Assembly (NCBI RefSeq): GCF_003992015.1
Contig: NZ_RQVK01000006.1
Location: 1-64,000, forward strand
Length of the DNA: 64,000 nt
Direction: 5' to 3'
Origin: Veillonella sp. VA137
GTDB lineage: Bacteria; Bacillota; Negativicutes; Veillonellales; Veillonellaceae
In this document: positions 1-64,000 of the stretch, piece after piece
Numbering within the stretch: the stretch's first letter is position 1
How the letters are laid out: the number at the start of each line of letters is the position of its first letter
Made by a program: the position numbers and the translations under genes
Notes under the pieces: generated by a model
The model's database searches: none
The model's input: only the letters and a program-made list of their open reading frames with translations
Told to the model about the DNA's origin: nothing

Positions 1-350
1 ATCTAGATGAGTCTGTTAGTGTTACTTTAGATAAGAATTTGGCTCTCTATAAAAAGTTTATGGAAAAATTGTCTGGTTCATTATTTAGGAAGATTCCTAA
101 AGATAAGTTGAAACTTTTAAAGACAACTGGATATGAAGAATTTAAAAACTTATCTCTAGAAGATCAGGTATTTACATTAATGAAAATACTCAATTTAATT
201 ACTAACTTCACTGATAATCGAAATATAGATGGACTTAATATAAATATATCTAGAGGTACAATAGGTGTAAATTTAACTAATAAAAGCAGTTTCAGTGTCA
301 TCACAACATCTATTACGGGTTTATATGAAAATGAAATTAAAATAAAATAG
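1..350 (+). CDS. cas9: Cas9 endonuclease, C-terminal fragment (cut by window edge)
   Basis: The frame is already open at the window edge (first full codon at base 3) and closes with TAG at 348-350, giving 115 visible residues. The tail contains SITGLYE, the motif that closes the PAM-interacting domain of type II-A Cas9 proteins; SpCas9 ends with the same motif. The segment before it (LEDQVFTLMKILNLI) matches the helical lead-in to that tail. Cas9 is the crRNA/tracrRNA-guided nuclease of the system, and this part would bind PAM and guide scaffold. A TTG at 39 is internal, not a start. The gene lies 13 bases before cas1 and is the first visible member of the operon. HNH and RuvC domains lie outside the window, so activity cannot be judged. 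Confidence 0.9.
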   Translation, partial: LDESVSVTLDKNLALYKKFMEKLSGSLFRKIPKDKLKLLKTTGYEEFKNLSLEDQVFTLMKILNLITNFTDNRNIDGLNINISRGTIGVNLTNKSSFSVITTSITGLYENEIKIK

Positions 351-363
351 AATAGGAGATATT

Positions 364-1242
364 ATGAGTTGGCGAACGGTAGTTATAACTAAGCAATCTA
401 AACTTGATTTTAAAATGAATTATATGATTGTTCGGCAGGGATTCGATGTGAAGAAAGTTTTTATTGATGAAATTTATATGCTTATCATTGAATCTACAGC
501 AGTTAGTTTGACTGCCGTTTTGCTGAATGCTTTAGTTAAAGCAAAAGTAAAAATTGTATTTTGTGATGAAAAGAAAAACCCTAGTAGTGAAGTGATGCCT
601 TTGTATGGTTCTCATAATGCGAGTAAAAAGTGCCGGTTACAGGTGAGTTGGGACAGTGAAATCAAAGGGCTGGTTTGGAGTAAAATTATTGCTGACAAGA
701 TTAACAATCAAGCACGGATACTTGAAAAATATGGACATCAAGAAGAAAGTGAGTTGTTGCAATCCTATCGAGATGAAGTACGAATTAATGATATGACACA
801 ACGGGAAGGCCATGCAGCTAAAGTATACTTTAATAGCTTGTTTGGAAATACTTTCACAAGGGAGCAAGAAAATCCAATTAATGCGGGGTTAGATTACGGG
901 TATAGTATACTTCTTTCTGCGGTGAATCGTGAAATTGTTAAGAATGGATTTATCACGCAATTAGGTATCAATCATCGAAATCAATTTAATCTATACAATC
1001 TAGGATCAGACCTGGTGGAGGCGTTGCGTGTGTTTGTAGATCATAAGGTGATTAGTCTTGAGGTACAGGAGTTTGGGAAAGATGAAAAAATCAGCTTAGT
1101 CCAGCTCCTATCATTAGATGTAGATATAGATGGATACCGATTTTTATTAAAGGATGCCATCGGCATTTATTGTAAAAGCGTATTAGATGCATTGACGTAC
1201 CAAGATCCTGGGTTAGTTAGGTTTATAGAATATGAGTTATAG
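364..1242 (+). CDS. cas1: CRISPR-associated integrase Cas1, type II
   Basis: 292 residues, the usual size of type II Cas1. Cas1 is the metal-dependent integrase that, with Cas2, inserts new spacers at the leader end of the array. The three metal ligands are visible: E148 in REGHAAKVYF, H204 in GINHRNQFN and E219 in GSDLVEALR, matching the E/H/E triad of streptococcal II-A Cas1. AGGAG at 355-359 fixes the ATG at 364. It follows cas9 by 13 bases and overlaps cas2 by 11 bases, so the adaptation genes should be translationally coupled. The frame is intact. Confidence 0.97.
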   Translation: MSWRTVVITKQSKLDFKMNYMIVRQGFDVKKVFIDEIYMLIIESTAVSLTAVLLNALVKAKVKIVFCDEKKNPSSEVMPLYGSHNASKKCRLQVSWDSEIKGLVWSKIIADKINNQARILEKYGHQEESELLQSYRDEVRINDMTQREGHAAKVYFNSLFGNTFTREQENPINAGLDYGYSILLSAVNREIVKNGFITQLGINHRNQFNLYNLGSDLVEALRVFVDHKVISLEVQEFGKDEKISLVQLLSLDVDIDGYRFLLKDAIGIYCKSVLDALTYQDPGLVRFIEYEL

Positions 1243-1552
1243 ATTTATGAGAGTATTCGTAATGTTTGATTTACCAACAGATACATCGGTTCACAGAAAG
1301 GCCTATCGTGATTTTAGAAAATTTTTGTTAGTTAATGGGTTTATTATGTTACAAGAATCGGTGTATGTAAAGTTGGTATTAAATGGAACCAGTGTTAGAT
1401 TGTTGGAAAAGCAACTGCGAGAACATAAACCGGCGGATGGAAATATTTGCTTATTAACTGTGACTGAAAAGCAATATTCAAAAATGGAAATATTGACGGG
1501 AGAGGTGCAGTCGGAAGTCCTAGATACAACAGAGAGAGTGATTGTACTGTGA
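1232..1552 (+). CDS. cas2: CRISPR-associated protein Cas2
   Basis: 106 residues, normal for Cas2, the dimeric ferredoxin-fold partner that bridges two Cas1 dimers in the spacer integration complex. The first beta strand MRVFVMFDLP carries the conserved Asp at residue 13. The ATG lies inside the last codons of cas1 (11-base overlap), and the stop overlaps the GTG start of csn2 by four bases. This tight packing indicates one polycistronic adaptation unit. No truncation is seen. Confidence 0.96.
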   Translation: MSYRFMRVFVMFDLPTDTSVHRKAYRDFRKFLLVNGFIMLQESVYVKLVLNGTSVRLLEKQLREHKPADGNICLLTVTEKQYSKMEILTGEVQSEVLDTTERVIVL

Positions 1553-2223
1553 AACTTTTTTATCAAGACTCAACGATAGAGATTAACTTGGATACTACTA
1601 AAATTAATTGCCTGTGTATAGAAAAACATAGTGTATTTCGCCATATGATTTTAGAATTGTATGAACAATATAGTGGTGGTGAAGGGCCTTGGATTTATAA
1701 TGTGAATGCCAAAGGAGTAGCCATTGATAAGTCACTTCATGTCATCATGAACCCCATCCAGGTAGATGTGAATAGTAAAACAATACTAACAAAGTTAACG
1801 GCCAATTTGGTGAAAGAAAGTAATTTAATGATGGAAGAGTTACATGAAACGGTGTCTAGATTACATCAATTTTACTATCAACTGGAATTTGGATCATCGA
1901 TTGATATCGAGCATAAGGAAGAAATCGTTGCTGCGGATATCATCAAGTTAGGAGCTTTTAAAATACCTGAAAATGATGCGGATCCAGTGGACCGTTTAGT
2001 AGACTATATCAATATAGTTCATGAACTATTAAATCCAGATCTATTTGTGATTGCAAATATAGAGATGTATTTAGACGTGGAAGAATTACATGCATTTTTT
2101 ACGACTATGTTAGCGAAACAGCTATGCGTTTTATGTATATCTTCTGGGGTACATGGACTAGATGATATTGATAAATCTTTTATTAATGGGTATACTTTAG
2201 ATAGCGACTTTTGTTTGATATAA
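1549..2223 (+). CDS. csn2: Csn2, type II-A adaptation protein
   Basis: 224 residues starting at GTG 1549, overlapping the cas2 stop. Length and position (last gene, next to the array) match Csn2, the ring-forming DNA-end-binding protein that defines subtype II-A and is needed for spacer acquisition with Cas1, Cas2 and Cas9. The N-terminal strand MKLFYQDSTIEINL, the FRHMILELYEQY helix and the FVIANIEMYLDVEELHAFF segment fit the short (about 220 aa) Csn2 family. Its last codons also contain a good promoter (2168-2196) reading into the array, so the end of the gene does double duty. Only 26 bases separate its stop from the first repeat. Confidence 0.93.
   Translation: MKLFYQDSTIEINLDTTKINCLCIEKHSVFRHMILELYEQYSGGEGPWIYNVNAKGVAIDKSLHVIMNPIQVDVNSKTILTKLTANLVKESNLMMEELHETVSRLHQFYYQLEFGSSIDIEHKEEIVAADIIKLGAFKIPENDADPVDRLVDYINIVHELLNPDLFVIANIEMYLDVEELHAFFTTMLAKQLCVLCISSGVHGLDDIDKSFINGYTLDSDFCLI
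2168..2196 (+). promoter_or_regulatory. Putative CRISPR array promoter inside csn2
   Basis: TTGATA at 2168-2173 and TATACT at 2191-2196 are separated by 17 bases, one mismatch each from the sigma-A consensus. Transcription would start near 2203, about 47 bases upstream of repeat 1. The promoter lies wholly within csn2 codons. No intergenic space exists for a leader promoter, so this is the best candidate for pre-crRNA synthesis. Confidence 0.7.
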
Positions 2224-2228
2224 CAGCG

Positions 2229-2265
2229 TTTACAGAATCACACTTGGTGGTTTGAGAGTAGTGTG
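2229..2265 (+). promoter_or_regulatory. CRISPR leader element complementary to the first repeat
   Basis: TTTACAGAATCACAC at 2229-2243 is the reverse complement of repeat positions 12-26, with one mismatch to the canonical repeat (position 21) and none to the T-type repeats at the far end of the array. Pairing with repeat 1 leaves a 17-base loop. In RNA starting near 2203 this would form a stem at the 5' end of the pre-crRNA. A leader RNA that pairs with the first repeat has been reported for the Streptococcus pyogenes II-A array; that this element acts the same way is inference. Confidence 0.6.
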
Positions 2266-3802
2266 ATTCCGTAAATGACTCAAACTCGCTAAGAGGTAGA
2301 CAATCCTGTTACGTTGTTTGAGAGTAGTGTGATTCCGTAAATGACTCAAACTTCAGGATTTAAATAAATCGCTTACTCCCCGTTTGAGAGTAGTGTGATT
2401 CCGTAAATGACTCAAACAATTTACAAAGTGTAAATTCTACAAGAAATGTTTGAGAGTAGTGTGATTCCGTAAATGACTCAAACTTCATACTCATCAAAGA
2501 TATCAACTCCACCGTTTGAGAGTAGTGTGATTCCGTAAATGACTCAAACCAGCTTTTACTCATGGATATTTTTATAACCGTTTGAGAGTAGTGTGATTCC
2601 GTAAATGACTCAAACCAAGTCCACATATATACAGTGCTGCCACTAGTTTGAGAGTAGTGTGATTCCGTAAATGACTCAAACAAAATACAAAGATTAGATT
2701 TTTAAAGCATTGTTTGAGAGTAGTGTGATTCCGTAAATGACTCAAACCGAATGGCAACATAAATTAGAAGTCATTAAGTTTGAGAGTAGTGTGATTCCGT
2801 AAATGACTCAAACGACAGTTAATGTATATACTTGTAATGGGTCGTTTGAGAGTAGTGTGATTCCGTAAATGACTCAAACCTTATGAAAGTTTAACATCTG
2901 CTCCTACATGTTTGAGAGTAGTGTGATTCCGTAAATGACTCAAACTAAAGCATACTTAAATATACCTAAAATAAAGTTTGAGAGTAGTGTGATTCCGTAA
3001 ATGACTCAAACACAAGCATAATATTTAAAAAAGAAATAATGGTTTGAGAGTAGTGTGATTCCGTAAATGACTCAAACGAAATAAATTGCGGTCTGCGACG
3101 CTTTTTTGTTTGAGAGTAGTGTGATTCCGTAAATGACTCAAACTAAAGGATAGTGAAGGCAACGTAGACGATTGTTTGAGAGTAGTGTGATTCCGTAAAT
3201 GACTCAAACATATGATTGTGCATACACTTGTTATGGAAAGTTTGAGAGTAGTGTGATTCAGTAAATGACTCAAACAGAAGGTAGTTTTACATACCCCTAA
3301 TGATGGTTTGAGAGTAGTGTGATTCCGTAAATGACTCAAACAGTCGCCAGTATGCTAGGCTACAGCATGTAGTTTGAGAGTAGTGTGATTCTGTAAATGA
3401 CTCAAACACGTCATGAATACTACTATAGCTCCTTTGAGTTTGAGAGTAGTGTGATTCTATAAATGACTCAAACTCTGCCACTATCACCCAATCTGCGTGA
3501 CAGGTTTGAGAGTAGTGTGATTCTGTATATGATTCAAATATACTGATCCATCCGCCCTACGGTACGTTGGTTTGAGAGTAGTGTGATTCTGTAAATGACT
3601 TAAACTTCGGAGAGGCTTTTGGGGGGTTAATTATCGTTTGAGAGTAGTGTGATTCTGTAAATGGCTCAAACAGGTCAAAATTCGCTATTTTTTAGGTAAT
3701 GTTTGAGAGTAGTGTGACTCTGTGAATGACTCAAACAACATAATGCAGTGGATCCGAACACTTTGGGTTTGAAAGTAGTATGATTCTAAATATATCTCAT
3801 AT
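2250..3802 (+). CRISPR. Type II-A CRISPR array, 23 spacers, decaying distal end
   Basis: 23 repeats of 36 bases start at 2250 and recur every 66 bases. Spacers are 30 bases, except the one at 3672-3700 (29 bases). A 24th, degenerate repeat lies at 3767-3802: its first half is recognisable and its second half is lost. The repeat begins GTTTGAG and ends CTCAAAC, a 7-base terminal inverted repeat. Repeats 1-15 and 17 are identical. Repeat 16 has A at position 21. Repeats 18-23 carry T at position 21 and further substitutions (repeat 19 at 22, repeat 20 at several sites, repeat 21 at 32, repeat 22 at 29, repeat 23 at 18 and 24). The decay places the leader next to csn2 and the oldest spacers near 3766. 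All 23 spacers differ. No tracrRNA with a full anti-repeat is visible in the window; it is probably upstream of cas9. Confidence 0.98.
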
Positions 3803-3880
3803 GAGATAATTACCAAGTATATTAAGATATTTGAACTTAATTGTTTTATAATTTTATCATTTAAACGAAGGAGGCCCTCC

Positions 3881-4282
3881 ATGGCTAAATACGAATGGTG
3901 TACTGATGAATACCTAGAAAAGAAAAAAGAATGTTTTGATGCTTGTTTAAGTAAAGAATTTTTACAAGACTTGCAGGAATTGGTGCGTGAACATTATGAT
4001 TTCGATGATGACTATCGCATTGGTAACTGGGACTTTATGGATGAAGATACTGTGGGTGTATACCGATTTGTCGAGACTTTAGCTGAAAAACATGGTGTTC
4101 AGGAACTGATTACCTTTTTAGACTCATTGGATTGGTGTGAGTATGATCTTGCAATGGATACCATGTTTGTTACCTATGGTAGAATGTTTCATTTGTTTAC
4201 GCCAAAACGGCGCTATAGAAATCTATTTAAAGCAAAAGCTTTACATTATAAAGCTTGGATGCGAGAATTGAGGAAAAAATAA
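3881..4282 (+). CDS. Hypothetical protein, acidic, Trp/Tyr-rich
   Basis: 133 residues that I do not recognise. The N-terminal half is acidic and aromatic (DFDDDYRIGNWDFMDEDTVG) and the C-terminus is basic (RRYRNLFKAKALHYKAWMRELRKK). There is no signal peptide or membrane segment, so it is probably cytoplasmic. AAGGAGG at 3868-3874 sets the ATG at 3881, and TATAAT at 3847-3852 may be a -10 box in the 78-base gap after the array. It ends one base before the metallophosphoesterase gene, so the two are almost certainly co-transcribed. Position next to CRISPR does not by itself imply a defence role. Confidence 0.8.
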   Translation: MAKYEWCTDEYLEKKKECFDACLSKEFLQDLQELVREHYDFDDDYRIGNWDFMDEDTVGVYRFVETLAEKHGVQELITFLDSLDWCEYDLAMDTMFVTYGRMFHLFTPKRRYRNLFKAKALHYKAWMRELRKK

Positions 4283-4283
4283 A

Positions 4284-4808
4284 ATGATTTACTTTACCAG
4301 CGATTTGCATTTCGGTCATGAAAATGTGATTCGCTTTAATAATCGTCCTTTCAGAGATGAAAGGGAGATGTCAAGGGTTCTGATTACGAACTACAATAGT
4401 ATTGTAAGGCCTGATGATACAGTGTATTTATTGGGCGATCTAGCTTATAAAATTGGAGCGGATCAAGCGAATGCATACTTTCAACAGCTAAATGGACGAA
4501 AGATTTTAATCATAGGAAATCATGATCGCTATGAGGAGTATGATCAATCATTGTTTGAGGAGATTACGCATTATACATACCTTCGTACAGAGGGTGTGAG
4601 CTTGGCACTCATGCATTATCCTATTTTGGACTGGCAAGGTGGTCGTAATAAAGGTGGTCTCATGTTGCATGGACATATGCATAACACACCGGAGTATAAT
4701 GCAGAGAATCGAGCCAATGGCATTCGACGATATGACGTGGGCGTTGATGCGAACTATTACTTTCCTGTGTCATTGACGTATATTAAACAGTTTTTTGGAA
4801 TTGAATAA
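4284..4808 (+). CDS. Calcineurin-like metallophosphoesterase
   Basis: 174 residues with all metallophosphoesterase blocks in order: D7-x-H9 in SDLHFGH, G51-D52 in LLGDLA, GNHD at 78-81, H111 in MHYP and GHMH at 130-133. These bind a dinuclear metal centre and hydrolyse phosphomonoesters or diesters. The protein is at the small end of the family, like predicted phosphoesterases with no cap domain, and the substrate cannot be read from sequence. There is no signal peptide. It follows the gene at 3881 by one base and is followed by a terminator, so the pair forms a closed two-gene unit. Confidence 0.93.
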   Translation: MIYFTSDLHFGHENVIRFNNRPFRDEREMSRVLITNYNSIVRPDDTVYLLGDLAYKIGADQANAYFQQLNGRKILIIGNHDRYEEYDQSLFEEITHYTYLRTEGVSLALMHYPILDWQGGRNKGGLMLHGHMHNTPEYNAENRANGIRRYDVGVDANYYFPVSLTYIKQFFGIE

Positions 4809-4818
4809 GGGAGTGGAG

Positions 4819-4853
4819 AGATTAGACTGGCTAGATTGGTCTAATCTTTTTTA
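4819..4853 (+). terminator. Rho-independent terminator
   Basis: AGATTAGAC at 4819-4827 pairs with GTCTAATCT at 4839-4847 (9 bp, 11-base loop) and runs into six T. It ends the 3881-4808 unit before the secA promoter. Confidence 0.85.
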
Positions 4854-4900
4854 TATAGTATAGAATCATAAACTTGCTACCGCCTTTTTATCACTTCTTT

Positions 4901-4929
4901 TTGACTATTACTTGCTAGTAGGCTATAAT
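4901..4929 (+). promoter_or_regulatory. Promoter of secA
   Basis: TTGACT at 4901-4906, a 17-base spacer and TATAAT at 4924-4929 form a near-consensus sigma-A promoter. The start would lie near 4936, leaving an untranslated leader of about 50 bases before secA. Confidence 0.85.
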
Positions 4930-4984
4930 AATCTAGATACATAGTCTTTAATTGAAACTTTCCACATATAAGGAGTTGAGATAG

Positions 4985-7423
4985 TTGTTAGGTTTTATAC
5001 AAAAACTATTAGGCAATAAAAATGCAAAAGAAATTAAACGGATTCGATCCATTGTTGAAGAGATTAATGGATTGGAACCAGAATTGTTATCGTTAAGTGA
5101 TACTTCTTTACGCGCAAAGACAGAAGAGTTCAAAGCAAGATTGGCAAATGGTGAAACATTAGATGATATTTTACCAGAAGCATTTGCTGTAGTTCGTGAG
5201 GCATCCAAACGTGTATTGGGTATGCGTCACTTCGACGTGCAAATGATTGGTGGTATTGTGTTACATCGTGGCAATATTGCAGAAATGCGTACTGGTGAAG
5301 GTAAAACATTAGTGGCTACGTTGCCAGTCTATTTGAATGCCCTATCTGGTAAAGGTGTGCACGTGGTAACAGTCAACGATTACTTGGCGAAACGTGACAG
5401 CGAATGGATGGGACGTTTATATAATTTCCTAGGGTTATCTACTGGCTTAATCGTAGCTGGTTTAGATTATGACCAACGGAAACAATCCTATGGGGCAGAT
5501 ATTACCTATGGTACAAATAATGAGTTCGGCTTTGATTATTTGCGTGATAACATGGTTGTTCATGCGGATCAAATGGTACAACGTCCGTTGAACTATGCCA
5601 TCGTCGATGAAGTGGACTCCATTTTAATTGACGAAGCACGTACACCACTCATTATTTCTGGTCCAGGGGAACGATCTACAGAACGCTATTATGAATTAGC
5701 AAAAGTAGTGCCTCACTTAGTGAAAGACGAAGATTACACAATCGATGAAAAACAAAAAACCATAGCTCCTACAGAAGAAGGGATTGCAAAAGTTGAAAAA
5801 ATGTTACACATCGAAAACTTGTATGATTCCTCTAACTTAGAATTGAATCACTTGTTAAGTGCTTCTCTTCGTGCGTACGCTATGATGGAACGTGACAAAG
5901 ATTACGTCGTGAAAGATGGCGAAGTGGTTATCGTTGACGAATTTACTGGTCGTTTGATGTTTGGTCGTCGTTATTCCGATGGTTTGCACCAAGCCATTGA
6001 GGCAAAAGAAGGTTTACGTGTAGAACGTGAAAGCCAAACCTTAGCATCCATCACATTCCAAAACTATTTCCGTATGTATGAGAAATTGTCTGGCATGACG
6101 GGTACAGCGAAAACAGAAGAACAAGAATTTAACAATATTTACGGTTTGGAAGTATACGAAATTCCGCCAAATAAAGTATTGGCACGTGTGGATATGCCAG
6201 ATTTAATCTTTAAAACAAAAGATGCTAAATACCGTGCTGTTGTACGAGATGTAGTGGAACGTCATAAAACAGGGCAACCAATCTTGGTGGGCACTACATC
6301 CATTACGCAATCTGAAATGCTTAGTGATATGTTGACAAAAGCAGGTGTACCTCATAATGTATTGAATGCGAAACATCATGAAAAAGAAGCAGAAATTGTT
6401 GCGAATGCAGGTCAGTATGGCATGGTAACAATTGCCACGAATATGGCGGGCCGTGGTACCGATATTTCCTTAGGGGAAGGTGTAGCTGAATTAGGCGGTT
6501 TGCACATTTTAGGTACTGAGCGACATGAAAGTCGTCGTATCGACAATCAGTTGCGCGGTCGTTCTGGTCGTCAAGGGGACAATGGTTCCTCTCAATTCTT
6601 CTTATCTTTGGAAGATGATTTGATGCGTATTTTCGGCGCAGATAATATTGCTGGCATGATGGATAAATTAGGTATGGAAGAAGACGAGCCAATCGAGCAT
6701 TCTTTGATTACTAAATCCATCGAACGAGCACAGAAAAAAGTAGAAAATCATAACTTTAATATTCGTAAGTATATCTTGGAATATGATGATGTTATGAATC
6801 AACAACGGGAAGTTTTATACGGACAACGTCGTTTGATCTTGAATAACCAATCTTTACGTGAAACGATCTTGCATATGGTTGATAACTTAATTATCAATTC
6901 TATGAATCAATATGCAGATGAAAAACTATATCCAGAAGAATGGAACTATGAAGGCTTATTAAAACACTTAGAACTTTACTTCTTAGAACCAGGTATGTTA
7001 ACAGTGGAGCAAATGGAAGAATATGGTCGTGCAGAACTGCAAGAGCATTTAATCGACATTGCTCATAAAGAGTATGAAAAACGTGAATCCTTATTTGGGG
7101 AAGCCAATATGCGTGAGCTTGAAAAAGCCATCATGCTTAAAGTGGTAGACAGCAAATGGATGGAACATTTGGATGCCATGGATATGTTAAAAGAAGGGAT
7201 TGGCCTACGTGCATATGGACAAAAAAATCCATTAGTAGAATACAAATTTGAGGCCTATGACATGTTCGAAAGTATGAAAGAAGCTATTACGGATGAAACA
7301 ATTATGTATTTATACCGTATCCAAATTAATGTGGAAACAATAGCAGAAGAAGAACCGGTTGATCATCTAGCTGATGCTAAGACCCACCATGAAGACGTGT
7401 TGGAACCACAAAACGTAGACTAG
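4985..7423 (+). CDS. secA: Preprotein translocase ATPase SecA
   Basis: 812 residues; the motor ATPase that drives unfolded preproteins through SecYEG. Visible are the Walker A region RTGEGKTL (102-109), DEVD at 208-211 in [15 protein letters not shown], the motor-domain motif NMAGRGTDI and the motif [11 protein letters not shown]. The start is TTG at 4985, 9 bases after AGGAG at 4971-4975, giving the usual [11 protein letters not shown]-terminus. The C-terminus ends [12 protein letters not shown] and lacks the Cys-rich zinc tail (CxCxSGxxxxxCH) of many SecAs, so SecB-type or ribosome contacts through that tail are absent. It is followed by a large hairpin and prfB, the common secA-prfB order in Firmicutes. 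Confidence 0.98.
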
Positions 7424-7429
7424 ACTTTC

Positions 7430-7469
7430 ATGGCCACGCAGCGAGGTGATACATCTCCTGTGCGGCCAT
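7430..7469 (+). other. Long imperfect hairpin between secA and prfB
   Basis: ATGGCC at 7430-7435 pairs with GGCCAT at 7464-7469. The stem continues through CAG/CTG and GAGGTG/CATCTC to a three-base loop, with one A-C mismatch, G-U pairs and one bulged C. The following sequence (TTGTTGTAT) is a poor U-tract. It may partly terminate or stabilise the secA message; prfB has no clear promoter of its own after it. Confidence 0.5.
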
Positions 7470-7503
7470 TTGTTGTATAGAATGAAAGAAAGAGGTGAAT
7501 AAA

Positions 7504-8611
7504 TTGTTAGAAGACTTAAAAGGTCCTATCGACAATTTAGAGGAGCGTATTTTTGGAATGAGGGATTCACTTTAACATCGCTCAAAAAGAAGAACGCATA
7601 TTGACATTAGATATAAAAATGAGTGACCCTGATTTTTGGAATGACCCAGATGCAGCACGTGATATTTCCCAAGAGGCTACACAATTAAAAGATGCTGTAG
7701 AAGGATATAAAAAGCTTGTTACAGATGTGGAAGAAGCAAAACTCATGTTAGAGATGGCCATCGATGAAGAAGATATATCTATGGAAGGGGAACTGACTGC
7801 TATGGTAGAGCAGTTGACCCATGAAGTAGAGCACCGAGAAGTATTGCTTTTATTAAGTGGTGAATATGATAAGAACAATGCCATCCTTACGTTTCATGCT
7901 GGTGCCGGTGGTACAGAGGCACAAGATTGGTGTTCTATGCTAATTCGGATGTACTTGCGTTGGGCGGAAAAACAAGGATACAGCATTTCTCTCATGGATG
8001 AACAAGTAGGCGATGAAGCGGGCATTAAAAGTGCGACCTTCCTCATCAAAGGGGAAAATGCTTTTGGGTATATGAAATCTGAAAAAGGCGTCCATCGTTT
8101 AGTTCGTATTTCTCCTTTTGATTCTGCCGCACGTCGTCATACATCATTCTGTGCCGTCGATGTGATGCCGGAAATTGATGAGACCGTAGAAATCAATCTA
8201 GATATGAAAGATGTACAAGTGGATACGTATCGTGCCAGCGGTGCGGGCGGACAGCACATCAACAAAACGGACTCTGCTGTGCGTATGACACATACCCCAA
8301 CAGGGATTGTTGTACAGTGTCAAAGTGAACGTTCACAAATTCAAAATAGAGAGCAATGTTTAAAATTATTGCGTGCTAAACTATTTGAACTAGAATTAGA
8401 AAAGCAAGCTGAACTGAAGGAACAATTAGGTGGTACCTATCAAGCCATTGAATGGGGTAGCCAAATTCGTTCCTATGTATTCCATCCGTACAATATGGTA
8501 AAAGATCATCGTACTAGCGTGGAAACAGGTAATGTGCAAGCTGTCATGGACGGCAACTTAGATCAATTTATGGAAGGATTCTTGAAGAAAGAAGCGAATT
8601 TAACAATATAA
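7504..8611 (+). CDS. prfB: Peptide chain release factor 2, programmed +1 frameshift
   Basis: RF2 recognises UAA and UGA and triggers peptide release. The gene is read in two frames. Codons 1-23 run from TTG 7504 (AGAGG at 7491-7495) to CTT 7570-7572 and meet TAA at 7573-7575. A +1 slip continues at AAC 7574 to the stop at 8609-8611, giving 368 residues, the normal RF2 length; the second frame alone (336 residues from TTG 7601) lacks the N-terminus. The join reads MRDSL then NIAQKEERI, aligning with the E. coli junction. SPF in RISPFDSAARRHTSF is the RF2 codon-recognition tripeptide and GGQ in GAGGQHINKTDSA is the catalytic loop. The stop at the slip site is UAA rather than the textbook UGA. 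Confidence 0.95.
7560..7576 (+). promoter_or_regulatory. prfB programmed frameshift site (CTT TAA C)
   Basis: GAGGG at 7560-7564 acts as internal Shine-Dalgarno-like sequence, then five bases, then CTT TAA C at 7570-7576. The P-site tRNA-Leu can slip from CTT to TTT. The spacing is two bases longer and the SD shorter than in the E. coli AGGGGG-TAT-CTT-TGA-C site, and the stop is UAA. Confidence 0.8.
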
Positions 8612-8621
8612 TGGAGTGACC

Positions 8622-9341
8622 GTGAGAAATTTCTTTTTTAAAACAATACTATTTGTCTTGATACTAGGGGGTATCGTCATCGGAGGCTCATCCTTTTTGT
8701 TACCTACTCTTGTGAGTCATGAAGTAGAATCAAGATTAGAAAGTGCTTTGCATCCAGAAACACAGTCCATGCGCGTTGAATCTTCTCCAGGATTCAAGTT
8801 AGCATTGGGAGAGATTGATTCATTTCGAGGTTCCTTAGATGGTGTTACCTTAGGTAAACTGAAAGTGCAGCGCTTAGCATTTGACCTACGTCAAATTCAG
8901 ATTGAGCCTAAAGAATTATTTTTCGACCAACAATTGCGCTTTACTAGCTTTGGACAAGGTCATATTGAAGGGATTATCCATCAAGATGATTTAAAACGAT
9001 ACATTGAACAACACTTATCTAGCTCCAGTGCCAAAGGGTTAACGATTGAAACTGTAGAGATTTCTGGTCGTGGCGTTGTAATGGTGGGGCGTATCGATGT
9101 AGGTGGATTCCTTTCTGGTAAGGTAACTATCCAAGGTCGATTGGAAATTGAAGGCAACACGTTGCAGTTTGCCACAGAAAAGTTGTCCATTGGTGGAGCT
9201 AGCTTGAACCGCTTATCTAGCGGTGTGGTGAAATCGATCCCTCTCTATGATTTTGGAAAGTTCCCAATTCCTGTTCAATTGGATCGTGTAGAAACAGGGC
9301 GTGAAGAAATTCATGTATTCGTGCATCCTGTTGCACAATAG
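8622..9341 (+). CDS. DUF2993-like (LmeA-type) membrane-anchored protein
   Basis: 239 residues from GTG 8622. GGAG at 8613-8616 lies five bases before it; a GTG at 8616 would overlap that SD and is less likely. Residues 5-25 form one hydrophobic segment (signal anchor or signal peptide). The rest is a beta-rich exported domain with repeated strands such as FLSGKVTIQGRLEIEG, resembling DUF2993 (LmeA-like) lipid-binding proteins. Function is not known from sequence; a periplasmic envelope role fits its position before DUF5693 and csaB. It starts 10 bases after prfB and ends 8 bases before the next gene, suggesting one transcript. Confidence 0.65.
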   Translation: MRNFFFKTILFVLILGGIVIGGSSFLLPTLVSHEVESRLESALHPETQSMRVESSPGFKLALGEIDSFRGSLDGVTLGKLKVQRLAFDLRQIQIEPKELFFDQQLRFTSFGQGHIEGIIHQDDLKRYIEQHLSSSSAKGLTIETVEISGRGVVMVGRIDVGGFLSGKVTIQGRLEIEGNTLQFATEKLSIGGASLNRLSSGVVKSIPLYDFGKFPIPVQLDRVETGREEIHVFVHPVAQ

Positions 9342-9349
9342 GAGGGCTT

Positions 9350-11374
9350 ATGAAATTAAAGACAATATCTATTTACACATGGATTTTATTGGCCTTTCTA
9401 GGTGTGGGCATTGTGAGTGGTCTTGTATTGGTGAAAGAACGGCATCATATCGAGGCACAGCAGGAGCAGATTGAAAACATCATCGACTATGATGGATTAC
9501 TTCGTGCCAATGCCTATGAGAAACGTTCCTTGCCGGAGGCTGTGGCAGCGGCTAAAGAGTCCGGTATTACTGCCTTAGCGATTTATGATAGAACTCTGCA
9601 AAAAGAAAAAGATGCAGGTCATATTCACATGTATAGTTCTAATGATTTGCAGCAGTTACAAGTAGAAGGTACACAGCCAGGTATGACCTATATGGGTGTC
9701 ATTCCTGGTAAGGAAGCTTACTTTCAAGAGGTACAGGAAGATTTAGTACGCCGCTTAGGCAAAGATAAAGTCACGGTATTCCAAACATCATTAGGCCCTA
9801 TGTTAGGATTAGCGTTGCCAAGTGATTCTTTAAAAGATATGAATTTAGGTATTTCTAAATTGCAAGCTCAAGAAGTGGCGAATCTAGGATTCCATGTCAT
9901 TGTACGTCCAACGAACTATAAAGGAGTGACTGTAGAAGATGTGGACCATGTGTTCCAACGTCTTGATGGAGTTTCTAATATAACGGGAATGGTCTTTGTA
10001 GGTAAAGAAGCCTTAGGGTATCCACTGCATGTAGATCGTACGTTAGAACAATTAGAAGCGCGCCATATTCCTGTAGTGGGGATCGAAGCAGTTAATCAAT
10101 TGCAATACTTCCCACAAGCTGGGTTCTTAGAAATGGCTAATGCGAATCACTATAAAGTAGGTAGATTGTACACTGTATCGAAAGAAGAAGTACGTAAGCT
10201 GACACCAGGTGAACTAGTGCAATGGTTCTACATCAGTGATATTGAACGAAATATTCGTTACAACTTGTTCCCATTATATGAACAAGGCGTAGATAACAGA
10301 ACAGCGTTAGAAACAACATTATTTGTAGCGAAACAAGTGACAGATAAATTACAAGCTCGTGGCTTTACTATAGGGGAAGCCTCTATCTATCCTGTGTATA
10401 CGCCGAACACCTTGTTGCGATTGTTAACGATGACAGGGGTCATAAGCTTGGCTACGTTAACGTTGGGACAATTTATACGTCTACGTAAGCCGTACTTACT
10501 CGGTCTATTTGTAGTAGGAAGTATCCTTTCTGTGGGAATTTACTTGATAACTACAGGCACAAAAATTATGTCGGCATGGGCATTGGTAGCAGCTATATCT
10601 GCTCCAGTTTTGGCCATGATGATGATCTTTGATTGTTGGTCGAAACGTAATCATACAGGCTTGTCTCCGTGGAGAAGTACCATAGAATCTGTGGTATATC
10701 TGATTGTGGCAGCCTTGATTGCAGCTATTGGTGGCATTAGCATTGCGGCTATGTTAGGGAGCACACAGTTCTTTATGGAATTTACTTTATTCCATGGTGT
10801 AAAATTAACCTTTGTGGCGCCAGTAGTATTGACTGCTATTGCCTATTTACAACGGTTTCCAATTTGGAAAGGAAGAATTATTTCTTCGGTGATGGATATC
10901 AAATCTTTCATTACAGAATTTGTGCAAATTGATATCAAAGTTTATAGTTTATTAATCGCGGGAGCCTTAGCGGTGGTAGCCTATGTGTTTGTAGGCCGCA
11001 GTGGTCATACAGCGGGTGTACCAGTGCCGTCTTGGGAACTCGCTTTACGTAGATTTTTGGAAAACACCATGTATGCACGACCTCGTGAAAAAGAATTTTT
11101 AATCGGTCATCCAGCATTCATGCTAGCTGCCTATGCTGTGGGAAGACGCATTCCAATGGTATTGCATTTCGCATTATCCGTAGGGGCTGTTATTGGCATT
11201 GCATCCATGGTAGAAACATTCTGCCATTTGCGTACGCCAGTGTATATGTCTATTGCTCGTGGTTATGATGGATTGCTATTAGGTATCGTCATCGGTTTAC
11301 TAGCGATTATAGCGGTGCGATTCATTGGCTATGGCATTCGTTGGTTCCAAGGACGAGGTGAAAGCCATGTGTAA
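9350..11374 (+). CDS. DUF5693 family multi-pass membrane protein
   Basis: 674 residues. An N-terminal membrane segment (about 7-28) precedes a large extracytoplasmic domain (about 30-360) and then roughly eight membrane helices to the C-terminus. The architecture and its place directly before csaB match DUF5693, a family that co-occurs with CsaB in Firmicutes and Negativicutes; biochemical function is unknown. The external domain has GIxALAIYDRTL-type segments that recur in the family. GGAGG at 9340-9345 sets the ATG at 9350. It overlaps csaB by 8 bases, so translation is likely coupled. A role in exporting or assembling a pyruvylated cell-surface polymer is inference. Confidence 0.8.
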   Translation: MKLKTISIYTWILLAFLGVGIVSGLVLVKERHHIEAQQEQIENIIDYDGLLRANAYEKRSLPEAVAAAKESGITALAIYDRTLQKEKDAGHIHMYSSNDLQQLQVEGTQPGMTYMGVIPGKEAYFQEVQEDLVRRLGKDKVTVFQTSLGPMLGLALPSDSLKDMNLGISKLQAQEVANLGFHVIVRPTNYKGVTVEDVDHVFQRLDGVSNITGMVFVGKEALGYPLHVDRTLEQLEARHIPVVGIEAVNQLQYFPQAGFLEMANANHYKVGRLYTVSKEEVRKLTPGELVQWFYISDIERNIRYNLFPLYEQGVDNRTALETTLFVAKQVTDKLQARGFTIGEASIYPVYTPNTLLRLLTMTGVISLATLTLGQFIRLRKPYLLGLFVVGSILSVGIYLITTGTKIMSAWALVAAISAPVLAMMMIFDCWSKRNHTGLSPWRSTIESVVYLIVAALIAAIGGISIAAMLGSTQFFMEFTLFHGVKLTFVAPVVLTAIAYLQRFPIWKGRIISSVMDIKSFITEFVQIDIKVYSLLIAGALAVVAYVFVGRSGHTAGVPVPSWELALRRFLENTMYARPREKEFLIGHPAFMLAAYAVGRRIPMVLHFALSVGAVIGIASMVETFCHLRTPVYMSIARGYDGLLLGIVIGLLAIIAVRFIGYGIRWFQGRGESHV

Positions 11375-12458
11375 GATACTCATTTCCGGTTATTATGGAT
11401 TTGGTAATGCCGGAGATGAAGCGCTATTAAGTTCTATTTTGCAAGCGTTGCTAGAACTAGAACCACGGGCTGAGATTACGGTGATTTCTGGAAATCCTGT
11501 AGAAACTATGAGCACCCACAAGGTGAAAGCTATTGGTCGATTTGATATGTGGAAGATATACCAAGCGATACATTCCTGTGATATGCTCATCAGTGGTGGC
11601 GGTAGTTTGTTGCAAGATGTTACAAGTGCTCGCAGTTTGTATTACTACTTGAGTATTATTGCTTTAGCGAATACATTGGGAAAACGAGTGATGATTTATG
11701 CCCAAGGGATTGGGCCTTTGCGTAAATCTATGGCTCGTGCCACGGTGGGACGTGTCTTGAATCAAGTGTCCCAGATTACCGTACGGGACCATGCCTCAAA
11801 AGAAGAGCTACTTTCACTAGGTATTCACGATGTACCGATTACAGTGACTGCTGATGCAGTACTTGGGATGCATCCAGTGGATACCACGGTGGGGCGTAAG
11901 ATGCTAGAATCCTATGGAGTGACTGCGGATAGACCGATTGTAGGAGTATCTGTACGATCATGGAAAGATTGCATAGACTATCAAGAAACATTGGCAGAGG
12001 CGCTTGACCAAATCCAGACCATAAAGGATGCGCAAATCGTATTCATACCTATGCAACATCGGGAAGATACGATGGAAGCAGAAACGATTGCTAACCTGAT
12101 GAAAAAAAAGTCTACGGTTCTAGTGGATGCGTATAGTACTACGGAGTTATTGGCGCTCAGCGGCTCTGTGGATGTCATGATAGGTGTACGGCTCCATGCA
12201 TTAGTATTTAGTGCGTTAATGGAAACACCTTGTTTAGGAATCTCTTATGACCCTAAAATTTTAAACTTTCTTCATATGATTGGTGAAGTGCCAGTAGGTG
12301 ATTTACATACATTAGAAGTAGAACCTATAGTGGCACGTACAGTAGAGGCTTTGGAACGAGGCAATTTCACAGAAACCGTGCTAGAAAATATCCATGAATT
12401 ACGAAGAAATGCATTAGAGAATGCCCGCATTGCCATTGGCATGCTGCATGATAAATAA
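11367..12458 (+). CDS. csaB: Polysaccharide pyruvyl transferase CsaB
   Basis: 363 residues from ATG 11367, after GAGGTG at 11355-11360; a longer frame starting at 11325 would lie wholly inside the previous gene. The N-terminus ILISGYYGFGNAGDEALL is the signature of CsaB, and GGSLLQD, RDHASKEEL and GVRLHALVFSALM are family blocks. CsaB adds ketal-linked pyruvate from PEP to cell-wall glycan, which in Gram-positives anchors SLH-domain proteins. In Negativicutes SLH outer-membrane proteins are reported to bind polyaminated peptidoglycan, so what CsaB modifies here is open. Confidence 0.93.
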   Translation: MCKILISGYYGFGNAGDEALLSSILQALLELEPRAEITVISGNPVETMSTHKVKAIGRFDMWKIYQAIHSCDMLISGGGSLLQDVTSARSLYYYLSIIALANTLGKRVMIYAQGIGPLRKSMARATVGRVLNQVSQITVRDHASKEELLSLGIHDVPITVTADAVLGMHPVDTTVGRKMLESYGVTADRPIVGVSVRSWKDCIDYQETLAEALDQIQTIKDAQIVFIPMQHREDTMEAETIANLMKKKSTVLVDAYSTTELLALSGSVDVMIGVRLHALVFSALMETPCLGISYDPKILNFLHMIGEVPVGDLHTLEVEPIVARTVEALERGNFTETVLENIHELRRNALENARIAIGMLHDK

Positions 12459-12496
12459 TTTACCTTAGAATTGTGTATAACACGGGAGGGTATAGT

Positions 12497-13324
12497 ATGT
12501 TAACACTTGAACAAAAACAATTGATACAAGAAAAAGCAAAAGCGATTCGTGTAAACATCGTGAAAGCTGTAACAGCAGCAAAATCTGGTCATCCAGGAGG
12601 ATCTTTGTCCATTGCTGATGTAATGAGTTTGTTGTACTTTCAAGAAATGAATGTAAATCCAAATGAGCCGAAAGATCCAAATCGCGATCGTTTTGTCTTA
12701 TCTAAAGGACATGCTGCACCAGCTCTGTATGCTACATTAGCAGAAAAAGGGTTCTTTCCAACAGAAGAATTACTAAACTTGCGCAAAATTGACCATATCT
12801 TACAAGGTCATCCAGATATGAAATACATTCCAGGTGTAGATATGTCCACTGGTTCCTTAGGACAAGGTATTTCCGCGGCTTGTGGTATGGCATTGGCAGG
12901 TAAAATTGATGGAGCCTCTTACCGTGTGTACTCTGTACTAGGTGACGGAGAATTAGAAGAAGGGCAAGTATGGGAAGCAGCGATGTTTGCAGCGCATTAT
13001 AAATTGTCCAACTTAACAGCGTTTGTAGATTATAATGGATTGCAAATCGACGGTGACATCACAAAAGTTATGAGTCCATTGCCAATTGATGAAAAATTCA
13101 AAGCTTTCGGTTGGCATGTGATCGTGGTGGATGGTCATGATATTGATGCTTTACACGAAGCAGTTATAGAAGCAAAAGCAACTACAGATAAACCGACTAT
13201 GGTGATTATGAATACTGTCAAAGGGAAAGGTGTACAAGCTATGGAAGGCCAAGCCGGCTGGCATGGTAAGGCGCCATCACAAGAAGAATGTGACAAATTT
13301 GTAGCGGAATTGTTGGAGGTGTAA
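12497..13324 (+). CDS. Transketolase, N-terminal (TPP-binding) subunit
   Basis: 275 residues from ATG 12497, with GGGAGG at 12484-12489 (an upstream in-frame ATG at 12473 lacks an SD). This is the first half of a split transketolase: SGHPGGSLS near residue 32 and GDGELEEGQVWEA followed by DYNGLQIDG form the thiamine diphosphate/metal site. With the next gene it transfers two-carbon units in the non-oxidative pentose phosphate pathway. The two subunits are 2 bases apart. The split form is common in anaerobic Firmicutes and some archaea and is not a frameshift, since the second gene has its own GGAGGTG and ATG. Confidence 0.96.
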   Translation: MLTLEQKQLIQEKAKAIRVNIVKAVTAAKSGHPGGSLSIADVMSLLYFQEMNVNPNEPKDPNRDRFVLSKGHAAPALYATLAEKGFFPTEELLNLRKIDHILQGHPDMKYIPGVDMSTGSLGQGISAACGMALAGKIDGASYRVYSVLGDGELEEGQVWEAAMFAAHYKLSNLTAFVDYNGLQIDGDITKVMSPLPIDEKFKAFGWHVIVVDGHDIDALHEAVIEAKATTDKPTMVIMNTVKGKGVQAMEGQAGWHGKAPSQEECDKFVAELLEV

Positions 13325-13326
13325 TC

Positions 13327-14259
13327 ATGGGAAAAGCGACTCGTGAAGCATATGGTACAGCTTTAGTAAAAGTGGGTGCTACTCATAAAGATGTTGTTGT
13401 ATTAGATGCAGATTTATCAAAATCTACAAAAACTGATGAATTTAAAAAAGTATATCCTGAACGATTCTTTAATGTAGGGATTGCAGAGCAAAACTTAATT
13501 TCTGTAGGTGCTGGCTTAGCAGCAGCAGGAAAAGTGCCATTTGTATCTTCCTTTGCTATGTTTGCTACCGGCCGTGCATTTGAACAAGTGCGTAACGCTG
13601 TGTGCTATCCAAAATTAAATGTAAAAGTATGTGCTACTCACGCAGGTATCACTGTCGGTGAAGACGGTGCGACACACCAAAGTTTAGAAGATATTTCTTG
13701 CATGCGTACATTGCCTAATATGACTGTTGTAGTACCAGCAGATGCAGCAGAAACAGAAGCAGTCATTGCTTGGGCAGCGGAGTACCATGGTCCAGTGTAT
13801 GTGCGCTTAGGCCGTGCTGGCGTAGAAGATGTGACACCAGAAGGTTACACATTTGTGCCGGGCAAATCTCAACAATTACGTGATGGCAAAGATGCAACAA
13901 TTATTGCTTGCGGTGCCTTAGTGGGACCAGCCGTAGAAGCAGCGGCTACGTTAGAAGCAGAAGGTATTTCTGTACGTGTTATCAATATGGCATCCATTAA
14001 GCCTATTGATGCAGAGGCGATTGTAAAGGCAGCGAAAGAGACAGGCCTATTGATCACAGCAGAAGAACATAATGTGATTGGTGGTTTAGGTAGTGCTGTG
14101 GCAGAAGTTGTGGTGAAAGAATACCCAGTGCCAATGGAATTTGTCGGTGTGAAAGATACCTTTGGTGAATCTGGTACACCGAAAGAGTTGATGGCAAAAT
14201 ATGGATTAACAGCAGCTGATATTGTAGCAGCTACTAAACGAGGTATAACACGAAAATAG
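13327..14259 (+). CDS. Transketolase, C-terminal subunit
   Basis: 310 residues. It contains the pyrimidine-binding domain (GIAEQNLISVGAGLAAAGK, SFAMFATGRAFEQVRN) and the C-terminal transketolase domain (about 190-305). It pairs with the subunit encoded 2 bases upstream to form the active enzyme, giving a combined length near that of a single-chain transketolase. SD GGAGGTG sits in the last codons of the upstream gene. Fifteen bases separate its stop from ftsE, so read-through from the transketolase genes into the division genes is possible. Confidence 0.96.
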   Translation: MGKATREAYGTALVKVGATHKDVVVLDADLSKSTKTDEFKKVYPERFFNVGIAEQNLISVGAGLAAAGKVPFVSSFAMFATGRAFEQVRNAVCYPKLNVKVCATHAGITVGEDGATHQSLEDISCMRTLPNMTVVVPADAAETEAVIAWAAEYHGPVYVRLGRAGVEDVTPEGYTFVPGKSQQLRDGKDATIIACGALVGPAVEAAATLEAEGISVRVINMASIKPIDAEAIVKAAKETGLLITAEEHNVIGGLGSAVAEVVVKEYPVPMEFVGVKDTFGESGTPKELMAKYGLTAADIVAATKRGITRK

Positions 14260-14274
14260 GAAGGGAATGATAGA

Positions 14275-14961
14275 ATGATAGAATTTAGAAATGTCCATAA
14301 AGTATACGACAATGGTTCTATTGCTTTAGAGGATGTATCGATTCATATTGAAAAAGGAGAATTCGTATTAGTCTGTGGGCATTCTGGAGCAGGTAAATCA
14401 ACATTTATTAAGTTACTTTCACATGAAGTCACACCAGATTCTGGAACGGTTATTGTGAATGATGTTGATGTAACACGTATCAAATCTAGTAAAGTACCGT
14501 ACTTGCGTAGAAAGTTAGGTATTGTATTCCAAGATTTCCGATTATTACCATCAAAAACAGTATTTGAAAACATTGCTTTCGCTTTGGAAGTTATTGAAGA
14601 AAAACCAAAAGTAATTCAAGAAAAAGTGTACAATGTGTTGGAATTGGTAGGATTAAGCGATAAGGCCAATGATTTGCCACAAGACTTAAGTGGTGGGGAA
14701 CAACAGCGGGTTGCTATTGCTAGAGCTATTGTAAATAAACCATTGGTGTTGATTGCAGACGAACCAACAGGTAACTTGGACCCTCAGACAAGTCGTGATA
14801 TTTCCGACCTTTTCAAAGCCATTAATAACTCCGGTACAACCGTGGTGATGGTAACACATGATATGGATATGGTGTCCTATCTAAACAAACGAGTGATTGC
14901 CTTAGAAGGCGGTCGTGTTGTGAGTGATCAAATGAGAGGGGCCGCATTCCATGAAAATTAG
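14275..14961 (+). CDS. ftsE: Cell division ABC ATPase FtsE
   Basis: 228 residues with Walker [10 protein letters not shown] (35-43), Q-loop [20 protein letters not shown], signature [13 protein letters not shown] and Walker [13 protein letters not shown]. FtsE is the cytoplasmic ATPase that, with FtsX, drives conformational control of a periplasmic cell-wall hydrolase at the division site. The DFRLLP segment is typical of FtsE rather than other small ABC ATPases. It overlaps ftsX by 11 bases, and the downstream LytM peptidase is the likely partner. Confidence 0.97.
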
Positions 14962-15838
14962 AACGTTTAAGTATTATATAAAAGAAGCCATTAAATCCAT
15001 GCGTCGCAATGGATTGATGTCCTTGGCATCTATTTCCACAGTCACATTGTCTTTGTTTATCTTGGGCGTGTTTGCTTGTGGTGTCGTGAACCTTAACAAT
15101 TTGGCATCCCATTTAGAGAGCCAAGTGCAAATTAGTATCTATTTGAAGGACAATTTAACAACACCGCAAGTAATGGAATTAGGCAAAAAATTAAAGGCAT
15201 TACCAGAGCTGAAAGACATTGAATTTGTCACAAAAGATGAAGCTATGAAACGCTTTAAAGAGCGTTTAGGGGAACAACAGCAATTAGTAGACTCCCTAGA
15301 TGGACATAACCCATTACCAACGTCCTATGTATTGACTTTCAATACACCAGACCAAGTAAAATCTACAGCAGAAGTGGTGTCTAAATATCCAGAAGTTGAA
15401 AGTGCCCATTATGGACAAGATGTGATTGAGCAAATTTTTGAAGTTACAAAAATTATCCGTATCGGCGGTATTGTGCTCATCGCGTTCCTAGCAGGGGCTA
15501 CTTTATTTATCATTTCTAATACGATTCGGTTGACTGTGTTTGCCCGTCGTAAAGAAATTGGAATTATGAAATATGTAGGGGCTACGAACTGGTTTATCCG
15601 TTGGCCTTTCGTATTGGAAGGTATGTTTTTAGGCGCTATTGGTGGTGCGATTGCAGGTGTTGCTACATGGCAATTTTATCGCTATATCACGATGGAAGTG
15701 ATTGCAAACTTTGCTTTCATGCCATTGGTGCCAATGATGCCATTTATCTATCAATTATCCGCAGGATTAGTTGGGATAGGTGTCATTGTAGGTGCTATTG
15801 GTAGTACCATTTCGTTAAAACAATATATGAAAGTGTAG
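14951..15838 (+). CDS. ftsX: Cell division membrane protein FtsX
   Basis: 295 residues with a cytoplasmic N-terminus, TM1 (about 24-46), an extracytoplasmic loop (about 48-170) and three C-terminal TM helices in the MacB/FtsX permease fold. RRNGLMSLASISTVTLSLF is the family N-terminal block, and RRKEIGIMKYVGATNWFIRWPF is the coupling region after TM2. The external loop is expected to bind the coiled coil of the peptidase encoded 2 bases downstream. The ATG lies inside ftsE. Confidence 0.96.
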   Translation: MKIRTFKYYIKEAIKSMRRNGLMSLASISTVTLSLFILGVFACGVVNLNNLASHLESQVQISIYLKDNLTTPQVMELGKKLKALPELKDIEFVTKDEAMKRFKERLGEQQQLVDSLDGHNPLPTSYVLTFNTPDQVKSTAEVVSKYPEVESAHYGQDVIEQIFEVTKIIRIGGIVLIAFLAGATLFIISNTIRLTVFARRKEIGIMKYVGATNWFIRWPFVLEGMFLGAIGGAIAGVATWQFYRYITMEVIANFAFMPLVPMMPFIYQLSAGLVGIGVIVGAIGSTISLKQYMKV

Positions 15839-15840
15839 GA

Positions 15841-17022
15841 ATGATGAAGAAAAAAACAGTAACACTAGTAGCTAGTTTACTATGCGGTTCTATCATGATG
15901 GCTACACCGTACTGGTATCAGGCACAAGATGAAGACTTAACGAATCAACTGTCAAATATTCAACAACAAATGACAAATGAGGCGAATAAAAAGTCGGAAG
16001 CAGAAAAAACGATTGGTACCGTATATGAACAGTTACATGCGATACAGATTGAATTAGATACTGCTACGGCAGAATTAAAACAAGTGCAGGCAGATCGGAT
16101 TCAATTAGATAAAGATATTACAAAAACAGAAGCGGAATTGAAAGCAGCACAAGCTCGCTTGCAGTCTCGTGAAAAAGTATTCTATAAACGGGTACGAGAT
16201 ATTTATATCAACGGTCGTTTAAGCTACTTAGATGTGGTAGTGGGCTCTAAAGATTTTAGCGATTTTGCGAATCGTATGGAAATGTTGAAACGCATTTTAC
16301 AATCCGATATGGATTTAATCAACACCATCAAAACAGAGCGAGAAGAAATTGCTAGCAAAAAAGCTAAGCTAGAGGAAGATCGTGCTAAAGTATTAGAATT
16401 AGAAAAAGTAGCGCAAGAAAAGCAGAACTTAATCAACCAGAAAAAAGCAGAACGTCAAGCTGTCTTAGAACGGGCTATGAATGACCGAGATACAGCAGAG
16501 CGTGCTTATAATGAGTTAATGGCGTCCTCCGCAAGTATTACAGCGATGTTGCAACAACGTGCAGCAGAACGTGCGGCAGCTGCAGCAGCTGCTAGCCAAG
16601 GCGGTGGCGGTGGTGGTGGTGCTACATGGGTACAAGGTACAGGCCAATTGGCAGCACCAGTTGTGGCTCCTATCACATCTGACTTTGGTTGGCGGATTCA
16701 TCCAATTTATGGTACACGTCGTTTACATGCGGGCACCGATTTTGGGGTGGATGAAGGTACACCTGTGCATGCAGCGGATGGTGGGGTTGTCGTAGAAGCT
16801 GGTTGGGTCAGCGGATATGGATATACTGTTATCATTGACCATGGAAATGGCATGTCTACTTTGTACGCTCATAATAGTGATGTAGCGGTAAGCCCGGGCC
16901 AAACTGTATCGAAAGGTCAAGTAGTTTCCTACTCAGGTAATACCGGTGGTTCTACAGGTCCACACCTTCATTTTGAGGTGCGTATTAATGGTGAACCAAC
17001 AGATCCGATGGGATACTTATAG
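15841..17022 (+). CDS. EnvC/PcsB-like murein hydrolase, coiled coil plus M23 (LytM) domain
   Basis: 393 residues (ATG 15841; ATG 15844 is an equally possible start). A signal peptide (about 1-21) is followed by a long coiled coil (about 28-250) with LTNQLSNIQQQM and EIASKKAKLEEDRAKV, a seven-Gly linker and a C-terminal M23 domain. The zinc ligands are intact: HAGTDFG and HLHFE. E. coli EnvC has lost these ligands and only activates amidases, so this protein is probably a peptidoglycan endopeptidase in its own right, controlled by FtsEX as PcsB or CwlO are in Firmicutes. Its place directly after ftsX supports this. Confidence 0.9.
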   Translation: MMKKKTVTLVASLLCGSIMMATPYWYQAQDEDLTNQLSNIQQQMTNEANKKSEAEKTIGTVYEQLHAIQIELDTATAELKQVQADRIQLDKDITKTEAELKAAQARLQSREKVFYKRVRDIYINGRLSYLDVVVGSKDFSDFANRMEMLKRILQSDMDLINTIKTEREEIASKKAKLEEDRAKVLELEKVAQEKQNLINQKKAERQAVLERAMNDRDTAERAYNELMASSASITAMLQQRAAERAAAAAAASQGGGGGGGATWVQGTGQLAAPVVAPITSDFGWRIHPIYGTRRLHAGTDFGVDEGTPVHAADGGVVVEAGWVSGYGYTVIIDHGNGMSTLYAHNSDVAVSPGQTVSKGQVVSYSGNTGGSTGPHLHFEVRINGEPTDPMGYL

Positions 17023-17030
17023 AGGAGACT

Positions 17031-18296
17031 ATGGAAGATAAGAAAAAAACATCTATTTGGCATAAAGCTAAGACCTACCTGTTAGGCGTAAGATATGAAG
17101 TCATTACAAAAGATGAGGCAGGGAATATTATCAGCATAGAAGATGACCTTGAACATGAGAGCATTAAAGATCTCATTAAATATTATTTGCTCATTGCATT
17201 GACTTGGATACTTACCTTTTTAATAGGCTTAACCGCTTTCTTTTGGTATATTTCAGGGTCGCCGTTGGGCATTGCCAAATTTGGATATACCTATTACATC
17301 ACTACCCAATGGGCGATGGATCCACCAGTCAAAGAAGAACTCTTTGTGAATATGTTGAAAGGCTTAGTAAAAGGCACCCATGATAAACACACTGTCTATT
17401 TGGACAAGGATGATATGAAAGAGCTGGAAATGCATACGTCCTCTACCTATAGTGGGATTGGACTATTACTAGATTTTTCTGATGGAAAAACTCTGAAAGT
17501 AGGCGCTACGATGGAAGGACAACCAGCGGAAGCAGCAGGCCTTCAAAAAGGAGATCAAATCCTTGCCATTGATGGTACACTAGTATCTGATATGGAAAAA
17601 GAAGATGTAGCGAATCGCATTCGAGGTGAAGAAGGCACTTTTGTAGTGCTTCGTATCCTTCGCAATGGGGAAGAACAAGAGTTTTCCATTGAACGGAAAG
17701 CGATTGTGATGCCTACTGTAAAAGGGCAAATGCTAACCGAAGATATTGGTTATATTCGTGTTACCCAATTTGCTGAAAAAACAGTAGATGAATTTACGAA
17801 AGCCTATGAGGAACTTCAATCTAAAGGAATGAAACGGTTAGTCTTAGACTTGCGTGATAATCCGGGTGGCCTAATTACGACAGCTCATGGTATAGGACAA
17901 TATTTAGTGCCGAAAGGGCCGATTGTGACGGTACAAACGAGACGGGGTAAAACAACAGCCTATATGTCTAGAGGAGAGTATCCTCTTATTCCATTAGTTG
18001 TGTTGATTAATGGTAATTCTGCAAGTGCTTCAGAAATTATTGCTGGTGCTGTGCAGGATACAAAATCAGGTACCATTGTAGGTACAAAAAGTTATGGCAA
18101 AGGTACTGTGCAGAGCGTAGTACAAGGCCTTGATGGAGAAGGTTTAAAGGTTACTATCGCTCGCTATCATACACCAAATGATAGAGTCATCGATGGTATT
18201 GGTATTGAACCAGATGAAGTTGTGGAGCCGTCCAAAACAAATCCTGAAGAGGATGTACAAATGGAACGTGCTATTGAAATTGTAAAAACTCTATGA
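17031..18296 (+). CDS. S41 C-terminal processing peptidase (CtpA-like)
   Basis: 421 residues. A cytoplasmic stretch of about 50 residues precedes one TM segment (about 51-73), a PDZ domain (about 135-220) and the S41 protease core. The Ser/Lys dyad lies in NGNSASASEI (Ser near 332) and SYGKG (K357). CtpA-type proteases cleave periplasmic proteins near their C-termini and commonly control cell-wall hydrolases; that it acts on the M23 enzyme encoded 9 bases upstream is inference from gene order. SD GAGGAG before ATG 17031. Confidence 0.93.
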   Translation: MEDKKKTSIWHKAKTYLLGVRYEVITKDEAGNIISIEDDLEHESIKDLIKYYLLIALTWILTFLIGLTAFFWYISGSPLGIAKFGYTYYITTQWAMDPPVKEELFVNMLKGLVKGTHDKHTVYLDKDDMKELEMHTSSTYSGIGLLLDFSDGKTLKVGATMEGQPAEAAGLQKGDQILAIDGTLVSDMEKEDVANRIRGEEGTFVVLRILRNGEEQEFSIERKAIVMPTVKGQMLTEDIGYIRVTQFAEKTVDEFTKAYEELQSKGMKRLVLDLRDNPGGLITTAHGIGQYLVPKGPIVTVQTRRGKTTAYMSRGEYPLIPLVVLINGNSASASEIIAGAVQDTKSGTIVGTKSYGKGTVQSVVQGLDGEGLKVTIARYHTPNDRVIDGIGIEPDEVVEPSKTNPEEDVQMERAIEIVKTL

Positions 18297-18299
18297 TAT

Positions 18300-18315
18300 A
18301 GCGGCTTCGGCCGCT
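18300..18315 (+). other. UUCG-capped hairpin between ctpA-like gene and obgE
   Basis: AGCGGC (18300-18305) and GCCGCT (18310-18315) enclose a TTCG tetraloop. No U-tract follows, so this is more likely a message-stabilising or processing hairpin than a terminator. Confidence 0.55.
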
Positions 18316-18342
18316 CTATCTATAGGGCTAGAGGAAAAAAAT

Positions 18343-19614
18343 ATGTTTATAGATCGTGCCCGTATATTAGTGAAAGCGGGAGATGGCGGTAACGGTATGA
18401 GTAGTTTCCGTCGAGAAAAATATGTACCACAAGGGGGACCGAATGGTGGAGATGGCGGTAAAGGTGCTGACATCATTTTAAAAGCTGACAGAAATATCAA
18501 TACATTGGTTGATTTTAGATATAAACGTCAATTTAAAGGCGACACAGGCGGTGCTGGACAGAGTGCCAACAAGCATGGTCGTGGTGCTGAAAATTTAATC
18601 GTCTCTGTTCCTTTAGGAACAACGATAACGGATGAAGAATCTGGTAAATTAATGGCGGATTTAGTGGAAGATGGACAAACTTACATGGTTGCCAAAGGTG
18701 GTCGAGGTGGCCGTGGTAACGCACGCTTTCAAACAAGTGCTAACCGTGTACCAACCTTTGCTGAAAAAGGGGAACCAGGTGAAGAACGTTGGTTAAACTT
18801 AGAACTTAAAGTGTTGGCTGATGTTGGATTATTGGGTTACCCAAGCGTGGGTAAATCCTCTATCATCCGCAAAGTGTCTTCTGCAAAACCAGAAGTGGCT
18901 GCGTACCATTTCACTACATTAACTCCAGTATTAGGGGTAGTTTCTGTAGCACCAGGTAAAAGTTTCGTCATGGCAGATATTCCAGGTTTGATTGAAGGCG
19001 CTAGTGAAGGCATTGGTTTAGGACATTCCTTCTTGCGTCATGTAGAACGTAGCAATATTTTGCTCCATGTATTGGATGTATCTGGATTAGAAGGTCGTGA
19101 CCCTATTGAAGACTTTCATAAAATTAACGAAGAGTTAGCTAAATATAGCGAAAAATTAAGCAAGAAAAAGCAATTGATTGTATTGAACAAAACAGACTTG
19201 TTACAAGATGAAGAAACATTGCCAAGAGTGATAAAGTACTTCGCTGATCAAGACTATGAAGTATTTGCGGTCAATGCATTGACTGGAGAAGGGTTGCCAT
19301 CATTAGTAGAACGTGCATGGTACTATGTAGAAAACTATGTGCCAGAACCAGAAGTGGTGGATGACACTGTATACTATGAAGCTAAACCAGATACAGATTT
19401 CGTCATTACTCGTGGCGATGATGCATCCTATATTATCAGTGGCTCTCGTATTGAGAAATTGGTGTCTATGACAAATCTTGATGATGAACAAGCATTGCGA
19501 AGATTCCAAAAGATTTGGCGTTATATGGATTTAGATGCGGAATTGAAAAAACGTGGCATCCAAGATGGCGATGAAGTAGTCATCGGTGATCAACGATTTA
19601 CTTTCCATGATTAG
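18343..19614 (+). CDS. obgE: GTPase Obg (CgtA)
   Basis: 423 residues in three domains: the Gly-rich Obg fold (1-158, with GGPNGGDGGKGADI), a G domain with G1 GYPSVGKSS (165-173), DIPGLIEGA and NKTD, and a C-terminal OCT domain (about 345-420) found in Firmicute Obg. It binds the large ribosomal subunit and couples ribosome assembly to nutrient and stress status. GAGGAAAAAAAT precedes the ATG. It lies 8 bases before yhbY, another ribosome-associated gene, and is probably co-transcribed with it. Confidence 0.98.
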   Translation: MFIDRARILVKAGDGGNGMSSFRREKYVPQGGPNGGDGGKGADIILKADRNINTLVDFRYKRQFKGDTGGAGQSANKHGRGAENLIVSVPLGTTITDEESGKLMADLVEDGQTYMVAKGGRGGRGNARFQTSANRVPTFAEKGEPGEERWLNLELKVLADVGLLGYPSVGKSSIIRKVSSAKPEVAAYHFTTLTPVLGVVSVAPGKSFVMADIPGLIEGASEGIGLGHSFLRHVERSNILLHVLDVSGLEGRDPIEDFHKINEELAKYSEKLSKKKQLIVLNKTDLLQDEETLPRVIKYFADQDYEVFAVNALTGEGLPSLVERAWYYVENYVPEPEVVDDTVYYEAKPDTDFVITRGDDASYIISGSRIEKLVSMTNLDDEQALRRFQKIWRYMDLDAELKKRGIQDGDEVVIGDQRFTFHD

Positions 19615-19622
19615 GAGATAGA

Positions 19623-19910
19623 ATGACAGGTAAACAGAAACGATATTTACGTGCCTTAGCAAGCACTATGCCGGCAGTGGTGATTATTGGTAAAGGGGGA
19701 TTGGAAAATCCTGTTATCGATAGTGCACGAGCTGCCATTACAAAACGTGAATTAATTAAAGTAAAAGTGTTAAACAACTGCTTGGAAGATCCAAAAGAAA
19801 TTTTGCCTGACCTAGCGGATATGTTAGGCGCAGAGTTAGTACAAATCATCGGACATAATGGTGTATTGTACAAAAAAGCAAAAGATCCAAAAATTGAGTT
19901 GCCAAGATAA
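19623..19910 (+). CDS. yhbY: YhbY/CRM-domain RNA-binding protein
   Basis: 95 residues forming a single CRM domain. GKGGLENPVIDSARAAI matches the conserved GxxG RNA-binding loop region (GKGGL) and the helix after it. YhbY binds pre-50S ribosomal particles. Its position between obgE and proB is the usual Firmicute order. SD TAGGAG at 19612-19617. Confidence 0.94.
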   Translation: MTGKQKRYLRALASTMPAVVIIGKGGLENPVIDSARAAITKRELIKVKVLNNCLEDPKEILPDLADMLGAELVQIIGHNGVLYKKAKDPKIELPR

Positions 19911-19932
19911 TCAATCCACATGAGGTGAAGCG

Positions 19933-21060
19933 ATGAGAGAAGAGTTACGACAGGCGAAACGAGTGATTGTTAAAGTAGGAACAAGCTCATTAACGCATGC
20001 AAATGGACGCATTAACATTGATAAAATGGAAGTGTTAGTCCGTCAAATTTGTAATTTAGCGAATGCAGGGAAAGAAATGATTTTAGTTTCTTCTGGGGCT
20101 ACTGCTGCAGGTCTTCCCTCATTGGGATTTACATCAAGACCCGATGACATTGCTTTAAAACAAGCCGCAGCCTCTGTGGGACAAGGTATCTTACTACATA
20201 TGTATGAAAAACTATTCGCTGAATATGGACATACGGTAGGACAAATTCTTGTAACCCGTGAAGATACGGTGAAACGTAGTCATTATCTGAATCTTCGGAA
20301 TACATTGACGGCCCTCATTGGATTAGGTGTTATTCCTATTATCAATGAAAATGATGTAGTGGCTATCGATGAATTTAAAATTGGTGATAATGATACATTA
20401 TCTGCTAATATTGCTAGTATTATTGATGCAGATGCATTGATTATTTTATCGGATATTGAAGGCCTATATACAGCGAATCCATCTACAGATCCTAATGCTA
20501 CATTAATCCATGAAGTAGAGGCTCTTACACCGTACATTTATGAAATTTCTGGCGGTGCAGGGTCTTCTTTGGGCACTGGTGGTATGTATACGAAGATTCA
20601 AGCTGCTCATATTGCAACGAACTCTGGAGTTCATATGGTTATCGCCTCTGGTGACCATGCAGATAGTATTAAAGCTATTATGAATGGAGAAGAACGAGGC
20701 ACGCATTTCTGGCCTCATCGAGATGTACCACAAATTAAAAAGCGCTGGATGGCATTTGGTACACGTTTACAAGGCACCATTCATGTAGATAAAGGATGTC
20801 GTGATGCATTACTCACCAATGGATCTAGTATTTTGCCAGTAGGTATTCTATCAGGTGAAGGACAATTTGAAGAAGGGGATACCATATCTATCGTTCACGA
20901 TGGGGAAGAAATTGCCCGCGGTATTGTGAACTTTAATTTATCCGACTTGTTACAGATTAAAGGACGTAAATCACAGGATATTCCTACTATACTTGGTGTT
21001 CGTGATACCTATCATGTAGTGGTGCATCGAGATAACTTAGTTGTCTTACGACAGGAGTAA
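19933..21060 (+). CDS. proB: Glutamate 5-kinase with PUA domain
   Basis: 375 residues: an amino-acid-kinase domain (about 8-255; VKVGTSSLTH, SSGATAAGLPSLGF, NENDVVAIDE, GTGGMYTKIQAA) followed by a C-terminal PUA domain (about 278-370). It phosphorylates glutamate in the first step of proline synthesis and is normally feedback-inhibited by proline through the kinase domain. It stops 3 bases before proA, the next enzyme, so the two form a proBA unit embedded in a longer same-strand run. Confidence 0.97.
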   Translation: MREELRQAKRVIVKVGTSSLTHANGRINIDKMEVLVRQICNLANAGKEMILVSSGATAAGLPSLGFTSRPDDIALKQAAASVGQGILLHMYEKLFAEYGHTVGQILVTREDTVKRSHYLNLRNTLTALIGLGVIPIINENDVVAIDEFKIGDNDTLSANIASIIDADALIILSDIEGLYTANPSTDPNATLIHEVEALTPYIYEISGGAGSSLGTGGMYTKIQAAHIATNSGVHMVIASGDHADSIKAIMNGEERGTHFWPHRDVPQIKKRWMAFGTRLQGTIHVDKGCRDALLTNGSSILPVGILSGEGQFEEGDTISIVHDGEEIARGIVNFNLSDLLQIKGRKSQDIPTILGVRDTYHVVVHRDNLVVLRQE

Positions 21061-21063
21061 ATT

Positions 21064-22320
21064 ATGAATCCATATACTGCATATTTTGAAAGTTTAGGCA
21101 AAGCAGCTCGGTCAGCTTCTATGGCGGGACAAGTACTGAGTACAGACGATAAAAATCGCATCTTGGAACAGATTGCTTGTGATTTAGAAACGGCAATCCC
21201 CACAATTATGGAAGCGAATAGTATTGATTGTTCTGAGGCCAAAGAGAATGGAGTTCCTTCTGTGATGATGGATCGACTTCGATTGACGAAAGAACGTATC
21301 GAAGGCATTTGTGAAGGTGTTCGTCAGGTAGCTAACTTACGGGATCCTATTGGTACAGTGCTAGAAACTAGAACATTAGATAATGGTTTGCGTATTGAAA
21401 AGCGACAAATTCCTATAGGTGTTATCGGTATGATTTATGAAGCACGCCCCAATGTAACAGTGGATGCAGCAGCGTTAGCGATAAAAACAGGCAACGCTAT
21501 CATACTTCGTGGTGGTAAAGAAGCATACCATACAAGTGAGGCGATGGTACGCATCATGCAAGGTTCCTTAGATCGGTGTGGAGCCCCTAAAGAGCTGATT
21601 CAATTAGTGTCTATTCTTGAACGAGAAGCTGTAGGTGAATTCTTAGCACAACGTAAATGGATTGATGTAATGATTCCACGTGGTGGAGCAGGATTGATTC
21701 AATTTGTGGTTAACAATAGTAAAATTCCTGTTATAGAAACAGGGAGCGGTGTTGTGCATGGTTATGTGGATGCTACTGCAGATGAAACGATGGCATTACA
21801 GGTATTGGAAAATGCAAAACTGTCACGGCCATCTGTATGTAATGCTATGGAAACAATTCTGTTACATAAAGGCAGACTACAAGATTTAGGCCCCAAAATT
21901 GTATCTATGCTAGAAGAAAAAGGCGTTGCCATCTATGGAGATACACAGATTCAAAGCTTATCTTCTCAAGTGCAACCTGCCACGGAAGACAATTGGTCTA
22001 CAGAATATAATGACTATGTTGTGAACTTTAAAGTGGTATCTTCCATTGATGATGCTATTACTCATATCAATACATTTGGTACGAAACATTCTGAAATGAT
22101 TATTACAGAAGACCCAACCGAGGCAGAACGATTTATGAACTTAGTGGATGCCTCCACAGTCTATGTGAATGCATCTACACGATTTACAGATGGTTTTGAA
22201 TTTGGCTTAGGGGCTGAGATCGGTATTAGTACGCAAAAATTACATGCTCGAGGGCCTATGGGGTTAGATGCGTTGACTAGTTATAAATATTTCGTCTTTG
22301 GTCATGGACAGGTACGATGA
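21064..22320 (+). CDS. proA: Gamma-glutamyl phosphate reductase
   Basis: 418 residues of the ALDH-like superfamily. It reduces glutamyl-5-phosphate with NADPH to glutamate semialdehyde, the second step of proline synthesis. Family blocks are IYEARPNVTVDAAALAIKTG, the catalytic cysteine segment RPSVCNAMET and the C-terminal GLGAEIGISTQKLHARGPMG. CAGGAG precedes the ATG. The TGA stop overlaps the ATG of a 47-codon reading frame (ATGA), implying coupled translation onwards. Confidence 0.97.
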   Translation: MNPYTAYFESLGKAARSASMAGQVLSTDDKNRILEQIACDLETAIPTIMEANSIDCSEAKENGVPSVMMDRLRLTKERIEGICEGVRQVANLRDPIGTVLETRTLDNGLRIEKRQIPIGVIGMIYEARPNVTVDAAALAIKTGNAIILRGGKEAYHTSEAMVRIMQGSLDRCGAPKELIQLVSILEREAVGEFLAQRKWIDVMIPRGGAGLIQFVVNNSKIPVIETGSGVVHGYVDATADETMALQVLENAKLSRPSVCNAMETILLHKGRLQDLGPKIVSMLEEKGVAIYGDTQIQSLSSQVQPATEDNWSTEYNDYVVNFKVVSSIDDAITHINTFGTKHSEMIITEDPTEAERFMNLVDASTVYVNASTRFTDGFEFGLGAEIGISTQKLHARGPMGLDALTSYKYFVFGHGQVR

Positions 22321-22460
22321 AACTTACATATTTAAAAGCTTATTTTCAGTATATGAAGTCACCTAAAGGGGCTTATGAATGGAAGTCTTATGGCATCGTA
22401 TTAACCATACTAGGTGTAGTATCACTAGTGTGTATAGGGGCGTGGTTACATGGCAGATAA
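22317..22460 (+). CDS. Small membrane protein (47 aa) between proA and nadD
   Basis: A short frame that starts with ATGA at the proA stop and ends TAA at 22458-22460, overlapping the nadD ATG (22450) by 11 bases. It encodes 47 residues: an amphipathic, basic N-terminus with MKSPKGAYEWKSYG, one hydrophobic helix (about 26-43; IVLTILGVVSLVCIGAW) and the tail LHGR. I do not recognise it. Overlaps at both ends with real genes, a single clean TM helix and a positive-inside N-terminus argue for a real translationally coupled gene. The alternative is a spacer that happens to stay open. Confidence 0.6.
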   Translation: MKLTYLKAYFQYMKSPKGAYEWKSYGIVLTILGVVSLVCIGAWLHGR

Positions 22461-23061
22461 GAAAAAGAGAATTGGCATTTTGGGAGGCACCTTTAATCCT
22501 GTCCACTTAGGGCATTTGATGATTGCAGAAATGGCGTCAGAAGCATTTGACTTGAATCGTGTCATTTTTGTACCAGCAAAGGAACCACCGCATAAAGAGA
22601 CAGATGTGATTGATGCGAAATATCGGTTAGAAATGGTGCGTGCAGCGGTTTTGGATAATCCGAATTTTGTGGTTTCTGATGTAGAGATGCAGCGAGAAGG
22701 AAAATCGTATACCATTGATACATTGCGGTATTTTCATGATGTGTATGGACCGGATACAGAGTTTTTCTTTATTGCTGGTACGGATACAATTCAGAATCTA
22801 CCGACTTGGAAATATATTGAGGAATTACTCGATATGTGCGAGTTCATCGGAGCCATTCGTCCTGGCGCGACGGATGATATTGGTGAAACTATCGAATGGT
22901 TTGGACAACGAGGAAGTCGCATTCATATATTAGAGGTACCAGAGATGAAACTGTCTGCCACGGAATTGCGTCATCGATTGCGCCATGGCTTGTCTACCCG
23001 ATATATGTTGCCGAGAACCGTGTACCAATATATTAAGGAACATAAGATATATAATACGTAA
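22450..23061 (+). CDS. nadD: Nicotinate-nucleotide adenylyltransferase
   Basis: 203 residues. GTFNPVHLGH (13-22) is the nucleotidyltransferase HxGH region, and KLSATELRHRLRHG is the C-terminal phosphate-binding motif corresponding to ISSTxIR. NadD joins ATP and nicotinate mononucleotide to deamido-NAD in NAD synthesis. The gene is followed by yqeK, LCP and rsfS genes, the standard nadD-yqeK-rsfS neighbourhood of Firmicutes. It starts inside the 47-codon frame upstream. Confidence 0.96.
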   Translation: MADKKKRIGILGGTFNPVHLGHLMIAEMASEAFDLNRVIFVPAKEPPHKETDVIDAKYRLEMVRAAVLDNPNFVVSDVEMQREGKSYTIDTLRYFHDVYGPDTEFFFIAGTDTIQNLPTWKYIEELLDMCEFIGAIRPGATDDIGETIEWFGQRGSRIHILEVPEMKLSATELRHRLRHGLSTRYMLPRTVYQYIKEHKIYNT

Positions 23062-23114
23062 ACTTACTATCGAAAGAGATAGAGTTAATTTTTTGATACC
23101 CCATAGAAAGGTAT

Positions 23115-23705
23115 ATGTTAGTGAAGGATACAATAACAATAGAAAGATTACAACATATTGTGAAAGGTCGGCTTTCACCAAAACGATTTGCCCACACACT
23201 AGGTGTGGTGGACATGGCAAAACGATTAGCGAGCCACTATGGGGCGTCGGTACAGCAAGCAGAAGTGGCGGCACTATTGCATGATGCTATGAAAGAAAGT
23301 TCCTTACAAGAGATGCAATCATTGGTGAGGGAGGCACAGATACCGGTGGATTCCGAGATGCTCAAAAATGGAGCGTTATTGCATGGACCAGCAGGTGCTG
23401 CCTATGCGAAATTAGAGTTGCAAATCCAAGATGAATCGATTTGTGAAGCTATTCGTGTTCATACATTAGGCAGTACCCACATGAGTGTATTGGATAAGAT
23501 TATTTTTTTAGCAGATTATATTGAGCCGAATCGTGACTTTCCAGGCGTGGAAGAATTACGGATGTTGGCATTTCAAGATTTGAATGCCGCTGTTGTTCAA
23601 GCCTATGATGGAACGATACGTCATTTGTTAGACCAAGGGTTAAGTATACATGTGGATACGATTCAAGGTAGAAATAGTGTATTGTTAGAAAGGTCGGAGG
23701 TATAA
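23115..23705 (+). CDS. yqeK: YqeK-type HD hydrolase (symmetrical Ap4A hydrolase family)
   Basis: 196 residues with an HD domain: H in FAHTLGVVDMAKRLA, HD in LLHDAMKE, a further H in HGPAGA and DYIEPNRDFPG at the end of the fold. YqeK enzymes from Firmicutes cleave diadenosine tetraphosphate symmetrically to two ADP, in an iron-dependent manner. GAAAGG at 23106-23111 is only 3 bases from ATG 23115 but 9 from GTG 23121, so the true start may be the GTG. It sits in the nadD-yqeK cluster. Confidence 0.9.
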   Translation: MLVKDTITIERLQHIVKGRLSPKRFAHTLGVVDMAKRLASHYGASVQQAEVAALLHDAMKESSLQEMQSLVREAQIPVDSEMLKNGALLHGPAGAAYAKLELQIQDESICEAIRVHTLGSTHMSVLDKIIFLADYIEPNRDFPGVEELRMLAFQDLNAAVVQAYDGTIRHLLDQGLSIHVDTIQGRNSVLLERSEV

Positions 23706-24797
23706 ATGGATCAAAAGATACGACGCAAACCACGTCGAAATGGACTGCGTTGGGGTCGAATTATAGGCGCCCTCATCGTCCTCATAGCGATCGTAGGAGT
23801 GGTAGTCTGGGGTATACGTAGTGCAGTAAGTTCCGTATCACAGCCTACTACTGGCCAAGAATCGCATCCCTTGCCGGTTGTGACGAATACAACGCCTATC
23901 GATATGAGCTCTATTAAGACCTCCTATATGCTAGTTGTAGGTGTCGATAAAAGTCAACCACAACAAGCAGATGCGCTGTATGTTGTGGCTTTCAATTTAG
24001 ATGCTAAAACTATGCAAATTATCGGTATACCAAGCAATAGTAAAATTATTAATCGTCATAATGATACGCCCCAACGGATTAATGATATCTATGCACAAGG
24101 TGGGATTGAATTGACGAAGGCCGTAGTGGAAGATACGTTCCATATTGTCATCCCTTATTATGCGGTGGTGGATCAAGATAGTTTCCATTCTATGATGAAT
24201 ATTTTTGGTACGCCGAGTTTATATGTGGAACAATCGATGGTACATCGAGATGCAGCTTCTGGTGAAGTGGATATTAATATTCATCAAGGATATCAGGATT
24301 TGACTGATGATACAGCCTTTGGATATATGCGATTCATCAATCATGAAGGGGATACACTAGCACGGACTATGCATCAAGAGCGATTGTTGAAATCTATGTG
24401 GGAACGAGAACGTAATCATGTTAGTTTGGGAACGGCTTTTCGCGTGTGGCGACAATGGAGCCATATTAGTACCAATGTGAGTACTTGGGATGGAGTTCGC
24501 TTCGTGACGAAAGTGATTGAGTTCCCGAAAGATAAAGTGCGTTGGTATATTTTACCAGGTTCACCAGAAACGATAGACCATGTGGACTACTGGAATGTAG
24601 AACCAGTAGAGTTACAACAATTAGTAGGTATAACGGTAGGAGATATTCCAAGTGATGCAGAGGTAATTCCTGTGATTGGAGATACTTCAAAAGATGGTTC
24701 CACGGATGCTGCTAAAGAATCTGGAAAACAATCGAAGGATAAAGAAACAGAGGGCACGAAGGAGAAAGCAGAACCGGGAAGCCCTACAACAAGATAA
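23706..24797 (+). CDS. LytR-CpsA-Psr (LCP) family protein, divergent active site
   Basis: 363 residues: a basic N-terminus, one TM segment (about 17-37), an external LCP domain (about 72-290) and a Lys/Glu/Ser-rich tail (about 320-363). LCP enzymes attach glycopolymers to peptidoglycan from lipid carriers. D89 in QQADALYVVAFN, INDIYAQGG and DTLARTMHQERLL match family blocks, but the usual IPRDT is IPSNS (108-112) and RQ is HQ, so two phosphate-contacting positions are altered. It may be a degenerate or specialised LCP. SD CGGAGG before ATG 23706. It lies between yqeK and rsfS. Confidence 0.8.
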   Translation: MDQKIRRKPRRNGLRWGRIIGALIVLIAIVGVVVWGIRSAVSSVSQPTTGQESHPLPVVTNTTPIDMSSIKTSYMLVVGVDKSQPQQADALYVVAFNLDAKTMQIIGIPSNSKIINRHNDTPQRINDIYAQGGIELTKAVVEDTFHIVIPYYAVVDQDSFHSMMNIFGTPSLYVEQSMVHRDAASGEVDINIHQGYQDLTDDTAFGYMRFINHEGDTLARTMHQERLLKSMWERERNHVSLGTAFRVWRQWSHISTNVSTWDGVRFVTKVIEFPKDKVRWYILPGSPETIDHVDYWNVEPVELQQLVGITVGDIPSDAEVIPVIGDTSKDGSTDAAKESGKQSKDKETEGTKEKAEPGSPTTR

Positions 24798-24806
24798 GGA
24801 GTTAGA

Positions 24807-25166
24807 ATGAAACAGAAACAAGATATTTTAGGAACGGTAAACATCTTAGCACAAGCTGGCTTTGATAAAAAAGGTGAAGATATTTCCATTATGGATATGG
24901 AAGGTCTTACCATGTTAGGCGATTATTTTTTGGTGGTTACAGCAAACAATGTGAAACATGCACAAAGTGTGGCAGATGCCATTGAAGATGCAGGCGCAGA
25001 ACAAGGCATGACTGTATTACATCGTGAAGGATATCGTGAAGGAGATTGGATCTTACTTGATTTTGGTGATGTCATTGCCCATGTATTTACAGGTGAATAC
25101 CGCCATTTCTATGGCTTAGAAGAATTGTGGAAGGATGCACCGAGAGAATCCTTTGAAGGAGTCTAA
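24807..25166 (+). CDS. rsfS: Ribosomal silencing factor RsfS
   Basis: 119 residues of the DUF143 family. RsfS binds ribosomal protein uL14 and blocks 50S-30S joining during starvation. Typical blocks are KGEDISIMDMEGLTMLGDYFLVVT, REGYREGDWILLDFGDVIAHVFT and YRHFYGLEELW. AAGGAG precedes the ATG. It is one base from the next gene. Confidence 0.96.
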   Translation: MKQKQDILGTVNILAQAGFDKKGEDISIMDMEGLTMLGDYFLVVTANNVKHAQSVADAIEDAGAEQGMTVLHREGYREGDWILLDFGDVIAHVFTGEYRHFYGLEELWKDAPRESFEGV

Positions 25167-25167
25167 T

Positions 25168-26085
25168 ATGGCTAGTACTTTATCTGAAAATACTATTGCT
25201 ACACTAAAGGTATTGCGTCAAAGTGATCAAGGGTCTTTTTTAGATGGTCAAACAGGGAATACAAATGACGATATTTTGTTGCATAAAGACCAACAAACTA
25301 GTGATGTTGCGATTGGCGATGAAGTAACAGTATTTCTATACAAAGATCCCAAAGGACGATTGACAGCGAGTATGCGTTTACCCGCTATGAAGGAAGGTCA
25401 AATTGGTTATGTTGAGGTCATCAATACAACAAACTTTGGCTGTTTCGTAGAGGTGGGAACTGAACGGGGGATTTTTATGCCTCATGCAGAAATGCGTGGG
25501 CGCCCTCAAAATGGTGAAAAAGTGTGGGTTCGCCTCTATAGTGATAAATCTGGTCGTTTAGCGGTATCCATGGATGTGGATGATGCTATGCGTCGCGCCT
25601 CAAAACCGGCTAACGATGCTAAAATTGGAGGTATGGTGAAAGGTGCTATTTACAACATGACTAGCGAAGGTGCCTTTTTGATTACCCCTGAACGATGGAT
25701 TGCTTTCATGCATCGTAGTGAAATGACAAAGCCACTAAAAGTAGGAGAGCTTATTGAAGGTCGCATTACTTTTAAGCGTGATGATGGACGTATCAATATT
25801 TCTATGCGCCCTGTCAAAGAAGAGGCATTGGCTACGGATGGTGCAAAAATTATGACTTATTTAGGCAGTCGTCATGGACGTATGCCTTATGGTGATAGTA
25901 CGTCGGCACCTATCATTAAAGATAAATTCAACATCAGCAAGGCCGCTTTTAAACGTGCCTTAGGACATCTGATGAAAGCAGGCTTCATTGTGCAAGAAGA
26001 TGGATGGACCCTATTAACAGAGAAAGGGCAAGCCACTTTACTAGAGGCGGATGAACAATCTGCTACCGTAGAGGAAACAAAATAG
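25168..26085 (+). CDS. cvfB: S1-domain RNA-binding protein, CvfB-like
   Basis: 305 residues from ATG 25168 (GAAGGA at 25155-25160; an in-frame ATG at 25135 lies inside rsfS). Three S1-like OB folds (about 5-65, 70-135 and 145-215; EGQIGYVEVINTTNFGCFVEVG) precede a C-terminal winged helix (about 225-290; YGDSTSAPIIKDKFNISKAAFKRALGHL). This is the architecture of CvfB/YitL, an RNA-binding regulator of virulence genes in staphylococci; its RNA targets here are unknown. Confidence 0.88.
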   Translation: MASTLSENTIATLKVLRQSDQGSFLDGQTGNTNDDILLHKDQQTSDVAIGDEVTVFLYKDPKGRLTASMRLPAMKEGQIGYVEVINTTNFGCFVEVGTERGIFMPHAEMRGRPQNGEKVWVRLYSDKSGRLAVSMDVDDAMRRASKPANDAKIGGMVKGAIYNMTSEGAFLITPERWIAFMHRSEMTKPLKVGELIEGRITFKRDDGRINISMRPVKEEALATDGAKIMTYLGSRHGRMPYGDSTSAPIIKDKFNISKAAFKRALGHLMKAGFIVQEDGWTLLTEKGQATLLEADEQSATVEETK

Positions 26086-26096
26086 GGGGATATGTC

Positions 26097-27437
26097 ATGA
26101 AAATTGTGGTAGTAGGTGCTGGTAAAGTAGGCTACTCCTTGGCACAACGATTAGCGCAAGACCAACATGATGTGTATGTCATTGAAAAAAATGGAGATCG
26201 CATTAAAAATTTAGAAAATAATTTGGACGTGAACTTGGTACAAGGTAATGGCAGCAGCATTTCCCTGTTACAAGAAATTGGCGTAGAAGATATGGGAATG
26301 CTCATTGCTGTGACAGACTCTGACGAGGTCAACATGCTAGCATGTATGCTAGGTAAAGCAGCAGGGATTCCCAAAACGATTGCACGAGTTCGTGATACAG
26401 AATATGAAAATGGTACTAATGCAGTGATTCGTGACCGTTTGGGCATTGATCTTTTCATTAATCCAGAAATGGTAACAGCGCAAGAAATTTACAAAGTTTT
26501 AAAAACACCAGCAGCCTTAGATGTAGAAGACTTTGCTAGCGGTGCTGTACGGTTGGTGGAGTTTAAGATTCGCAACAATTTACATGTGACGGGAATACCC
26601 TTGCGAAAATTGGAATTACCCCCTAATGTGCTTATAGTTGGGATTATGCGTGGTGGCGAAATGATTATTCCTCATGGTGAAAGTACCTTGGAATACCTAG
26701 ATAATGTATTCTTTCTAGGGGCGAAGGAAAGCATCGATAAGGTGGAAGTATGGTTGAATGAAGTAAGTCGTCCTACACAGCGGGTTGTTATCATTGGTGC
26801 AGGTCTTATAGGGCGGAATCTTACCTTACTATTAGAAGCTGATGGATATGATGTGAAGGTTATTGAAAAGGATTTAGATCGTTGTGAACAACTAGCAGCT
26901 CTAGTGAGTCGATCCATTGTCATACATGGAGATGGTACCGATGTTGACTTATTACAGGCAGAAGAGATTAGTGACAACGATGTGATCATTTGCTTAACAG
27001 ATGATGATAAACTAAATCTATTGGTAGCACTGTTAGCGAAACATTTAGGGGTTCCTAAAACATTTGTCCGTGTCGGTCGCTTAGAATATATTACGTTAAT
27101 GGAACAAGTAGGTATCGATGTGGTATTCTCCCCACGATTATTAACATCAGGTCAAATTTTGAGACTCATCCGAGAAGGAGAAAATTTAATTAATATTTCC
27201 ACCTTTGAAGGTTCCAAAGCAGAAGCTATTGAGATTAGCATTACTAATCGTTCAAATTTAATGAATCAATACTTAAAAGATTTAAAATTCCCTGGTAAAT
27301 CTTTAGTGGGTGCTGTGGTGCGAGATAATCGTACAATTGTGCCAAAAGGAGATACGCAATTAGTGGAAGGTGACCATATTGTTATCTTTACATTGCCAGA
27401 ATATGTTAATAAACTCCTTACCTATGTAGGCGGATAA
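26097..27437 (+). CDS. trkA: Trk system potassium regulatory subunit TrkA
   Basis: 446 residues, a tandem repeat of RCK_N (NAD-binding, GAGKVGYSLAQRLAQD near 7-22 and GAGLIGRNLTLLLEAD near 233-248) and RCK_C domains. It is the cytoplasmic nucleotide-sensing subunit that gates the TrkH potassium channel encoded 29 bases downstream. The double-RCK form is the TrkA type, as opposed to the single-RCK KtrA. Confidence 0.96.
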   Translation: MKIVVVGAGKVGYSLAQRLAQDQHDVYVIEKNGDRIKNLENNLDVNLVQGNGSSISLLQEIGVEDMGMLIAVTDSDEVNMLACMLGKAAGIPKTIARVRDTEYENGTNAVIRDRLGIDLFINPEMVTAQEIYKVLKTPAALDVEDFASGAVRLVEFKIRNNLHVTGIPLRKLELPPNVLIVGIMRGGEMIIPHGESTLEYLDNVFFLGAKESIDKVEVWLNEVSRPTQRVVIIGAGLIGRNLTLLLEADGYDVKVIEKDLDRCEQLAALVSRSIVIHGDGTDVDLLQAEEISDNDVIICLTDDDKLNLLVALLAKHLGVPKTFVRVGRLEYITLMEQVGIDVVFSPRLLTSGQILRLIREGENLINISTFEGSKAEAIEISITNRSNLMNQYLKDLKFPGKSLVGAVVRDNRTIVPKGDTQLVEGDHIVIFTLPEYVNKLLTYVGG

Positions 27438-27466
27438 GGAAGTATGATGAAAGAAAGGAGGATTTC

Positions 27467-28981
27467 ATGCGCATTCAAAATATTATGCGAGTAGTGGGGC
27501 AAGTATTGATTACACTAGCTCTCTTCATATTAGTTCCTTTTTTCTTTGGTATCTTAGATGAAGGTATAGGATACTATTCATTCCTTGTAGCTAGCGCACT
27601 GTCTGGTGTATTAGGGGGCGTATTGTATTATTATGGAACAGATACAGACTCCTATAGCTTGCGAGATGGTTTCTTGGTGGTCAGTTCAAGCTGGTTATTT
27701 GCAGCTATATTTTCAGCCTTGCCCTTTTACTTTAGTGGTGTATTCACGAGCTTTGTAGATGCACTTTTTGAAGCTGTATCAGGGATTACGACAACGGGGG
27801 CAAGTATGATTGATGATGTCAGTTCATTGCCTAGAACTTTCATTTTATGGCGCGGCCTTACGAATTGGATTGGTGGCATGGGAATGATTGTCTTAGTCTT
27901 AGCGTTCCTTCGTAATTTGGGGGCTGATGCAGCTCATTTTTTTGAAGCGGAAGCCTCTGTACCAAGACCTGGCATTGTATTACCTAGAATTCGTTCTATT
28001 GCGGGAAATTTGTTGCGTATCTATATGGTATTCACTATAGTTTGTTCATCATTGCTGTGGTTGGCAGGAGTAGATTATTTTAAAGCGATTAACCTAACAT
28101 TTGCTACCGTTGCCACGGGAGGATTGGCCCCTATGACGGGAGGGACCTTTGCTTATGCAGATGCACCTATTGTATGTATCATATTATTGGTATTTATGGT
28201 GCTAGCAGGAGGAAACTTTGCGGTGTATCAATCTGTTTGGCAAAAGGGGATACAAGAAATTTGGCGGGATTTTGAATATCGTATGTATTTGATGACCCTC
28301 TGTATTGGATCAGCATTAGTGTTGGTAGCGCTCAGCTGGGAAGCGGGGGGCTTGGATATATCTCATATTCAAAATTCCTTATTTACATTAGTATCTATGC
28401 AAACAGGTACGGGGTTTGCCATTGTGGATTATAATCAATGGCCTAGCTTAGCACAGATGGTACTATTCATGGGGACATTCTTTGGGGGCTGTAGTGGATC
28501 CACCACAGGTGGTATAAAGATTATTCGAATTATTATCTTAGCAAAAAGTAGTATCCTACATTTGCGTAAAGCCATTCATCCAGATATGGTACAAATGGTG
28601 CGATTAAATGGACATGTACTACCTACTAAGTGGTTACATATGACGCAACAGTTTTTCTTTTTCTATCTCTTAATCTTTGGTATTTCCTCTGTGTTGATAT
28701 CTACTACGGGGCTACCGATTGGAGATGTATTAGGGATTGTGACTGGCACCTTAGGAAATGTAGGTCTTGCATTTGGTAGCTTAGGACCTACGGAAACATT
28801 AACCATTCTGTCTCCATTGGCTAAAGTTGTTTGTATCATCGATATGCTGTTAGGGCGATTAGAACTATTCACTTTATTAGTGTTATTACACCCAGGTTTT
28901 TGGCGAGGATATTTTGCAAAAACAGGGAAAGGATATGGACGATTCGATGGACATCGTAAGAACGCCTCAAGGCTTGTATAA
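27467..28981 (+). CDS. trkH: Potassium uptake channel subunit TrkH
   Basis: 504 residues, about ten TM helices and four selectivity-filter-like loops (SGITTTGAS, TVATGGLAP, MQTGTGFAI and TLGNVGLAFG). TrkH imports K+ under TrkA control. FFGGCSGSTTGGIKIIR is the conserved intramembrane segment of the family. GGAGG precedes ATG 27467. Its 3' end overlaps the next gene by 47 bases. Confidence 0.96.
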   Translation: MRIQNIMRVVGQVLITLALFILVPFFFGILDEGIGYYSFLVASALSGVLGGVLYYYGTDTDSYSLRDGFLVVSSSWLFAAIFSALPFYFSGVFTSFVDALFEAVSGITTTGASMIDDVSSLPRTFILWRGLTNWIGGMGMIVLVLAFLRNLGADAAHFFEAEASVPRPGIVLPRIRSIAGNLLRIYMVFTIVCSSLLWLAGVDYFKAINLTFATVATGGLAPMTGGTFAYADAPIVCIILLVFMVLAGGNFAVYQSVWQKGIQEIWRDFEYRMYLMTLCIGSALVLVALSWEAGGLDISHIQNSLFTLVSMQTGTGFAIVDYNQWPSLAQMVLFMGTFFGGCSGSTTGGIKIIRIIILAKSSILHLRKAIHPDMVQMVRLNGHVLPTKWLHMTQQFFFFYLLIFGISSVLISTTGLPIGDVLGIVTGTLGNVGLAFGSLGPTETLTILSPLAKVVCIIDMLLGRLELFTLLVLLHPGFWRGYFAKTGKGYGRFDGHRKNASRLV

Positions 28982-29549
28982 AACAAATTGTTATATTCTG
29001 AAAGAAAATGGATACGCCCTTATTATTGATCCAGGCTTTCACGGGCACCGCATTATGAGAGAAATAGGGGAGGCAAAGCCTGTGGGTATTATACTGACAC
29101 ATGGACATGCAGATCATATCTGTGCCGTCGATGCGTTGGTAGAGCATTATCATATTCCCGTATATATGCATCCTATGGATGATGAATTACTACGGGTGAA
29201 ACGGCGTATGCCATCGGGATACAAAGAACGATTTACTTCGCCATATATTGCGTTGGAAGAGGGACCTTTACAAATAGGACCCTTTTCTCTGAACGTATGG
29301 GAAGTGCCGGGGCATAGTGCAGGTAGTGTATGTATTGGATATCAACATATTTTGTTTACAGGAGATACATTGTTTAAGGGTACCATAGGCAAGGTGAACA
29401 CCTATAATGGAAATCCTGTGGCTATGAAAGCAACATTAGAAAAAATAAAAACATTCAATCCAGCCTATGTGGTATACCCTGGTCATGGTACGAGTACTAC
29501 ATTGGGACATGAATTAGCAACCAATCCGCACCTGGTATCACATGAGTGA
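28935..29549 (+). CDS. Metallo-beta-lactamase-fold hydrolase (glyoxalase II-like)
   Basis: 204 residues from ATG 28935, with AGGGAAAGG just upstream; a frame start at 28914 and ATG 28947 are alternatives. Metal motifs are THGHADH, the His of PGHSAG, the Asp of FTGDTLF and the His of YPGHG, a complete dinuclear zinc site. Proteins of this compact size often act as hydroxyacylglutathione-hydrolase-like thioesterases; the substrate is not known. It starts inside trkH and is the last gene before the tRNA cluster. Confidence 0.88.
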   Translation: MDDSMDIVRTPQGLYKTNCYILKENGYALIIDPGFHGHRIMREIGEAKPVGIILTHGHADHICAVDALVEHYHIPVYMHPMDDELLRVKRRMPSGYKERFTSPYIALEEGPLQIGPFSLNVWEVPGHSAGSVCIGYQHILFTGDTLFKGTIGKVNTYNGNPVAMKATLEKIKTFNPAYVVYPGHGTSTTLGHELATNPHLVSHE

Positions 29550-29653
29550 AAGAAAAAGATACTTAGAGCAATGATATGACGTAGTGTATTGTTCGAGTGT
29601 TAGACAAGATATCAAAGAAATACAAAATATTTATAAAAAAATATAAAAAAGTA

Positions 29654-29682
29654 TTGACGAGAAATATGAAATAGGGTATACT
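29654..29682 (+). promoter_or_regulatory. Promoter of tRNA cluster
   Basis: TTGACG (29654-29659), 17 bases and TATACT (29677-29682). Transcription would start near 29690, about nine bases before the first tRNA. Confidence 0.85.
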
Positions 29683-29698
29683 AATAAAGTAGTCAATT

Positions 29699-29774
29699 GG
29701 CCCCGTGGTGTAGCGGTTAACATGTCGCCCTGTCACGGCGAAGATCGTCGGTTCAAATCCGATCGGGGTCGCCA
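29699..29774 (+). tRNA. tRNA-Asp (GTC)
   Basis: 76 bases with encoded CCA. The acceptor stem GGCCCCG pairs with CGGGGTC, discriminator G. The anticodon loop CTGTCAC sits between stems TCGCC and GGCGA, giving anticodon GTC. The T arm contains GTTCAAATC. Confidence 0.97.
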
Positions 29775-29780
29775 CTACTT

Positions 29781-29856
<76 letters not shown>

Positions 29857-29859
29857 TTT

Positions 29860-29934
29860 GCGGAAATAGCTCAGCGGTAGAGCACCGCCTTGCCAAGGCG
29901 GGGGTCGCGAGTTCGAATCTCGTTTTCCGCTCCA
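29860..29934 (+). tRNA. tRNA-Gly (GCC)
   Basis: 75 bases with encoded CCA. Acceptor GCGGAAA/TTTCCGC, discriminator T, anticodon stem CGCCT/AGGCG with anticodon GCC, T loop TTCGAAT. Confidence 0.97.
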
Positions 29935-29941
29935 CTTTTTT

Positions 29942-30016
<75 letters not shown>

Positions 30017-30031
30017 CAACATTCCACCCAT

Positions 30032-30120
30032 GCCGGGGTGGCGGAACAGGCAGACGCAACGGACTTAAAATCCGTCGGTTAGAGATAACCGTACCGGTTC
30101 GATTCCGGTCCTCGGCACCA
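30032..30120 (+). tRNA. tRNA-Leu (TAA)
   Basis: 89 bases with encoded CCA and a long variable arm (CGGTTAGAGATAACCG), as expected for a class II tRNA. Acceptor GCCGGGG/CCTCGGC; anticodon loop CTTAAAA gives TAA. Confidence 0.97.
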
Positions 30121-30122
30121 TT

Positions 30123-30151
30123 TAGACCAACTTCGGTTGGTCTATTTTTTT
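30123..30151 (+). terminator. Terminator of tRNA cluster
   Basis: TAGACCAAC (30123-30131) and GTTGGTCTA (30136-30144) form a 9-bp stem capped by TTCG and followed by seven T. Confidence 0.93.
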
Positions 30152-30208
30152 ATGCCTAAATGGACTATAATGTAAGTATCATATAATGAGTGTGCTTAGG
30201 GAGGGACT

Positions 30209-30553
30209 ATGAATACAGTTAATGATGTTGATCGATTATATAATGCTATTGAAATCAATGAAAAAACATTTCAGTTTTTTCAAATTGATGTACAGTCCTA
30301 TGGAATACAAGAAGTCAATAAAGGAAGCACACAATTCTTTTATATTTTACTTGAAATCATGAATGGAAAATTTAATTGTAATTTAGCGTTTATCGTAAAC
30401 TGTTATGATGAGTTAGGAACCATAATTTATAGTAATGAGAAGACAGTTTATGTAGATACATATATTGGCTATGATACTTTAAAATTTTGGTGTAATGATA
30501 CTAATTTGATTGATAGGACGAATAAAATTCGTGTATTTGTAAGAAAAGGATAA
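30209..30553 (+). CDS. Hypothetical protein (114 aa)
   Basis: 114 residues that I do not recognise. The composition is Asn/Tyr/Ile/Phe-rich and predicted beta-rich (FFYILLEIMNGKFNCNLAFIVNCYDELGTIIYS), without signal peptide or TM helix. The pattern of alternating strands resembles small beta-sandwich (FxLD-like) domains, but this is only an impression. It has GGAGGG before ATG 30209, TATAAT upstream at 30166-30171 and a strong terminator downstream, so it appears to be a single-gene unit. The coding is more AT-rich than the housekeeping genes around it. Confidence 0.7.
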   Translation: MNTVNDVDRLYNAIEINEKTFQFFQIDVQSYGIQEVNKGSTQFFYILLEIMNGKFNCNLAFIVNCYDELGTIIYSNEKTVYVDTYIGYDTLKFWCNDTNLIDRTNKIRVFVRKG

Positions 30554-30557
30554 TATT

Positions 30558-30617
30558 AAAGTGCCCTATACCGATATGCATATGTATGTCATAGCATAAG
30601 GTATAGGGCACTTTTTT
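30558..30617. terminator. Bidirectional terminator between convergent genes
   Basis: AAAGTGCCCTATACC (30558-30572) pairs perfectly with its complement at 30600-30614, a 15-bp stem with A-tract before and T-tract after, so it can stop both the 30209 gene and the minus-strand MFS gene. Confidence 0.92.
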
Positions 30618-30629
30618 ATATCCATAGGC

Positions 30630-31856
30630 TTATTGATGCTGAGGAATTTCTTCTTCGTAAATCGCTTCTTTTTTTACAGGTTTATAGTAGATGGCATAAA
30701 GTATCAATACGATAACTGGAATGATGGCAGATACGATGTAGATACCACTGTAGGATAGTAATCCATGCAAGATACCTAATGTATAAGGTCCGACGCCTAA
30801 ACCAAGATCTAAACCGATGAAATAGGTGGAAAGAGCTACCCCAATTTTGGCAGGTTCTACGGCTTTCAAACAAACCGCTTGACCATTCGACATGAAAGTA
30901 CCATAGCCTAAGCCGACAAAGGCACCAGCGATGAGTAGTAAGGCTGCATTTGAACTATAAGCGATGAGTAAAAGTCCAATAGTTAAACATACATAGCTAG
31001 GGTACATAACAGCATTTTCTCCACGTTCATCAAAGATACGACCTGCAATAGGACGAGTCACGGTAATCACAAGGGCATAGACCACAAAGAAGAAGGCTCC
31101 TGCTGTAATGAGACCGATTTCATGGGTGAAGATAGAAAGGAAACCGAGTACGCTAGAATAGGCTAAGCCCATTAGGAATCCAAGAAAGGCGATGAAGGAC
31201 ACACGTGGTTCAATGAAATTCTTCATAGACCAAGATTTCATGGAGGCTGCTTCCGTAGAGGATAGTACTAAATTTTGTACAGGGAATCGTAAACAAGCGA
31301 TGGCAACACCGATGGATAATAGGACGGCTAAATAAATAATCCACGTAAAACCAACGGCAGGTAATAAAATCATGCCAATGAAAGGACCAATAGCCGCGGC
31401 TAAGCTAGTACTAAGACCATAATAATTGATACCTTCTCCATCTTTCGATTTTGGAATGTAAGCAGTGACTACGGCATTGGCTGCGGTGGATACAGTGCCG
31501 TAAGCAAAACCGTTTAGGAAACGGACTGCATCCAAGATTAGAATATCTTTGGCGATGAGATAGGCAAGGGTAGTGAGGAAATAAAAAATAGCTCCGTACC
31601 GAAGTACCTCTTTACGGCCGATAAGTTCTAAGCGTTGTCCCATGATAAGACGAGCGAATAATGTGCCAATAATATAGATACCGGTAGCGAATCCTGCTTC
31701 CGCAACGGTGGAATGAAGTTCTTTCGTAGCATAGCTTGCTGTGATAACCACAAAGCAGTAATATACTAAAAAGACAATAAAATTAATGATAGTAATACTG
31801 ATGAATCCAGAATTAAATAGTGTTTCTTCTTGATTTTGTATCGATTGGGCATTCAT
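30630..31856 (-). CDS. MFS transporter, 12 TM
   Basis: 408 residues with twelve predicted TM helices in two halves. The loop between TM2 and TM3 carries GTLFARLIMGQRLELIGRKEVL, a form of the MFS signature, and the second half has the related RPIAGRIFDERGE. It is a proton-coupled transporter with no readable substrate; drug or sugar efflux are both possible. The ATG at 31856 has AGGAGG upstream on the minus strand. It is transcribed away from the Lrp-aminotransferase pair across a 481-base gap that carries promoters for both directions. Confidence 0.9.
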   Translation of the reverse strand: MNAQSIQNQEETLFNSGFISITIINFIVFLVYYCFVVITASYATKELHSTVAEAGFATGIYIIGTLFARLIMGQRLELIGRKEVLRYGAIFYFLTTLAYLIAKDILILDAVRFLNGFAYGTVSTAANAVVTAYIPKSKDGEGINYYGLSTSLAAAIGPFIGMILLPAVGFTWIIYLAVLLSIGVAIACLRFPVQNLVLSSTEAASMKSWSMKNFIEPRVSFIAFLGFLMGLAYSSVLGFLSIFTHEIGLITAGAFFFVVYALVITVTRPIAGRIFDERGENAVMYPSYVCLTIGLLLIAYSSNAALLLIAGAFVGLGYGTFMSNGQAVCLKAVEPAKIGVALSTYFIGLDLGLGVGPYTLGILHGLLSYSGIYIVSAIIPVIVLILYAIYYKPVKKEAIYEEEIPQHQ

Positions 31857-31887
31857 GAATAACTCCTCCTTTTGTAATACGTTCTAT

Positions 31888-31916
31888 AGAATATACCTAA
31901 TTGCGAATCTTGTAAA
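31888..31916 (-). promoter_or_regulatory. Promoter of MFS gene (minus strand)
   Basis: On the minus strand TTTACA (plus positions 31911-31916), 17 bases and TATTCT (31888-31893) lie just upstream of the MFS start. The 10-base palindrome TTCTATAGAA (31882-31891) overlaps the -10 box, and a near copy (TTCTATAGAG) lies about 50 bases away at 31932-31941, a possible operator pair. Confidence 0.6.
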
Positions 31917-32226
31917 GGTTATATAAATATTTTCTATAGAGTTTAACTAAGTTAACAATCTATAAATGGGTAAACAGGAGAAACGAGTAGGCAAGAATGG
32001 GGATATGAGCGTATTATATAAATCAATTTGGTACACTTCAGGAAATAAGGAAAGGGAAGAGAGGATATAAAATTTTTTTAGAGTGTAACTATCCATGAAG
32101 TTAGAAACTGGTATAAAAGAAATATTAATATGAGGGGATGCGTTGTATCTCTAGTTCGATTATCAGTATAGATTTGTTTTGAGCAGACTATCTTGCAATT
32201 AAATTATGTAGGTGTAACATAACGTA
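31917..32226. other. Non-coding stretch between divergent genes
   Basis: About 310 bases with no convincing gene. It is AT-rich and holds the second TTCTATAGA copy (31932) and GTTTAACTAAGTTAAC (about 31941-31956), an imperfect inverted repeat. A 34-codon frame from 31965 has no SD and is not called. It is probably a regulatory region serving both flanking promoters. Confidence 0.5.
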
Positions 32227-32255
32227 TTGCGACTTTCAGAGAAACTGACTATAAT
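32227..32255 (+). promoter_or_regulatory. Promoter of Lrp-aminotransferase unit
   Basis: TTGCGA (32227-32232), 17 bases and TATAAT (32250-32255). The predicted start near 32262 leaves a leader of about 75 bases before ATG 32338. Confidence 0.8.
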
Positions 32256-32337
32256 AAAAAGATAAGCATTGAGAATATATGTACAATGCTATGGTTTATA
32301 AAACATAGATGTGAATCATAAGAAAGGAGTCTCCCTT

Positions 32338-32847
32338 ATGACAGTACAATTAGACACATTGGATCATCGTTTATTACGTTTATTAGATGAGGACGCCTCC
32401 ATGTCGGCCGCCGACCTAGCCATTATGCTCAATAGTGAAGAAGCACATGTGGCAAGTCGTATTCAAGCCTTCGAGGAGTCTGGTATTATTAAACGGTACC
32501 AAGCAGTCATTGATTGGGAACAAGTAGACCAAAACAAATCTACTGCTCTTATCCAATTAGGTGTGACTCCAGCTCCAGATCAAGGCTTTGATAAAGTAGC
32601 AGAACGAATTATGGAATTTCCAGAAGTACAAGGTGTATACCTTATGTCTGGTAGCTATGATTTAACGGTTATCGTGGAAGGAGCTAGTATGCGTGATATC
32701 GCTTTATTCGTATCTCGCCGTCTATCTACATTAGATTCTGTGTTGTCCACTACAACAAATTTTATCTTAACACGTTATAAAGATAACAATATTGTGTTCC
32801 ACACGGGTGGAGTTCGTGAAGATCGGAGAAATGTATTCGATGATTAA
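32338..32847 (+). CDS. Lrp/AsnC family transcriptional regulator
   Basis: 169 residues from ATG 32338 (AAAGGAG upstream). An N-terminal winged helix-turn-helix (LDHRLLRLLDEDASMSAADLAIML, about 5-55) is followed by an AsnC ligand-binding domain (about 68-150; VQGVYLMSGSYDLTVIVEG). Lrp-type proteins sense amino acids as octameric discs and act locally or globally. The gene overlaps the aminotransferase by 8 bases, which suggests local control of amino-acid metabolism by a product or substrate of that enzyme. Confidence 0.93.
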   Translation: MTVQLDTLDHRLLRLLDEDASMSAADLAIMLNSEEAHVASRIQAFEESGIIKRYQAVIDWEQVDQNKSTALIQLGVTPAPDQGFDKVAERIMEFPEVQGVYLMSGSYDLTVIVEGASMRDIALFVSRRLSTLDSVLSTTTNFILTRYKDNNIVFHTGGVREDRRNVFDD

Positions 32848-34027
32848 TTATGACAACTATTTAAATTCTGAAATCAAAGCTGTGAAACCATCGGGGATTC
32901 GTCGTTTTTTTGAAATTGCTAACGAATTAGATAATGTTATCTCCCTTAGTATTGGTGAACCAGACTTTGCTACGCCCTATCATATACGTGAAGAAGGGAT
33001 TAACACATTAGAAAAGGGGAAAACTTGGTATTCTCCTAATCGTGGTTTTATGGAATTACGGGAAGAGATTTCTAACTGGTTAGAACGAAAATATCATGTG
33101 TCTTATGATCCAACTACGGAAGTGATTGTAACCGTAGGCGGTTCGGAGGCCATTGACTTAACCTGTCGTACCTTACTCAACCCAGGGGATGAAGTGTTGA
33201 TTCCTGTGCCGAGCTTTGTGTGTTACACTCCATTAGCAGAATTGTGTAATGCAAAGCCAGTGCAGATTATTACGAAAGAAGAAGATGAGTTTCGTTTGAC
33301 TCCAGAGGCGATTGAAGCGGCTGTGACAGAGAAGACGAAGCTGTTAGTATTACCATTCCCTAATAATCCAACAGGGGCGGTATTACGCCGTGAGCACTTG
33401 GAAGCGATTGCAGAAGTGGTTATCAAGCATGATTTGTTCATTCTATCCGATGAGTTATACAGTGAACTTACCTATGGTGATGAACCGCATGTATCCATTG
33501 TATCTATACCAGGTATGCAAGAGCGGACAATCTTAATTAATGGGTTTTCCAAAGCCTATGCCATGACGGGTTGGCGCCTTGGGTTTGCTACAGGCCCAGC
33601 ACCGATTATTGCGCAGATGACGAAAATGCATCAATATGGTATTATGAGTGCGCCGTCTATGTCTCAATATGCAGCTATTGAGGCTTTAAAAAATGGAGAC
33701 AAAGATATTCAATACATGCGTGAAGAATACGATATGCGTCGTCGCTTGTTGGTGAGCGCTTTCAATCGTATGGGACTTCATACATTCGAGCCAGAAGGGG
33801 CATTCTATGTATTCCCGTCCATTAAGAGCACAGGCATGACATCGGAAGAGTTTTGTGAAAAACTACTCTATGATCAACGTATTGCCGTGGTTCCTGGTAA
33901 TGCCTTTGGCGACTGTGGGGAAGGCTTTGTTCGTGTAGCTTATTCTAACTCATTGCAGAATATTAAAGAAGCGGTAAAACGAATCGAAATATTCTTGGGA
34001 AAAATTAAAAATAAAGAAATTGAGTAA
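32840..34027 (+). CDS. PLP-dependent aminotransferase, class I/II
   Basis: 395 residues from ATG 32840, with CGGAG at 32824-32828; upstream in-frame ATGs at 32792 and 32831 lie inside the regulator gene and have worse SD spacing. Fold-type I features: FPNNPTGAVL, DELYSELTYGD and the PLP lysine in NGFSKAYAMTGWRLGF. This resembles the aspartate/aromatic/alanine transaminase group (PatA-like), but the substrate is not defined. A partner regulator of the Lrp family is encoded on the same transcript. A terminator follows. Confidence 0.92.
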   Translation: MINYDNYLNSEIKAVKPSGIRRFFEIANELDNVISLSIGEPDFATPYHIREEGINTLEKGKTWYSPNRGFMELREEISNWLERKYHVSYDPTTEVIVTVGGSEAIDLTCRTLLNPGDEVLIPVPSFVCYTPLAELCNAKPVQIITKEEDEFRLTPEAIEAAVTEKTKLLVLPFPNNPTGAVLRREHLEAIAEVVIKHDLFILSDELYSELTYGDEPHVSIVSIPGMQERTILINGFSKAYAMTGWRLGFATGPAPIIAQMTKMHQYGIMSAPSMSQYAAIEALKNGDKDIQYMREEYDMRRRLLVSAFNRMGLHTFEPEGAFYVFPSIKSTGMTSEEFCEKLLYDQRIAVVPGNAFGDCGEGFVRVAYSNSLQNIKEAVKRIEIFLGKIKNKEIE

Positions 34028-34029
34028 TC

Positions 34030-34073
34030 AAAAAAACAGACATGGTTTTGTAATAAAACTGTGTCTGTTTTTT
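34030..34073 (+). terminator. Terminator after aminotransferase
   Basis: AAAAAACAGACA at 34031-34042 pairs with TGTCTGTTTTTT near 34062-34073, with an inner GTTTT/AAAAC stem, ending in a T-run. Confidence 0.85.
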
Positions 34074-34177
34074 ACGTTTATACAATGCATAGGTCCGTCG
34101 GCGAATTGTATAGTGGTATTTGAAAAGAATAGGTGTAAGAATACAATGGGCTGTAACAAAATAGACTACCAATGCAA

Positions 34178-34220
34178 TAGAGGAAAGTTGAACAAACAGC
34201 ATCAACTTTCCTCTACTTTT
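34178..34220. terminator. Second strong hairpin between convergent genes
   Basis: TAGAGGAAAGTTGA (34178-34191) pairs perfectly with 34202-34215, loop of 10 bases, followed by CTTTTATATTTT on the plus strand. It lies downstream of both the aminotransferase and the minus-strand DUF438 gene. The T-run favours plus-strand termination. Confidence 0.7.
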
Positions 34221-34285
34221 ATATTTTAATAAGTGGGGCTGTAGTAACATGTAAAAATGTATATGTTGTTACAGTTCTCAATATC

Positions 34286-35980
34286 CTATTGGTTCTTATG
34301 CTTGAAAGCTAAAATAGCTTGGATTAATGCATCTAATGTCATCTCACCGCGTTCTGCCACCATGGATAAAGTAGCTTTGTGTTTCATTAATTTAGCGAGT
34401 GGAGAATTTAGCATTTTAAAGTTTGGATTGATATGAATCATATGATCTTTTAGGCCCGGGATTACATCGAATAGAGGAAACAGTTTAGTATCACCAGTTA
34501 ATCCTAGGTCATTTTCATAGACAGTAGATTGTGGTGTGCTTTCTTGCACCGTACCTTGTTTAGTTGTGTTAGTTGTACTATCCTCTTGGCGTACATGCTT
34601 GTAATCGATGTGGTCTACGGCATGGTACGCAGAATCAGATCCTTCCCAAATCAGTTCTTTACGAGAACCACTTAGACTGCGAATATGCGTACAATCTTGA
34701 ACCATTTCTAAGATGCCTTTAAATTGACCTTCTTCATTGCGTACAGCGATGTATTCAATATGAATGAATAGGTCCGGCTTGTTAATCCACATTTCAGTGT
34801 AATCTTGTCTACCAGCTTTGAAAGAATCGATAATTTCTTGTACTAAAGGTAGACTTTTCTTTGGATGGCAGTTTTGCACGACACGACCGATGATATTAGA
34901 GCTACGAGGGAAGATACGGTGCTTTGTATCATTATAGAAACGAACCAAGTCGTTTTCATCCACAAAGGTAATATCTACAGGTAAGAATTTAAAGATTAAT
35001 TTAATTTGTTCAATTGTCAAGGAGCCCACAGCTAGGTCATGCGTTTGTTCAGGGCTTCCGTTAATGCCATACTTGCCCACTAATTGTGCTAACTCTTGTA
35101 AAAGAGCGGTAGGGTTACCAGTACCACCTAATTGGGTGTTTTCATGATTTTCCACGTCAGCATGATTATGTTGCGTTGTTGCATGACCTACATTTGCAGA
35201 TACCTCTCCCAGGTTCTTAGGTTCCGCATCAGGACGGCCTTTATAAAATGGAGGAGGGGCGATGAAAGCAAATCCAATTTCATGATCGCCTTGGCTCATA
35301 GTAATGAAGTCACTGTCTTGTAATAACTTCCATGCTGTTGGGATTAGTACTTCTTTTTCTTTGTTATTGAGGTCACGGATAATATCGATGACGTCTGCTT
35401 GTTTTGCTAAAAATTCAGATTCTTGTCCTGCTTCTAATAATTGCTTACTTTCAGAGATAGCATCACGAACAGCATCGTCGAAGGTCCACATGATTTTCGT
35501 AGGGCGGTCGAAACCGTAACGCTCTAGGACTGGATATAATTGATTTTGTTTACGGGCTAAATGGGTACGCCAAGTAGTAAGTGCATCATATACACCAAGC
35601 CAAGGGTTGAGAATGAAGTGAGGTGCTTGTAACAGAGCTTCCATTTCTGTTAACTGTTGTTCCATGGCGTTGATTTCATTTAGATACACTGTTAATGGAT
35701 GGTGTTCAGGATATTCATTGTTCGCACGAATTAAAATACCATCAAATAATTCTAACAAGTCATCCATACGATGGGTGATTTCTTCGTCAGTATAAGAACC
35801 TTTTAATTGTTGTTCACCATAGGCAAATTCATCAGGTGTACAAGTACCGATTTTTTCTTTCAATAACGTACGAGCTGTTTCTAAATCTAAGGTGCCACCG
35901 AGAAAGCGGTCTTTAATATCGATCATAACTTCCATTCTGTCATTGCCTGTAAGCCCAAGAGCTTGTTTCATTGTATCCAT
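34286..35980 (-). CDS. DUF438 / hemerythrin-like / PAS / DUF1858 multidomain protein
   Basis: 564 residues, cytoplasmic. Reading the domains: DUF438 (about 15-90), a helical hemerythrin-like region (about 90-235), a His/Asn-rich linker (about 260-290; NVGHATTQHNHADVENHEN), a PAS domain (about 325-435; FKFLPVDITFVDENDLVRFYN), a Thr/Ser-rich linker (about 455-490) and a DUF1858-like end (about 497-560). Such proteins are thought to sense redox or nitric oxide in anaerobes; there is no output (kinase or GGDEF) domain. The putative hemerythrin metal histidines are sparse here, so metal binding is uncertain. It is a single-gene unit on the minus strand. Confidence 0.8.
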   Translation of the reverse strand: MDTMKQALGLTGNDRMEVMIDIKDRFLGGTLDLETARTLLKEKIGTCTPDEFAYGEQQLKGSYTDEEITHRMDDLLELFDGILIRANNEYPEHHPLTVYLNEINAMEQQLTEMEALLQAPHFILNPWLGVYDALTTWRTHLARKQNQLYPVLERYGFDRPTKIMWTFDDAVRDAISESKQLLEAGQESEFLAKQADVIDIIRDLNNKEKEVLIPTAWKLLQDSDFITMSQGDHEIGFAFIAPPPFYKGRPDAEPKNLGEVSANVGHATTQHNHADVENHENTQLGGTGNPTALLQELAQLVGKYGINGSPEQTHDLAVGSLTIEQIKLIFKFLPVDITFVDENDLVRFYNDTKHRIFPRSSNIIGRVVQNCHPKKSLPLVQEIIDSFKAGRQDYTEMWINKPDLFIHIEYIAVRNEEGQFKGILEMVQDCTHIRSLSGSRKELIWEGSDSAYHAVDHIDYKHVRQEDSTTNTTKQGTVQESTPQSTVYENDLGLTGDTKLFPLFDVIPGLKDHMIHINPNFKMLNSPLAKLMKHKATLSMVAERGEMTLDALIQAILAFKHKNQ

Positions 35981-36007
35981 GTGTGTATCCTTTCTGTGTT
36001 TACTATT

Positions 36008-36035
36008 AGTATAATCATCGGTATGGCACCGTCAT
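36008..36035 (-). promoter_or_regulatory. Possible promoter of DUF438 gene (minus strand)
   Basis: On the minus strand ATGACG (36030-36035), 16 bases and TATACT (36008-36013), about 30 bases upstream of the ATG at 35980. The -35 box is weak. Confidence 0.45.
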
Positions 36036-36265
36036 TTGTGTTGGCTGAAAGAATGCAGACATTCCTACCAATATAGATACCATAGGTCTAGCGTAATAAA
36101 GTATAAGGAGCGTGCTCTTAGGGGAGTCGATTCCTTTTATGTGTTTAGTATACAGTAAATAAAAATAATTTTCAGTTGCTAGGGATACAAAATGATAAAA
36201 GTTTTGCAAGAAAGGAAATGTTGATGAGTATTTGCATTTTCTTACAATACAGAGGTCATGCTATG
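36036..36265. other. Non-coding stretch
   Basis: About 230 bases between the DUF438 promoter and the rarD terminator. An 80-codon frame across 36176-36418 runs through the terminator hairpin and into rarD antisense, so it is not called. Nothing else is visible. Confidence 0.4.
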
Positions 36266-36304
36266 AAAACAGCCTGCGCAAATGATGCACAGGCTGTTTT
36301 ATAT
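36266..36304. terminator. Terminator of rarD-like gene
   Basis: AAAACAGCCTG (36266-36276) pairs with CAGGCTGTTTT (36290-36300), 11 bp. It lies right after the minus-strand stop at 36305 and has T/A runs on both sides, so it can work in both directions. Confidence 0.85.
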
Positions 36305-37180
36305 TTATTTAGTGTAATTGGATGCTGTATAGATTCCAAGGGCTACCCAAATGAAAGAAAAGGCAATCATTTTATTGGTATCGAAGCTTTCACCGAAATA
36401 GAAGATGGCAATAAGTAAAGCGATGGTGGGCGATAGGTATTGCAGAAATCCTAACAGGTTTAAGGGTAATAATCGCGCTCCATAGGTAAATAAAACGAGT
36501 GGTGCCGAGGTGGTTAGACCAGAGATTACGAATAGTGCAGCTGTATAAGAATCGTTTTGAAACGCTGTCCAAGAACTAGCATCGATGTACGTCGTGTATG
36601 CTAGTGCTAAAGGGGCTACAAGCCAAGCTTCAAAAGCGATACTTGTAAAAGGATGAATCAATAGTTTTTTCTTCACTAGGCCGTAAATACCAAAGGTTAA
36701 GGCAATGGCAAGTGCTAAATCAGGAGTGCTTCCCATTTGTAGAGAAATGAAGATGATGCCGATGGTAGCTAAGCCTACACTACACCACTGCGGAAATGTT
36801 AGCTTTTCTTTAAATACCAATACCCCTAATACTACATTTAGTAACGGATTGATGTAATAGCCAAAGCTAGTATCCATAACGCGGTTATTGGAGATAGCCC
36901 AAATGTATAAGCCCCAATTACTAGATACGAAGATAGAAGCTAGAATCAGTAGACCCAATTGGGATATATTATGTATTAAATGCAGGCAGTCTTTCTTAAA
37001 TTGCTGGTAATTCAGTCCGATAGCCACAAAGGACATAAAGAGAGCCGACCATATGATGCGGTGTGCCAGTACGCTATAGGCTGATATATGGTGGAGAAGA
37101 CCCCAGTAGATGGGTAAAAGCCCCCAAATAAAATAGCAACTTAAAGCGGTGATAAGACCTTTTTTATTGGTTTGTTGCAT
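36305..37180 (-). CDS. rarD: EamA-family transporter, RarD-like
   Basis: 291 residues with ten predicted TM helices forming two EamA repeats. The N-terminus KKGLITALSCYFIWGLLPIYWGLLHHI and the segment AHRIIWSALFMS are typical of RarD proteins, which are predicted metabolite exporters of unproven substrate. GGAGGTATCT precedes the ATG at 37180 on the minus strand. It is transcribed divergently from the receptor genes across a 279-base gap. Confidence 0.88.
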   Translation of the reverse strand: MQQTNKKGLITALSCYFIWGLLPIYWGLLHHISAYSVLAHRIIWSALFMSFVAIGLNYQQFKKDCLHLIHNISQLGLLILASIFVSSNWGLYIWAISNNRVMDTSFGYYINPLLNVVLGVLVFKEKLTFPQWCSVGLATIGIIFISLQMGSTPDLALAIALTFGIYGLVKKKLLIHPFTSIAFEAWLVAPLALAYTTYIDASSWTAFQNDSYTAALFVISGLTTSAPLVLFTYGARLLPLNLLGFLQYLSPTIALLIAIFYFGESFDTNKMIAFSFIWVALGIYTASNYTK

Positions 37181-37345
37181 AGATACCTCCTTTAGTGTAT
37201 TCAGTTATCATAGTACCACAGATTACATACATGTTCTATAGGAAAATAATACGTATCATAGAAAACTGATACTATCACAAAAATAATAAGTTAAGATAAT
37301 ATAGAGTGACTTAAATATGAAATTTAGTTATATTTGAAAAATATA

Positions 37346-37375
37346 TTGTAAAATGAAGATTCTATGAAGTATAAT
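37346..37375 (+). promoter_or_regulatory. Putative promoter of first TonB-dependent receptor
   Basis: TTGTAA (37346-37351), 18 bases and TATAAT (37370-37375). Start near 37382, giving a leader of about 78 bases. The second receptor gene has a promoter with the same 18-base spacing. Confidence 0.6.
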
Positions 37376-37395
37376 TATAAACAGCATGTTATTAT

Positions 37396-37440
37396 GTATT
37401 GAAAGCAATACATATATATTAATTCGTATGGGCGTACGAA
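37396..37440 (+). promoter_or_regulatory. Two-hairpin 5' leader, receptor gene 1
   Basis: Hairpin 1: GTATTG (37396-37401) with CAATAC (37406-37411). Hairpin 2: TTCGTA (37423-37428), loop TGGGCG, TACGAA (37435-37440), followed by a T-run and the SD GGGAGG. Hairpin 2, its loop and the SD-to-ATG region are nearly identical before the second receptor gene, while hairpin 1 differs in sequence but not in position. Confidence 0.5.
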
Positions 37441-37459
37441 ATTTTTGGGAGGTATATTC

Positions 37460-39874
37460 ATGAAAATAACAAATAAGCGCATTTCTGCAGCTCTGTTAGC
37501 CTGTGTAGCATTGACTACATTTAGCGGCGTACACGCGGCATTTGATGAGCATTTAGACAATTATCAATTAGATACAAAGGTAGTGAAAGGTGATCGTTCT
37601 AAAGATCAATTTGGTAACACTGTAACAGAACAATCTTATTATCGTACAGGTGGTGACGTAAAAGTTATCACTCGTGATGAAATTGAAAAACGTCATTACA
37701 GTGATTTAACAGAAGCAATCAAACGTATCCCTGGTATTACATTCCAAAATCCAGGATACCGTGGTGGGGAATATGGGTTCCAGTTTTTCAACAACGGAAT
37801 CTCTATCAATGGTGATACTCGTGTTATCGTGCTAGTAGATGGTCGTCGTGTAGATAATGCAACAAGTACACGTATCTCTGATGAAAGTGGCCGTGGAAGT
37901 AAATCTACAGGTGTGAACTTAGATCAAGTAACTAATATTAATGCAGTTGATAAAATTGAAGTGATTAAAGGACCTGGAGCTTCTGCGTATGGATCAGATG
38001 CGACTGGTGGGGTCATCAATATTATTACTCGTAAAGGTACAGAAGCTAATCAAGGTACGATTGATCTATCTACAGGTTCTTGGAAGAAGCATGAGTATAA
38101 TCTAACTTACTCTGGTAGTGCAGGAAATGATAACTCCTTACATTATTTTGTTGGATTAAATCGTGTTAAATCTGATGATACAAAATACCGTGATGGACAC
38201 ACTGGTGAAGTGGGAACATTAGGTGGAGCTCGTTTTGATGAAAGAGGCGCTAATGTACGTATCGATAAAGACTTTAGCGATACACAACGATTGACAATTT
38301 CCATCAATCATAAGCAAGGTAAAGATGGGTATCCAATTTCCACTCCAAATTTACAATATTGGAACACAAAAGATTGGCATCGCATCATTTTCTCTGCTGA
38401 TGTGGGAGCATTAGATGAAAATGGTATGTTAATTGATGATAGCACAACATGGGGTAATGCAACGAATCCTGGATATCATAATTTGTTTGCCTTAGATGGA
38501 TTGGCATATAATTCTTATAGTAAGTTTAAAAATAATGATGTAGATGTAAAATATACATTTGATCGTCAATCTGATATGGAAAGTTTTGTTCGATTCTATA
38601 GCCAACACCATAAATACTCTAGCACAGATACATACTCTTGGCATTTGCCATTACCAGAGGAAAAAACTATTCAAGATAAATTTAAAGAAGATTTCCCGAC
38701 TGGTGTGAAAGATCAATCTTTACTAGATGATTGGATTTCTAAAAATTTAGCACCATTCCCAGGAGACAGCAAAGCAGCCCTAGAAGAATGGGTAGAAAAA
38801 ACTGGTGGTAAGGCAGCAGCACCGACAAGTTATCGAAATGAAAAAACTCGTGGTATGCAAGTACAAGTAGGTCGTTCTATTGGTAAGCATGATTTACTTG
38901 CTAATGTAACTTATGATAAGGCGTTTAATGATGCAGTATCAAAACGTCACGGTAAAGTTCAAAAAACTGTCACTAAACGTACTTCGTTATATGGATATGT
39001 ACAAGATAAAATTCATGTAAATGATAATTTCGATATCACTCCAACACTCCGTTTTGTAAAATATGGAAACTATATTGTTAATGGTGTAAAATCCCAAGGT
39101 GGAGCTAGCCATGTAATAACACCAGCTTTAAATCTTCAATATAGCTTTGGTGATCATAATACAGTGTATGCTGGTTGGACAAAAGTAGTGCGTCCATTAC
39201 GTAGCGGAGACTACACGTCTACTTATGGTGAGTTTAAAACGCCATTACAAGATGAAAAAGGAAATGTGTATACTATTGGTTACCAAAAAGAGCTGAATAA
39301 GAAAACTGTGGTAGGTCTAAATTATAGCTTAACGGATATGAGTAATGCTATTGCTTCTTTCCCAATTCGTGTAGGAAATGAATTTGAAAGTACAGCGGTC
39401 AATGCGAAACAAAAGAAAACTGCTTTTAATGTAACAGTGGACCATAAAATCAATAAGTATTGGTCTGTAGGCGCTGCATACAGCCATTTGAAAGATAAAT
39501 GGGGCGTTAAACCTGGGTATGTTATAAAACCAGAGTGGGGTTATAACGATTCTGGTGATATTAATACAGGTATTAACAAATTGCGTCCGGCGAATCATTA
39601 TACACTCAATGTAAATTATGATGCGGGTAAAGTATCCTCTGGATTATTGGTTAACTACTATACTGGTTCCAATATTGAAGCCTTTACTTCAAAACGTTTC
39701 GTAATCCTAGATTGGAACTTAAACTATGATGTAAATAAAGATTTAACAACATATGTAGCAGTAACAAACTTAACAAATGAAGCTTACGAAACAACAAGTA
39801 ACTCTAATTATGGGCCAGGTAGCTCTGCAATGCCAGCACGTCAAGCTATGATTGGTGCTAAATACAAATTCTAA
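37460..39874 (+). CDS. TonB-dependent outer-membrane receptor 1
   Basis: 804 residues from ATG 37460 (GGGAGG at 37447-37452; an in-frame start at 37445 overlaps the SD). A signal peptide (about 1-26, cut after VHA) is followed by a plug domain (about 65-200; VKVITRDEIEKRHYSDLTEA, ILVDGRRVDN, IEVIKGPGASAYGSDATGGVIN) and a 22-strand beta-barrel ending in the aromatic residue F of GAKYKF, the outer-membrane insertion signal. It binds a ligand and passes it to the periplasm using TonB energy. The ligand is not deducible; iron chelate, haem or cobamide fit the FecCD-type genes downstream. A terminator then the binding protein follow. Confidence 0.94.
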   Translation: MKITNKRISAALLACVALTTFSGVHAAFDEHLDNYQLDTKVVKGDRSKDQFGNTVTEQSYYRTGGDVKVITRDEIEKRHYSDLTEAIKRIPGITFQNPGYRGGEYGFQFFNNGISINGDTRVIVLVDGRRVDNATSTRISDESGRGSKSTGVNLDQVTNINAVDKIEVIKGPGASAYGSDATGGVINIITRKGTEANQGTIDLSTGSWKKHEYNLTYSGSAGNDNSLHYFVGLNRVKSDDTKYRDGHTGEVGTLGGARFDERGANVRIDKDFSDTQRLTISINHKQGKDGYPISTPNLQYWNTKDWHRIIFSADVGALDENGMLIDDSTTWGNATNPGYHNLFALDGLAYNSYSKFKNNDVDVKYTFDRQSDMESFVRFYSQHHKYSSTDTYSWHLPLPEEKTIQDKFKEDFPTGVKDQSLLDDWISKNLAPFPGDSKAALEEWVEKTGGKAAAPTSYRNEKTRGMQVQVGRSIGKHDLLANVTYDKAFNDAVSKRHGKVQKTVTKRTSLYGYVQDKIHVNDNFDITPTLRFVKYGNYIVNGVKSQGGASHVITPALNLQYSFGDHNTVYAGWTKVVRPLRSGDYTSTYGEFKTPLQDEKGNVYTIGYQKELNKKTVVGLNYSLTDMSNAIASFPIRVGNEFESTAVNAKQKKTAFNVTVDHKINKYWSVGAAYSHLKDKWGVKPGYVIKPEWGYNDSGDINTGINKLRPANHYTLNVNYDAGKVSSGLLVNYYTGSNIEAFTSKRFVILDWNLNYDVNKDLTTYVAVTNLTNEAYETTSNSNYGPGSSAMPARQAMIGAKYKF

Positions 39875-39885
39875 TACTGATTCAT

Positions 39886-39916
39886 GAAAGAGCTACCTTG
39901 GTAGCTCTTTCGTTTA
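39886..39916 (+). terminator. Hairpin terminator between receptor 1 and binding protein 1
   Basis: GAAAGAGCTAC (39886-39896) pairs with GTAGCTCTTTC (39901-39911), loop CTTG, then CGTTT. The U-tract is interrupted, so partial read-through into the binding-protein gene (10 bases further) is expected. Confidence 0.8.
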
Positions 39917-39925
39917 GGTGAATAA

Positions 39926-40957
39926 ATGAAAAAGTTATATATAACTGGATGTATGTTAGCTATCATATTAGGATTATACAGCGCGCATCTACATGGTATG
40001 GAAGAATTTATTCCTATGCCTGAGTATGTGGAAAGTGCTGTTGCTTCCCAGAAAGTAGGACCTCGTACGGTAAATCAATTAACGAGCAAAGGTACGGATC
40101 AAGTGATTACTTATGAAGGGGAACCACGCCGTATCATGGGGGTTTGGCAAAGCTCAGTAGAAACACTACTTGCTTTAGGTGTAGGTGATCGTATGATTGC
40201 AGCTATAGGAGTGCCAGATAGTAAATATATAGCAGAAGAATATCGTGATGCTTACGAAAAGATTCCTTATAAAAGCATGGAAATTCCAGATGTAGAAACT
40301 ACATTACTATGGGAACCAGATTTGCTTGTAGGCTGGTATTCTACCTTTCAGAAGAATAATTGGAAGAGTACAGATTTCTGGGCACAACGTGGGATTGATA
40401 GTTATATTTCAAGAGCATCCTATAAAAAATCTAAGAGGACAGTAGAGGGAGAATATCAATATATTCTTGATCTAGGAGCGATTGTCAATAGAGAAGAACG
40501 TGCACAGTCGTTGGTGAATCGAACTAAACGTGCAGTGGCAGAAGCAAGAGCCTATGGAGAAACACAGAACACGAAAGATACGGTTCTGATACTCGAAAAT
40601 TCGGGACGCCAGTATCGTGTATATGATAAGGAAACATTAGCAGGAAATATGCTGGAAGAAATAGGAGGACATCTTATTTCTGAGGCAGGACAAACAATCA
40701 ATGCAGAAGAGTTGATTCATTTAAATCCATCAGTTATCTTTTTAGTGCTAGTAGAAGAGGATTATGAACGGCAAGATGAACTCATAGACAATCTATATAA
40801 GAATCCTACACTACAACACGTAGATGCCATACGTAATCATCGAGTACATGGGGTTCCATTATTTATGGTATACAGCGCAGGCACTCGAGTTCATGATGGA
40901 TTGAATCTTATGATTCACGGATTGTATCCTAATTTTACAGGAGGTATTCATGAGTAA
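39926..40957 (+). CDS. Periplasmic binding protein 1 (FecB/BtuF type)
   Basis: 343 residues. A hydrophobic N-terminus (about 4-24) acts as signal peptide or anchor. ITGC occurs very early (residues 6-9) but the n-region is too short for a convincing lipobox. The mature part is a class III binding fold of two lobes joined by a long helix: RRIMGVWQSSVETLLALGVGDRMIAAIG, WEPDLLVGWYST, then AEELIHLNPSVIFLVL. It would carry the receptor ligand to the permease encoded next, whose start it overlaps by 8 bases. A paralogue of the same length lies at 47315. Confidence 0.88.
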   Translation: MKKLYITGCMLAIILGLYSAHLHGMEEFIPMPEYVESAVASQKVGPRTVNQLTSKGTDQVITYEGEPRRIMGVWQSSVETLLALGVGDRMIAAIGVPDSKYIAEEYRDAYEKIPYKSMEIPDVETTLLWEPDLLVGWYSTFQKNNWKSTDFWAQRGIDSYISRASYKKSKRTVEGEYQYILDLGAIVNREERAQSLVNRTKRAVAEARAYGETQNTKDTVLILENSGRQYRVYDKETLAGNMLEEIGGHLISEAGQTINAEELIHLNPSVIFLVLVEEDYERQDELIDNLYKNPTLQHVDAIRNHRVHGVPLFMVYSAGTRVHDGLNLMIHGLYPNFTGGIHE

Positions 40958-42005
40958 TCGAACACATACATTCACAGTGGTGGGTGTAGGAATTATACTC
41001 ATAGCTCTATTGATTGCGGGTATGGCATGGTCTTTATTTTTAGGGACAGTCCATATTCCAGCACATACATTGTGGCAAGTAGTGGCATCAAAATTTGTCA
41101 ATACCATTACGATTGAGGATCCACGGCAAGGGGCTTTGAACGATATTGTATGGATGTTGCGTATGCCACGGGTTATCTTGGCGGCTTTAGTCGGTGCAGG
41201 ACTTGCTGTCAGTGGTGTCATTATGCAAGCCATTGTTAAAAATCCACTGGCAGATCCATATATTTTAGGTATTTCATCAGGTGCATCCACAGGGGCTACA
41301 GTAGCCATTTTAATGGGTGTAGGCATTGCCTTTGGTGAAGAATACGTAGGCATTATGGCTTTCATAGGGGCTATGGTTATATCCTTTGGTGTTCTTATTA
41401 TTGCCAATATGGGTGGCCGAGCTAATGCGATTAAACTGTTGTTAGCTGGGATGGCATTGAGCGCCGTTTGCAGTGCGTTTACGAGTATTATCGTATATTT
41501 CGCAAAGGATAAAGAAGGGATTCAAGACGTAGCTTTCTGGATGATGGGTAGTTTGGCAGGGGCTAATTGGGATTTAATTGGAATTATGCTATTTGTCATT
41601 CTATTACCAATTGTATTCTTCTGGTTCCAAACACGCATTTTGAACTTGATGTTACTAGGTGATGAAGTAGCTATCACATTAGGGGTAGACTTACATAGAT
41701 ATCGTCAATTATACCTTGTAATGAGTTCAATTATGATAGGCTTTGCCGTATATGCAGCGGGTATTATTGGATTCGTTGGGTTGCTGATTCCTCATATCGT
41801 ACGTCAAGCATTAGGCACAAATCATAAAGGTTTAATTCCTATTTCTGCATTGGGAGGAGCTTTATTACTTGTGGTGGCAGATACACTCAGTAGAACGATT
41901 ATTCCTCATACGGAATTACCGATTGGTATTTTAATTTCTGTTATCGGTGCGCCAGCTTTTGTATACTTAATGATTAAGCAAACCTATGCGTTCGGAGGTA
42001 ATTAA
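40950..42005 (+). CDS. FecCD-type ABC transporter permease
   Basis: 351 residues, about ten TM helices. RMPRVILAALVGAGLAVSGVIMQAIVKNPLADPYILGISSGAS is the FecCD/BtuC family signature region, and GIIGFVGLLIPHIVRQALG holds the EAA-like coupling helix. It forms a homodimeric channel for a siderophore, haem or cobamide. It is preceded by GGAGG and ends one base into the ATPase gene. Confidence 0.95.
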   Translation: MSNRTHTFTVVGVGIILIALLIAGMAWSLFLGTVHIPAHTLWQVVASKFVNTITIEDPRQGALNDIVWMLRMPRVILAALVGAGLAVSGVIMQAIVKNPLADPYILGISSGASTGATVAILMGVGIAFGEEYVGIMAFIGAMVISFGVLIIANMGGRANAIKLLLAGMALSAVCSAFTSIIVYFAKDKEGIQDVAFWMMGSLAGANWDLIGIMLFVILLPIVFFWFQTRILNLMLLGDEVAITLGVDLHRYRQLYLVMSSIMIGFAVYAAGIIGFVGLLIPHIVRQALGTNHKGLIPISALGGALLLVVADTLSRTIIPHTELPIGILISVIGAPAFVYLMIKQTYAFGGN

Positions 42006-42775
42006 TGAATTTACAAGTAAAACAAGTTGCCTTTGGCATTGGACAAACGCAAATCCTACAAGGTATCGATTTAGAAGTGCAAGACCGTGAAATTGTCGGC
42101 CTAATAGGACCCAATGGTAGTGGTAAAAGTACGCTGTTAAAGTGTATCTATCGTACATTGCATCCCAATGCAGGGCGCATTGAGCTGAACGGACGATCCT
42201 TAGATGAACTTTCTTTCCGTGAAAGCGCTTTACAAATGGCAGTGGTGGCACAACATAATCAATATCAATTTGACTTTTCAGTGATGGACATTGTCCTTAT
42301 GGGTCGTATGCCTCATAAAAAATTACTTGAAGGTGATTCGCCAGAGGACTATACTATAGCTAGACGAGCCTTAGAACAGGTGGGGATGGCACATATGGAA
42401 ACACGGAATTTCTTGAGCCTTTCAGGGGGCGAGCAACAACGTGTGATTTTGTCCAGAGCCTTAACACAAGAAAGCCCGTGTTTGATTTTGGATGAACCAA
42501 CGAATCATTTGGATATCAAGTACCAATTGGAAATGTTGGAAATCGTTCGTGATGCGGGTGTAACTGTATTGATGGCTGTTCATGATTTAAACTTGGCATC
42601 TCAATTCTGTCATCGTCTAGTAGCCTTAGAAAAAGGACGAGTGGTCGGCACAGGGACGCCGAAAGAGTTACTGACACCAGAGTTTATTCAAAACCTATAT
42701 GGTGTACATAGTCGCATCGTAGAAGGTCCGATAGAAGATTCTATTCATATTATTTTTACGGAAACAGTGAAATAA
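42005..42775 (+). CDS. ABC transporter ATPase (FecE/HmuV/BtuD type)
   Basis: 256 residues with Walker A GPNGSGKST (35-43), Q-loop VVAQHNQYQFDF, signature [13 protein letters not shown], Walker B LILDEPTNHLD and the H-loop MAVHDLN. It energises the permease encoded immediately upstream. The motifs do not separate iron-chelate, haem and B12 subtypes. Confidence 0.95.
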   Translation: MNLQVKQVAFGIGQTQILQGIDLEVQDREIVGLIGPNGSGKSTLLKCIYRTLHPNAGRIELNGRSLDELSFRESALQMAVVAQHNQYQFDFSVMDIVLMGRMPHKKLLEGDSPEDYTIARRALEQVGMAHMETRNFLSLSGGEQQRVILSRALTQESPCLILDEPTNHLDIKYQLEMLEIVRDAGVTVLMAVHDLNLASQFCHRLVALEKGRVVGTGTPKELLTPEFIQNLYGVHSRIVEGPIEDSIHIIFTETVK

Positions 42776-42800
42776 GTATTTATGTATAAGGAGGTATCGC

Positions 42801-43415
42801 ATGGAATTATTTGAATTATTTATTAAGGGTGGATATGTAATGTATCCATTGTTACTTTGTTCTTTCATTGCTGTGATTATTTTTGTTGAACGCTTGCGTT
42901 TCTACCGCTCTATGTTAGATGATGTAAATGTATTGTGTGAAAAGATTATCCCACTAGTACAACAAAGCAACTGGAAGGGCTTACAAGCCTTAAAAGAAAC
43001 AAGCAAAGGTATGGCTACCCATGTCATTGCAGAAGCAGCTCGTGGTGGCAACAACAAAGAACAACAAGAAAAATTGTTGGAAGCAGCAGCGATTAGTGAA
43101 TCTGCAAAATTACGTCAATATTTAAACTATATTGAATCTATCGTAACTATGGCTCCTTTGTTGGGCTTGTTGGGTACAGTAACAGGTATGATTGGTTCTT
43201 TCAGCGTATTATCTATTTCTGAAGGACAACCATTTGCCATCACTGGCGGTGTAGGGGAAGCCTTGGTTGCTACAGCCACAGGCTTGATCGTGGCAATTAT
43301 TGCTTTAATTTTACATACATACTTAGTGCAACAGCAAGATATTTTGATTAGCCAAATCGAAGATGCAAGTGCAATGTATATGGCGGAATTGGCAGGTGAC
43401 AACCATGCGGCTTAG
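42801..43415 (+). CDS. exbB: ExbB/TolQ-type proton channel protein
   Basis: 204 residues, three TM helices (about 12-32, 112-138 and 158-178). The segment MAPLLGLLGTVTGMIGSF and VGEALVATATGLIVAIIALI are the MotA/TolQ/ExbB signature. With ExbD and TonB it converts proton motive force into energy for the receptors. GGAGG upstream. It overlaps exbD by 11 bases. Confidence 0.95.
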   Translation: MELFELFIKGGYVMYPLLLCSFIAVIIFVERLRFYRSMLDDVNVLCEKIIPLVQQSNWKGLQALKETSKGMATHVIAEAARGGNNKEQQEKLLEAAAISESAKLRQYLNYIESIVTMAPLLGLLGTVTGMIGSFSVLSISEGQPFAITGGVGEALVATATGLIVAIIALILHTYLVQQQDILISQIEDASAMYMAELAGDNHAA

Positions 43416-43809
43416 ATCCTTACGGACTACGTCTAAACCGAAACTCATGATTATTCCAATGATTGATATCATCTTCTTTTTATTGGTATTCTTCATGATG
43501 AGTATGTTGACGATGGTCGTACAAAAATCTGTGCCAATTCAGTTACCGCAAGCGGTGGCATCGAAAGTAGACTTACAACGTAAAATTCCAATTACTGTAA
43601 CAAGTAACGGACAAATCTATGTGGAAGCACAACCGGTGACGCTTGACCAAATGATTCGCTACTTGCAAGCAGAAAAAGCGAAGGGCGATGACATGGTCGT
43701 TATCTTGCGTGGTGATGCGAAAGCAGAATATGGCGCATTTGTTACTGTCTTAGATACATTGAAACAAATGGGTATTGTTAAAGTATCCATTGCGACAGAT
43801 AGTAAATAA
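43405..43809 (+). CDS. exbD: ExbD-type biopolymer transport protein
   Basis: 134 residues from ATG 43405 inside the end of exbB. One TM helix (about 15-35) contains the proton-carrying Asp at residue 21 (MIIPMIDIIFFLLVFFM). The periplasmic domain begins with PIQLPQAV and contains the family pattern PITVTSNGQIYV. It partners the upstream ExbB and downstream TonB. Confidence 0.95.
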   Translation: MRLRSLRTTSKPKLMIIPMIDIIFFLLVFFMMSMLTMVVQKSVPIQLPQAVASKVDLQRKIPITVTSNGQIYVEAQPVTLDQMIRYLQAEKAKGDDMVVILRGDAKAEYGAFVTVLDTLKQMGIVKVSIATDSK

Positions 43810-43818
43810 GGAGGTACT

Positions 43819-44541
43819 ATGGATAGACGATGGCGTATACCCGCAGTGATATCCGGACTGACAAATATAGGTCTTGTAGTACTTCTAGGCGTATTGGGTC
43901 ATATCCAAACACCGACACCAGAATCGGATGAAATTGTAGAGGTGCAGTTGGTTCATGAGGACAAAGGTAGTGCAGGGCAACCGAGTGCAGGACCAGCGAT
44001 TACAGCACCCCATACTGAAAAACGTGAAATTCCACCACCGATTACGAATCTAACCGATGCAGATGCAATTTTAGAACAAGTGAAAGCGAAAGCACCTAAA
44101 AATGTAGCGATTGTAGCACCACCATCAGCACTTCCAGGAACCACTGGAGGCGGTGGAGAAGGTACGGAACCTAGCGATGGAAATGGTAATGGTAACGGTA
44201 ACGGAGATGGAGACGGCAAAGGTACTGGAGATGGTAACGGGGTAGACGGCAACGATGATGGAGTGATTGTCGATGCTGGTAGTTTATCTCTAGTCAGTGA
44301 TGTAGAAGCACCGTACCCTCCTAAAATGCTCCGCCAAGGTAAAACAGGCACTGTGGTTGTTCAATTGGTAGTAGAAAAAGATGGTTCCGTTAGCTCTGTA
44401 GATGTTATTGGAGGCAGCGGGCAACCTGAATTTGAACAAGCCGTGATGCGCGTGGCGTATCAATGGACCTTTGTTCCAGCCACACGAAACGGCCGACCAG
44501 TTCGAGCCTATGCAACGAGAACCTATCGGTTTGCATTATAA
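43819..44541 (+). CDS. tonB: TonB energy transducer with Gly/Asn/Asp-rich linker
   Basis: 240 residues: N-terminal TM anchor (about 9-27), a linker (about 30-150) and a C-terminal TonB domain (about 158-240; YPPKMLRQGKTGTVVVQLVV and WTFVPATRNGRPV). The linker lacks the classical Pro-Lys/Pro-Glu rod and instead has a Gly/Asn/Asp run (about 110-145, with NGNGNGNGDGDG). The domain should contact the TonB boxes of the flanking receptors. It is last in the core operon; a strong terminator follows. Confidence 0.93.
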   Translation: MDRRWRIPAVISGLTNIGLVVLLGVLGHIQTPTPESDEIVEVQLVHEDKGSAGQPSAGPAITAPHTEKREIPPPITNLTDADAILEQVKAKAPKNVAIVAPPSALPGTTGGGGEGTEPSDGNGNGNGNGDGDGKGTGDGNGVDGNDDGVIVDAGSLSLVSDVEAPYPPKMLRQGKTGTVVVQLVVEKDGSVSSVDVIGGSGQPEFEQAVMRVAYQWTFVPATRNGRPVRAYATRTYRFAL

Positions 44542-44584
44542 AATTAAATAGATACGTTTATGCGTTACCATAAATGAAGTACAT

Positions 44585-44635
44585 AGCGCCATATGGTTCT
44601 GACTACGTGTAGTTAGAATTGTATGGCGCTTTTAG
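44585..44635 (+). terminator. Long terminator after tonB
   Basis: AGCGCCATA (44585-44593) pairs with TATGGCGCT (44622-44630). The stem continues inward with several G-U pairs to a four-base loop (about 20 bp), followed by TTTT. It separates the core operon from receptor 2. Confidence 0.9.
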
Positions 44636-44740
44636 TCACTATAGTAGTATTAGAAAAATTGTAGATGAACGTAATCAATACTAAAAAATATATATAACAT
44701 AGTGTAATACTAGGAATTATAAACTTTCATAATCTGAAAC

Positions 44741-44770
44741 TTGAAATTTAACATAATGTAGAGTTATACT
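44741..44770 (+). promoter_or_regulatory. Promoter of second TonB-dependent receptor
   Basis: TTGAAA (44741-44746), 18 bases and TATACT (44765-44770). Start near 44777, immediately before the first leader hairpin. The rest of the 307-base gap after tonB holds the tonB terminator and this leader; no gene is seen. Confidence 0.7.
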
Positions 44771-44779
44771 TAATTTGGA

Positions 44780-44827
44780 ACCTTATATGTGTAAGGTCTT
44801 ATTTTATTTTTCGTATGGGCGTACGGA
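44780..44827 (+). promoter_or_regulatory. Two-hairpin 5' leader, receptor gene 2
   Basis: Hairpin 1: ACCTTA (44780-44785) with TAAGGT (44792-44797), followed by a T-rich run. Hairpin 2: TTCGTA (44810-44815), loop TGGGCG, TACGGA (44822-44827), where a G-U pair replaces A-U of the other locus. The SD GGGAGG and the next ten bases match receptor gene 1. Confidence 0.5.
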
Positions 44828-44848
44828 ATACTTAAGGGAGGTATATTC

Positions 44849-47266
44849 ATGAAATTTACAAAAAAAGGGGTGTCAGCAGCTTTGCTGGCTTGCGTAGCAC
44901 TGACTACATTTAGTGGTGTACAAGCGGCATTTGATGAACATCTAGATAAGTATCAATTAGACCCTAAAGTCGTGAAGGGAGACCGTTCAAAGGATCAATT
45001 TGGGAATACTGTAACGGAACAATCCTATTATCGTACAGGTGGTGATGTGAAAGTTATTACTCGTGAAGAAATTGAAAAACGTCACTATACTGATTTAAGT
45101 GAAGCCATTAAACGTGTTCCCGGTGTAGCTATCCAAAGTCCCGGATATCGTGGTGGAGAATATGGATATAATTCACATAATAATAGTTTGACTATTAATG
45201 GTGATGCAAGAGTAATTATTCTTGTAGATGGTCGTCGCGTTGATAATATGACTAGTGAAAATATTGGCTCTATAAATGAAAATGGTAGCAAAAGTACTGG
45301 TGTAAATTTAGATCAAGTCATCAATATGAATGCTGTTGATAAAATTGAAGTTATCAAAGGACCTGGTGCTTCCGCGTATGGTTCAGATGCTACAGGTGGC
45401 GTCATTAATATTTTGACTCGTAAAGGAGTTGAAGGTGGTGGACAGGCTACATTAGATATTTCAACAGGTAGCTGGAAGCAGCATAAGTATGACTTCACCT
45501 ATTTAGGCAGTGCGGGTAACGATAACTCTTTACATTATTTTGTAGGTCTTAATAAAATTACCTCTGGCGACACAAAGTTTGTGGATGGATATACAGGTCA
45601 ATCTGCCACACTTGGTGGGTCTGAGTTTAAGGAAAAAGGTGCTAATATTCGAGTTGATAAAGATTTTGATGATACTCATCGTTTAAGTATTTCCTATACC
45701 CATAAACAAGGTAAAGATGGTTATCCTGTATCAACACCTAATTTAAAATATTGGAATCAAAATGACTGGAATCGTATTATATTTGCCATAGGTGTGGGTA
45801 AATTAGATGATCAAGGCAAATTAATGATCAATCCGAATACAGGGAAATCTTATTACCTAAGAGGGGAGAATGTTATTCCTGGATTCCGTAATCTATTTGG
45901 GCTACACGGCATAGGTTTTAGTTCATATAATAAATTCCAAAATAATGACTTAGATGTAAAATATACCTTTGACCGTCAAGGAGATATGGAGAGCTTCATA
46001 AGACTATATAATCAAAATCATAAATATTTAGGCTCTATGTTAGGTACCTGGGCGCTGCCAGGCAGTATAGACCAATTTCAAGCAGACTTTCCAGATGGTG
46101 TTAAGGATAAAGAGACGTTAAATAAGTGGATTAGTAAACACCTAGCTCCGTTTCCAGGAGGCAGTAAAAAGGCACTCGAAGAATGGGTAGCAAAAGTTGG
46201 AGGAAAAGCACCAGCTCCTACTTCCTATCAAAGTGAGAGAAATAGAGGAGTTCAATTACAAGTGGCTCGCTCATTAGGAAAACATGATGTGATTGGTAAT
46301 GTTACCTATGATAAAGCGGCAAATTATCATATTAGCAATGGCAAAAAAGGCCATCGAGAAACCTTTGTAAAACGCAATTCTATTTATGGATATTTACAAG
46401 ATAAAATTCATGTTAATGATCACTTTGATATTACACCAGCACTTCGGTTTGCTAAGTATACAGATTTTACAACGGAAGCAAAAGAATCTCAAGGTGGTTC
46501 TACGCATGTTTTAACACCAGCATTAAATCTACAATATCGGTTTGCTGATCATAGCACTGTATATGCAGGATGGGCTCGCGTTTTACGGCCGTTACATGCT
46601 AGTGATTATCAAGCGGTATATGGAGAAAATAATACGCCATTGCAAGATGAAAAAGGTAATATCTTTACATTTGGATATCAAAAAGAATTTGGCAAAAATA
46701 CTACACTAGGAGCCCATTATAGTGTGATGGATATGTCTAATTCTATCGCGATAGTTCCTTTTGTAAGTGAAGAAGATGAGGAATATGCAGTAAATGCAAA
46801 ACAAAAAAGAACATCTTTTAATGTTACCTTAGATCATAAGTTAAATGATCATTGGAATATTGGACTTGCCTATAGCCATTTAAAAGATGTTTGGTCCGCA
46901 AAACATGGTTATACTACTAAAGAAGGTTGGAGTTTTAATGATCCAGCAGATATTAACTCTGGTATTAATAATTTACGACCAGCTAATCATTATACGTTAA
47001 ATCTTAATTATGATAGTGATAAATTCTCTTCTGGTTTGTTGATGAACTATTATACTGGTGCTAATACAGTAGGGTTTACGTCTAAACGATTCTTTGTAAT
47101 TGATTGGAATGCAAATTACAATATCACTAAAGATATAACTACATATTTAGCCATTACAAATGTAACAAATGAAGCCTATGAAACAATGGCAGATTCTTAC
47201 TTTGGTGCAGGTGGCGCTGCAATGCCGGGACGACAAGTCATGATAGGTGCTAAATATAATTTCTAA
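44849..47266 (+). CDS. TonB-dependent outer-membrane receptor 2
   Basis: 805 residues, paralogue of the receptor at 37460. The signal peptide (cut after VQA), plug (VKVITREEIEKRHYTDLSEA, ILVDGRRVDN, GPGASAYGSDATGGVINILTRKG) and barrel end (GAKYNF) are nearly the same. The extracellular loops differ most, for example after NDWNRIIFA and around the GTWALPGS segment. This suggests a duplication followed by change of ligand specificity. Codon use is somewhat more AT-rich than in receptor 1. Its own promoter and leader precede it. Confidence 0.94.
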   Translation: MKFTKKGVSAALLACVALTTFSGVQAAFDEHLDKYQLDPKVVKGDRSKDQFGNTVTEQSYYRTGGDVKVITREEIEKRHYTDLSEAIKRVPGVAIQSPGYRGGEYGYNSHNNSLTINGDARVIILVDGRRVDNMTSENIGSINENGSKSTGVNLDQVINMNAVDKIEVIKGPGASAYGSDATGGVINILTRKGVEGGGQATLDISTGSWKQHKYDFTYLGSAGNDNSLHYFVGLNKITSGDTKFVDGYTGQSATLGGSEFKEKGANIRVDKDFDDTHRLSISYTHKQGKDGYPVSTPNLKYWNQNDWNRIIFAIGVGKLDDQGKLMINPNTGKSYYLRGENVIPGFRNLFGLHGIGFSSYNKFQNNDLDVKYTFDRQGDMESFIRLYNQNHKYLGSMLGTWALPGSIDQFQADFPDGVKDKETLNKWISKHLAPFPGGSKKALEEWVAKVGGKAPAPTSYQSERNRGVQLQVARSLGKHDVIGNVTYDKAANYHISNGKKGHRETFVKRNSIYGYLQDKIHVNDHFDITPALRFAKYTDFTTEAKESQGGSTHVLTPALNLQYRFADHSTVYAGWARVLRPLHASDYQAVYGENNTPLQDEKGNIFTFGYQKEFGKNTTLGAHYSVMDMSNSIAIVPFVSEEDEEYAVNAKQKRTSFNVTLDHKLNDHWNIGLAYSHLKDVWSAKHGYTTKEGWSFNDPADINSGINNLRPANHYTLNLNYDSDKFSSGLLMNYYTGANTVGFTSKRFFVIDWNANYNITKDITTYLAITNVTNEAYETMADSYFGAGGAAMPGRQVMIGAKYNF

Positions 47267-47273
47267 TCATTGT

Positions 47274-47302
47274 AAAAGAGCTACAAATTGTAGCTCTTTT
47301 AT
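47274..47302 (+). terminator. Hairpin terminator between receptor 2 and binding protein 2
   Basis: AAAAGAGCTAC (47274-47284) pairs with GTAGCTCTTTT (47290-47300), loop AAATT. It has the same stem core (AGAGCTAC) and position as the terminator at 39886. The binding-protein ATG is 12 bases downstream. Confidence 0.82.
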
Positions 47303-47314
47303 TTAGGGGACAGA

Positions 47315-48346
47315 ATGAAAAAAATATATATTTTTCTAGTTAGTATCGTTATTTTAGCTAGTATATATACAGCATATTTGCAAGGAATAAACCAACTTAT
47401 TCCTATGCCTAGGTATGTTGTTACTACGGAAGGAAGTAGTAAGACAAGTCCTCGTATTGTACAGCAATTGACAAGCAAAATTACTTACCAAGATATAGCC
47501 TATGATGATGAAAGTTATCGAATTATGGCGGTTTGGCAAAACTCAGTAGAAACTTTATTAGCATTAGGTATGGGAGATAGAATCATTGTAGCTATTGGGG
47601 TGCCTGATAGTAAATATATTTCAAAAGAGTATCGTGCAGAGTATGAAAAAATTCCTTATAAAAGTATGGAAGTTCCAGATGTGGAAAGTGCTTTGTTATG
47701 GGAACCTGATTTAATAGTAGGTTGGTACACTACATTTCAAAAGGACAGGTTAAAAAGTACTGATTTTTGGATGAGCAGAGGAGTTCATACGTATATCGCA
47801 AGTTCATCAGCGGAGTCTTCTTTAGCTACTGTAGAAGGAGAATACCAATATATTTTGGATCTTGGCGATGTGGTCAATCGAAAAGAGAAAGCCGAAGAGA
47901 TTGTTCATCGTATACAGCAATATGTGAAAGCAGCTAAAGAATATGGAGAAACTCATCCTACACAGGATACAGTGATTATTATAGAACCTGCCGGACGACA
48001 GTTTGGTGTGTATGATGACGATACACTTGGTGGAAAGATGATAGAAGAGATTGGTGGTAATTTATTGGGAGATGTTGGGGAAACTATCAATATAGAAGAA
48101 TTGATTGATTTAAATCCTTCTGTCATATTTGTAGTGTTACAAGAAGATGATTATGAACATCAAGATGAGATTATACAACGTTTATATGATAATGCAACCC
48201 TTCAACATATTGATGCTATTCGTGACCATAGGGTCTATGGGATTCCTTTGTTTATGGTCTATAGTGCAGGGGTCCGCATATATGATGGATTAGATATTAT
48301 GATTCGTGGTCTCTATCCAAACTTTGAAGGTAAAGACTATAAATGA
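47315..48346 (+). CDS. Periplasmic binding protein 2 (FecB/BtuF type)
   Basis: 343 residues, exactly the length of its paralogue at 39926, with matching blocks YRIMAVWQNSVETLLALGMGDRIIVAIG, WEPDLIVGWYTTFQKD and IEELIDLNPSVIFVVL. A hydrophobic N-terminus (about 4-24) lacks a lipobox Cys. No permease or ATPase follows, so it probably delivers to the permease encoded at 40950. Paralogue divergence mainly in the middle (STDFWMSRGVHTYIASSSAE) may reflect ligand choice. Confidence 0.88.
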   Translation: MKKIYIFLVSIVILASIYTAYLQGINQLIPMPRYVVTTEGSSKTSPRIVQQLTSKITYQDIAYDDESYRIMAVWQNSVETLLALGMGDRIIVAIGVPDSKYISKEYRAEYEKIPYKSMEVPDVESALLWEPDLIVGWYTTFQKDRLKSTDFWMSRGVHTYIASSSAESSLATVEGEYQYILDLGDVVNRKEKAEEIVHRIQQYVKAAKEYGETHPTQDTVIIIEPAGRQFGVYDDDTLGGKMIEEIGGNLLGDVGETINIEELIDLNPSVIFVVLQEDDYEHQDEIIQRLYDNATLQHIDAIRDHRVYGIPLFMVYSAGVRIYDGLDIMIRGLYPNFEGKDYK

Positions 48347-48434
48347 GTGAACTTTTACGTTCACAAACTACTAGCCTATAAATTGAAAAAGGTATATACT
48401 ATGCCATGACATACAATGTAAAGGAGGCGTTAGA

Positions 48435-49757
48435 ATGGAAGTTGTTAGTCAAGAGGTAAAAAGTCGTTTTTTACGCTTGCAAATGAATTCTTTGATTGGT
48501 GTATGGATTGGATATGCAGCCTATTACTTAGTGCGTAGTAACTTTAATTTAGCGTTGCCGTATTTATCAGGCGAACTAGATTTAAGTAAAACGCAATTAG
48601 GTTTATTATCAAGCTGTCTATTGATTACATACGGACTTAGCAAAGGGTTCATGTCTGTGTTGGCAGATAAAGCAAATCCGAAGTATTTTATGGCTATCGG
48701 TTTGACTTTGTGCGTCATCTTAAATGTATTAATGGGATTCACCACACATTATTCCTTATTCATCGGACTCGTTATTTTATTAGGTTTATTCCAAGGGATG
48801 GGTGTAGGACCGTCAATCATTACGGTAGGCTATTGGTTTCCAAGATCTCAGCGTGGTCGTGCTAGTACAATTTGGAATATGTCCCACAACTTAGGTGGTG
48901 GCATTGTGGCACCTATCGTGGGTGTAGCGATTGGATATTTAGGAACAGAGCATTGGCGAATCGGTACATTTGCAGTACCAGCTATCTTGGCCGCTATTTG
49001 TGTCTTATTAGTCTTGTATTTTGTTCGTAAGCGCCCAACCGAAGAAGGATTACCAACTGTAGAGGAAGTATTCCAAGAGGAAGCGGCAGGGCAAAAATCT
49101 GCTAAAATGGCAGCAGGTAAACCAGAGAATATGAATGCATTCCAAGTGTTCTACAATTTTGTATTTAAAAATCCAAACTCTTGGTATTTGGTATTAATCG
49201 ACGTATTCGTATACATGGTACGCTTTGGCATGATTACCTGGATTCCATTATACTTACTGAAAGTAAAAGGTTTTACAAAAACAGAGATGAGTGTAGCTTA
49301 CATGTTATTTGAGTGGGCTGCTATTCCATCTACTATCTTGGCAGGCTACTTAGTAGATAAATACTTCAAAGGTCGCATTATGCAATTACCAATTTATTGC
49401 TTGGTGGTTATCTTTGCTTGTGTGATTGGATATATGAACTCTGATAGTATTTTGTGGGCCACTGTATTTGCTTGTATTACAGGATGCTTGATTTACATTC
49501 CACAATCTATGATTCCAGTACAAGCAATGGAAGTGATTCCAACCTTTGCCGTAGGATCTGCCGTAGGCTTGCGTGGTTTCATGAGTTACCTTGTGGGTAG
49601 TTCCTTAGGAACAACACTCTTTGGTTTCGTTGTAGACCATTGGGGCTGGGACATGGGTTTCTACACATTGCTAGTGGGTGTAGTCCTTTGTATGTTCTCT
49701 TGCTACTTATCTAATAGAGGGGTACAAAAAATCTATGCGGCTGCTGATAAAGCCTAG
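48435..49757 (+). CDS. OPA-family organophosphate:phosphate antiporter (GlpT/UhpT/PgtP type)
   Basis: 440 residues, twelve TM helices. YLVRSNFNLALPYL in TM1 and GRASTIWNMSHNLGGGIVAPIVG are the OPA signature (the WNxSHNxGG motif), distinguishing it from general MFS proteins. Family members exchange sugar phosphates, glycerol-3-phosphate or phosphoglycerate for phosphate; which one cannot be told. AAAGGAGG precedes ATG 48435. It stands alone, with a terminator after it. Confidence 0.92.
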   Translation: MEVVSQEVKSRFLRLQMNSLIGVWIGYAAYYLVRSNFNLALPYLSGELDLSKTQLGLLSSCLLITYGLSKGFMSVLADKANPKYFMAIGLTLCVILNVLMGFTTHYSLFIGLVILLGLFQGMGVGPSIITVGYWFPRSQRGRASTIWNMSHNLGGGIVAPIVGVAIGYLGTEHWRIGTFAVPAILAAICVLLVLYFVRKRPTEEGLPTVEEVFQEEAAGQKSAKMAAGKPENMNAFQVFYNFVFKNPNSWYLVLIDVFVYMVRFGMITWIPLYLLKVKGFTKTEMSVAYMLFEWAAIPSTILAGYLVDKYFKGRIMQLPIYCLVVIFACVIGYMNSDSILWATVFACITGCLIYIPQSMIPVQAMEVIPTFAVGSAVGLRGFMSYLVGSSLGTTLFGFVVDHWGWDMGFYTLLVGVVLCMFSCYLSNRGVQKIYAAADKA

Positions 49758-49818
49758 ACAGAAGAAACAATACTGATAAAAGAATAGGCACTAGTAGAAT
49801 GTGCTAGTGAAAGTTACG

Positions 49819-49852
49819 AAGGAAAGCCTCAGTAGGGGGCTTTCCTTTGTTG
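49819..49852 (+). terminator. Terminator of OPA transporter
   Basis: AAGGAAAGCC (49819-49828) pairs with GGCTTTCCTT (49838-49847), 10 bp, followed by TGTTGTGT. Confidence 0.82.
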
Positions 49853-49911
49853 TGTATATGGTGAAATAGTTTAGCTATAAATTTGTAAAATTTTCATAAT
49901 AAGTATTTACA

Positions 49912-49928
49912 TAGACAAAATGTGTCTA
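49912..49928. promoter_or_regulatory. Dyad upstream of the 49999 gene
   Basis: TAGACA (49912-49917), AAATG, TGTCTA (49923-49928): a 6-5-6 inverted repeat about 70 bases before the next ATG, next to TTTACA (49906-49911). The size is that of a repressor operator. Confidence 0.4.
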
Positions 49929-49998
49929 CCATAGATGTTATAGTAGAACAGAAGTTAGTATTCTCTGTGTAAAAGTAATTTATGAAAAGGAGTATGAC

Positions 49999-50691
49999 AT
50001 GGGACTATTAAATGACTTAAAAGAAGCTAAAGAAGTAGCTAAAAACTTAAAGAAAGAGTTTGATGCCAGCGAAGAAGGACAAGAAATAAAGAAAGATTTA
50101 AAACAGTTCATTCATGAATTTTTCTTTGGAAGACCAGATCAAACCTTGTTCCAAAGATTAAATGAGTTTTTTATTCCTTTTATCGTATTTGCAGGTGCTT
50201 TATTTTATCTCCATCATTATACGGCTATTTTTGGATACACCGAAGCTAATGCAGCTAGGTTGGCACCGATCACACCTTGGGTGATTATGTCTGTGAATAA
50301 TACGAACCCTAGTACTGAAAAATCATTATTAGATATGACAAAAACTAACTTTATTTTTGGACCGGGTCGAATGGATATAGACTTATTAAAAGGGGGCGCT
50401 AAAACAGATGGAACTTGGGAGCAAACAGTGCAAAATACATCAGATTACTTTGTGGCCATCAAAGTGAAAGCCCATGGACGAGTTGAAGGAACACATAAAG
50501 TAGAAGATATCCGATACACGTTAATCCCGCCTAATAGTTCTATTAGAATTAAAGGCATATTTAATACAAAAGGTGGCTCATTAACATCCTTTGACCCTAA
50601 AGATACAGAACTTGAATTTGTGAAGGAATACGATATGGAACAGGCACTGGAGAATATCAAGCATAATTTGAATAAATTAGATAAAAAATGA
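49999..50691 (+). CDS. Membrane-anchored hypothetical protein
   Basis: 230 residues not recognised as a known family. An amphipathic, charged N-terminus (about 1-45; LNDLKEAKEVAKNLKKEFDASEEGQEIKKDLKQFIHEF) precedes one TM helix (about 56-73) and a soluble domain (about 85-205) predicted beta-rich with PGRMDIDLLKGG, IPPNSSIRIKG and GSLTSFDPKDTELEF. The C-terminus is a short charged helix. AAAAGGAG before the ATG. It is a single-gene unit with a dyad upstream and a terminator downstream. Confidence 0.75.
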   Translation: MGLLNDLKEAKEVAKNLKKEFDASEEGQEIKKDLKQFIHEFFFGRPDQTLFQRLNEFFIPFIVFAGALFYLHHYTAIFGYTEANAARLAPITPWVIMSVNNTNPSTEKSLLDMTKTNFIFGPGRMDIDLLKGGAKTDGTWEQTVQNTSDYFVAIKVKAHGRVEGTHKVEDIRYTLIPPNSSIRIKGIFNTKGGSLTSFDPKDTELEFVKEYDMEQALENIKHNLNKLDKK

Positions 50692-50776
50692 TAGTTGTAA
50701 TGGCAATATCATAGAACCTGGGCCTAACATAACACTAAAATTTGCGGCAGAAAAAAATTTTTAGAGTAGAATTTAA

Positions 50777-50808
50777 GGAAAGTTGAATGATTTCAGCTTT
50801 CCTTTTAT
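50777..50808 (+). terminator. Terminator after 49999 gene
   Basis: GGAAAGTTGA (50777-50786) pairs with TCAGCTTTCC (50793-50802) with one G-U, followed by TTTTATT. The remaining 170 bases to the next ATG show three loose TCCATAAAA-like copies and no gene. Confidence 0.82.
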
Positions 50809-50978
50809 TATATGCAGAAAATTTGTCACAGACTCCATAAAAATGGTAAAATAAAGAAAAAGCTGCATTCTATTACATAAAATAAGCGCATAAACCTAAA
50901 AATATGTTATAGATTCCATAAAATAATAAGAATTGATCTGGATTTGCAATGAAATCCATAATATAAAGGAGGAAACAC

Positions 50979-52196
50979 ATGAAGTTAATTGAACGAAAAC
51001 AGTATTTAGACTTTCTGCGCAATCACCGGTACACGGATGCGATTATTGTTGTATCTGGTATCCGTCGTTGTGGTAAGTCTACGCTCTTTCAGTTGTATAA
51101 GGATGAGTTGTTAGCTCAAGGTGTTCAGCCAGAGCAGATTATAAGTATTAATTTTGAAGATTTAAAGTATGAACATTTACAAGCGTATCGCAGCTTGTAT
51201 GAATATATTTTAGAACGACTCATTCCAAATCAGGAGATGTATATATTCCTTGATGAAATACAGCACGTGCCTAATTTTGAAAAAGTGGTGGACAGTTTGT
51301 ATATCAAAGATAAGGTGAAGGTGTACATTACTGGATCTAATGCGTATTTTATGTCTTCTGAAATGGCCACTTTATTATCGGGGCGCTATGTACAGCTAGA
51401 TATGTTACCACTTTCATTCAAAGAATTTCGTGAAGCCCATCAAAATGATGAGCACCAATTATTAGAGGAATTATATCAAAAATATATTCAATATAGTTCC
51501 TTCCCAGGCATTTTAACGTTAGGGGATAATTTGCCGATGATACTAGATTATTTACAAGGTATATTTAACACCATTGTATTGAAAGATATCATTGCTCGCA
51601 GTAAAATTGGAGATCCACAATTATTGGAGAGCGTAGCTAGATATTTGTTTGCCAATATTGGTAGCTTAATTAATCCTACAAAGATTAAAAACTCGCTCAT
51701 TAGTGCCGGTAGAAAAGTGGATGGTCGGACTATTGAGAGATATATATCGGCATTACAAGATGCGTTGTTACTGTATCAAGTGAATCGCTATGATGTGCGG
51801 GGGAAAGAAGTATTACAACTGAATGCAAAATATTATGCAGCGGATGTAGCGCTAAAACAATTCTTATTACCTAATCGTGGCGAGGATACAGGACATATAT
51901 TAGAAAATATCGTGTTTTTAGAACTCATACGTAGAGGATACAAGGTCTATGTAGGTCATCTACAAAAAGGTGAGATAGATTTTATTGCCCAAAAACATGG
52001 TACCATAGAATATTACCAAGTAAGTCAAAGTGTATTAGATCCTCATACGTTAGAACGAGAACTTAAACCGTTAGAACAAATACAAGACCATTATCCTAAG
52101 TTCCTATTAACCTTTGATGTGATTAATAAGAATGCAAGCTATAATGGGATTCAACAGAGAAATGTATTAGAATGGTTATTAGAAACTCCATCGTAA
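50979..52196 (+). CDS. AAA_14 / DUF4143 ATP-binding protein
   Basis: 405 residues. An AAA ATPase domain with Walker A GIRRCGKST (27-35) and Walker B MYIFLDEIQH is followed by a DUF4143 C-terminal domain (about 195-360) whose end GEIDFIAQKHGTIEYYQVSQSV resembles a PD-(D/E)xK nuclease-like core. This is a very widespread family, often mobile and multi-copy, of unknown function; a defence or toxin-like role is sometimes proposed. AAAGGAGG before the ATG. No partner gene is adjacent. Confidence 0.9.
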   Translation: MKLIERKQYLDFLRNHRYTDAIIVVSGIRRCGKSTLFQLYKDELLAQGVQPEQIISINFEDLKYEHLQAYRSLYEYILERLIPNQEMYIFLDEIQHVPNFEKVVDSLYIKDKVKVYITGSNAYFMSSEMATLLSGRYVQLDMLPLSFKEFREAHQNDEHQLLEELYQKYIQYSSFPGILTLGDNLPMILDYLQGIFNTIVLKDIIARSKIGDPQLLESVARYLFANIGSLINPTKIKNSLISAGRKVDGRTIERYISALQDALLLYQVNRYDVRGKEVLQLNAKYYAADVALKQFLLPNRGEDTGHILENIVFLELIRRGYKVYVGHLQKGEIDFIAQKHGTIEYYQVSQSVLDPHTLERELKPLEQIQDHYPKFLLTFDVINKNASYNGIQQRNVLEWLLETPS

Positions 52197-52225
52197 GATG
52201 ACAAGGTGAGTTAATCGTATAGGGA

Positions 52226-52244
52226 GATACCAAAGTATGGTATC
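52226..52244 (+). other. Hairpin in gap before glmU
   Basis: GATACCA (52226-52232) pairs with TGGTATC (52238-52244), loop AAGTA, without a U-tract. TATAAT at 52332-52337 may be the glmU -10 box, but no good -35 is seen. Confidence 0.4.
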
Positions 52245-52368
52245 CTAGTGTGTATCATAATCACCTGTTAGGAGATACATACTATAAATAACAGTCGAAA
52301 AATCTCCCACAATATGGTATGCTAATTTATATATAATTATTATTCAATAACAATAAAGGTGGATGCAT

Positions 52369-53742
52369 ATGAATGAATTAGTTGGTTTGATTTTAGCGGC
52401 CGGTAAAGGGACGCGCATGAAATCTAAACTTCCGAAAGTATTGCACAAGGTAGCTGGTAAAGCTATGGTGGAACGTGTCTTAGAAGCGGCTCAATCTGTT
52501 GGAGCTAAGCGCAATGTGGTCATCGTTGGTTTTGGTGGCGATGATGTGAAAGCCTATTTAGGTGGCCGTGTGGAATACGTGACGCAATTAGAGCAAAAAG
52601 GTACAGGTCATGCGGTACAACAAGCAGAATCTGTATTGGGTAACCATGAAGGTCTCATCTTGTTGTTATGTGGAGATACTCCATTAGTAACGCAAGAAAC
52701 ATTGGAACAATTGTTGGCGCACCACAAAGACACAGGGGCGGCAGCGACAGTGTTAACAGCCTACATGGACAATCCATATGGGTACGGCCGTATCATTCGT
52801 AATGAATCCAAGTCCGTAGAACGCATCGTAGAAGAAAAAGATGGCAAACTGGATGAATTAAAAGTGCATGAAGTGAACACAGGCATGTACATTTTCGACT
52901 CTAAAGAATTATGGCCTTGTTTAGAGCAACTTTCAGATGACAATGCACAGGGTGAATTATACATTACGGACGTAGTGAGCATCCTTGTACAAGCAGGCAA
53001 AACAGTGAGCGCTTACATGACCATGGACAGCGACGAATCCTTAGGGGTCAATAGCCGTTTACAATTAGCACAAGCAGAATTGATTTTGCGGAACCGCACA
53101 AATTTGGCATTGATGGAAGCTGGTGTTACTTTGGTGGATCCACATAGTACATACATTGCTCCAGAAGTGGTGGTTGGACCAGATACAATCATCTATCCTA
53201 ATACGACATTAGAAGGTAACACCGTGGTGGGTACGAATAATATTTTGGGCCCTAACACACGTTTGTCCAATGTAACAGTAGGAGATAATAATCATATCCA
53301 TGATTCTTACGCACATGATTGCGAAATCAAGAATGATACAGTCATAGGACCATTTGTTCATTTGCGCCCAGATACAGTGCTTTCTGATAAGGTGAAAATC
53401 GGCAACTTCGTAGAAGTGAAAAATAGCGTGGTTGGTACAGGTACAAAACTTCCGCACTTGTCCTATATTGGCGACAGTGATGTAGGATCCAAGGTGAATA
53501 TCGGTTGTGGTACTATTACTGTCAACTACGATGGTAAAAAGAAACATTGTACCACAATTGAAGATGGCGTGTTTGTAGGTTGTAATTCCAACTTAGTAGC
53601 GCCTGTGACGATTGGTAGTGAAAGTTACGTAGCAGCCGGATCTACCATAACGAAGGATGTACCAAGCCGTGGGTTGGCATTTGGACGGGCTCGCCAAGTG
53701 GTAAAAGAGAACTGGGTAACAGAGGATACTTTCAAAAAATAA
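52369..53742 (+). CDS. glmU: Bifunctional UDP-GlcNAc pyrophosphorylase / GlcN-1-P acetyltransferase
   Basis: 457 residues from ATG 52369 (AAGGTGG at 52355-52361 gives 7-base spacing; ATG 52363 is too close). The N-terminal uridylyltransferase domain shows LAAGKGTRMKSKLPKVLHKVAGK (about 9-31). The C-terminal left-handed beta-helix (about 250-445) has hexapeptide repeats and the acetyltransferase active-site region around LPHLSYIGDSDVG and NYDGKKKH. It makes UDP-GlcNAc for peptidoglycan and LPS. The prs gene follows, as in many Firmicutes. Confidence 0.97.
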   Translation: MNELVGLILAAGKGTRMKSKLPKVLHKVAGKAMVERVLEAAQSVGAKRNVVIVGFGGDDVKAYLGGRVEYVTQLEQKGTGHAVQQAESVLGNHEGLILLLCGDTPLVTQETLEQLLAHHKDTGAAATVLTAYMDNPYGYGRIIRNESKSVERIVEEKDGKLDELKVHEVNTGMYIFDSKELWPCLEQLSDDNAQGELYITDVVSILVQAGKTVSAYMTMDSDESLGVNSRLQLAQAELILRNRTNLALMEAGVTLVDPHSTYIAPEVVVGPDTIIYPNTTLEGNTVVGTNNILGPNTRLSNVTVGDNNHIHDSYAHDCEIKNDTVIGPFVHLRPDTVLSDKVKIGNFVEVKNSVVGTGTKLPHLSYIGDSDVGSKVNIGCGTITVNYDGKKKHCTTIEDGVFVGCNSNLVAPVTIGSESYVAAGSTITKDVPSRGLAFGRARQVVKENWVTEDTFKK

Positions 53743-53856
53743 AAATGTACGGAAATTTCATAAAATTGTTTACACAAAATTGAGAAAATGAAGTACAATA
53801 TATAGAGAGCCTTTGTGCATCAAATTGTAAGTCAATTGTTTTAGAGGAGTAATGAC

Positions 53857-54810
53857 ATGGCATTAGAAGATGGTAAACGACTCAAAGTTTTTACAGGTAA
53901 TGCAAATCCAGCATTAGCCAAAGAAATCTGTGATTATTTGGACCTCCCATTAGGCGAAGCATTTGTGGGACGCTTCAACAATGGGGAAGTACAAGTCATG
54001 ATTGATGAAAGTGTACGTGGTAAAGACGTATTTATCGTGCAACCTACTAGCTATCCAGTGAATGATAATGTAGTTGAATTGTTCATCATGGCAGATGCAT
54101 TAAAACGTGCATCCGCTCGTCACATCACAGCCGTTGTACCATATTATGGATATGCTCGCCAAGATAGAAAAACTCGTGGTAGAGAACCAATTACAGCAAA
54201 ATTAATGGCAGACTTATTACAAACTGCTGGTGTTACTCGCCTTGTAACTGTAGACCTTCATGCAGGTCAAATTCAAGGTTTCTTTGATGTGCCAGTAGAC
54301 CATTTGATGGGTGCTTCCATTATTGCAAACTATATTAATGAAAAGAAAATGGAAGATGTCATCGTTGTATCTCCAGACCTTGGTGGCGTAACACGTGCTC
54401 GTGATTTGGCGGACCGCATTGGTGCACCAATTGCGATTATCGAGAAAAAACGTCCACAACCAGGCGTAGCAAAAGTAATGAACTTGATCGGTGATGTAAA
54501 AGGTAAAAACTGTATCATCATTGACGATATCGTAGATACTGCGGGATCTCTTGTGGAAGGTGCAAAAGCATTACAAGAATTTGGTGCAAAATCTGTAACG
54601 GCTTGTGTAACACATGCAGTGTTAACAGATCCAGCTTGTGAACGTATTGCAAACTCCAATATTAAAGAGTTGATTGTCACAAATACAATCGATATTCCTG
54701 AAGAACGTCGCTTACCAAATATTACAGTCTTGTCCGTAGCTCCATTATTGGGAGAAGCGATTTTACGTATCTTTCAAGAAGAGTCTGTAAGCTCTTTGTT
54801 TGATAAATAA
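53857..54810 (+). CDS. prs: Ribose-phosphate pyrophosphokinase
   Basis: 317 residues. YARQDRKTRGREPITAK is the ATP-binding flexible loop region, VTVDLHAGQIQGFF holds the metal/ATP histidine and CIIIDDIVDTAGS is the PRPP-binding loop. It makes PRPP for nucleotide, His and Trp synthesis. AGAGGAG precedes ATG 53857. A weak promoter-like pair (TTTACA at 53769, TACAAT at 53794, spacing 19) lies upstream. Confidence 0.98.
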   Translation: MALEDGKRLKVFTGNANPALAKEICDYLDLPLGEAFVGRFNNGEVQVMIDESVRGKDVFIVQPTSYPVNDNVVELFIMADALKRASARHITAVVPYYGYARQDRKTRGREPITAKLMADLLQTAGVTRLVTVDLHAGQIQGFFDVPVDHLMGASIIANYINEKKMEDVIVVSPDLGGVTRARDLADRIGAPIAIIEKKRPQPGVAKVMNLIGDVKGKNCIIIDDIVDTAGSLVEGAKALQEFGAKSVTACVTHAVLTDPACERIANSNIKELIVTNTIDIPEERRLPNITVLSVAPLLGEAILRIFQEESVSSLFDK

Positions 54811-54811
54811 G

Positions 54812-55390
54812 ATGAAATTAATCGTCGGACTAGGAAATCCAGGCAGAGACTACGAGGGGACTCGCCATAATATCGGATTCATGGTGGTAGATGCTATTGC
54901 GGATGGCGTGAGCCATACACCATGGAGAGAAGATTATAAAGCAGAAATTTGCTCCTGTACCATAGAGGGTGAAAAAGTGTTGTTGGTGAAACCACAAACC
55001 TTTATGAACCTTAGCGGTGAGTCTGTAGGTCCCTTGATGCGATATTATAAGCTCACACCTGAGGATGTATATGTTATTTATGACGACATGGATTTGCCAG
55101 TGGGGAAACTTAGGATTCGCCCTAATGGTAGTGCCGGTGGACATAATGGTATAAAATCTATGATTAGCCATTTAGGAACAGATGCTTTTCCCCATTTTCG
55201 CTTTGGCATAGGTCGTCCTTTGCCAGAGTGGACTGTGGTGGACCATGTATTGTCGCGATTCCCGGAAGACCAACAGGATACTGTGCAAAAGGGAATTAAG
55301 GCTATGGTGAAAGCCGTATTAGGTTGTGTAGAAGTAGGTATCGATAAAGGTATGAATCTATATAATCCTAAAAAAGGACGTCCCCTTTAA
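54812..55390 (+). CDS. pth: Peptidyl-tRNA hydrolase
   Basis: 192 residues from ATG 54812, two bases after the prs stop. GLGNPGRDYEGTRHNIGF contains the catalytic His (H19) and Asn; KPQTFMNLSGES and GSAGGHNGIKSM are family blocks. It frees tRNA from prematurely released peptidyl-tRNA. There is no clear SD, so translation probably depends on coupling to prs; an in-frame TTG at 54800 inside prs is less likely as start. A terminator follows. Confidence 0.96.
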   Translation: MKLIVGLGNPGRDYEGTRHNIGFMVVDAIADGVSHTPWREDYKAEICSCTIEGEKVLLVKPQTFMNLSGESVGPLMRYYKLTPEDVYVIYDDMDLPVGKLRIRPNGSAGGHNGIKSMISHLGTDAFPHFRFGIGRPLPEWTVVDHVLSRFPEDQQDTVQKGIKAMVKAVLGCVEVGIDKGMNLYNPKKGRPL

Positions 55391-55399
55391 CAGAGTGAG

Positions 55400-55437
55400 A
55401 AAACCAAAATAGAGCACTTGTTCTATTTTGGTTTTTA
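55400..55437 (+). terminator. Terminator of prs-pth unit
   Basis: AAAACCAAAATAGA (55400-55413) pairs perfectly with 55422-55435, loop of 8, ending in TTTTT. Confidence 0.93.
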
Positions 55438-55544
55438 TTATGCATATATCGTGTATATAAGGGTAGTTTTGATCAACTAATGAATTACTTTTTGATTGTT
55501 ATGCGAATTCAATCAAATAAATTCACTATATATGTCTTTTCATC

Positions 55545-55573
55545 TTGAAATTATGAAAATAAAAGTATATACT
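55545..55573 (+). promoter_or_regulatory. Promoter of small basic protein gene
   Basis: TTGAAA (55545-55550), 17 bases and TATACT (55568-55573), start near 55580, leader about 67 bases. Confidence 0.8.
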
Positions 55574-55646
55574 AGGTTTAGAGCAGTATAATTAGTATTT
55601 AATGTGAATCGTCTTTATTTTTACTTATTGTGAGGGAGGCATTATC

Positions 55647-55835
55647 ATGAAAGGTAATAATTGGGGCGGCAAGCGGGCTGGTGCAGGTCGCAAAAAATCC
55701 TTATTTGAACGTAAAGGACGTACTTTCCGTTTGACTGATGCTGAATTCTTAGAAGTCAAACCATTAGTAGATGCAGTGCGACGTCGTACTGAGGAAGCTA
55801 TGTTAGCTACATTAGCAACTAAAAATAAAAAATAG
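55647..55835 (+). CDS. Small basic protein with GGKRxGAGRK motif (62 aa)
   Basis: 62 residues. The N-terminus NNWGGKRAGAGRKKSLFERKG is Arg/Lys/Gly-rich, a pattern seen at the start of many phage and plasmid proteins and thought to contact nucleic acid. The remainder (FRLTDAEFLEVKPLVDAVRRRTEEAMLATLA) could form one helix pair like a ribbon-helix-helix. Function is unknown. GGGAGG before the ATG, own promoter and own terminator make it a well-defined single gene. Confidence 0.75.
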   Translation: MKGNNWGGKRAGAGRKKSLFERKGRTFRLTDAEFLEVKPLVDAVRRRTEEAMLATLATKNKK

Positions 55836-55898
55836 TTGTACGTTCTTAATACTACTGAGTTTAATTAGCTAAGCGCTTTTGATTACAAGTTAGTATGG

Positions 55899-55929
55899 AA
55901 AATCGACTCCTTGTGGGGTCGATTTTTTT
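55899..55929 (+). terminator. Terminator of small basic protein gene
   Basis: AAAATCGACTCC (55899-55910), loop TTGT, GGGGTCGATTTT (55915-55926), one G-U pair, then TTT. Confidence 0.92.
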
Positions 55930-55946
55930 GATTCTATAGAACTTAC

Positions 55947-55975
55947 TTGACAATATCGAAAATTATCGTTATAAT
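55947..55975 (+). promoter_or_regulatory. Perfect consensus sigma-A promoter
   Basis: TTGACA (55947-55952), exactly 17 bases, TATAAT (55970-55975). It is the only full-consensus promoter I see in the window. Start near 55982. Confidence 0.92.
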
Positions 55976-55982
55976 ATTACAT

Positions 55983-56146
55983 AACATAGCAATATAGGCT
56001 GATGCTACGTAAGACTTGTATGCGAATAGATGCTTACTGTATACACTCTTATGACGGTCTAGTCGCTATGGTGGTTCAACCCGACCACAGAAGGATCCAA
56101 TTTTGGAAATGAATTCAAATAATTACTACACAAATGGAGGTTAGCA
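55983..56146 (+). ncRNA. Long structured 5' leader or small RNA
   Basis: About 165 transcribed, apparently non-coding bases before the 65-aa gene. CATAGC (55985-55990) can pair with GCTATG (56065-56070) to close an 80-base domain that includes GTAAG/CTTAC. After it GTGGTT/GACCAC (about 56071-56088) forms another hairpin. It does not match the motifs I know for SRP RNA, T-box, GEMM or tmRNA. It may be an independent sRNA or a regulatory leader. Confidence 0.45.
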
Positions 56147-56344
56147 ATGAGCTTAATTAAAAGTTTATCCAACCGCTTGTCTGTGCTAGGATATAGTGGT
56201 TACGAAATTTCACAAATTATCAATAGTGCAACGGGCGGTCAAGACATCAATGCTTTGACTGGTCAAGATTTACACCATGTGGCAAATACAATGGAACACT
56301 ACGTACAAGCAGGTTCCCAATACGTTGCGGAATATAGTAAATAA
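56147..56344 (+). CDS. Small hypothetical protein (65 aa)
   Basis: 65 residues that I do not recognise. It is predicted helical (SLIKSLSNRLSVLGYSGYEISQIINSA, then DLHHVANTMEHYVQAGSQYVAEYSK) with a short GGQD turn between, no TM segment and no Cys. ATGGAGG precedes ATG 56147. The perfect promoter, long leader and 20-bp terminator imply high expression for so small a protein. Confidence 0.75.
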   Translation: MSLIKSLSNRLSVLGYSGYEISQIINSATGGQDINALTGQDLHHVANTMEHYVQAGSQYVAEYSK

Positions 56345-56347
56345 TTA

Positions 56348-56394
56348 AAAACTGCTACAGTTTGTAAGAAATTACAAATTGTAGCAGTTTTTTT
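56348..56394 (+). terminator. Very strong terminator
   Basis: A 20-bp stem (56348-56367 with 56372-56391, one G-U) closed by a GAAA tetraloop and followed by a T-run. Confidence 0.95.
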
Positions 56395-56594
56395 ATTATT
56401 TTGAACTATGATGCAGTATGCCAATGAAAGGTATAAGGTATATTTACAACGATACACAGTATGAACAGAATATAGGGATATATGTTAGTCGTGATAGAAT
56501 TGCTTGAATGGATGTACAGAGTAGGGTAGAATACTAGAGAGAGTATTTATAATTAGGTGCTTAATGATATTGTGAAAGATTCAATAATAAATAT

Positions 56595-58220
56595 ATGAAA
56601 CAAAATATAAATCAACACAGACTTCCTTTTGTGGAGTCTTTAGAACAATATAAAGAACAACATATGATTCCATTTCATACGCCAGGACATAAAATTGGCG
56701 TAGGAGCGCCTACATTGCTCACAGAGTGGATGGGTCCTGCTTTGCCTTATGATTTGGGACTGATGTATGCCATCGATGATTATCATGAGCCAGAGCGTGA
56801 ATTGCTAGAAGCACAACAGCTGGCAGCACAGGCCTTTGGTGCCGATCACACGTGGTTTTCTATTAACGGAACATCTGGTGCGATTCAAATGATGATAATG
56901 AGTGCAGTGAAAGAAGGAGAATCTATCATCATTCCTAGAGAGGCTCACTGCTCTGTTCATAATAGCTTAGTATTGAGTGGAGCTAAACCTATCTATATGA
57001 AAGGGCGATTTCATCCACGCTGGGGTATCCCTGTAGGGGTGACTGCTGAGGAGGCCATCGCTACGATGGATGCACACCCAGAGGCAAAGGCTATATTGCT
57101 AGTACATCCTAATTATTATGGCATAGGTGTGGATGTAAAACGAATTGCAGAGGTAGCTCATGAACGACATATGCTAGTATTAGTGGATGAAGCTCATGGA
57201 CCACATCTTGTGCCATCCTTCGGAATGCCAGTGCCAGCTTTGGCAAGTGGAGCAGATTTAGTCGCTCAAAGTACACATAAATTATTAGGCTCTTTAACAC
57301 AGACCTCAATGCTCCATGGACAAGGGTCTCGTATTGATGTAACTCGCATACAACGATTACAACAAATCTTGATGAGCACGAGTCCAAATTATATTTTCTT
57401 AGCATCTTTGGATATGGCTCGTCATCAATGGGTTACAGAGGGACAGTCTCTCATGAAAGACACATTGAACTTAGCTCGTACTTTGCGAAAGGCTCTGAAT
57501 GAGATTCCAGGCATTGCTTGTCCTGGGATTGAGGATATGGATGGAGCTTTCAGTTTGGATGAAACTAAGATTATTATTGATGCAAAGGGCCTTGGACTTA
57601 CGGCACAAGAGTTAGAACGGGAGCTGCGAGTACGTCATATTGAAGTGGAACTCATGAAAGCCTACCATGTCTTATTATTAATTACCATAGGTGATACAGA
57701 CACATCTATACAACAGGTACTAGAGGCAGTACAGGGTATTTCAGATATGTATAGCTATAAGTTAGAAGGTACCACAAAGTGTGCTAGAGCATATGGGCAA
57801 CAACACAATACACGTTTATTTGATCAAGGTAATAACACGCCTTTTGATGCGATACATAGTACCAAGAATACGACAAAGAATAGTATTAGAGATAGTGTAG
57901 ATGATGCACATGTTACGGATGATAACGATGTAGATGCAAGTATAATGGAAACACTACCGACACCAGCAGTGAAGCTTTCACCGCGGGAAGCATTTTATGC
58001 AGAGATGGAAACAATCCCCTTGGAAGAAGCTCTAGGGAGAATTAGTGGGGAAACGATTACCTATTACCCACCGGGAATCCCTTGTTTAGGCGTAGGTGAA
58101 ATCATAACGGAAGAAGTATTAGCATATATGAAGCAGAAACAACGTGATGGGTATGTGCCGAATGGTGCTCGGGACCGCCAACTACAAACCATCCTGGTGT
58201 GTAAAGATGGTGAGATATAG
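56595..58220 (+). CDS. Orn/Lys/Arg decarboxylase family PLP enzyme
   Basis: 541 residues. The major domain has HTPGHKIG (28-35), NGTSG (91-95), DEAHG (198-202) and the PLP lysine K229 in STHKLLGSL; a small C-terminal domain follows (about 455-540; ETITYYPPGIPCLGVGEIIT). Between them lies a low-complexity Asn/Asp/Thr stretch (about 400-445), longer than in YaaO-like relatives. It would make cadaverine, putrescine or agmatine. In Negativicutes such polyamines decorate peptidoglycan and anchor SLH outer-membrane proteins, so an envelope role is plausible. The SD is weak (GAAAG about 20 bases before the ATG). Confidence 0.88.
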   Translation: MKQNINQHRLPFVESLEQYKEQHMIPFHTPGHKIGVGAPTLLTEWMGPALPYDLGLMYAIDDYHEPERELLEAQQLAAQAFGADHTWFSINGTSGAIQMMIMSAVKEGESIIIPREAHCSVHNSLVLSGAKPIYMKGRFHPRWGIPVGVTAEEAIATMDAHPEAKAILLVHPNYYGIGVDVKRIAEVAHERHMLVLVDEAHGPHLVPSFGMPVPALASGADLVAQSTHKLLGSLTQTSMLHGQGSRIDVTRIQRLQQILMSTSPNYIFLASLDMARHQWVTEGQSLMKDTLNLARTLRKALNEIPGIACPGIEDMDGAFSLDETKIIIDAKGLGLTAQELERELRVRHIEVELMKAYHVLLLITIGDTDTSIQQVLEAVQGISDMYSYKLEGTTKCARAYGQQHNTRLFDQGNNTPFDAIHSTKNTTKNSIRDSVDDAHVTDDNDVDASIMETLPTPAVKLSPREAFYAEMETIPLEEALGRISGETITYYPPGIPCLGVGEIITEEVLAYMKQKQRDGYVPNGARDRQLQTILVCKDGEI

Positions 58221-58265
58221 AGGTATGGTGTGGATAGATATAACATGTATAGGGGAATCGGTGGG

Positions 58266-58280
58266 TGCAAATTTTTTGCA
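58266..58280. promoter_or_regulatory. Palindrome overlapping promoter of thymidylate kinase gene
   Basis: TGCAAATTTTTTGCA is a perfect 6-3-6 inverted repeat covering the expected -35 region of a TATAAT box at 58287-58292. It could be an operator. Confidence 0.4.
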
Positions 58281-58324
58281 GTATCATATAATCTAAAGAA
58301 TTGTCATGTCATAAGGAGATACAT

Positions 58325-59005
58325 ATGGGACAATTAATTATTATTGAAGGTGGCGACGGCAGTGGTAAGGCCACACAGACGGCAAAATTGTTGGAACGAC
58401 TAAAAGCAGAAGGATATCCAGTACGGTCTGTAAGTTTTCCTAATTACGATGGTCCAGCAGCAGAACCAATTAAAATGTATTTGCGAGGAGATTTTGGAAA
58501 AGAGGCGAACTCAGTGAATGCCTATGTGGCTAGTACGCTCTATGCCATAGACCGATTTGCGTCCTATCGCCAAGATTGGCAACGCTTTTACGAAGAAGGT
58601 GGCATCATTATTGCCGATCGGTATACGACATCGAATATGGTTCATCAAATGATAAAATACACTGATAAGGAAGAACGAAACACCTTTTTACAGTGGCTTG
58701 ATCAATTAGAGTATGATTTATATGGGTTACCAAGACCTGATGCAGTGATTCTATTAGATATGCCCCTATCTTTGTCCAAAGCGTTGTTAGTAGAACGGAC
58801 GGGTAAAACAGGTGGCAATACGGGCGATATACATGAACAGGATACCTCTCACTTGACGGCGGTTCATGATGCCTATGATATGCTGGTGAATGCCTATGAT
58901 TGGCACCGTGTGCACTGCGAGAATGAAAGCAATCAGTTACGCACTATTGATGACATTCATGAGGAAGTGTATAGTATTGTAAAACAATATATATGTAAAG
59001 GCTAG
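58325..59005 (+). CDS. tmk: Thymidylate kinase (dTMP kinase)
   Basis: 226 residues from ATG 58325 (AAGGAG at 58313-58318; an upstream frame start at 58301 has no SD). P-loop GGDGSGKATQTAKLL (about 9-23), the DR(Y/F) motif in IIADRYTTSN and a LID region VERTGKTGGNTGD. It phosphorylates dTMP to dTDP. P-loop KAT instead of the usual KTT is a family variant seen in Firmicute Tmk-like kinases, so a broader deoxynucleotide specificity is possible. It lies upstream of holB, the usual tmk-holB-ricT order, though separated by a terminator. Confidence 0.88.
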   Translation: MGQLIIIEGGDGSGKATQTAKLLERLKAEGYPVRSVSFPNYDGPAAEPIKMYLRGDFGKEANSVNAYVASTLYAIDRFASYRQDWQRFYEEGGIIIADRYTTSNMVHQMIKYTDKEERNTFLQWLDQLEYDLYGLPRPDAVILLDMPLSLSKALLVERTGKTGGNTGDIHEQDTSHLTAVHDAYDMLVNAYDWHRVHCENESNQLRTIDDIHEEVYSIVKQYICKG

Positions 59006-59025
59006 TCTCTAGCTAATGGAATGTG

Positions 59026-59077
59026 TCGTACCTATTCACTAGGTGAATAGTATCATGGATAGTCTGTTATGGTACGA
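59026..59077 (+). other. Nested inverted repeats after tmk
   Basis: TCGTACC (59026-59032) pairs with GGTACGA (59071-59077), enclosing a second hairpin CTATTCAC (59032-59039)/GTGAATAG (59043-59050); the two share base 59032, so only one fully forms at a time. No U-tract. Function unknown. Confidence 0.4.
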
Positions 59078-59101
59078 TACATGTTCAAAAAAGATATGAT
59101 A

Positions 59102-59158
59102 GAAACACCACATGGAGTGCAAATATTTTGCGGAAACCATGGGGTGTTTCTTCTTTTA
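59102..59158 (+). terminator. Terminator before holB
   Basis: GAAACACCACATGG (59102-59115) pairs with 59137-59150 with one mismatch; the loop contains a second short stem GCAAA/TTTGC. A T-rich run follows. Confidence 0.85.
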
Positions 59159-59181
59159 TTCGTGTATTTATTGCGATAACA

Positions 59182-59190
59182 TGCTATAAT
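59182..59190 (+). promoter_or_regulatory. Extended -10 promoter of holB operon
   Basis: TGCTATAAT (59182-59190) is an extended -10 element (TGN plus TATAAT). No good -35 is seen, which is usual for this class. Start near 59197, with AAAGGAGG next. Confidence 0.6.
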
Positions 59191-59222
59191 AAAGGGTAGT
59201 CTTATGAGGTAAAGGAGGATGT

Positions 59223-60266
59223 ATGTCGTTTTTTGAAACTGTACTTGGTCAACATCAAGTGAAAGAACAAATTACTACATTAATTCGAGATTCTGCTTTA
59301 CCCCATAGTTTACTGCTCTATGGAGAAACAGGTTCAGAGTCGACATCCATGGCCATCGCCATGGGGTCCCTATTAGTGGGACGTCAGATTTTTTCTCCTG
59401 ATGAAGGACGAACTTTTTTATCTACTATAGAGCAACAACGCATTGAGTCTGGTGAAAGCGAGAGCGCAGTCAAAGATAAAGGATTGCCAATTTATATTGA
59501 TCAAGGTCAAGCCTTTTGGATTCGCCCTATGAAAACACAGCTCAGTGTGGAACAATGGTATACCTTATTAGAGAAGTATATCAATGTATCTAGTGATACA
59601 CCGCGGGTGGTTATCGTAGAAGGTTTTCAGACGGCCAATACGGTCCTAGCAAATGCGATGCTGAAAACGATTGAAGAACCACCACGGAATATGTATTTTA
59701 TCATTGTCACTACCAATATCGACAATGTACTACCCACCATCGTGTCACGATGTATGCTCATCGGTATGCAACCAGTTCCAGAAGAGGAATTGGTGCAAGC
59801 CCTAATTAAAGAAGGGTATACAGGAGATATTCGACGTGCTGTACGAAGTGCTCGTGGAAATCCAACATTAGCTCGTCAGTGGGCGCAGGCTGGTGGTATT
59901 GAAAGTTTAGAAAAGGCTATGGAATTACTAGAATGCGTAGTAGAAAGAAGTCATTTTTTTACTACCTTAGCTTTATCCTTTGAGGGACTTTCAAAAGAAG
60001 TAGTACTCGATATATTGAGCTGGTTACGTGTGTTAGCAAGAGACATGTTAGCCTTGCGATATGGTACAGAGAGTGAAAAAATGATATTAAGTGAGTATCG
60101 ATTCCGCATGCAAATGATTTTACCACGATGGTCATCAAAATCTTTGCAACGAATTGTGCCCATTACATTAGAAGCAGAACAGGCACTGCGCCTTAATGTG
60201 CGCTTAGGCCTTGTTATAGATGGAGTTATATTAGCCTTAAGGGAGGCTGTGAAGGAGGATATATAG
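59223..60266 (+). CDS. holB: DNA polymerase III subunit delta'
   Basis: 347 residues. AAA+ clamp-loader fold: VLGQHQVKEQITTLIRDSALPHSLLLYGETGSEST near the N-terminus with a degenerate P-loop (GETGSEST, no Lys), as is normal for delta', then MLKTIEEPPRNMYFIIVTTNIDNVLPTIVSRCM, the sensor region. It has no Cys-rich zinc module. It helps load the sliding clamp. The stop overlaps the GTG of ricT by one base. Confidence 0.9.
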   Translation: MSFFETVLGQHQVKEQITTLIRDSALPHSLLLYGETGSESTSMAIAMGSLLVGRQIFSPDEGRTFLSTIEQQRIESGESESAVKDKGLPIYIDQGQAFWIRPMKTQLSVEQWYTLLEKYINVSSDTPRVVIVEGFQTANTVLANAMLKTIEEPPRNMYFIIVTTNIDNVLPTIVSRCMLIGMQPVPEEELVQALIKEGYTGDIRRAVRSARGNPTLARQWAQAGGIESLEKAMELLECVVERSHFFTTLALSFEGLSKEVVLDILSWLRVLARDMLALRYGTESEKMILSEYRFRMQMILPRWSSKSLQRIVPITLEAEQALRLNVRLGLVIDGVILALREAVKEDI

Positions 60267-61111
60267 TGGTTACTATAGTAGGAGTACGCTTTAAAAAAGC
60301 TGGCAAAATCTACTACTTTAGCCCAGGGTTTGTAACCCTTACGACAGGAGATGGTGTCATAGTAGAAACCTCTCGTGGTTTGGAATTTGGGGAAGTCGTA
60401 ATTGGGCCACGGAAAGTATCGAAAGATAGCGTGGTGCAACCGCTGAAAGAAGTGACGCGTAAAGCAACGCCAAAAGATCTGAAACAAGTAGAAAAAAATA
60501 GAGAGCGAGAAGAAAAAGCCTTTGAAATCGGGCTAGAAAAAATCGCTTATCGTGGGTTACCAATGAAATTAATCAATGTGGAATACACATTTGATATGAA
60601 TAAAATTGTCTTTTTCTTTACTGCAGAAGGTCGTATTGACTTCCGAGAATTGGTAAAAGATTTGGCCAATGTATTCCGTACGCGCATTGAATTACGTCAA
60701 GTAGGCGTACGTGATGAAGCGAAGGTATTAAATGGCATCGGTGCCTGTGGACGTTCTCTATGCTGTGCGACGTTCCTAGGAGACTTTGCTTCTGTGTCTA
60801 TTCGGATGGCGAAGGATCAAAACTTGAGCTTAAACCCTACAAAAATATCCGGCATTTGTGGCCGTTTGATGTGTTGTTTGAATTATGAAAATGACTCCTA
60901 CCTAAAAGGAGGAGACTTGTATTCACAAAAAGCAAAACAACCAGTTCCTGTAGCAGAGCCACCTGGTATCGGTAAAGAAGTAGTCACCGATGAAGGCTTA
61001 GGAAAAGTCTTAAAAATCAATAACATGAAAAAGACTGTAAAAGTACAATTAGAAGCGGGACGAACTATCGATTTACATTGGTCGGAAGTGGCATTGCCGG
61101 ATGAAGAGTAA
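60266..61111 (+). CDS. ricT: PSP1-domain protein RicT (YaaT)
   Basis: 281 residues from GTG 60266. A PSP1 domain contains the Cys-rich blocks GIGACGRSLCCATFLGD and GICGRLMCCLNYEND, which in B. subtilis help hold Fe-S clusters in the RicAFT complex. That complex supports RNase Y and mRNA maturation, and in Bacillus sporulation and biofilm formation. The strand HFGxR is replaced by basic stretches. Its conservation in the holB-trmN6-rsmI run is typical. No ricA or ricF gene is in this window. Confidence 0.93.
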   Translation: MVTIVGVRFKKAGKIYYFSPGFVTLTTGDGVIVETSRGLEFGEVVIGPRKVSKDSVVQPLKEVTRKATPKDLKQVEKNREREEKAFEIGLEKIAYRGLPMKLINVEYTFDMNKIVFFFTAEGRIDFRELVKDLANVFRTRIELRQVGVRDEAKVLNGIGACGRSLCCATFLGDFASVSIRMAKDQNLSLNPTKISGICGRLMCCLNYENDSYLKGGDLYSQKAKQPVPVAEPPGIGKEVVTDEGLGKVLKINNMKKTVKVQLEAGRTIDLHWSEVALPDEE

Positions 61112-61820
61112 TATTACAATCACAGAATTATTACTAAGTGGGTTTCAGTTGTTTCAAGACGAAAAAGAGTTTAAGTTTTCTATTGATGCTATTTTACTCG
61201 CTCATTTTGGAGAGGCAAAACCGAATAAGCGCTATTTAGAGTTAGGTACAGGCACAGGAGTGATTCCCCATGTGCTGTACCATCGTGGAGCTCGTCATGT
61301 GGTTGGTGTAGATTGTAACTCCTATGTGATTGACTTAGCTCAGAAAAGTGTTATTCATAATGATATTGCAGATGCAGTGTCAATGGTGGAATTAGATTAC
61401 ATGACCGATGCTAGTAAACCGTATTATGGTCAGTTTGATGGTATCTACATGAATCCACCTTATTTTGAACCAAATAGTGGACTTCTATCACAAGAAGAAA
61501 ATGTAGCATTAGCCTTGCATGAACAACAACACTCTATGAAAGATAGATTGGTACAAGCCCAACGGTATTTAAAATTTGGCGGCACACTGTGGATGATTTA
61601 TACAACCCCACGATTAGAATCCTTACTGAGTGCTATAGAACAGACTCAATTTAGGGTAAAACGAATGCGCTTTATTCATAGTAATCAAGATAAAGTGAGC
61701 AAGTTAGTATTACTAGAATTAAAATATGGTGGAAAACTAGGTATGATGGTGGAACCACCTTTATATATTTACAAAGTGGATGGTTCCTATTCAGATGAGG
61801 TACAAGCATATTATGAGTAG
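61101..61820 (+). CDS. trmN6: tRNA1(Val) (adenine37-N6)-methyltransferase
   Basis: 239 residues. A class I SAM fold with LELGTGTGVIPHVL (motif I) and the catalytic MNPPYF (NPPY motif of N6-adenine methyltransferases). The N-terminus TELLLSGFQLFQDEKEFKFSIDAILLAHF is the YfiC/TrmN6 family head. It overlaps ricT by 11 bases and rsmI by 8. Confidence 0.92.
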   Translation: MKSNITITELLLSGFQLFQDEKEFKFSIDAILLAHFGEAKPNKRYLELGTGTGVIPHVLYHRGARHVVGVDCNSYVIDLAQKSVIHNDIADAVSMVELDYMTDASKPYYGQFDGIYMNPPYFEPNSGLLSQEENVALALHEQQHSMKDRLVQAQRYLKFGGTLWMIYTTPRLESLLSAIEQTQFRVKRMRFIHSNQDKVSKLVLLELKYGGKLGMMVEPPLYIYKVDGSYSDEVQAYYE

Positions 61821-62679
61821 TCATAAAGGGATATTATTTTTAATTCCCACACCCATTGGGAACTTAGAAGATATGACCTATCGGGCTGTGCGCACATTGC
61901 AAGAAGTGGATGTGGTGGCAGCGGAAGATACGCGTCATACGGGAGTATTATTACAACATTTTAATATACCGAAGCCTATGATTTCCTATCATGAGCACAA
62001 TAAAGTGGAGAAGGGGGCTGAGCTGATCCAACGTTTGTTGGATGGTCAATCCATCGGCTTGGTCAGTGATGCGGGGATGCCGGCTATTTCTGATCCTGGC
62101 GAAGATTTGGTGACAGAAGCCATCGAGGCAGGCATACCGATTGTACCCTTACCAGGGGCCAATGCAGGGTTAACGGCGCTCATCGCATCGGGTCAGAATA
62201 CGAAGGAGTTTCATTTTATCGGATTTTTGCCGAAACGAAAGCAGAACGCCAAAGACGTTTTATCCCGTATAGCTACCTATGAAGGGACCCTTATTTTCTA
62301 TGAAGCGCCTCACCGCATAGAAGAAACAATCCAAAGTTTATATGAAGGCTTAGGAAATCGCCCTATCACGGTAGGTCGTGAACTGACGAAAAAGTTTGAA
62401 ACTTTCACACGAACCACCTTATTAGAGTTACGGAATGATTTCAATCAAATCGTAGAAAAGGGTGAGTTTGTTCTCTTAGTAGGGGGCAGTGAAACAGTAA
62501 CAGACGAAACAGTAGTAGAAGAAGTGGTACTTTCACCACTAGAGGCAGCATTGGCCTTAATCGAAGAGGGAGTGCCTAAAAAAGAGGCAGCTCGTCAAAT
62601 TGCAAAAGAACGTGGCCTTTCACGGCGCGATGTATATAATGAAATTGAATGGTATAGTAAGGAGAGAACAGATGACTAA
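61813..62679 (+). CDS. rsmI: 16S rRNA (cytidine1402-2'-O)-methyltransferase
   Basis: 288 residues from ATG 61813 inside the end of trmN6; an upstream frame start at 61780 is unlikely. LIPTPIGNLEDMTYRAVRTL and VAAEDTRHTGVLLQHF are the RsmI signature, and SDAGMPAISDPGE and PLPGANAGLTALIASG follow. It methylates the ribose of C1402 in the decoding centre. The C-terminal helical HTH-like part (about 240-285; GVPKKEAARQIAKERGLSRRDVYN) is typical. It overlaps metG by 8 bases. Confidence 0.96.
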   Translation: MSSHKGILFLIPTPIGNLEDMTYRAVRTLQEVDVVAAEDTRHTGVLLQHFNIPKPMISYHEHNKVEKGAELIQRLLDGQSIGLVSDAGMPAISDPGEDLVTEAIEAGIPIVPLPGANAGLTALIASGQNTKEFHFIGFLPKRKQNAKDVLSRIATYEGTLIFYEAPHRIEETIQSLYEGLGNRPITVGRELTKKFETFTRTTLLELRNDFNQIVEKGEFVLLVGGSETVTDETVVEEVVLSPLEAALALIEEGVPKKEAARQIAKERGLSRRDVYNEIEWYSKERTDD

Positions 62680-64000
62680 GAAACCGTATTATATTACGAC
62701 ACCAATTTATTATCCAAGTGCGAAATTACATATTGGGCATACATACTGTACGTCCATTGCTGATACAATTGCTCGTTTCAAACGCAGAGCTGGCTATGAT
62801 GTGCGATTCTTAACAGGCTCTGATGAACATGGTCAAAAAATCCAACGTATGGCGGAATCGATGGGGATTACTCCTTTAGAATATACGACACAAATCGTAG
62901 ATGGATTTAAACATTTGTGGGAAAAATTGAATATTTCTCATGATGATTTCATTAGAACTACCGATGAAAGACATATCAAATATTGCCAACATTTATTCCA
63001 AAAAGCATTCGATAATGGAGATATTTACAAATCTTCATACGAAGGTTTATACTGCGTACCATGCGAAACATTCTGGCCAGAATCTAAATTAGGTCCAGAA
63101 AAAACATGTCCTGATTGCGGTCGTCCATTAGAAGTAGTACAAGAAGAGAGTTATTTCTTCCGCATGAATAAATACGCTGACCAATGGTTCAAATTTATTG
63201 AAGAGAATCCTGATTTTATTCAACCAGAATCACGTCGTAATGAGATGATTCAATTCGTAAAACAAGGCCTAGAAGATTTGGCAGTATCTCGTACTAGCTT
63301 TAACTGGGGCATTCCAGTACCATTTGATGAAAAACATGTTATGTACGTATGGTTTGATGCGTTGATTAACTATATTTCTGCTTTAAACCCATTGGATGAA
63401 AACAGTGATTTATTTGAAACGTACTGGCCCGCAGATTTGCATTTAGTGGGGAAAGAAATCGTTCGTTTCCATACTATCATTTGGCCAATTATGCTCATGA
63501 GTCTTGGCTTGCCATTGCCGAAAAAAGTATATGGTCACGGCTGGCTTGTCGTTGATGGAACAAAAATGAGTAAATCCTTAGGTAATGTAATCGACCCAAT
63601 TCCATTGATTGATACTTACGGTTCTGATGCATTGCGCTATTTCTTGGTGAATGAAGTACATTTAGGCAATGATGGTAATTTCAGCTTGCCTAACTTTATT
63701 ACGAAAATCAATGCAGACTTGTCCAATGACCTAGGCAACTTGTTGAATCGTACCGTAGCGATGATTGAAAAATATCATGGTGGTATTATTACAAAACATG
63801 CGCCAACAGAAGATGTTGACAAGGATTTAATTGCTCTAGCTGAGCAAACAGTAAAAGACTACGAACAATTGATGGAAGATATGCAGTACAACAAAGCCTT
63901 TAAAGCTGTGTGGGCTTTTATCGGTCGTACGAATAAATACATCGATGAAACGATGCCTTGGGTACTGGCAAAAGGTGCCAATGAAGGCGATGCAGAGCGC
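62672..64000 (+). CDS. metG: Methionine--tRNA ligase, N-terminal part (cut by window edge)
   Basis: 443 codons are visible from ATG 62672 (AAGGAGAG at 62659-62666) and the frame is open at the window end. HIGH appears as KLHIGHTY (residues 18-25) and the second signature as TKMSKSLGN. The zinc knuckle has Cys pairs CVPC and CPDC, the type with four cysteines. LHLVGKEIVRFHTIIWP matches the Met-binding region. The C-terminal anticodon-binding domain is only begun, and any tRNA-binding extension lies beyond the edge. It is the last visible gene of the holB run. Confidence 0.97.
   Translation, partial: MTKKPYYITTPIYYPSAKLHIGHTYCTSIADTIARFKRRAGYDVRFLTGSDEHGQKIQRMAESMGITPLEYTTQIVDGFKHLWEKLNISHDDFIRTTDERHIKYCQHLFQKAFDNGDIYKSSYEGLYCVPCETFWPESKLGPEKTCPDCGRPLEVVQEESYFFRMNKYADQWFKFIEENPDFIQPESRRNEMIQFVKQGLEDLAVSRTSFNWGIPVPFDEKHVMYVWFDALINYISALNPLDENSDLFETYWPADLHLVGKEIVRFHTIIWPIMLMSLGLPLPKKVYGHGWLVVDGTKMSKSLGNVIDPIPLIDTYGSDALRYFLVNEVHLGNDGNFSLPNFITKINADLSNDLGNLLNRTVAMIEKYHGGIITKHAPTEDVDKDLIALAEQTVKDYEQLMEDMQYNKAFKAVWAFIGRTNKYIDETMPWVLAKGANEGDAER

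What the first reader, a model, noticed from the sequence alone, without database searches (positions are those of the whole stretch)
2229..2265. CRISPR leader carries a 15-base complement of the first repeat
TTTACAGAATCACAC between csn2 and repeat 1 is the reverse complement of repeat positions 12-26. In the transcript it would fold onto repeat 1 with a 17-base loop. In Streptococcus pyogenes II-A a leader RNA that pairs with the first repeat is reported to favour the newest spacer. Here the element is far longer than chance pairing would predict and sits at exactly that place. Alternatives are a cruciform recognised by Cas1-Cas2-Csn2, or a relic of a tracrRNA anti-repeat.
Basis: partly seen in the sequence, partly recalled or inferred. 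Interest (0 to 1): 0.72.

Follow-up and report, generated by a model that had tools for sequence, protein, structure and literature searches.

The report
CRISPR leader hairpin masking first repeat
The short RNA stretch just before this bacterium's CRISPR memory array is built to fold onto and mask the array's first repeat, a known trick that stops the Cas9 system making a useless guide RNA; the match is kept in step across many related bacteria, and this strain has lost a neighbouring piece of the leader that normally marks where new memories are inserted.

Summary
Confirmed, with one correction. Leader bases 2229-2244 (TTTACAGAATCACACT) are complementary to positions 11-26 of repeat 1 (R1), with one A·C mismatch; the match is perfect only to older repeats in the array. 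The RNA hairpin (-20.9 kcal/mol) is far from chance: 15 of 16 bases pair, and the best of 3000 shuffles reached 13. The element is conserved and covaries with the repeat. In nine related leaders, 9 of 18 helix pairs change on both sides and no shuffle reached the covariation score. Across 22 groups, leaders pair best with their own repeats. An intact tracrRNA lies divergently beside cas9, so the element is not a tracrRNA relic. It fits the leader-R1 hairpin reported for II-A systems (Liao et al. 2022), which keeps tracrRNA off R1 and favours the newest spacer. Two additions. (i) In most relatives (16 of 22 groups, about 1.5 expected) leader and R1 are predicted to fold as a three-way junction that also masks the 5' end of R1 and the leader-end integration motif. 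(ii) This strain lacks 40 bp present in its 99.6%-identical sister; only the outer helix remains and the ATTTGGG leader-anchoring motif is gone. New member of a known kind. All function is inferred.

The parts
1..350 (+). 3' end of cas9 (the gene is split between contigs C4 and C6 of the draft genome)
   Evidence: aligns with the 3' end of the cas9 of sister locus L026; the rest is on C4:1-3835 (-)
364..1242 (+). cas1 (type II)
   Evidence: TIGR03639 E=1.3e-88
1232..1552 (+). cas2
   Evidence: TIGR01573 E=3e-21
1549..2223 (+). csn2, the II-A marker; its stop codon is 26 nt before R1
   Evidence: TIGR01866 E=1.6e-36
2168..2196 (+). candidate leader promoter TTGATA-17-TATACT inside the csn2 3' end; similar hexamers at the same offset in most close relatives, but the region is also coding
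   Evidence: consensus match only; not above the shuffle count
2224..2249 (+). leader left between csn2 and R1 (26 nt; 66 nt in the sister)
2225..2244 (+). 5' arm of the leader-R1 helix (P1); core TTTACAGAATCACACT at 2229-2244
2245..2259 (+). hairpin loop, including R1 positions 1-10
2260..2280 (+). 3' arm of the helix = R1 positions 11-31 (A·C mismatch at 2234/2270)
2249..2250 (.). junction of a 40-bp deletion relative to Veillonella sp. 3891 (lost: GTGACTGGACAAGCTTTGGAATCCCAAACTCGTATTTGGG, including the leader-anchoring motif ATTTGGG); 3-bp GGT microhomology
2250..3802 (+). CRISPR array: 36-nt repeats, 30-nt spacers, about 23 full repeats plus a degenerate last one; newest end next to csn2

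Best explanation
The element is the leader arm of a leader-R1 RNA hairpin of a type II-A CRISPR-Cas9 system. When the array is transcribed, leader nucleotides 2225-2244 fold back on R1 as soon as R1 is made. They occupy the same repeat bases that the tracrRNA anti-repeat needs (leader and tracrRNA share 16 identical nucleotides). R1 is therefore not turned into an 'extraneous' crRNA whose guide would be leader sequence, while R2 and later repeats remain free for tracrRNA, RNase III and Cas9. By analogy with S. pyogenes this also favours the crRNA of the newest spacer. Because each new spacer is inserted between the leader-R1 copy and the older array, the hairpin re-forms after every acquisition. 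In this strain a 40-bp deletion has shortened the loop from 55 to 15 nt and removed the inner part of the structure and the leader-anchoring motif: the R1 mask stays, but new-spacer insertion is predicted to be impaired or misdirected. Shown here: sequence, complementarity, covariation, the tracrRNA and the deletion. Inferred: transcription, folding in the cell, tracrRNA blocking, spacer prioritisation and the acquisition defect.
For: Hairpin -20.9 kcal/mol, z -3.9. Leader:R1 duplex better than 500 of 500 shuffles and than all 30 non-cognate repeats. Over 22 groups, Fisher p about 4e-16 against shuffles and 2e-6 against swapped repeats. In nine leaders aligned by sequence, 9 of 18 pairs change on both sides; covariation score 0.390 against 0.167 in shuffles, 0 of 500 reach it, and it collapses when the partner strand is slid. 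Mismatches to the exact complement are G·U-type 25 against A·C-type 5. Intact tracrRNA divergent from cas9, with promoter-like site and terminator. Predicted net tracrRNA binding: R1 in its leader -12.6, R2 behind spacer 1 -27.8 kcal/mol. Mechanism precedent described in PMC13187072 and PMC12080349.
Against: No transcript data. R1 carries an A·C mismatch that has not been compensated. Eight of 22 groups show no significant pairing by duplex energy (for example L042/L044, L053, L027, L061). The promoter is only a consensus match inside coding sequence and is not above the shuffle count in its region. The original paper (Liao et al. 2022) is not held, so details of the precedent come from later papers citing it and from my own knowledge.
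Confidence: 0.82

Rival explanations
1. DNA-level element: the inverted repeat forms a cruciform or binding site recognised by Cas1-Cas2-Csn2 during spacer insertion.
For: It lies beside the integration site; inner parts of the relatives' leaders form an inverted repeat that includes the leader-anchoring motif.
Against: Departures from perfect complementarity are mostly G·U-type (25 against 5 A·C-type; about 63-66% G·U-type expected from swaps and shuffles, so the excess is modest). In relatives the two arms are mostly some 30-80 nt apart. In S. thermophilus only the last 10 bp of the leader are needed for integration and upstream leader mutations do not disturb it (PMC6895254).
Confidence: 0.06
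2. Relic or duplicate of the tracrRNA anti-repeat with no function of its own.
For: The 16-nt core is identical to the anti-repeat of the genome's tracrRNA.
Against: No nexus or terminator follows it; the tracrRNA is intact elsewhere; the leader element is at the equivalent place in distant genera and changes with the repeat, which a relic would not do. The identity follows from both being complements of the same repeat.
Confidence: 0.04
3. Spacer-prioritisation device rather than an extraneous-crRNA block: the leader structure mainly speeds processing at R2 (not exclusive with the main explanation).
For: Reported for S. pyogenes II-A, possibly through contacts with the second repeat (as cited in PMC13187072).
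Against: In type VI-B2 the similar architecture only blocks the extraneous crRNA. A specific contact between the conserved leader loop and tracrRNA was tested and not supported: cognate -14.4 against non-cognate -13.6 kcal/mol on average.
Confidence: 0.3
4. Chance complementarity.
For: None.
Against: 15 of 16 against a maximum of 13 in 3000 shuffles; conserved and covarying.
Confidence: 0.01

Closest known systems
Leader-R1 RNA hairpin of type II-A CRISPR-Cas9 (S. pyogenes model; Liao et al. 2022, Nat Microbiol 7:530, cited in PMC13187072 and PMC12080349)
   Same: II-A operon, newest spacer next to the leader, leader arm just upstream of R1, pairing that competes with the tracrRNA anti-repeat.
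   Different: Here only 26 nt separate csn2 from R1, the paired arm begins about 2 nt after the csn2 stop codon, and the leader-anchoring motif is missing; relatives are predicted to form a three-way junction with a small leader hairpin. I could not read the original paper to see whether such junctions are described there.
Leader-repeat hairpin of type VI-B and other Cas13 systems (PMC13187072)
   Same: Leader RNA pairs with the first repeat and blocks the extraneous crRNA.
   Different: Cas13, no tracrRNA; there the hairpin competes with an internal repeat hairpin and does not prioritise spacer 1.
Guide-sequestering hairpins and terminators upstream of II-C arrays (PMC12080349)
   Same: Counteract an extraneous crRNA. 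In this window the would-be guide (the 20 nt before R1) is itself mostly inside the hairpin because of the deletion.
   Different: II-C arrays have the opposite acquisition end and no leader-R1 helix.
Leader-anchoring motif of II-A arrays, group 1 ATTTGAG (PMC5382924, PMC6895254)
   Same: Most relatives end the leader in ATTTGGG or ATTTGAG directly before GTTTGAGA.
   Different: The window strain has lost it; its leader now ends CTTGGTG.

Membership tests
Type II-A CRISPR-Cas9 system | cas9, cas1, cas2 and csn2 in one operon with an adjacent array | tested here: met
   cas9 split over contigs C4 and C6, which match adjoining parts of the sister locus
Type II-A CRISPR-Cas9 system | tracrRNA with anti-repeat, lower stem, nexus-like hairpin and terminator | tested here: met
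   L016 about 3954-4077, divergent from cas9
II-A leader-R1 hairpin (Liao et al. 2022) | Leader segment complementary to R1, beyond chance | tested here: met
II-A leader-R1 hairpin (Liao et al. 2022) | Pairing covers repeat bases used by the tracrRNA anti-repeat | tested here: met
   same 16 nt in leader and tracrRNA; predicted competition
II-A leader-R1 hairpin (Liao et al. 2022) | Pairing maintained where the repeat differs (covariation) | tested here: met
II-A leader-R1 hairpin (Liao et al. 2022) | Leader is transcribed with the array | not testable with these tools
   only a promoter-like sequence at 2168-2196
II-A leader-R1 hairpin (Liao et al. 2022) | Hairpin blocks the extraneous crRNA and raises crRNA1 | not testable with these tools
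   needs RNA-seq and mutants
II-A group 1 leader end (ATTTGAG) | Conserved heptamer directly before R1 | tested here: not met
   CTTGGTG here; ATTTGGG in the sister
tracrRNA (relic) | Anti-repeat followed by lower stem, nexus and terminator | tested here: not met
   leader element runs directly into R1; no terminator-like site at 1900-2400

The most novel reading that the evidence does not exclude
In Negativicutes and some other Bacillota II-A systems, leader and R1 together fold into a conserved three-way junction: P1 (distal leader with R1 11-28), P2 (a small leader hairpin, often with a GUGAUG or GUAAUG loop) and P3 (proximal leader with the leader-anchoring motif and R1 1-10). The whole 5' part of R1 is masked, and the P2 loop may be a docking site for a protein or RNA. 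The window strain is a natural deletion mutant that lost P2, P3 and the anchoring motif but kept P1, so it may separate the hairpin's RNA-processing role from spacer acquisition.
Probability: 0.3. Interest if true: 0.58.

Novelty: new member of a known kind. Interest (0 to 1): 0.42.

Why it matters
It extends the leader-R1 hairpin to Veillonella and other Negativicutes and adds a comparative test (covariation and repeat-swap) that such a hairpin is under selection. If the deletion is real, this strain keeps the RNA mask while lacking the DNA motif for inserting new spacers, which would let the two leader functions be studied apart in a natural background.

Tried and rejected
(1) Contact between the conserved leader hairpin loop (GGUGAUG/GGUGGUGA) and the tracrRNA nexus: it looked good by eye in the window's sister (8 bp with UCAUCGCC), but over 17 genomes cognate pairs were no better than non-cognate ones. 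Rejected. (2) That the deletion makes R1 clearly more open to tracrRNA: predicted net binding is about the same in window and sister (-12.6 and -15.6 kcal/mol), so not claimed. (3) Rfam: no family matches the leader, array or tracrRNA regions above gathering score; one chance hit to SCARNA7 far below cut-off. (4) Reading Liao et al. 2022: not held. (5) csn2 relatives on plasmids as a Bacilli comparison: no match. (6) Exact protospacers for spacer 1 and for part of spacer 4 in viral contigs: none. (7) The genome-contig scan returned only the sister; the genome search gave the wider set. (9) A first detector for three-way junctions under-counted (11 of 25) because it mis-assigned P3 pairs; replaced by loop decomposition.

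Full report
What is there. The window starts inside cas9 and continues with cas1, cas2, csn2 and a CRISPR array. The 36-nt repeat GTTTGAGAGTAGTGTGATTCCGTAAATGACTCAAAC starts at 2250, and the degenerate repeats are at the far end, so the csn2 side is the newest end. The rest of cas9 is on contig C4 of the same draft genome, and the two contigs match adjoining parts of the sister locus. The nearest relative found is Veillonella sp. 3891 (locus L026): 99.6% identical over window 1-2249 with no gap.

Observation. Leader bases 2229-2244, TTTACAGAATCACACT, are complementary to R1 positions 11-26 except for A2234 against C2270. The RNA hairpin is predicted at -20.9 kcal/mol, z -3.9. Shuffled leaders never exceeded 13 of 16 complementary bases in 3000 trials, nor did about 20,000 other 26-mers of the window; the leader has 15. 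In the whole genome the core occurs, outside the repeats, only here and in the tracrRNA.

tracrRNA. It lies on C4 at about 3954-4077, divergent from cas9, with a promoter-like site, an anti-repeat GTTTGAGATATTTACAGAATCACACTACAAGTTCAAATA, a nexus-like hairpin and a terminator. Its anti-repeat shares the 16-nt core with the leader. The leader element has no nexus or terminator and runs directly into R1, so it is not a tracrRNA. Leader and tracrRNA both still carry the A that pairs with the older repeat form.

Relatives. A search of 28 genomes of the family, 380 of the class, 398 of the phylum and 150 of one further family gave 33 csn2-leader-R1 units. Repeats differ widely, and the leader element differs with them. 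Examples: repeat GTGTAATACTAGTGTGG with leader CACTAGTATGGCAC (L021); repeat GTGTTGTTTTAGATGGT with leader ACCATCTAAAACAACAC (L031); repeat GTGTAATTCTGTAAAT with leader ATTTACAGGATTACAC in the same genus (L025).

Statistics. Own-leader duplexes beat dinucleotide-shuffled leaders at p<0.05 in 14 of 22 groups (Fisher p about 4e-16) and beat swaps with other groups' repeats (Fisher p about 2e-6). On a plain sequence alignment of nine leaders, 88% of cells pair against 76% in shuffles, 9 of 18 pairs change on both sides, and the covariation score is 0.390 against 0.167 with 0 of 500 shuffles reaching it; sliding the partner by 1-3 columns destroys the signal. Departures from exact complementarity are G·U-type 25 to A·C-type 5, where swapped pairs give 390 to 232; this is modest support for selection on the transcribed RNA strand rather than on DNA.

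Larger structure in relatives. In most relatives the complete leader plus R1 is predicted to fold as a three-way junction: P1 as above, a small leader hairpin P2, and P3, in which the proximal leader pairs with R1 1-10 and often with the leader-anchoring motif. It is found in 22 of 28 tested leaders against 1.95 expected from shuffles; counting one per group from that table gives 16 of 22 against about 1.5. GTRATG occurs in 6 of 22 group representatives against 0.7 expected, and falls in or at the P2 loop. Stems of P2 differ in sequence but stay complementary (GATAC/GTATT, GCGCC/GGCGT, GAGT/GCTC, CTGCG/CGCAG). These are predictions from single-sequence folding; P2 and P3 were not given a formal covariation test. 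Contact between the P2 loop and tracrRNA was tested and not supported.

The window's leader is a deletion derivative. The sister leader is the same 26 nt plus GTGACTGGACAAGCTTTGGAATCCCAAACTCGTATTTGGG before R1. The window lacks exactly these 40 nt, with a 3-bp GGT microhomology at the ends; since all other close relatives have the longer form, the short one is derived. The loss removes P2, P3 and the motif ATTTGGG, the local form of the ATTTGAG leader end that is essential for acquisition in S. thermophilus CRISPR1 and conserved in many II-A loci (PMC5382924; the 10 bp next to the repeat, PMC6895254). The hairpin loop shrinks from 55 to 15 nt. The two strains share old spacers, but 14 leader-side spacers of the window and 21 of the sister are not shared, which suggests that both acquired spacers after they split; whether the window acquired any after the deletion cannot be told. 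An assembly error cannot be excluded without reads.

Mechanism. The II-A leader-R1 hairpin has been reported to keep tracrRNA off R1, so that no leader-derived 'extraneous' crRNA is made, and to speed maturation of crRNA1 (Liao et al. 2022 as described in PMC13187072 and PMC12080349). The sequence evidence here fits this. Predicted net tracrRNA binding is -12.6 kcal/mol for R1 in its leader and -27.8 for R2 behind spacer 1. The promoter-like TTGATA-17-TATACT at 2168-2196 would place the leader in the transcript; it sits at the same offset in most close relatives, but the region is coding and the match is not above chance for its region. In this strain most of the 20 nt that would serve as extraneous guide are themselves in the helix because of the deletion (inference).

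Exceptions. L042, L044 and L053, three genomes of one family of the order, have leaders of 24-52 nt with neither the anchoring motif nor the hairpin. L027, L028 and L061 show weak or no signal.

Verdict. The additions (covariation in Negativicutes, three-way junction, natural leader deletion) are of moderate interest.

Noticed in passing
window 2249/2250 against L026 6702-6741: A 40-bp leader deletion relative to the 99.6%-identical sister removes the leader-anchoring motif; spacer acquisition may be impaired in this strain.
   Followed up: partly
window 2270 and repeats 3372-3701: Repeat position 21 changed from T (old repeats) to C (new repeats); neither the leader nor the tracrRNA anti-repeat has compensated, so both have an A·C mismatch with current repeats.
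   Followed up: partly
L042, L044, L053 leaders: II-A arrays of one family in the order have short leaders without anchoring motif or leader-R1 hairpin; how they avoid the extraneous crRNA is unknown.
   Followed up: partly
L016 3940-3980: The tracrRNA 5' region could form a hairpin ATCTCAAA...TTTGAGAT upstream of the anti-repeat core.
   Followed up: no
L025 (G006): A same-genus genome matches only the last 60 residues of csn2 yet keeps the leader, its hairpin and an array; its leader end ATTTGGG is followed by an extra TTTGGG.
   Followed up: no
L023, L035, L036, L048, L056, L059 leaders: Conserved GTGATGG in the loop of a small leader hairpin whose stem sequence varies; possible binding site for an unknown partner.
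   Followed up: partly
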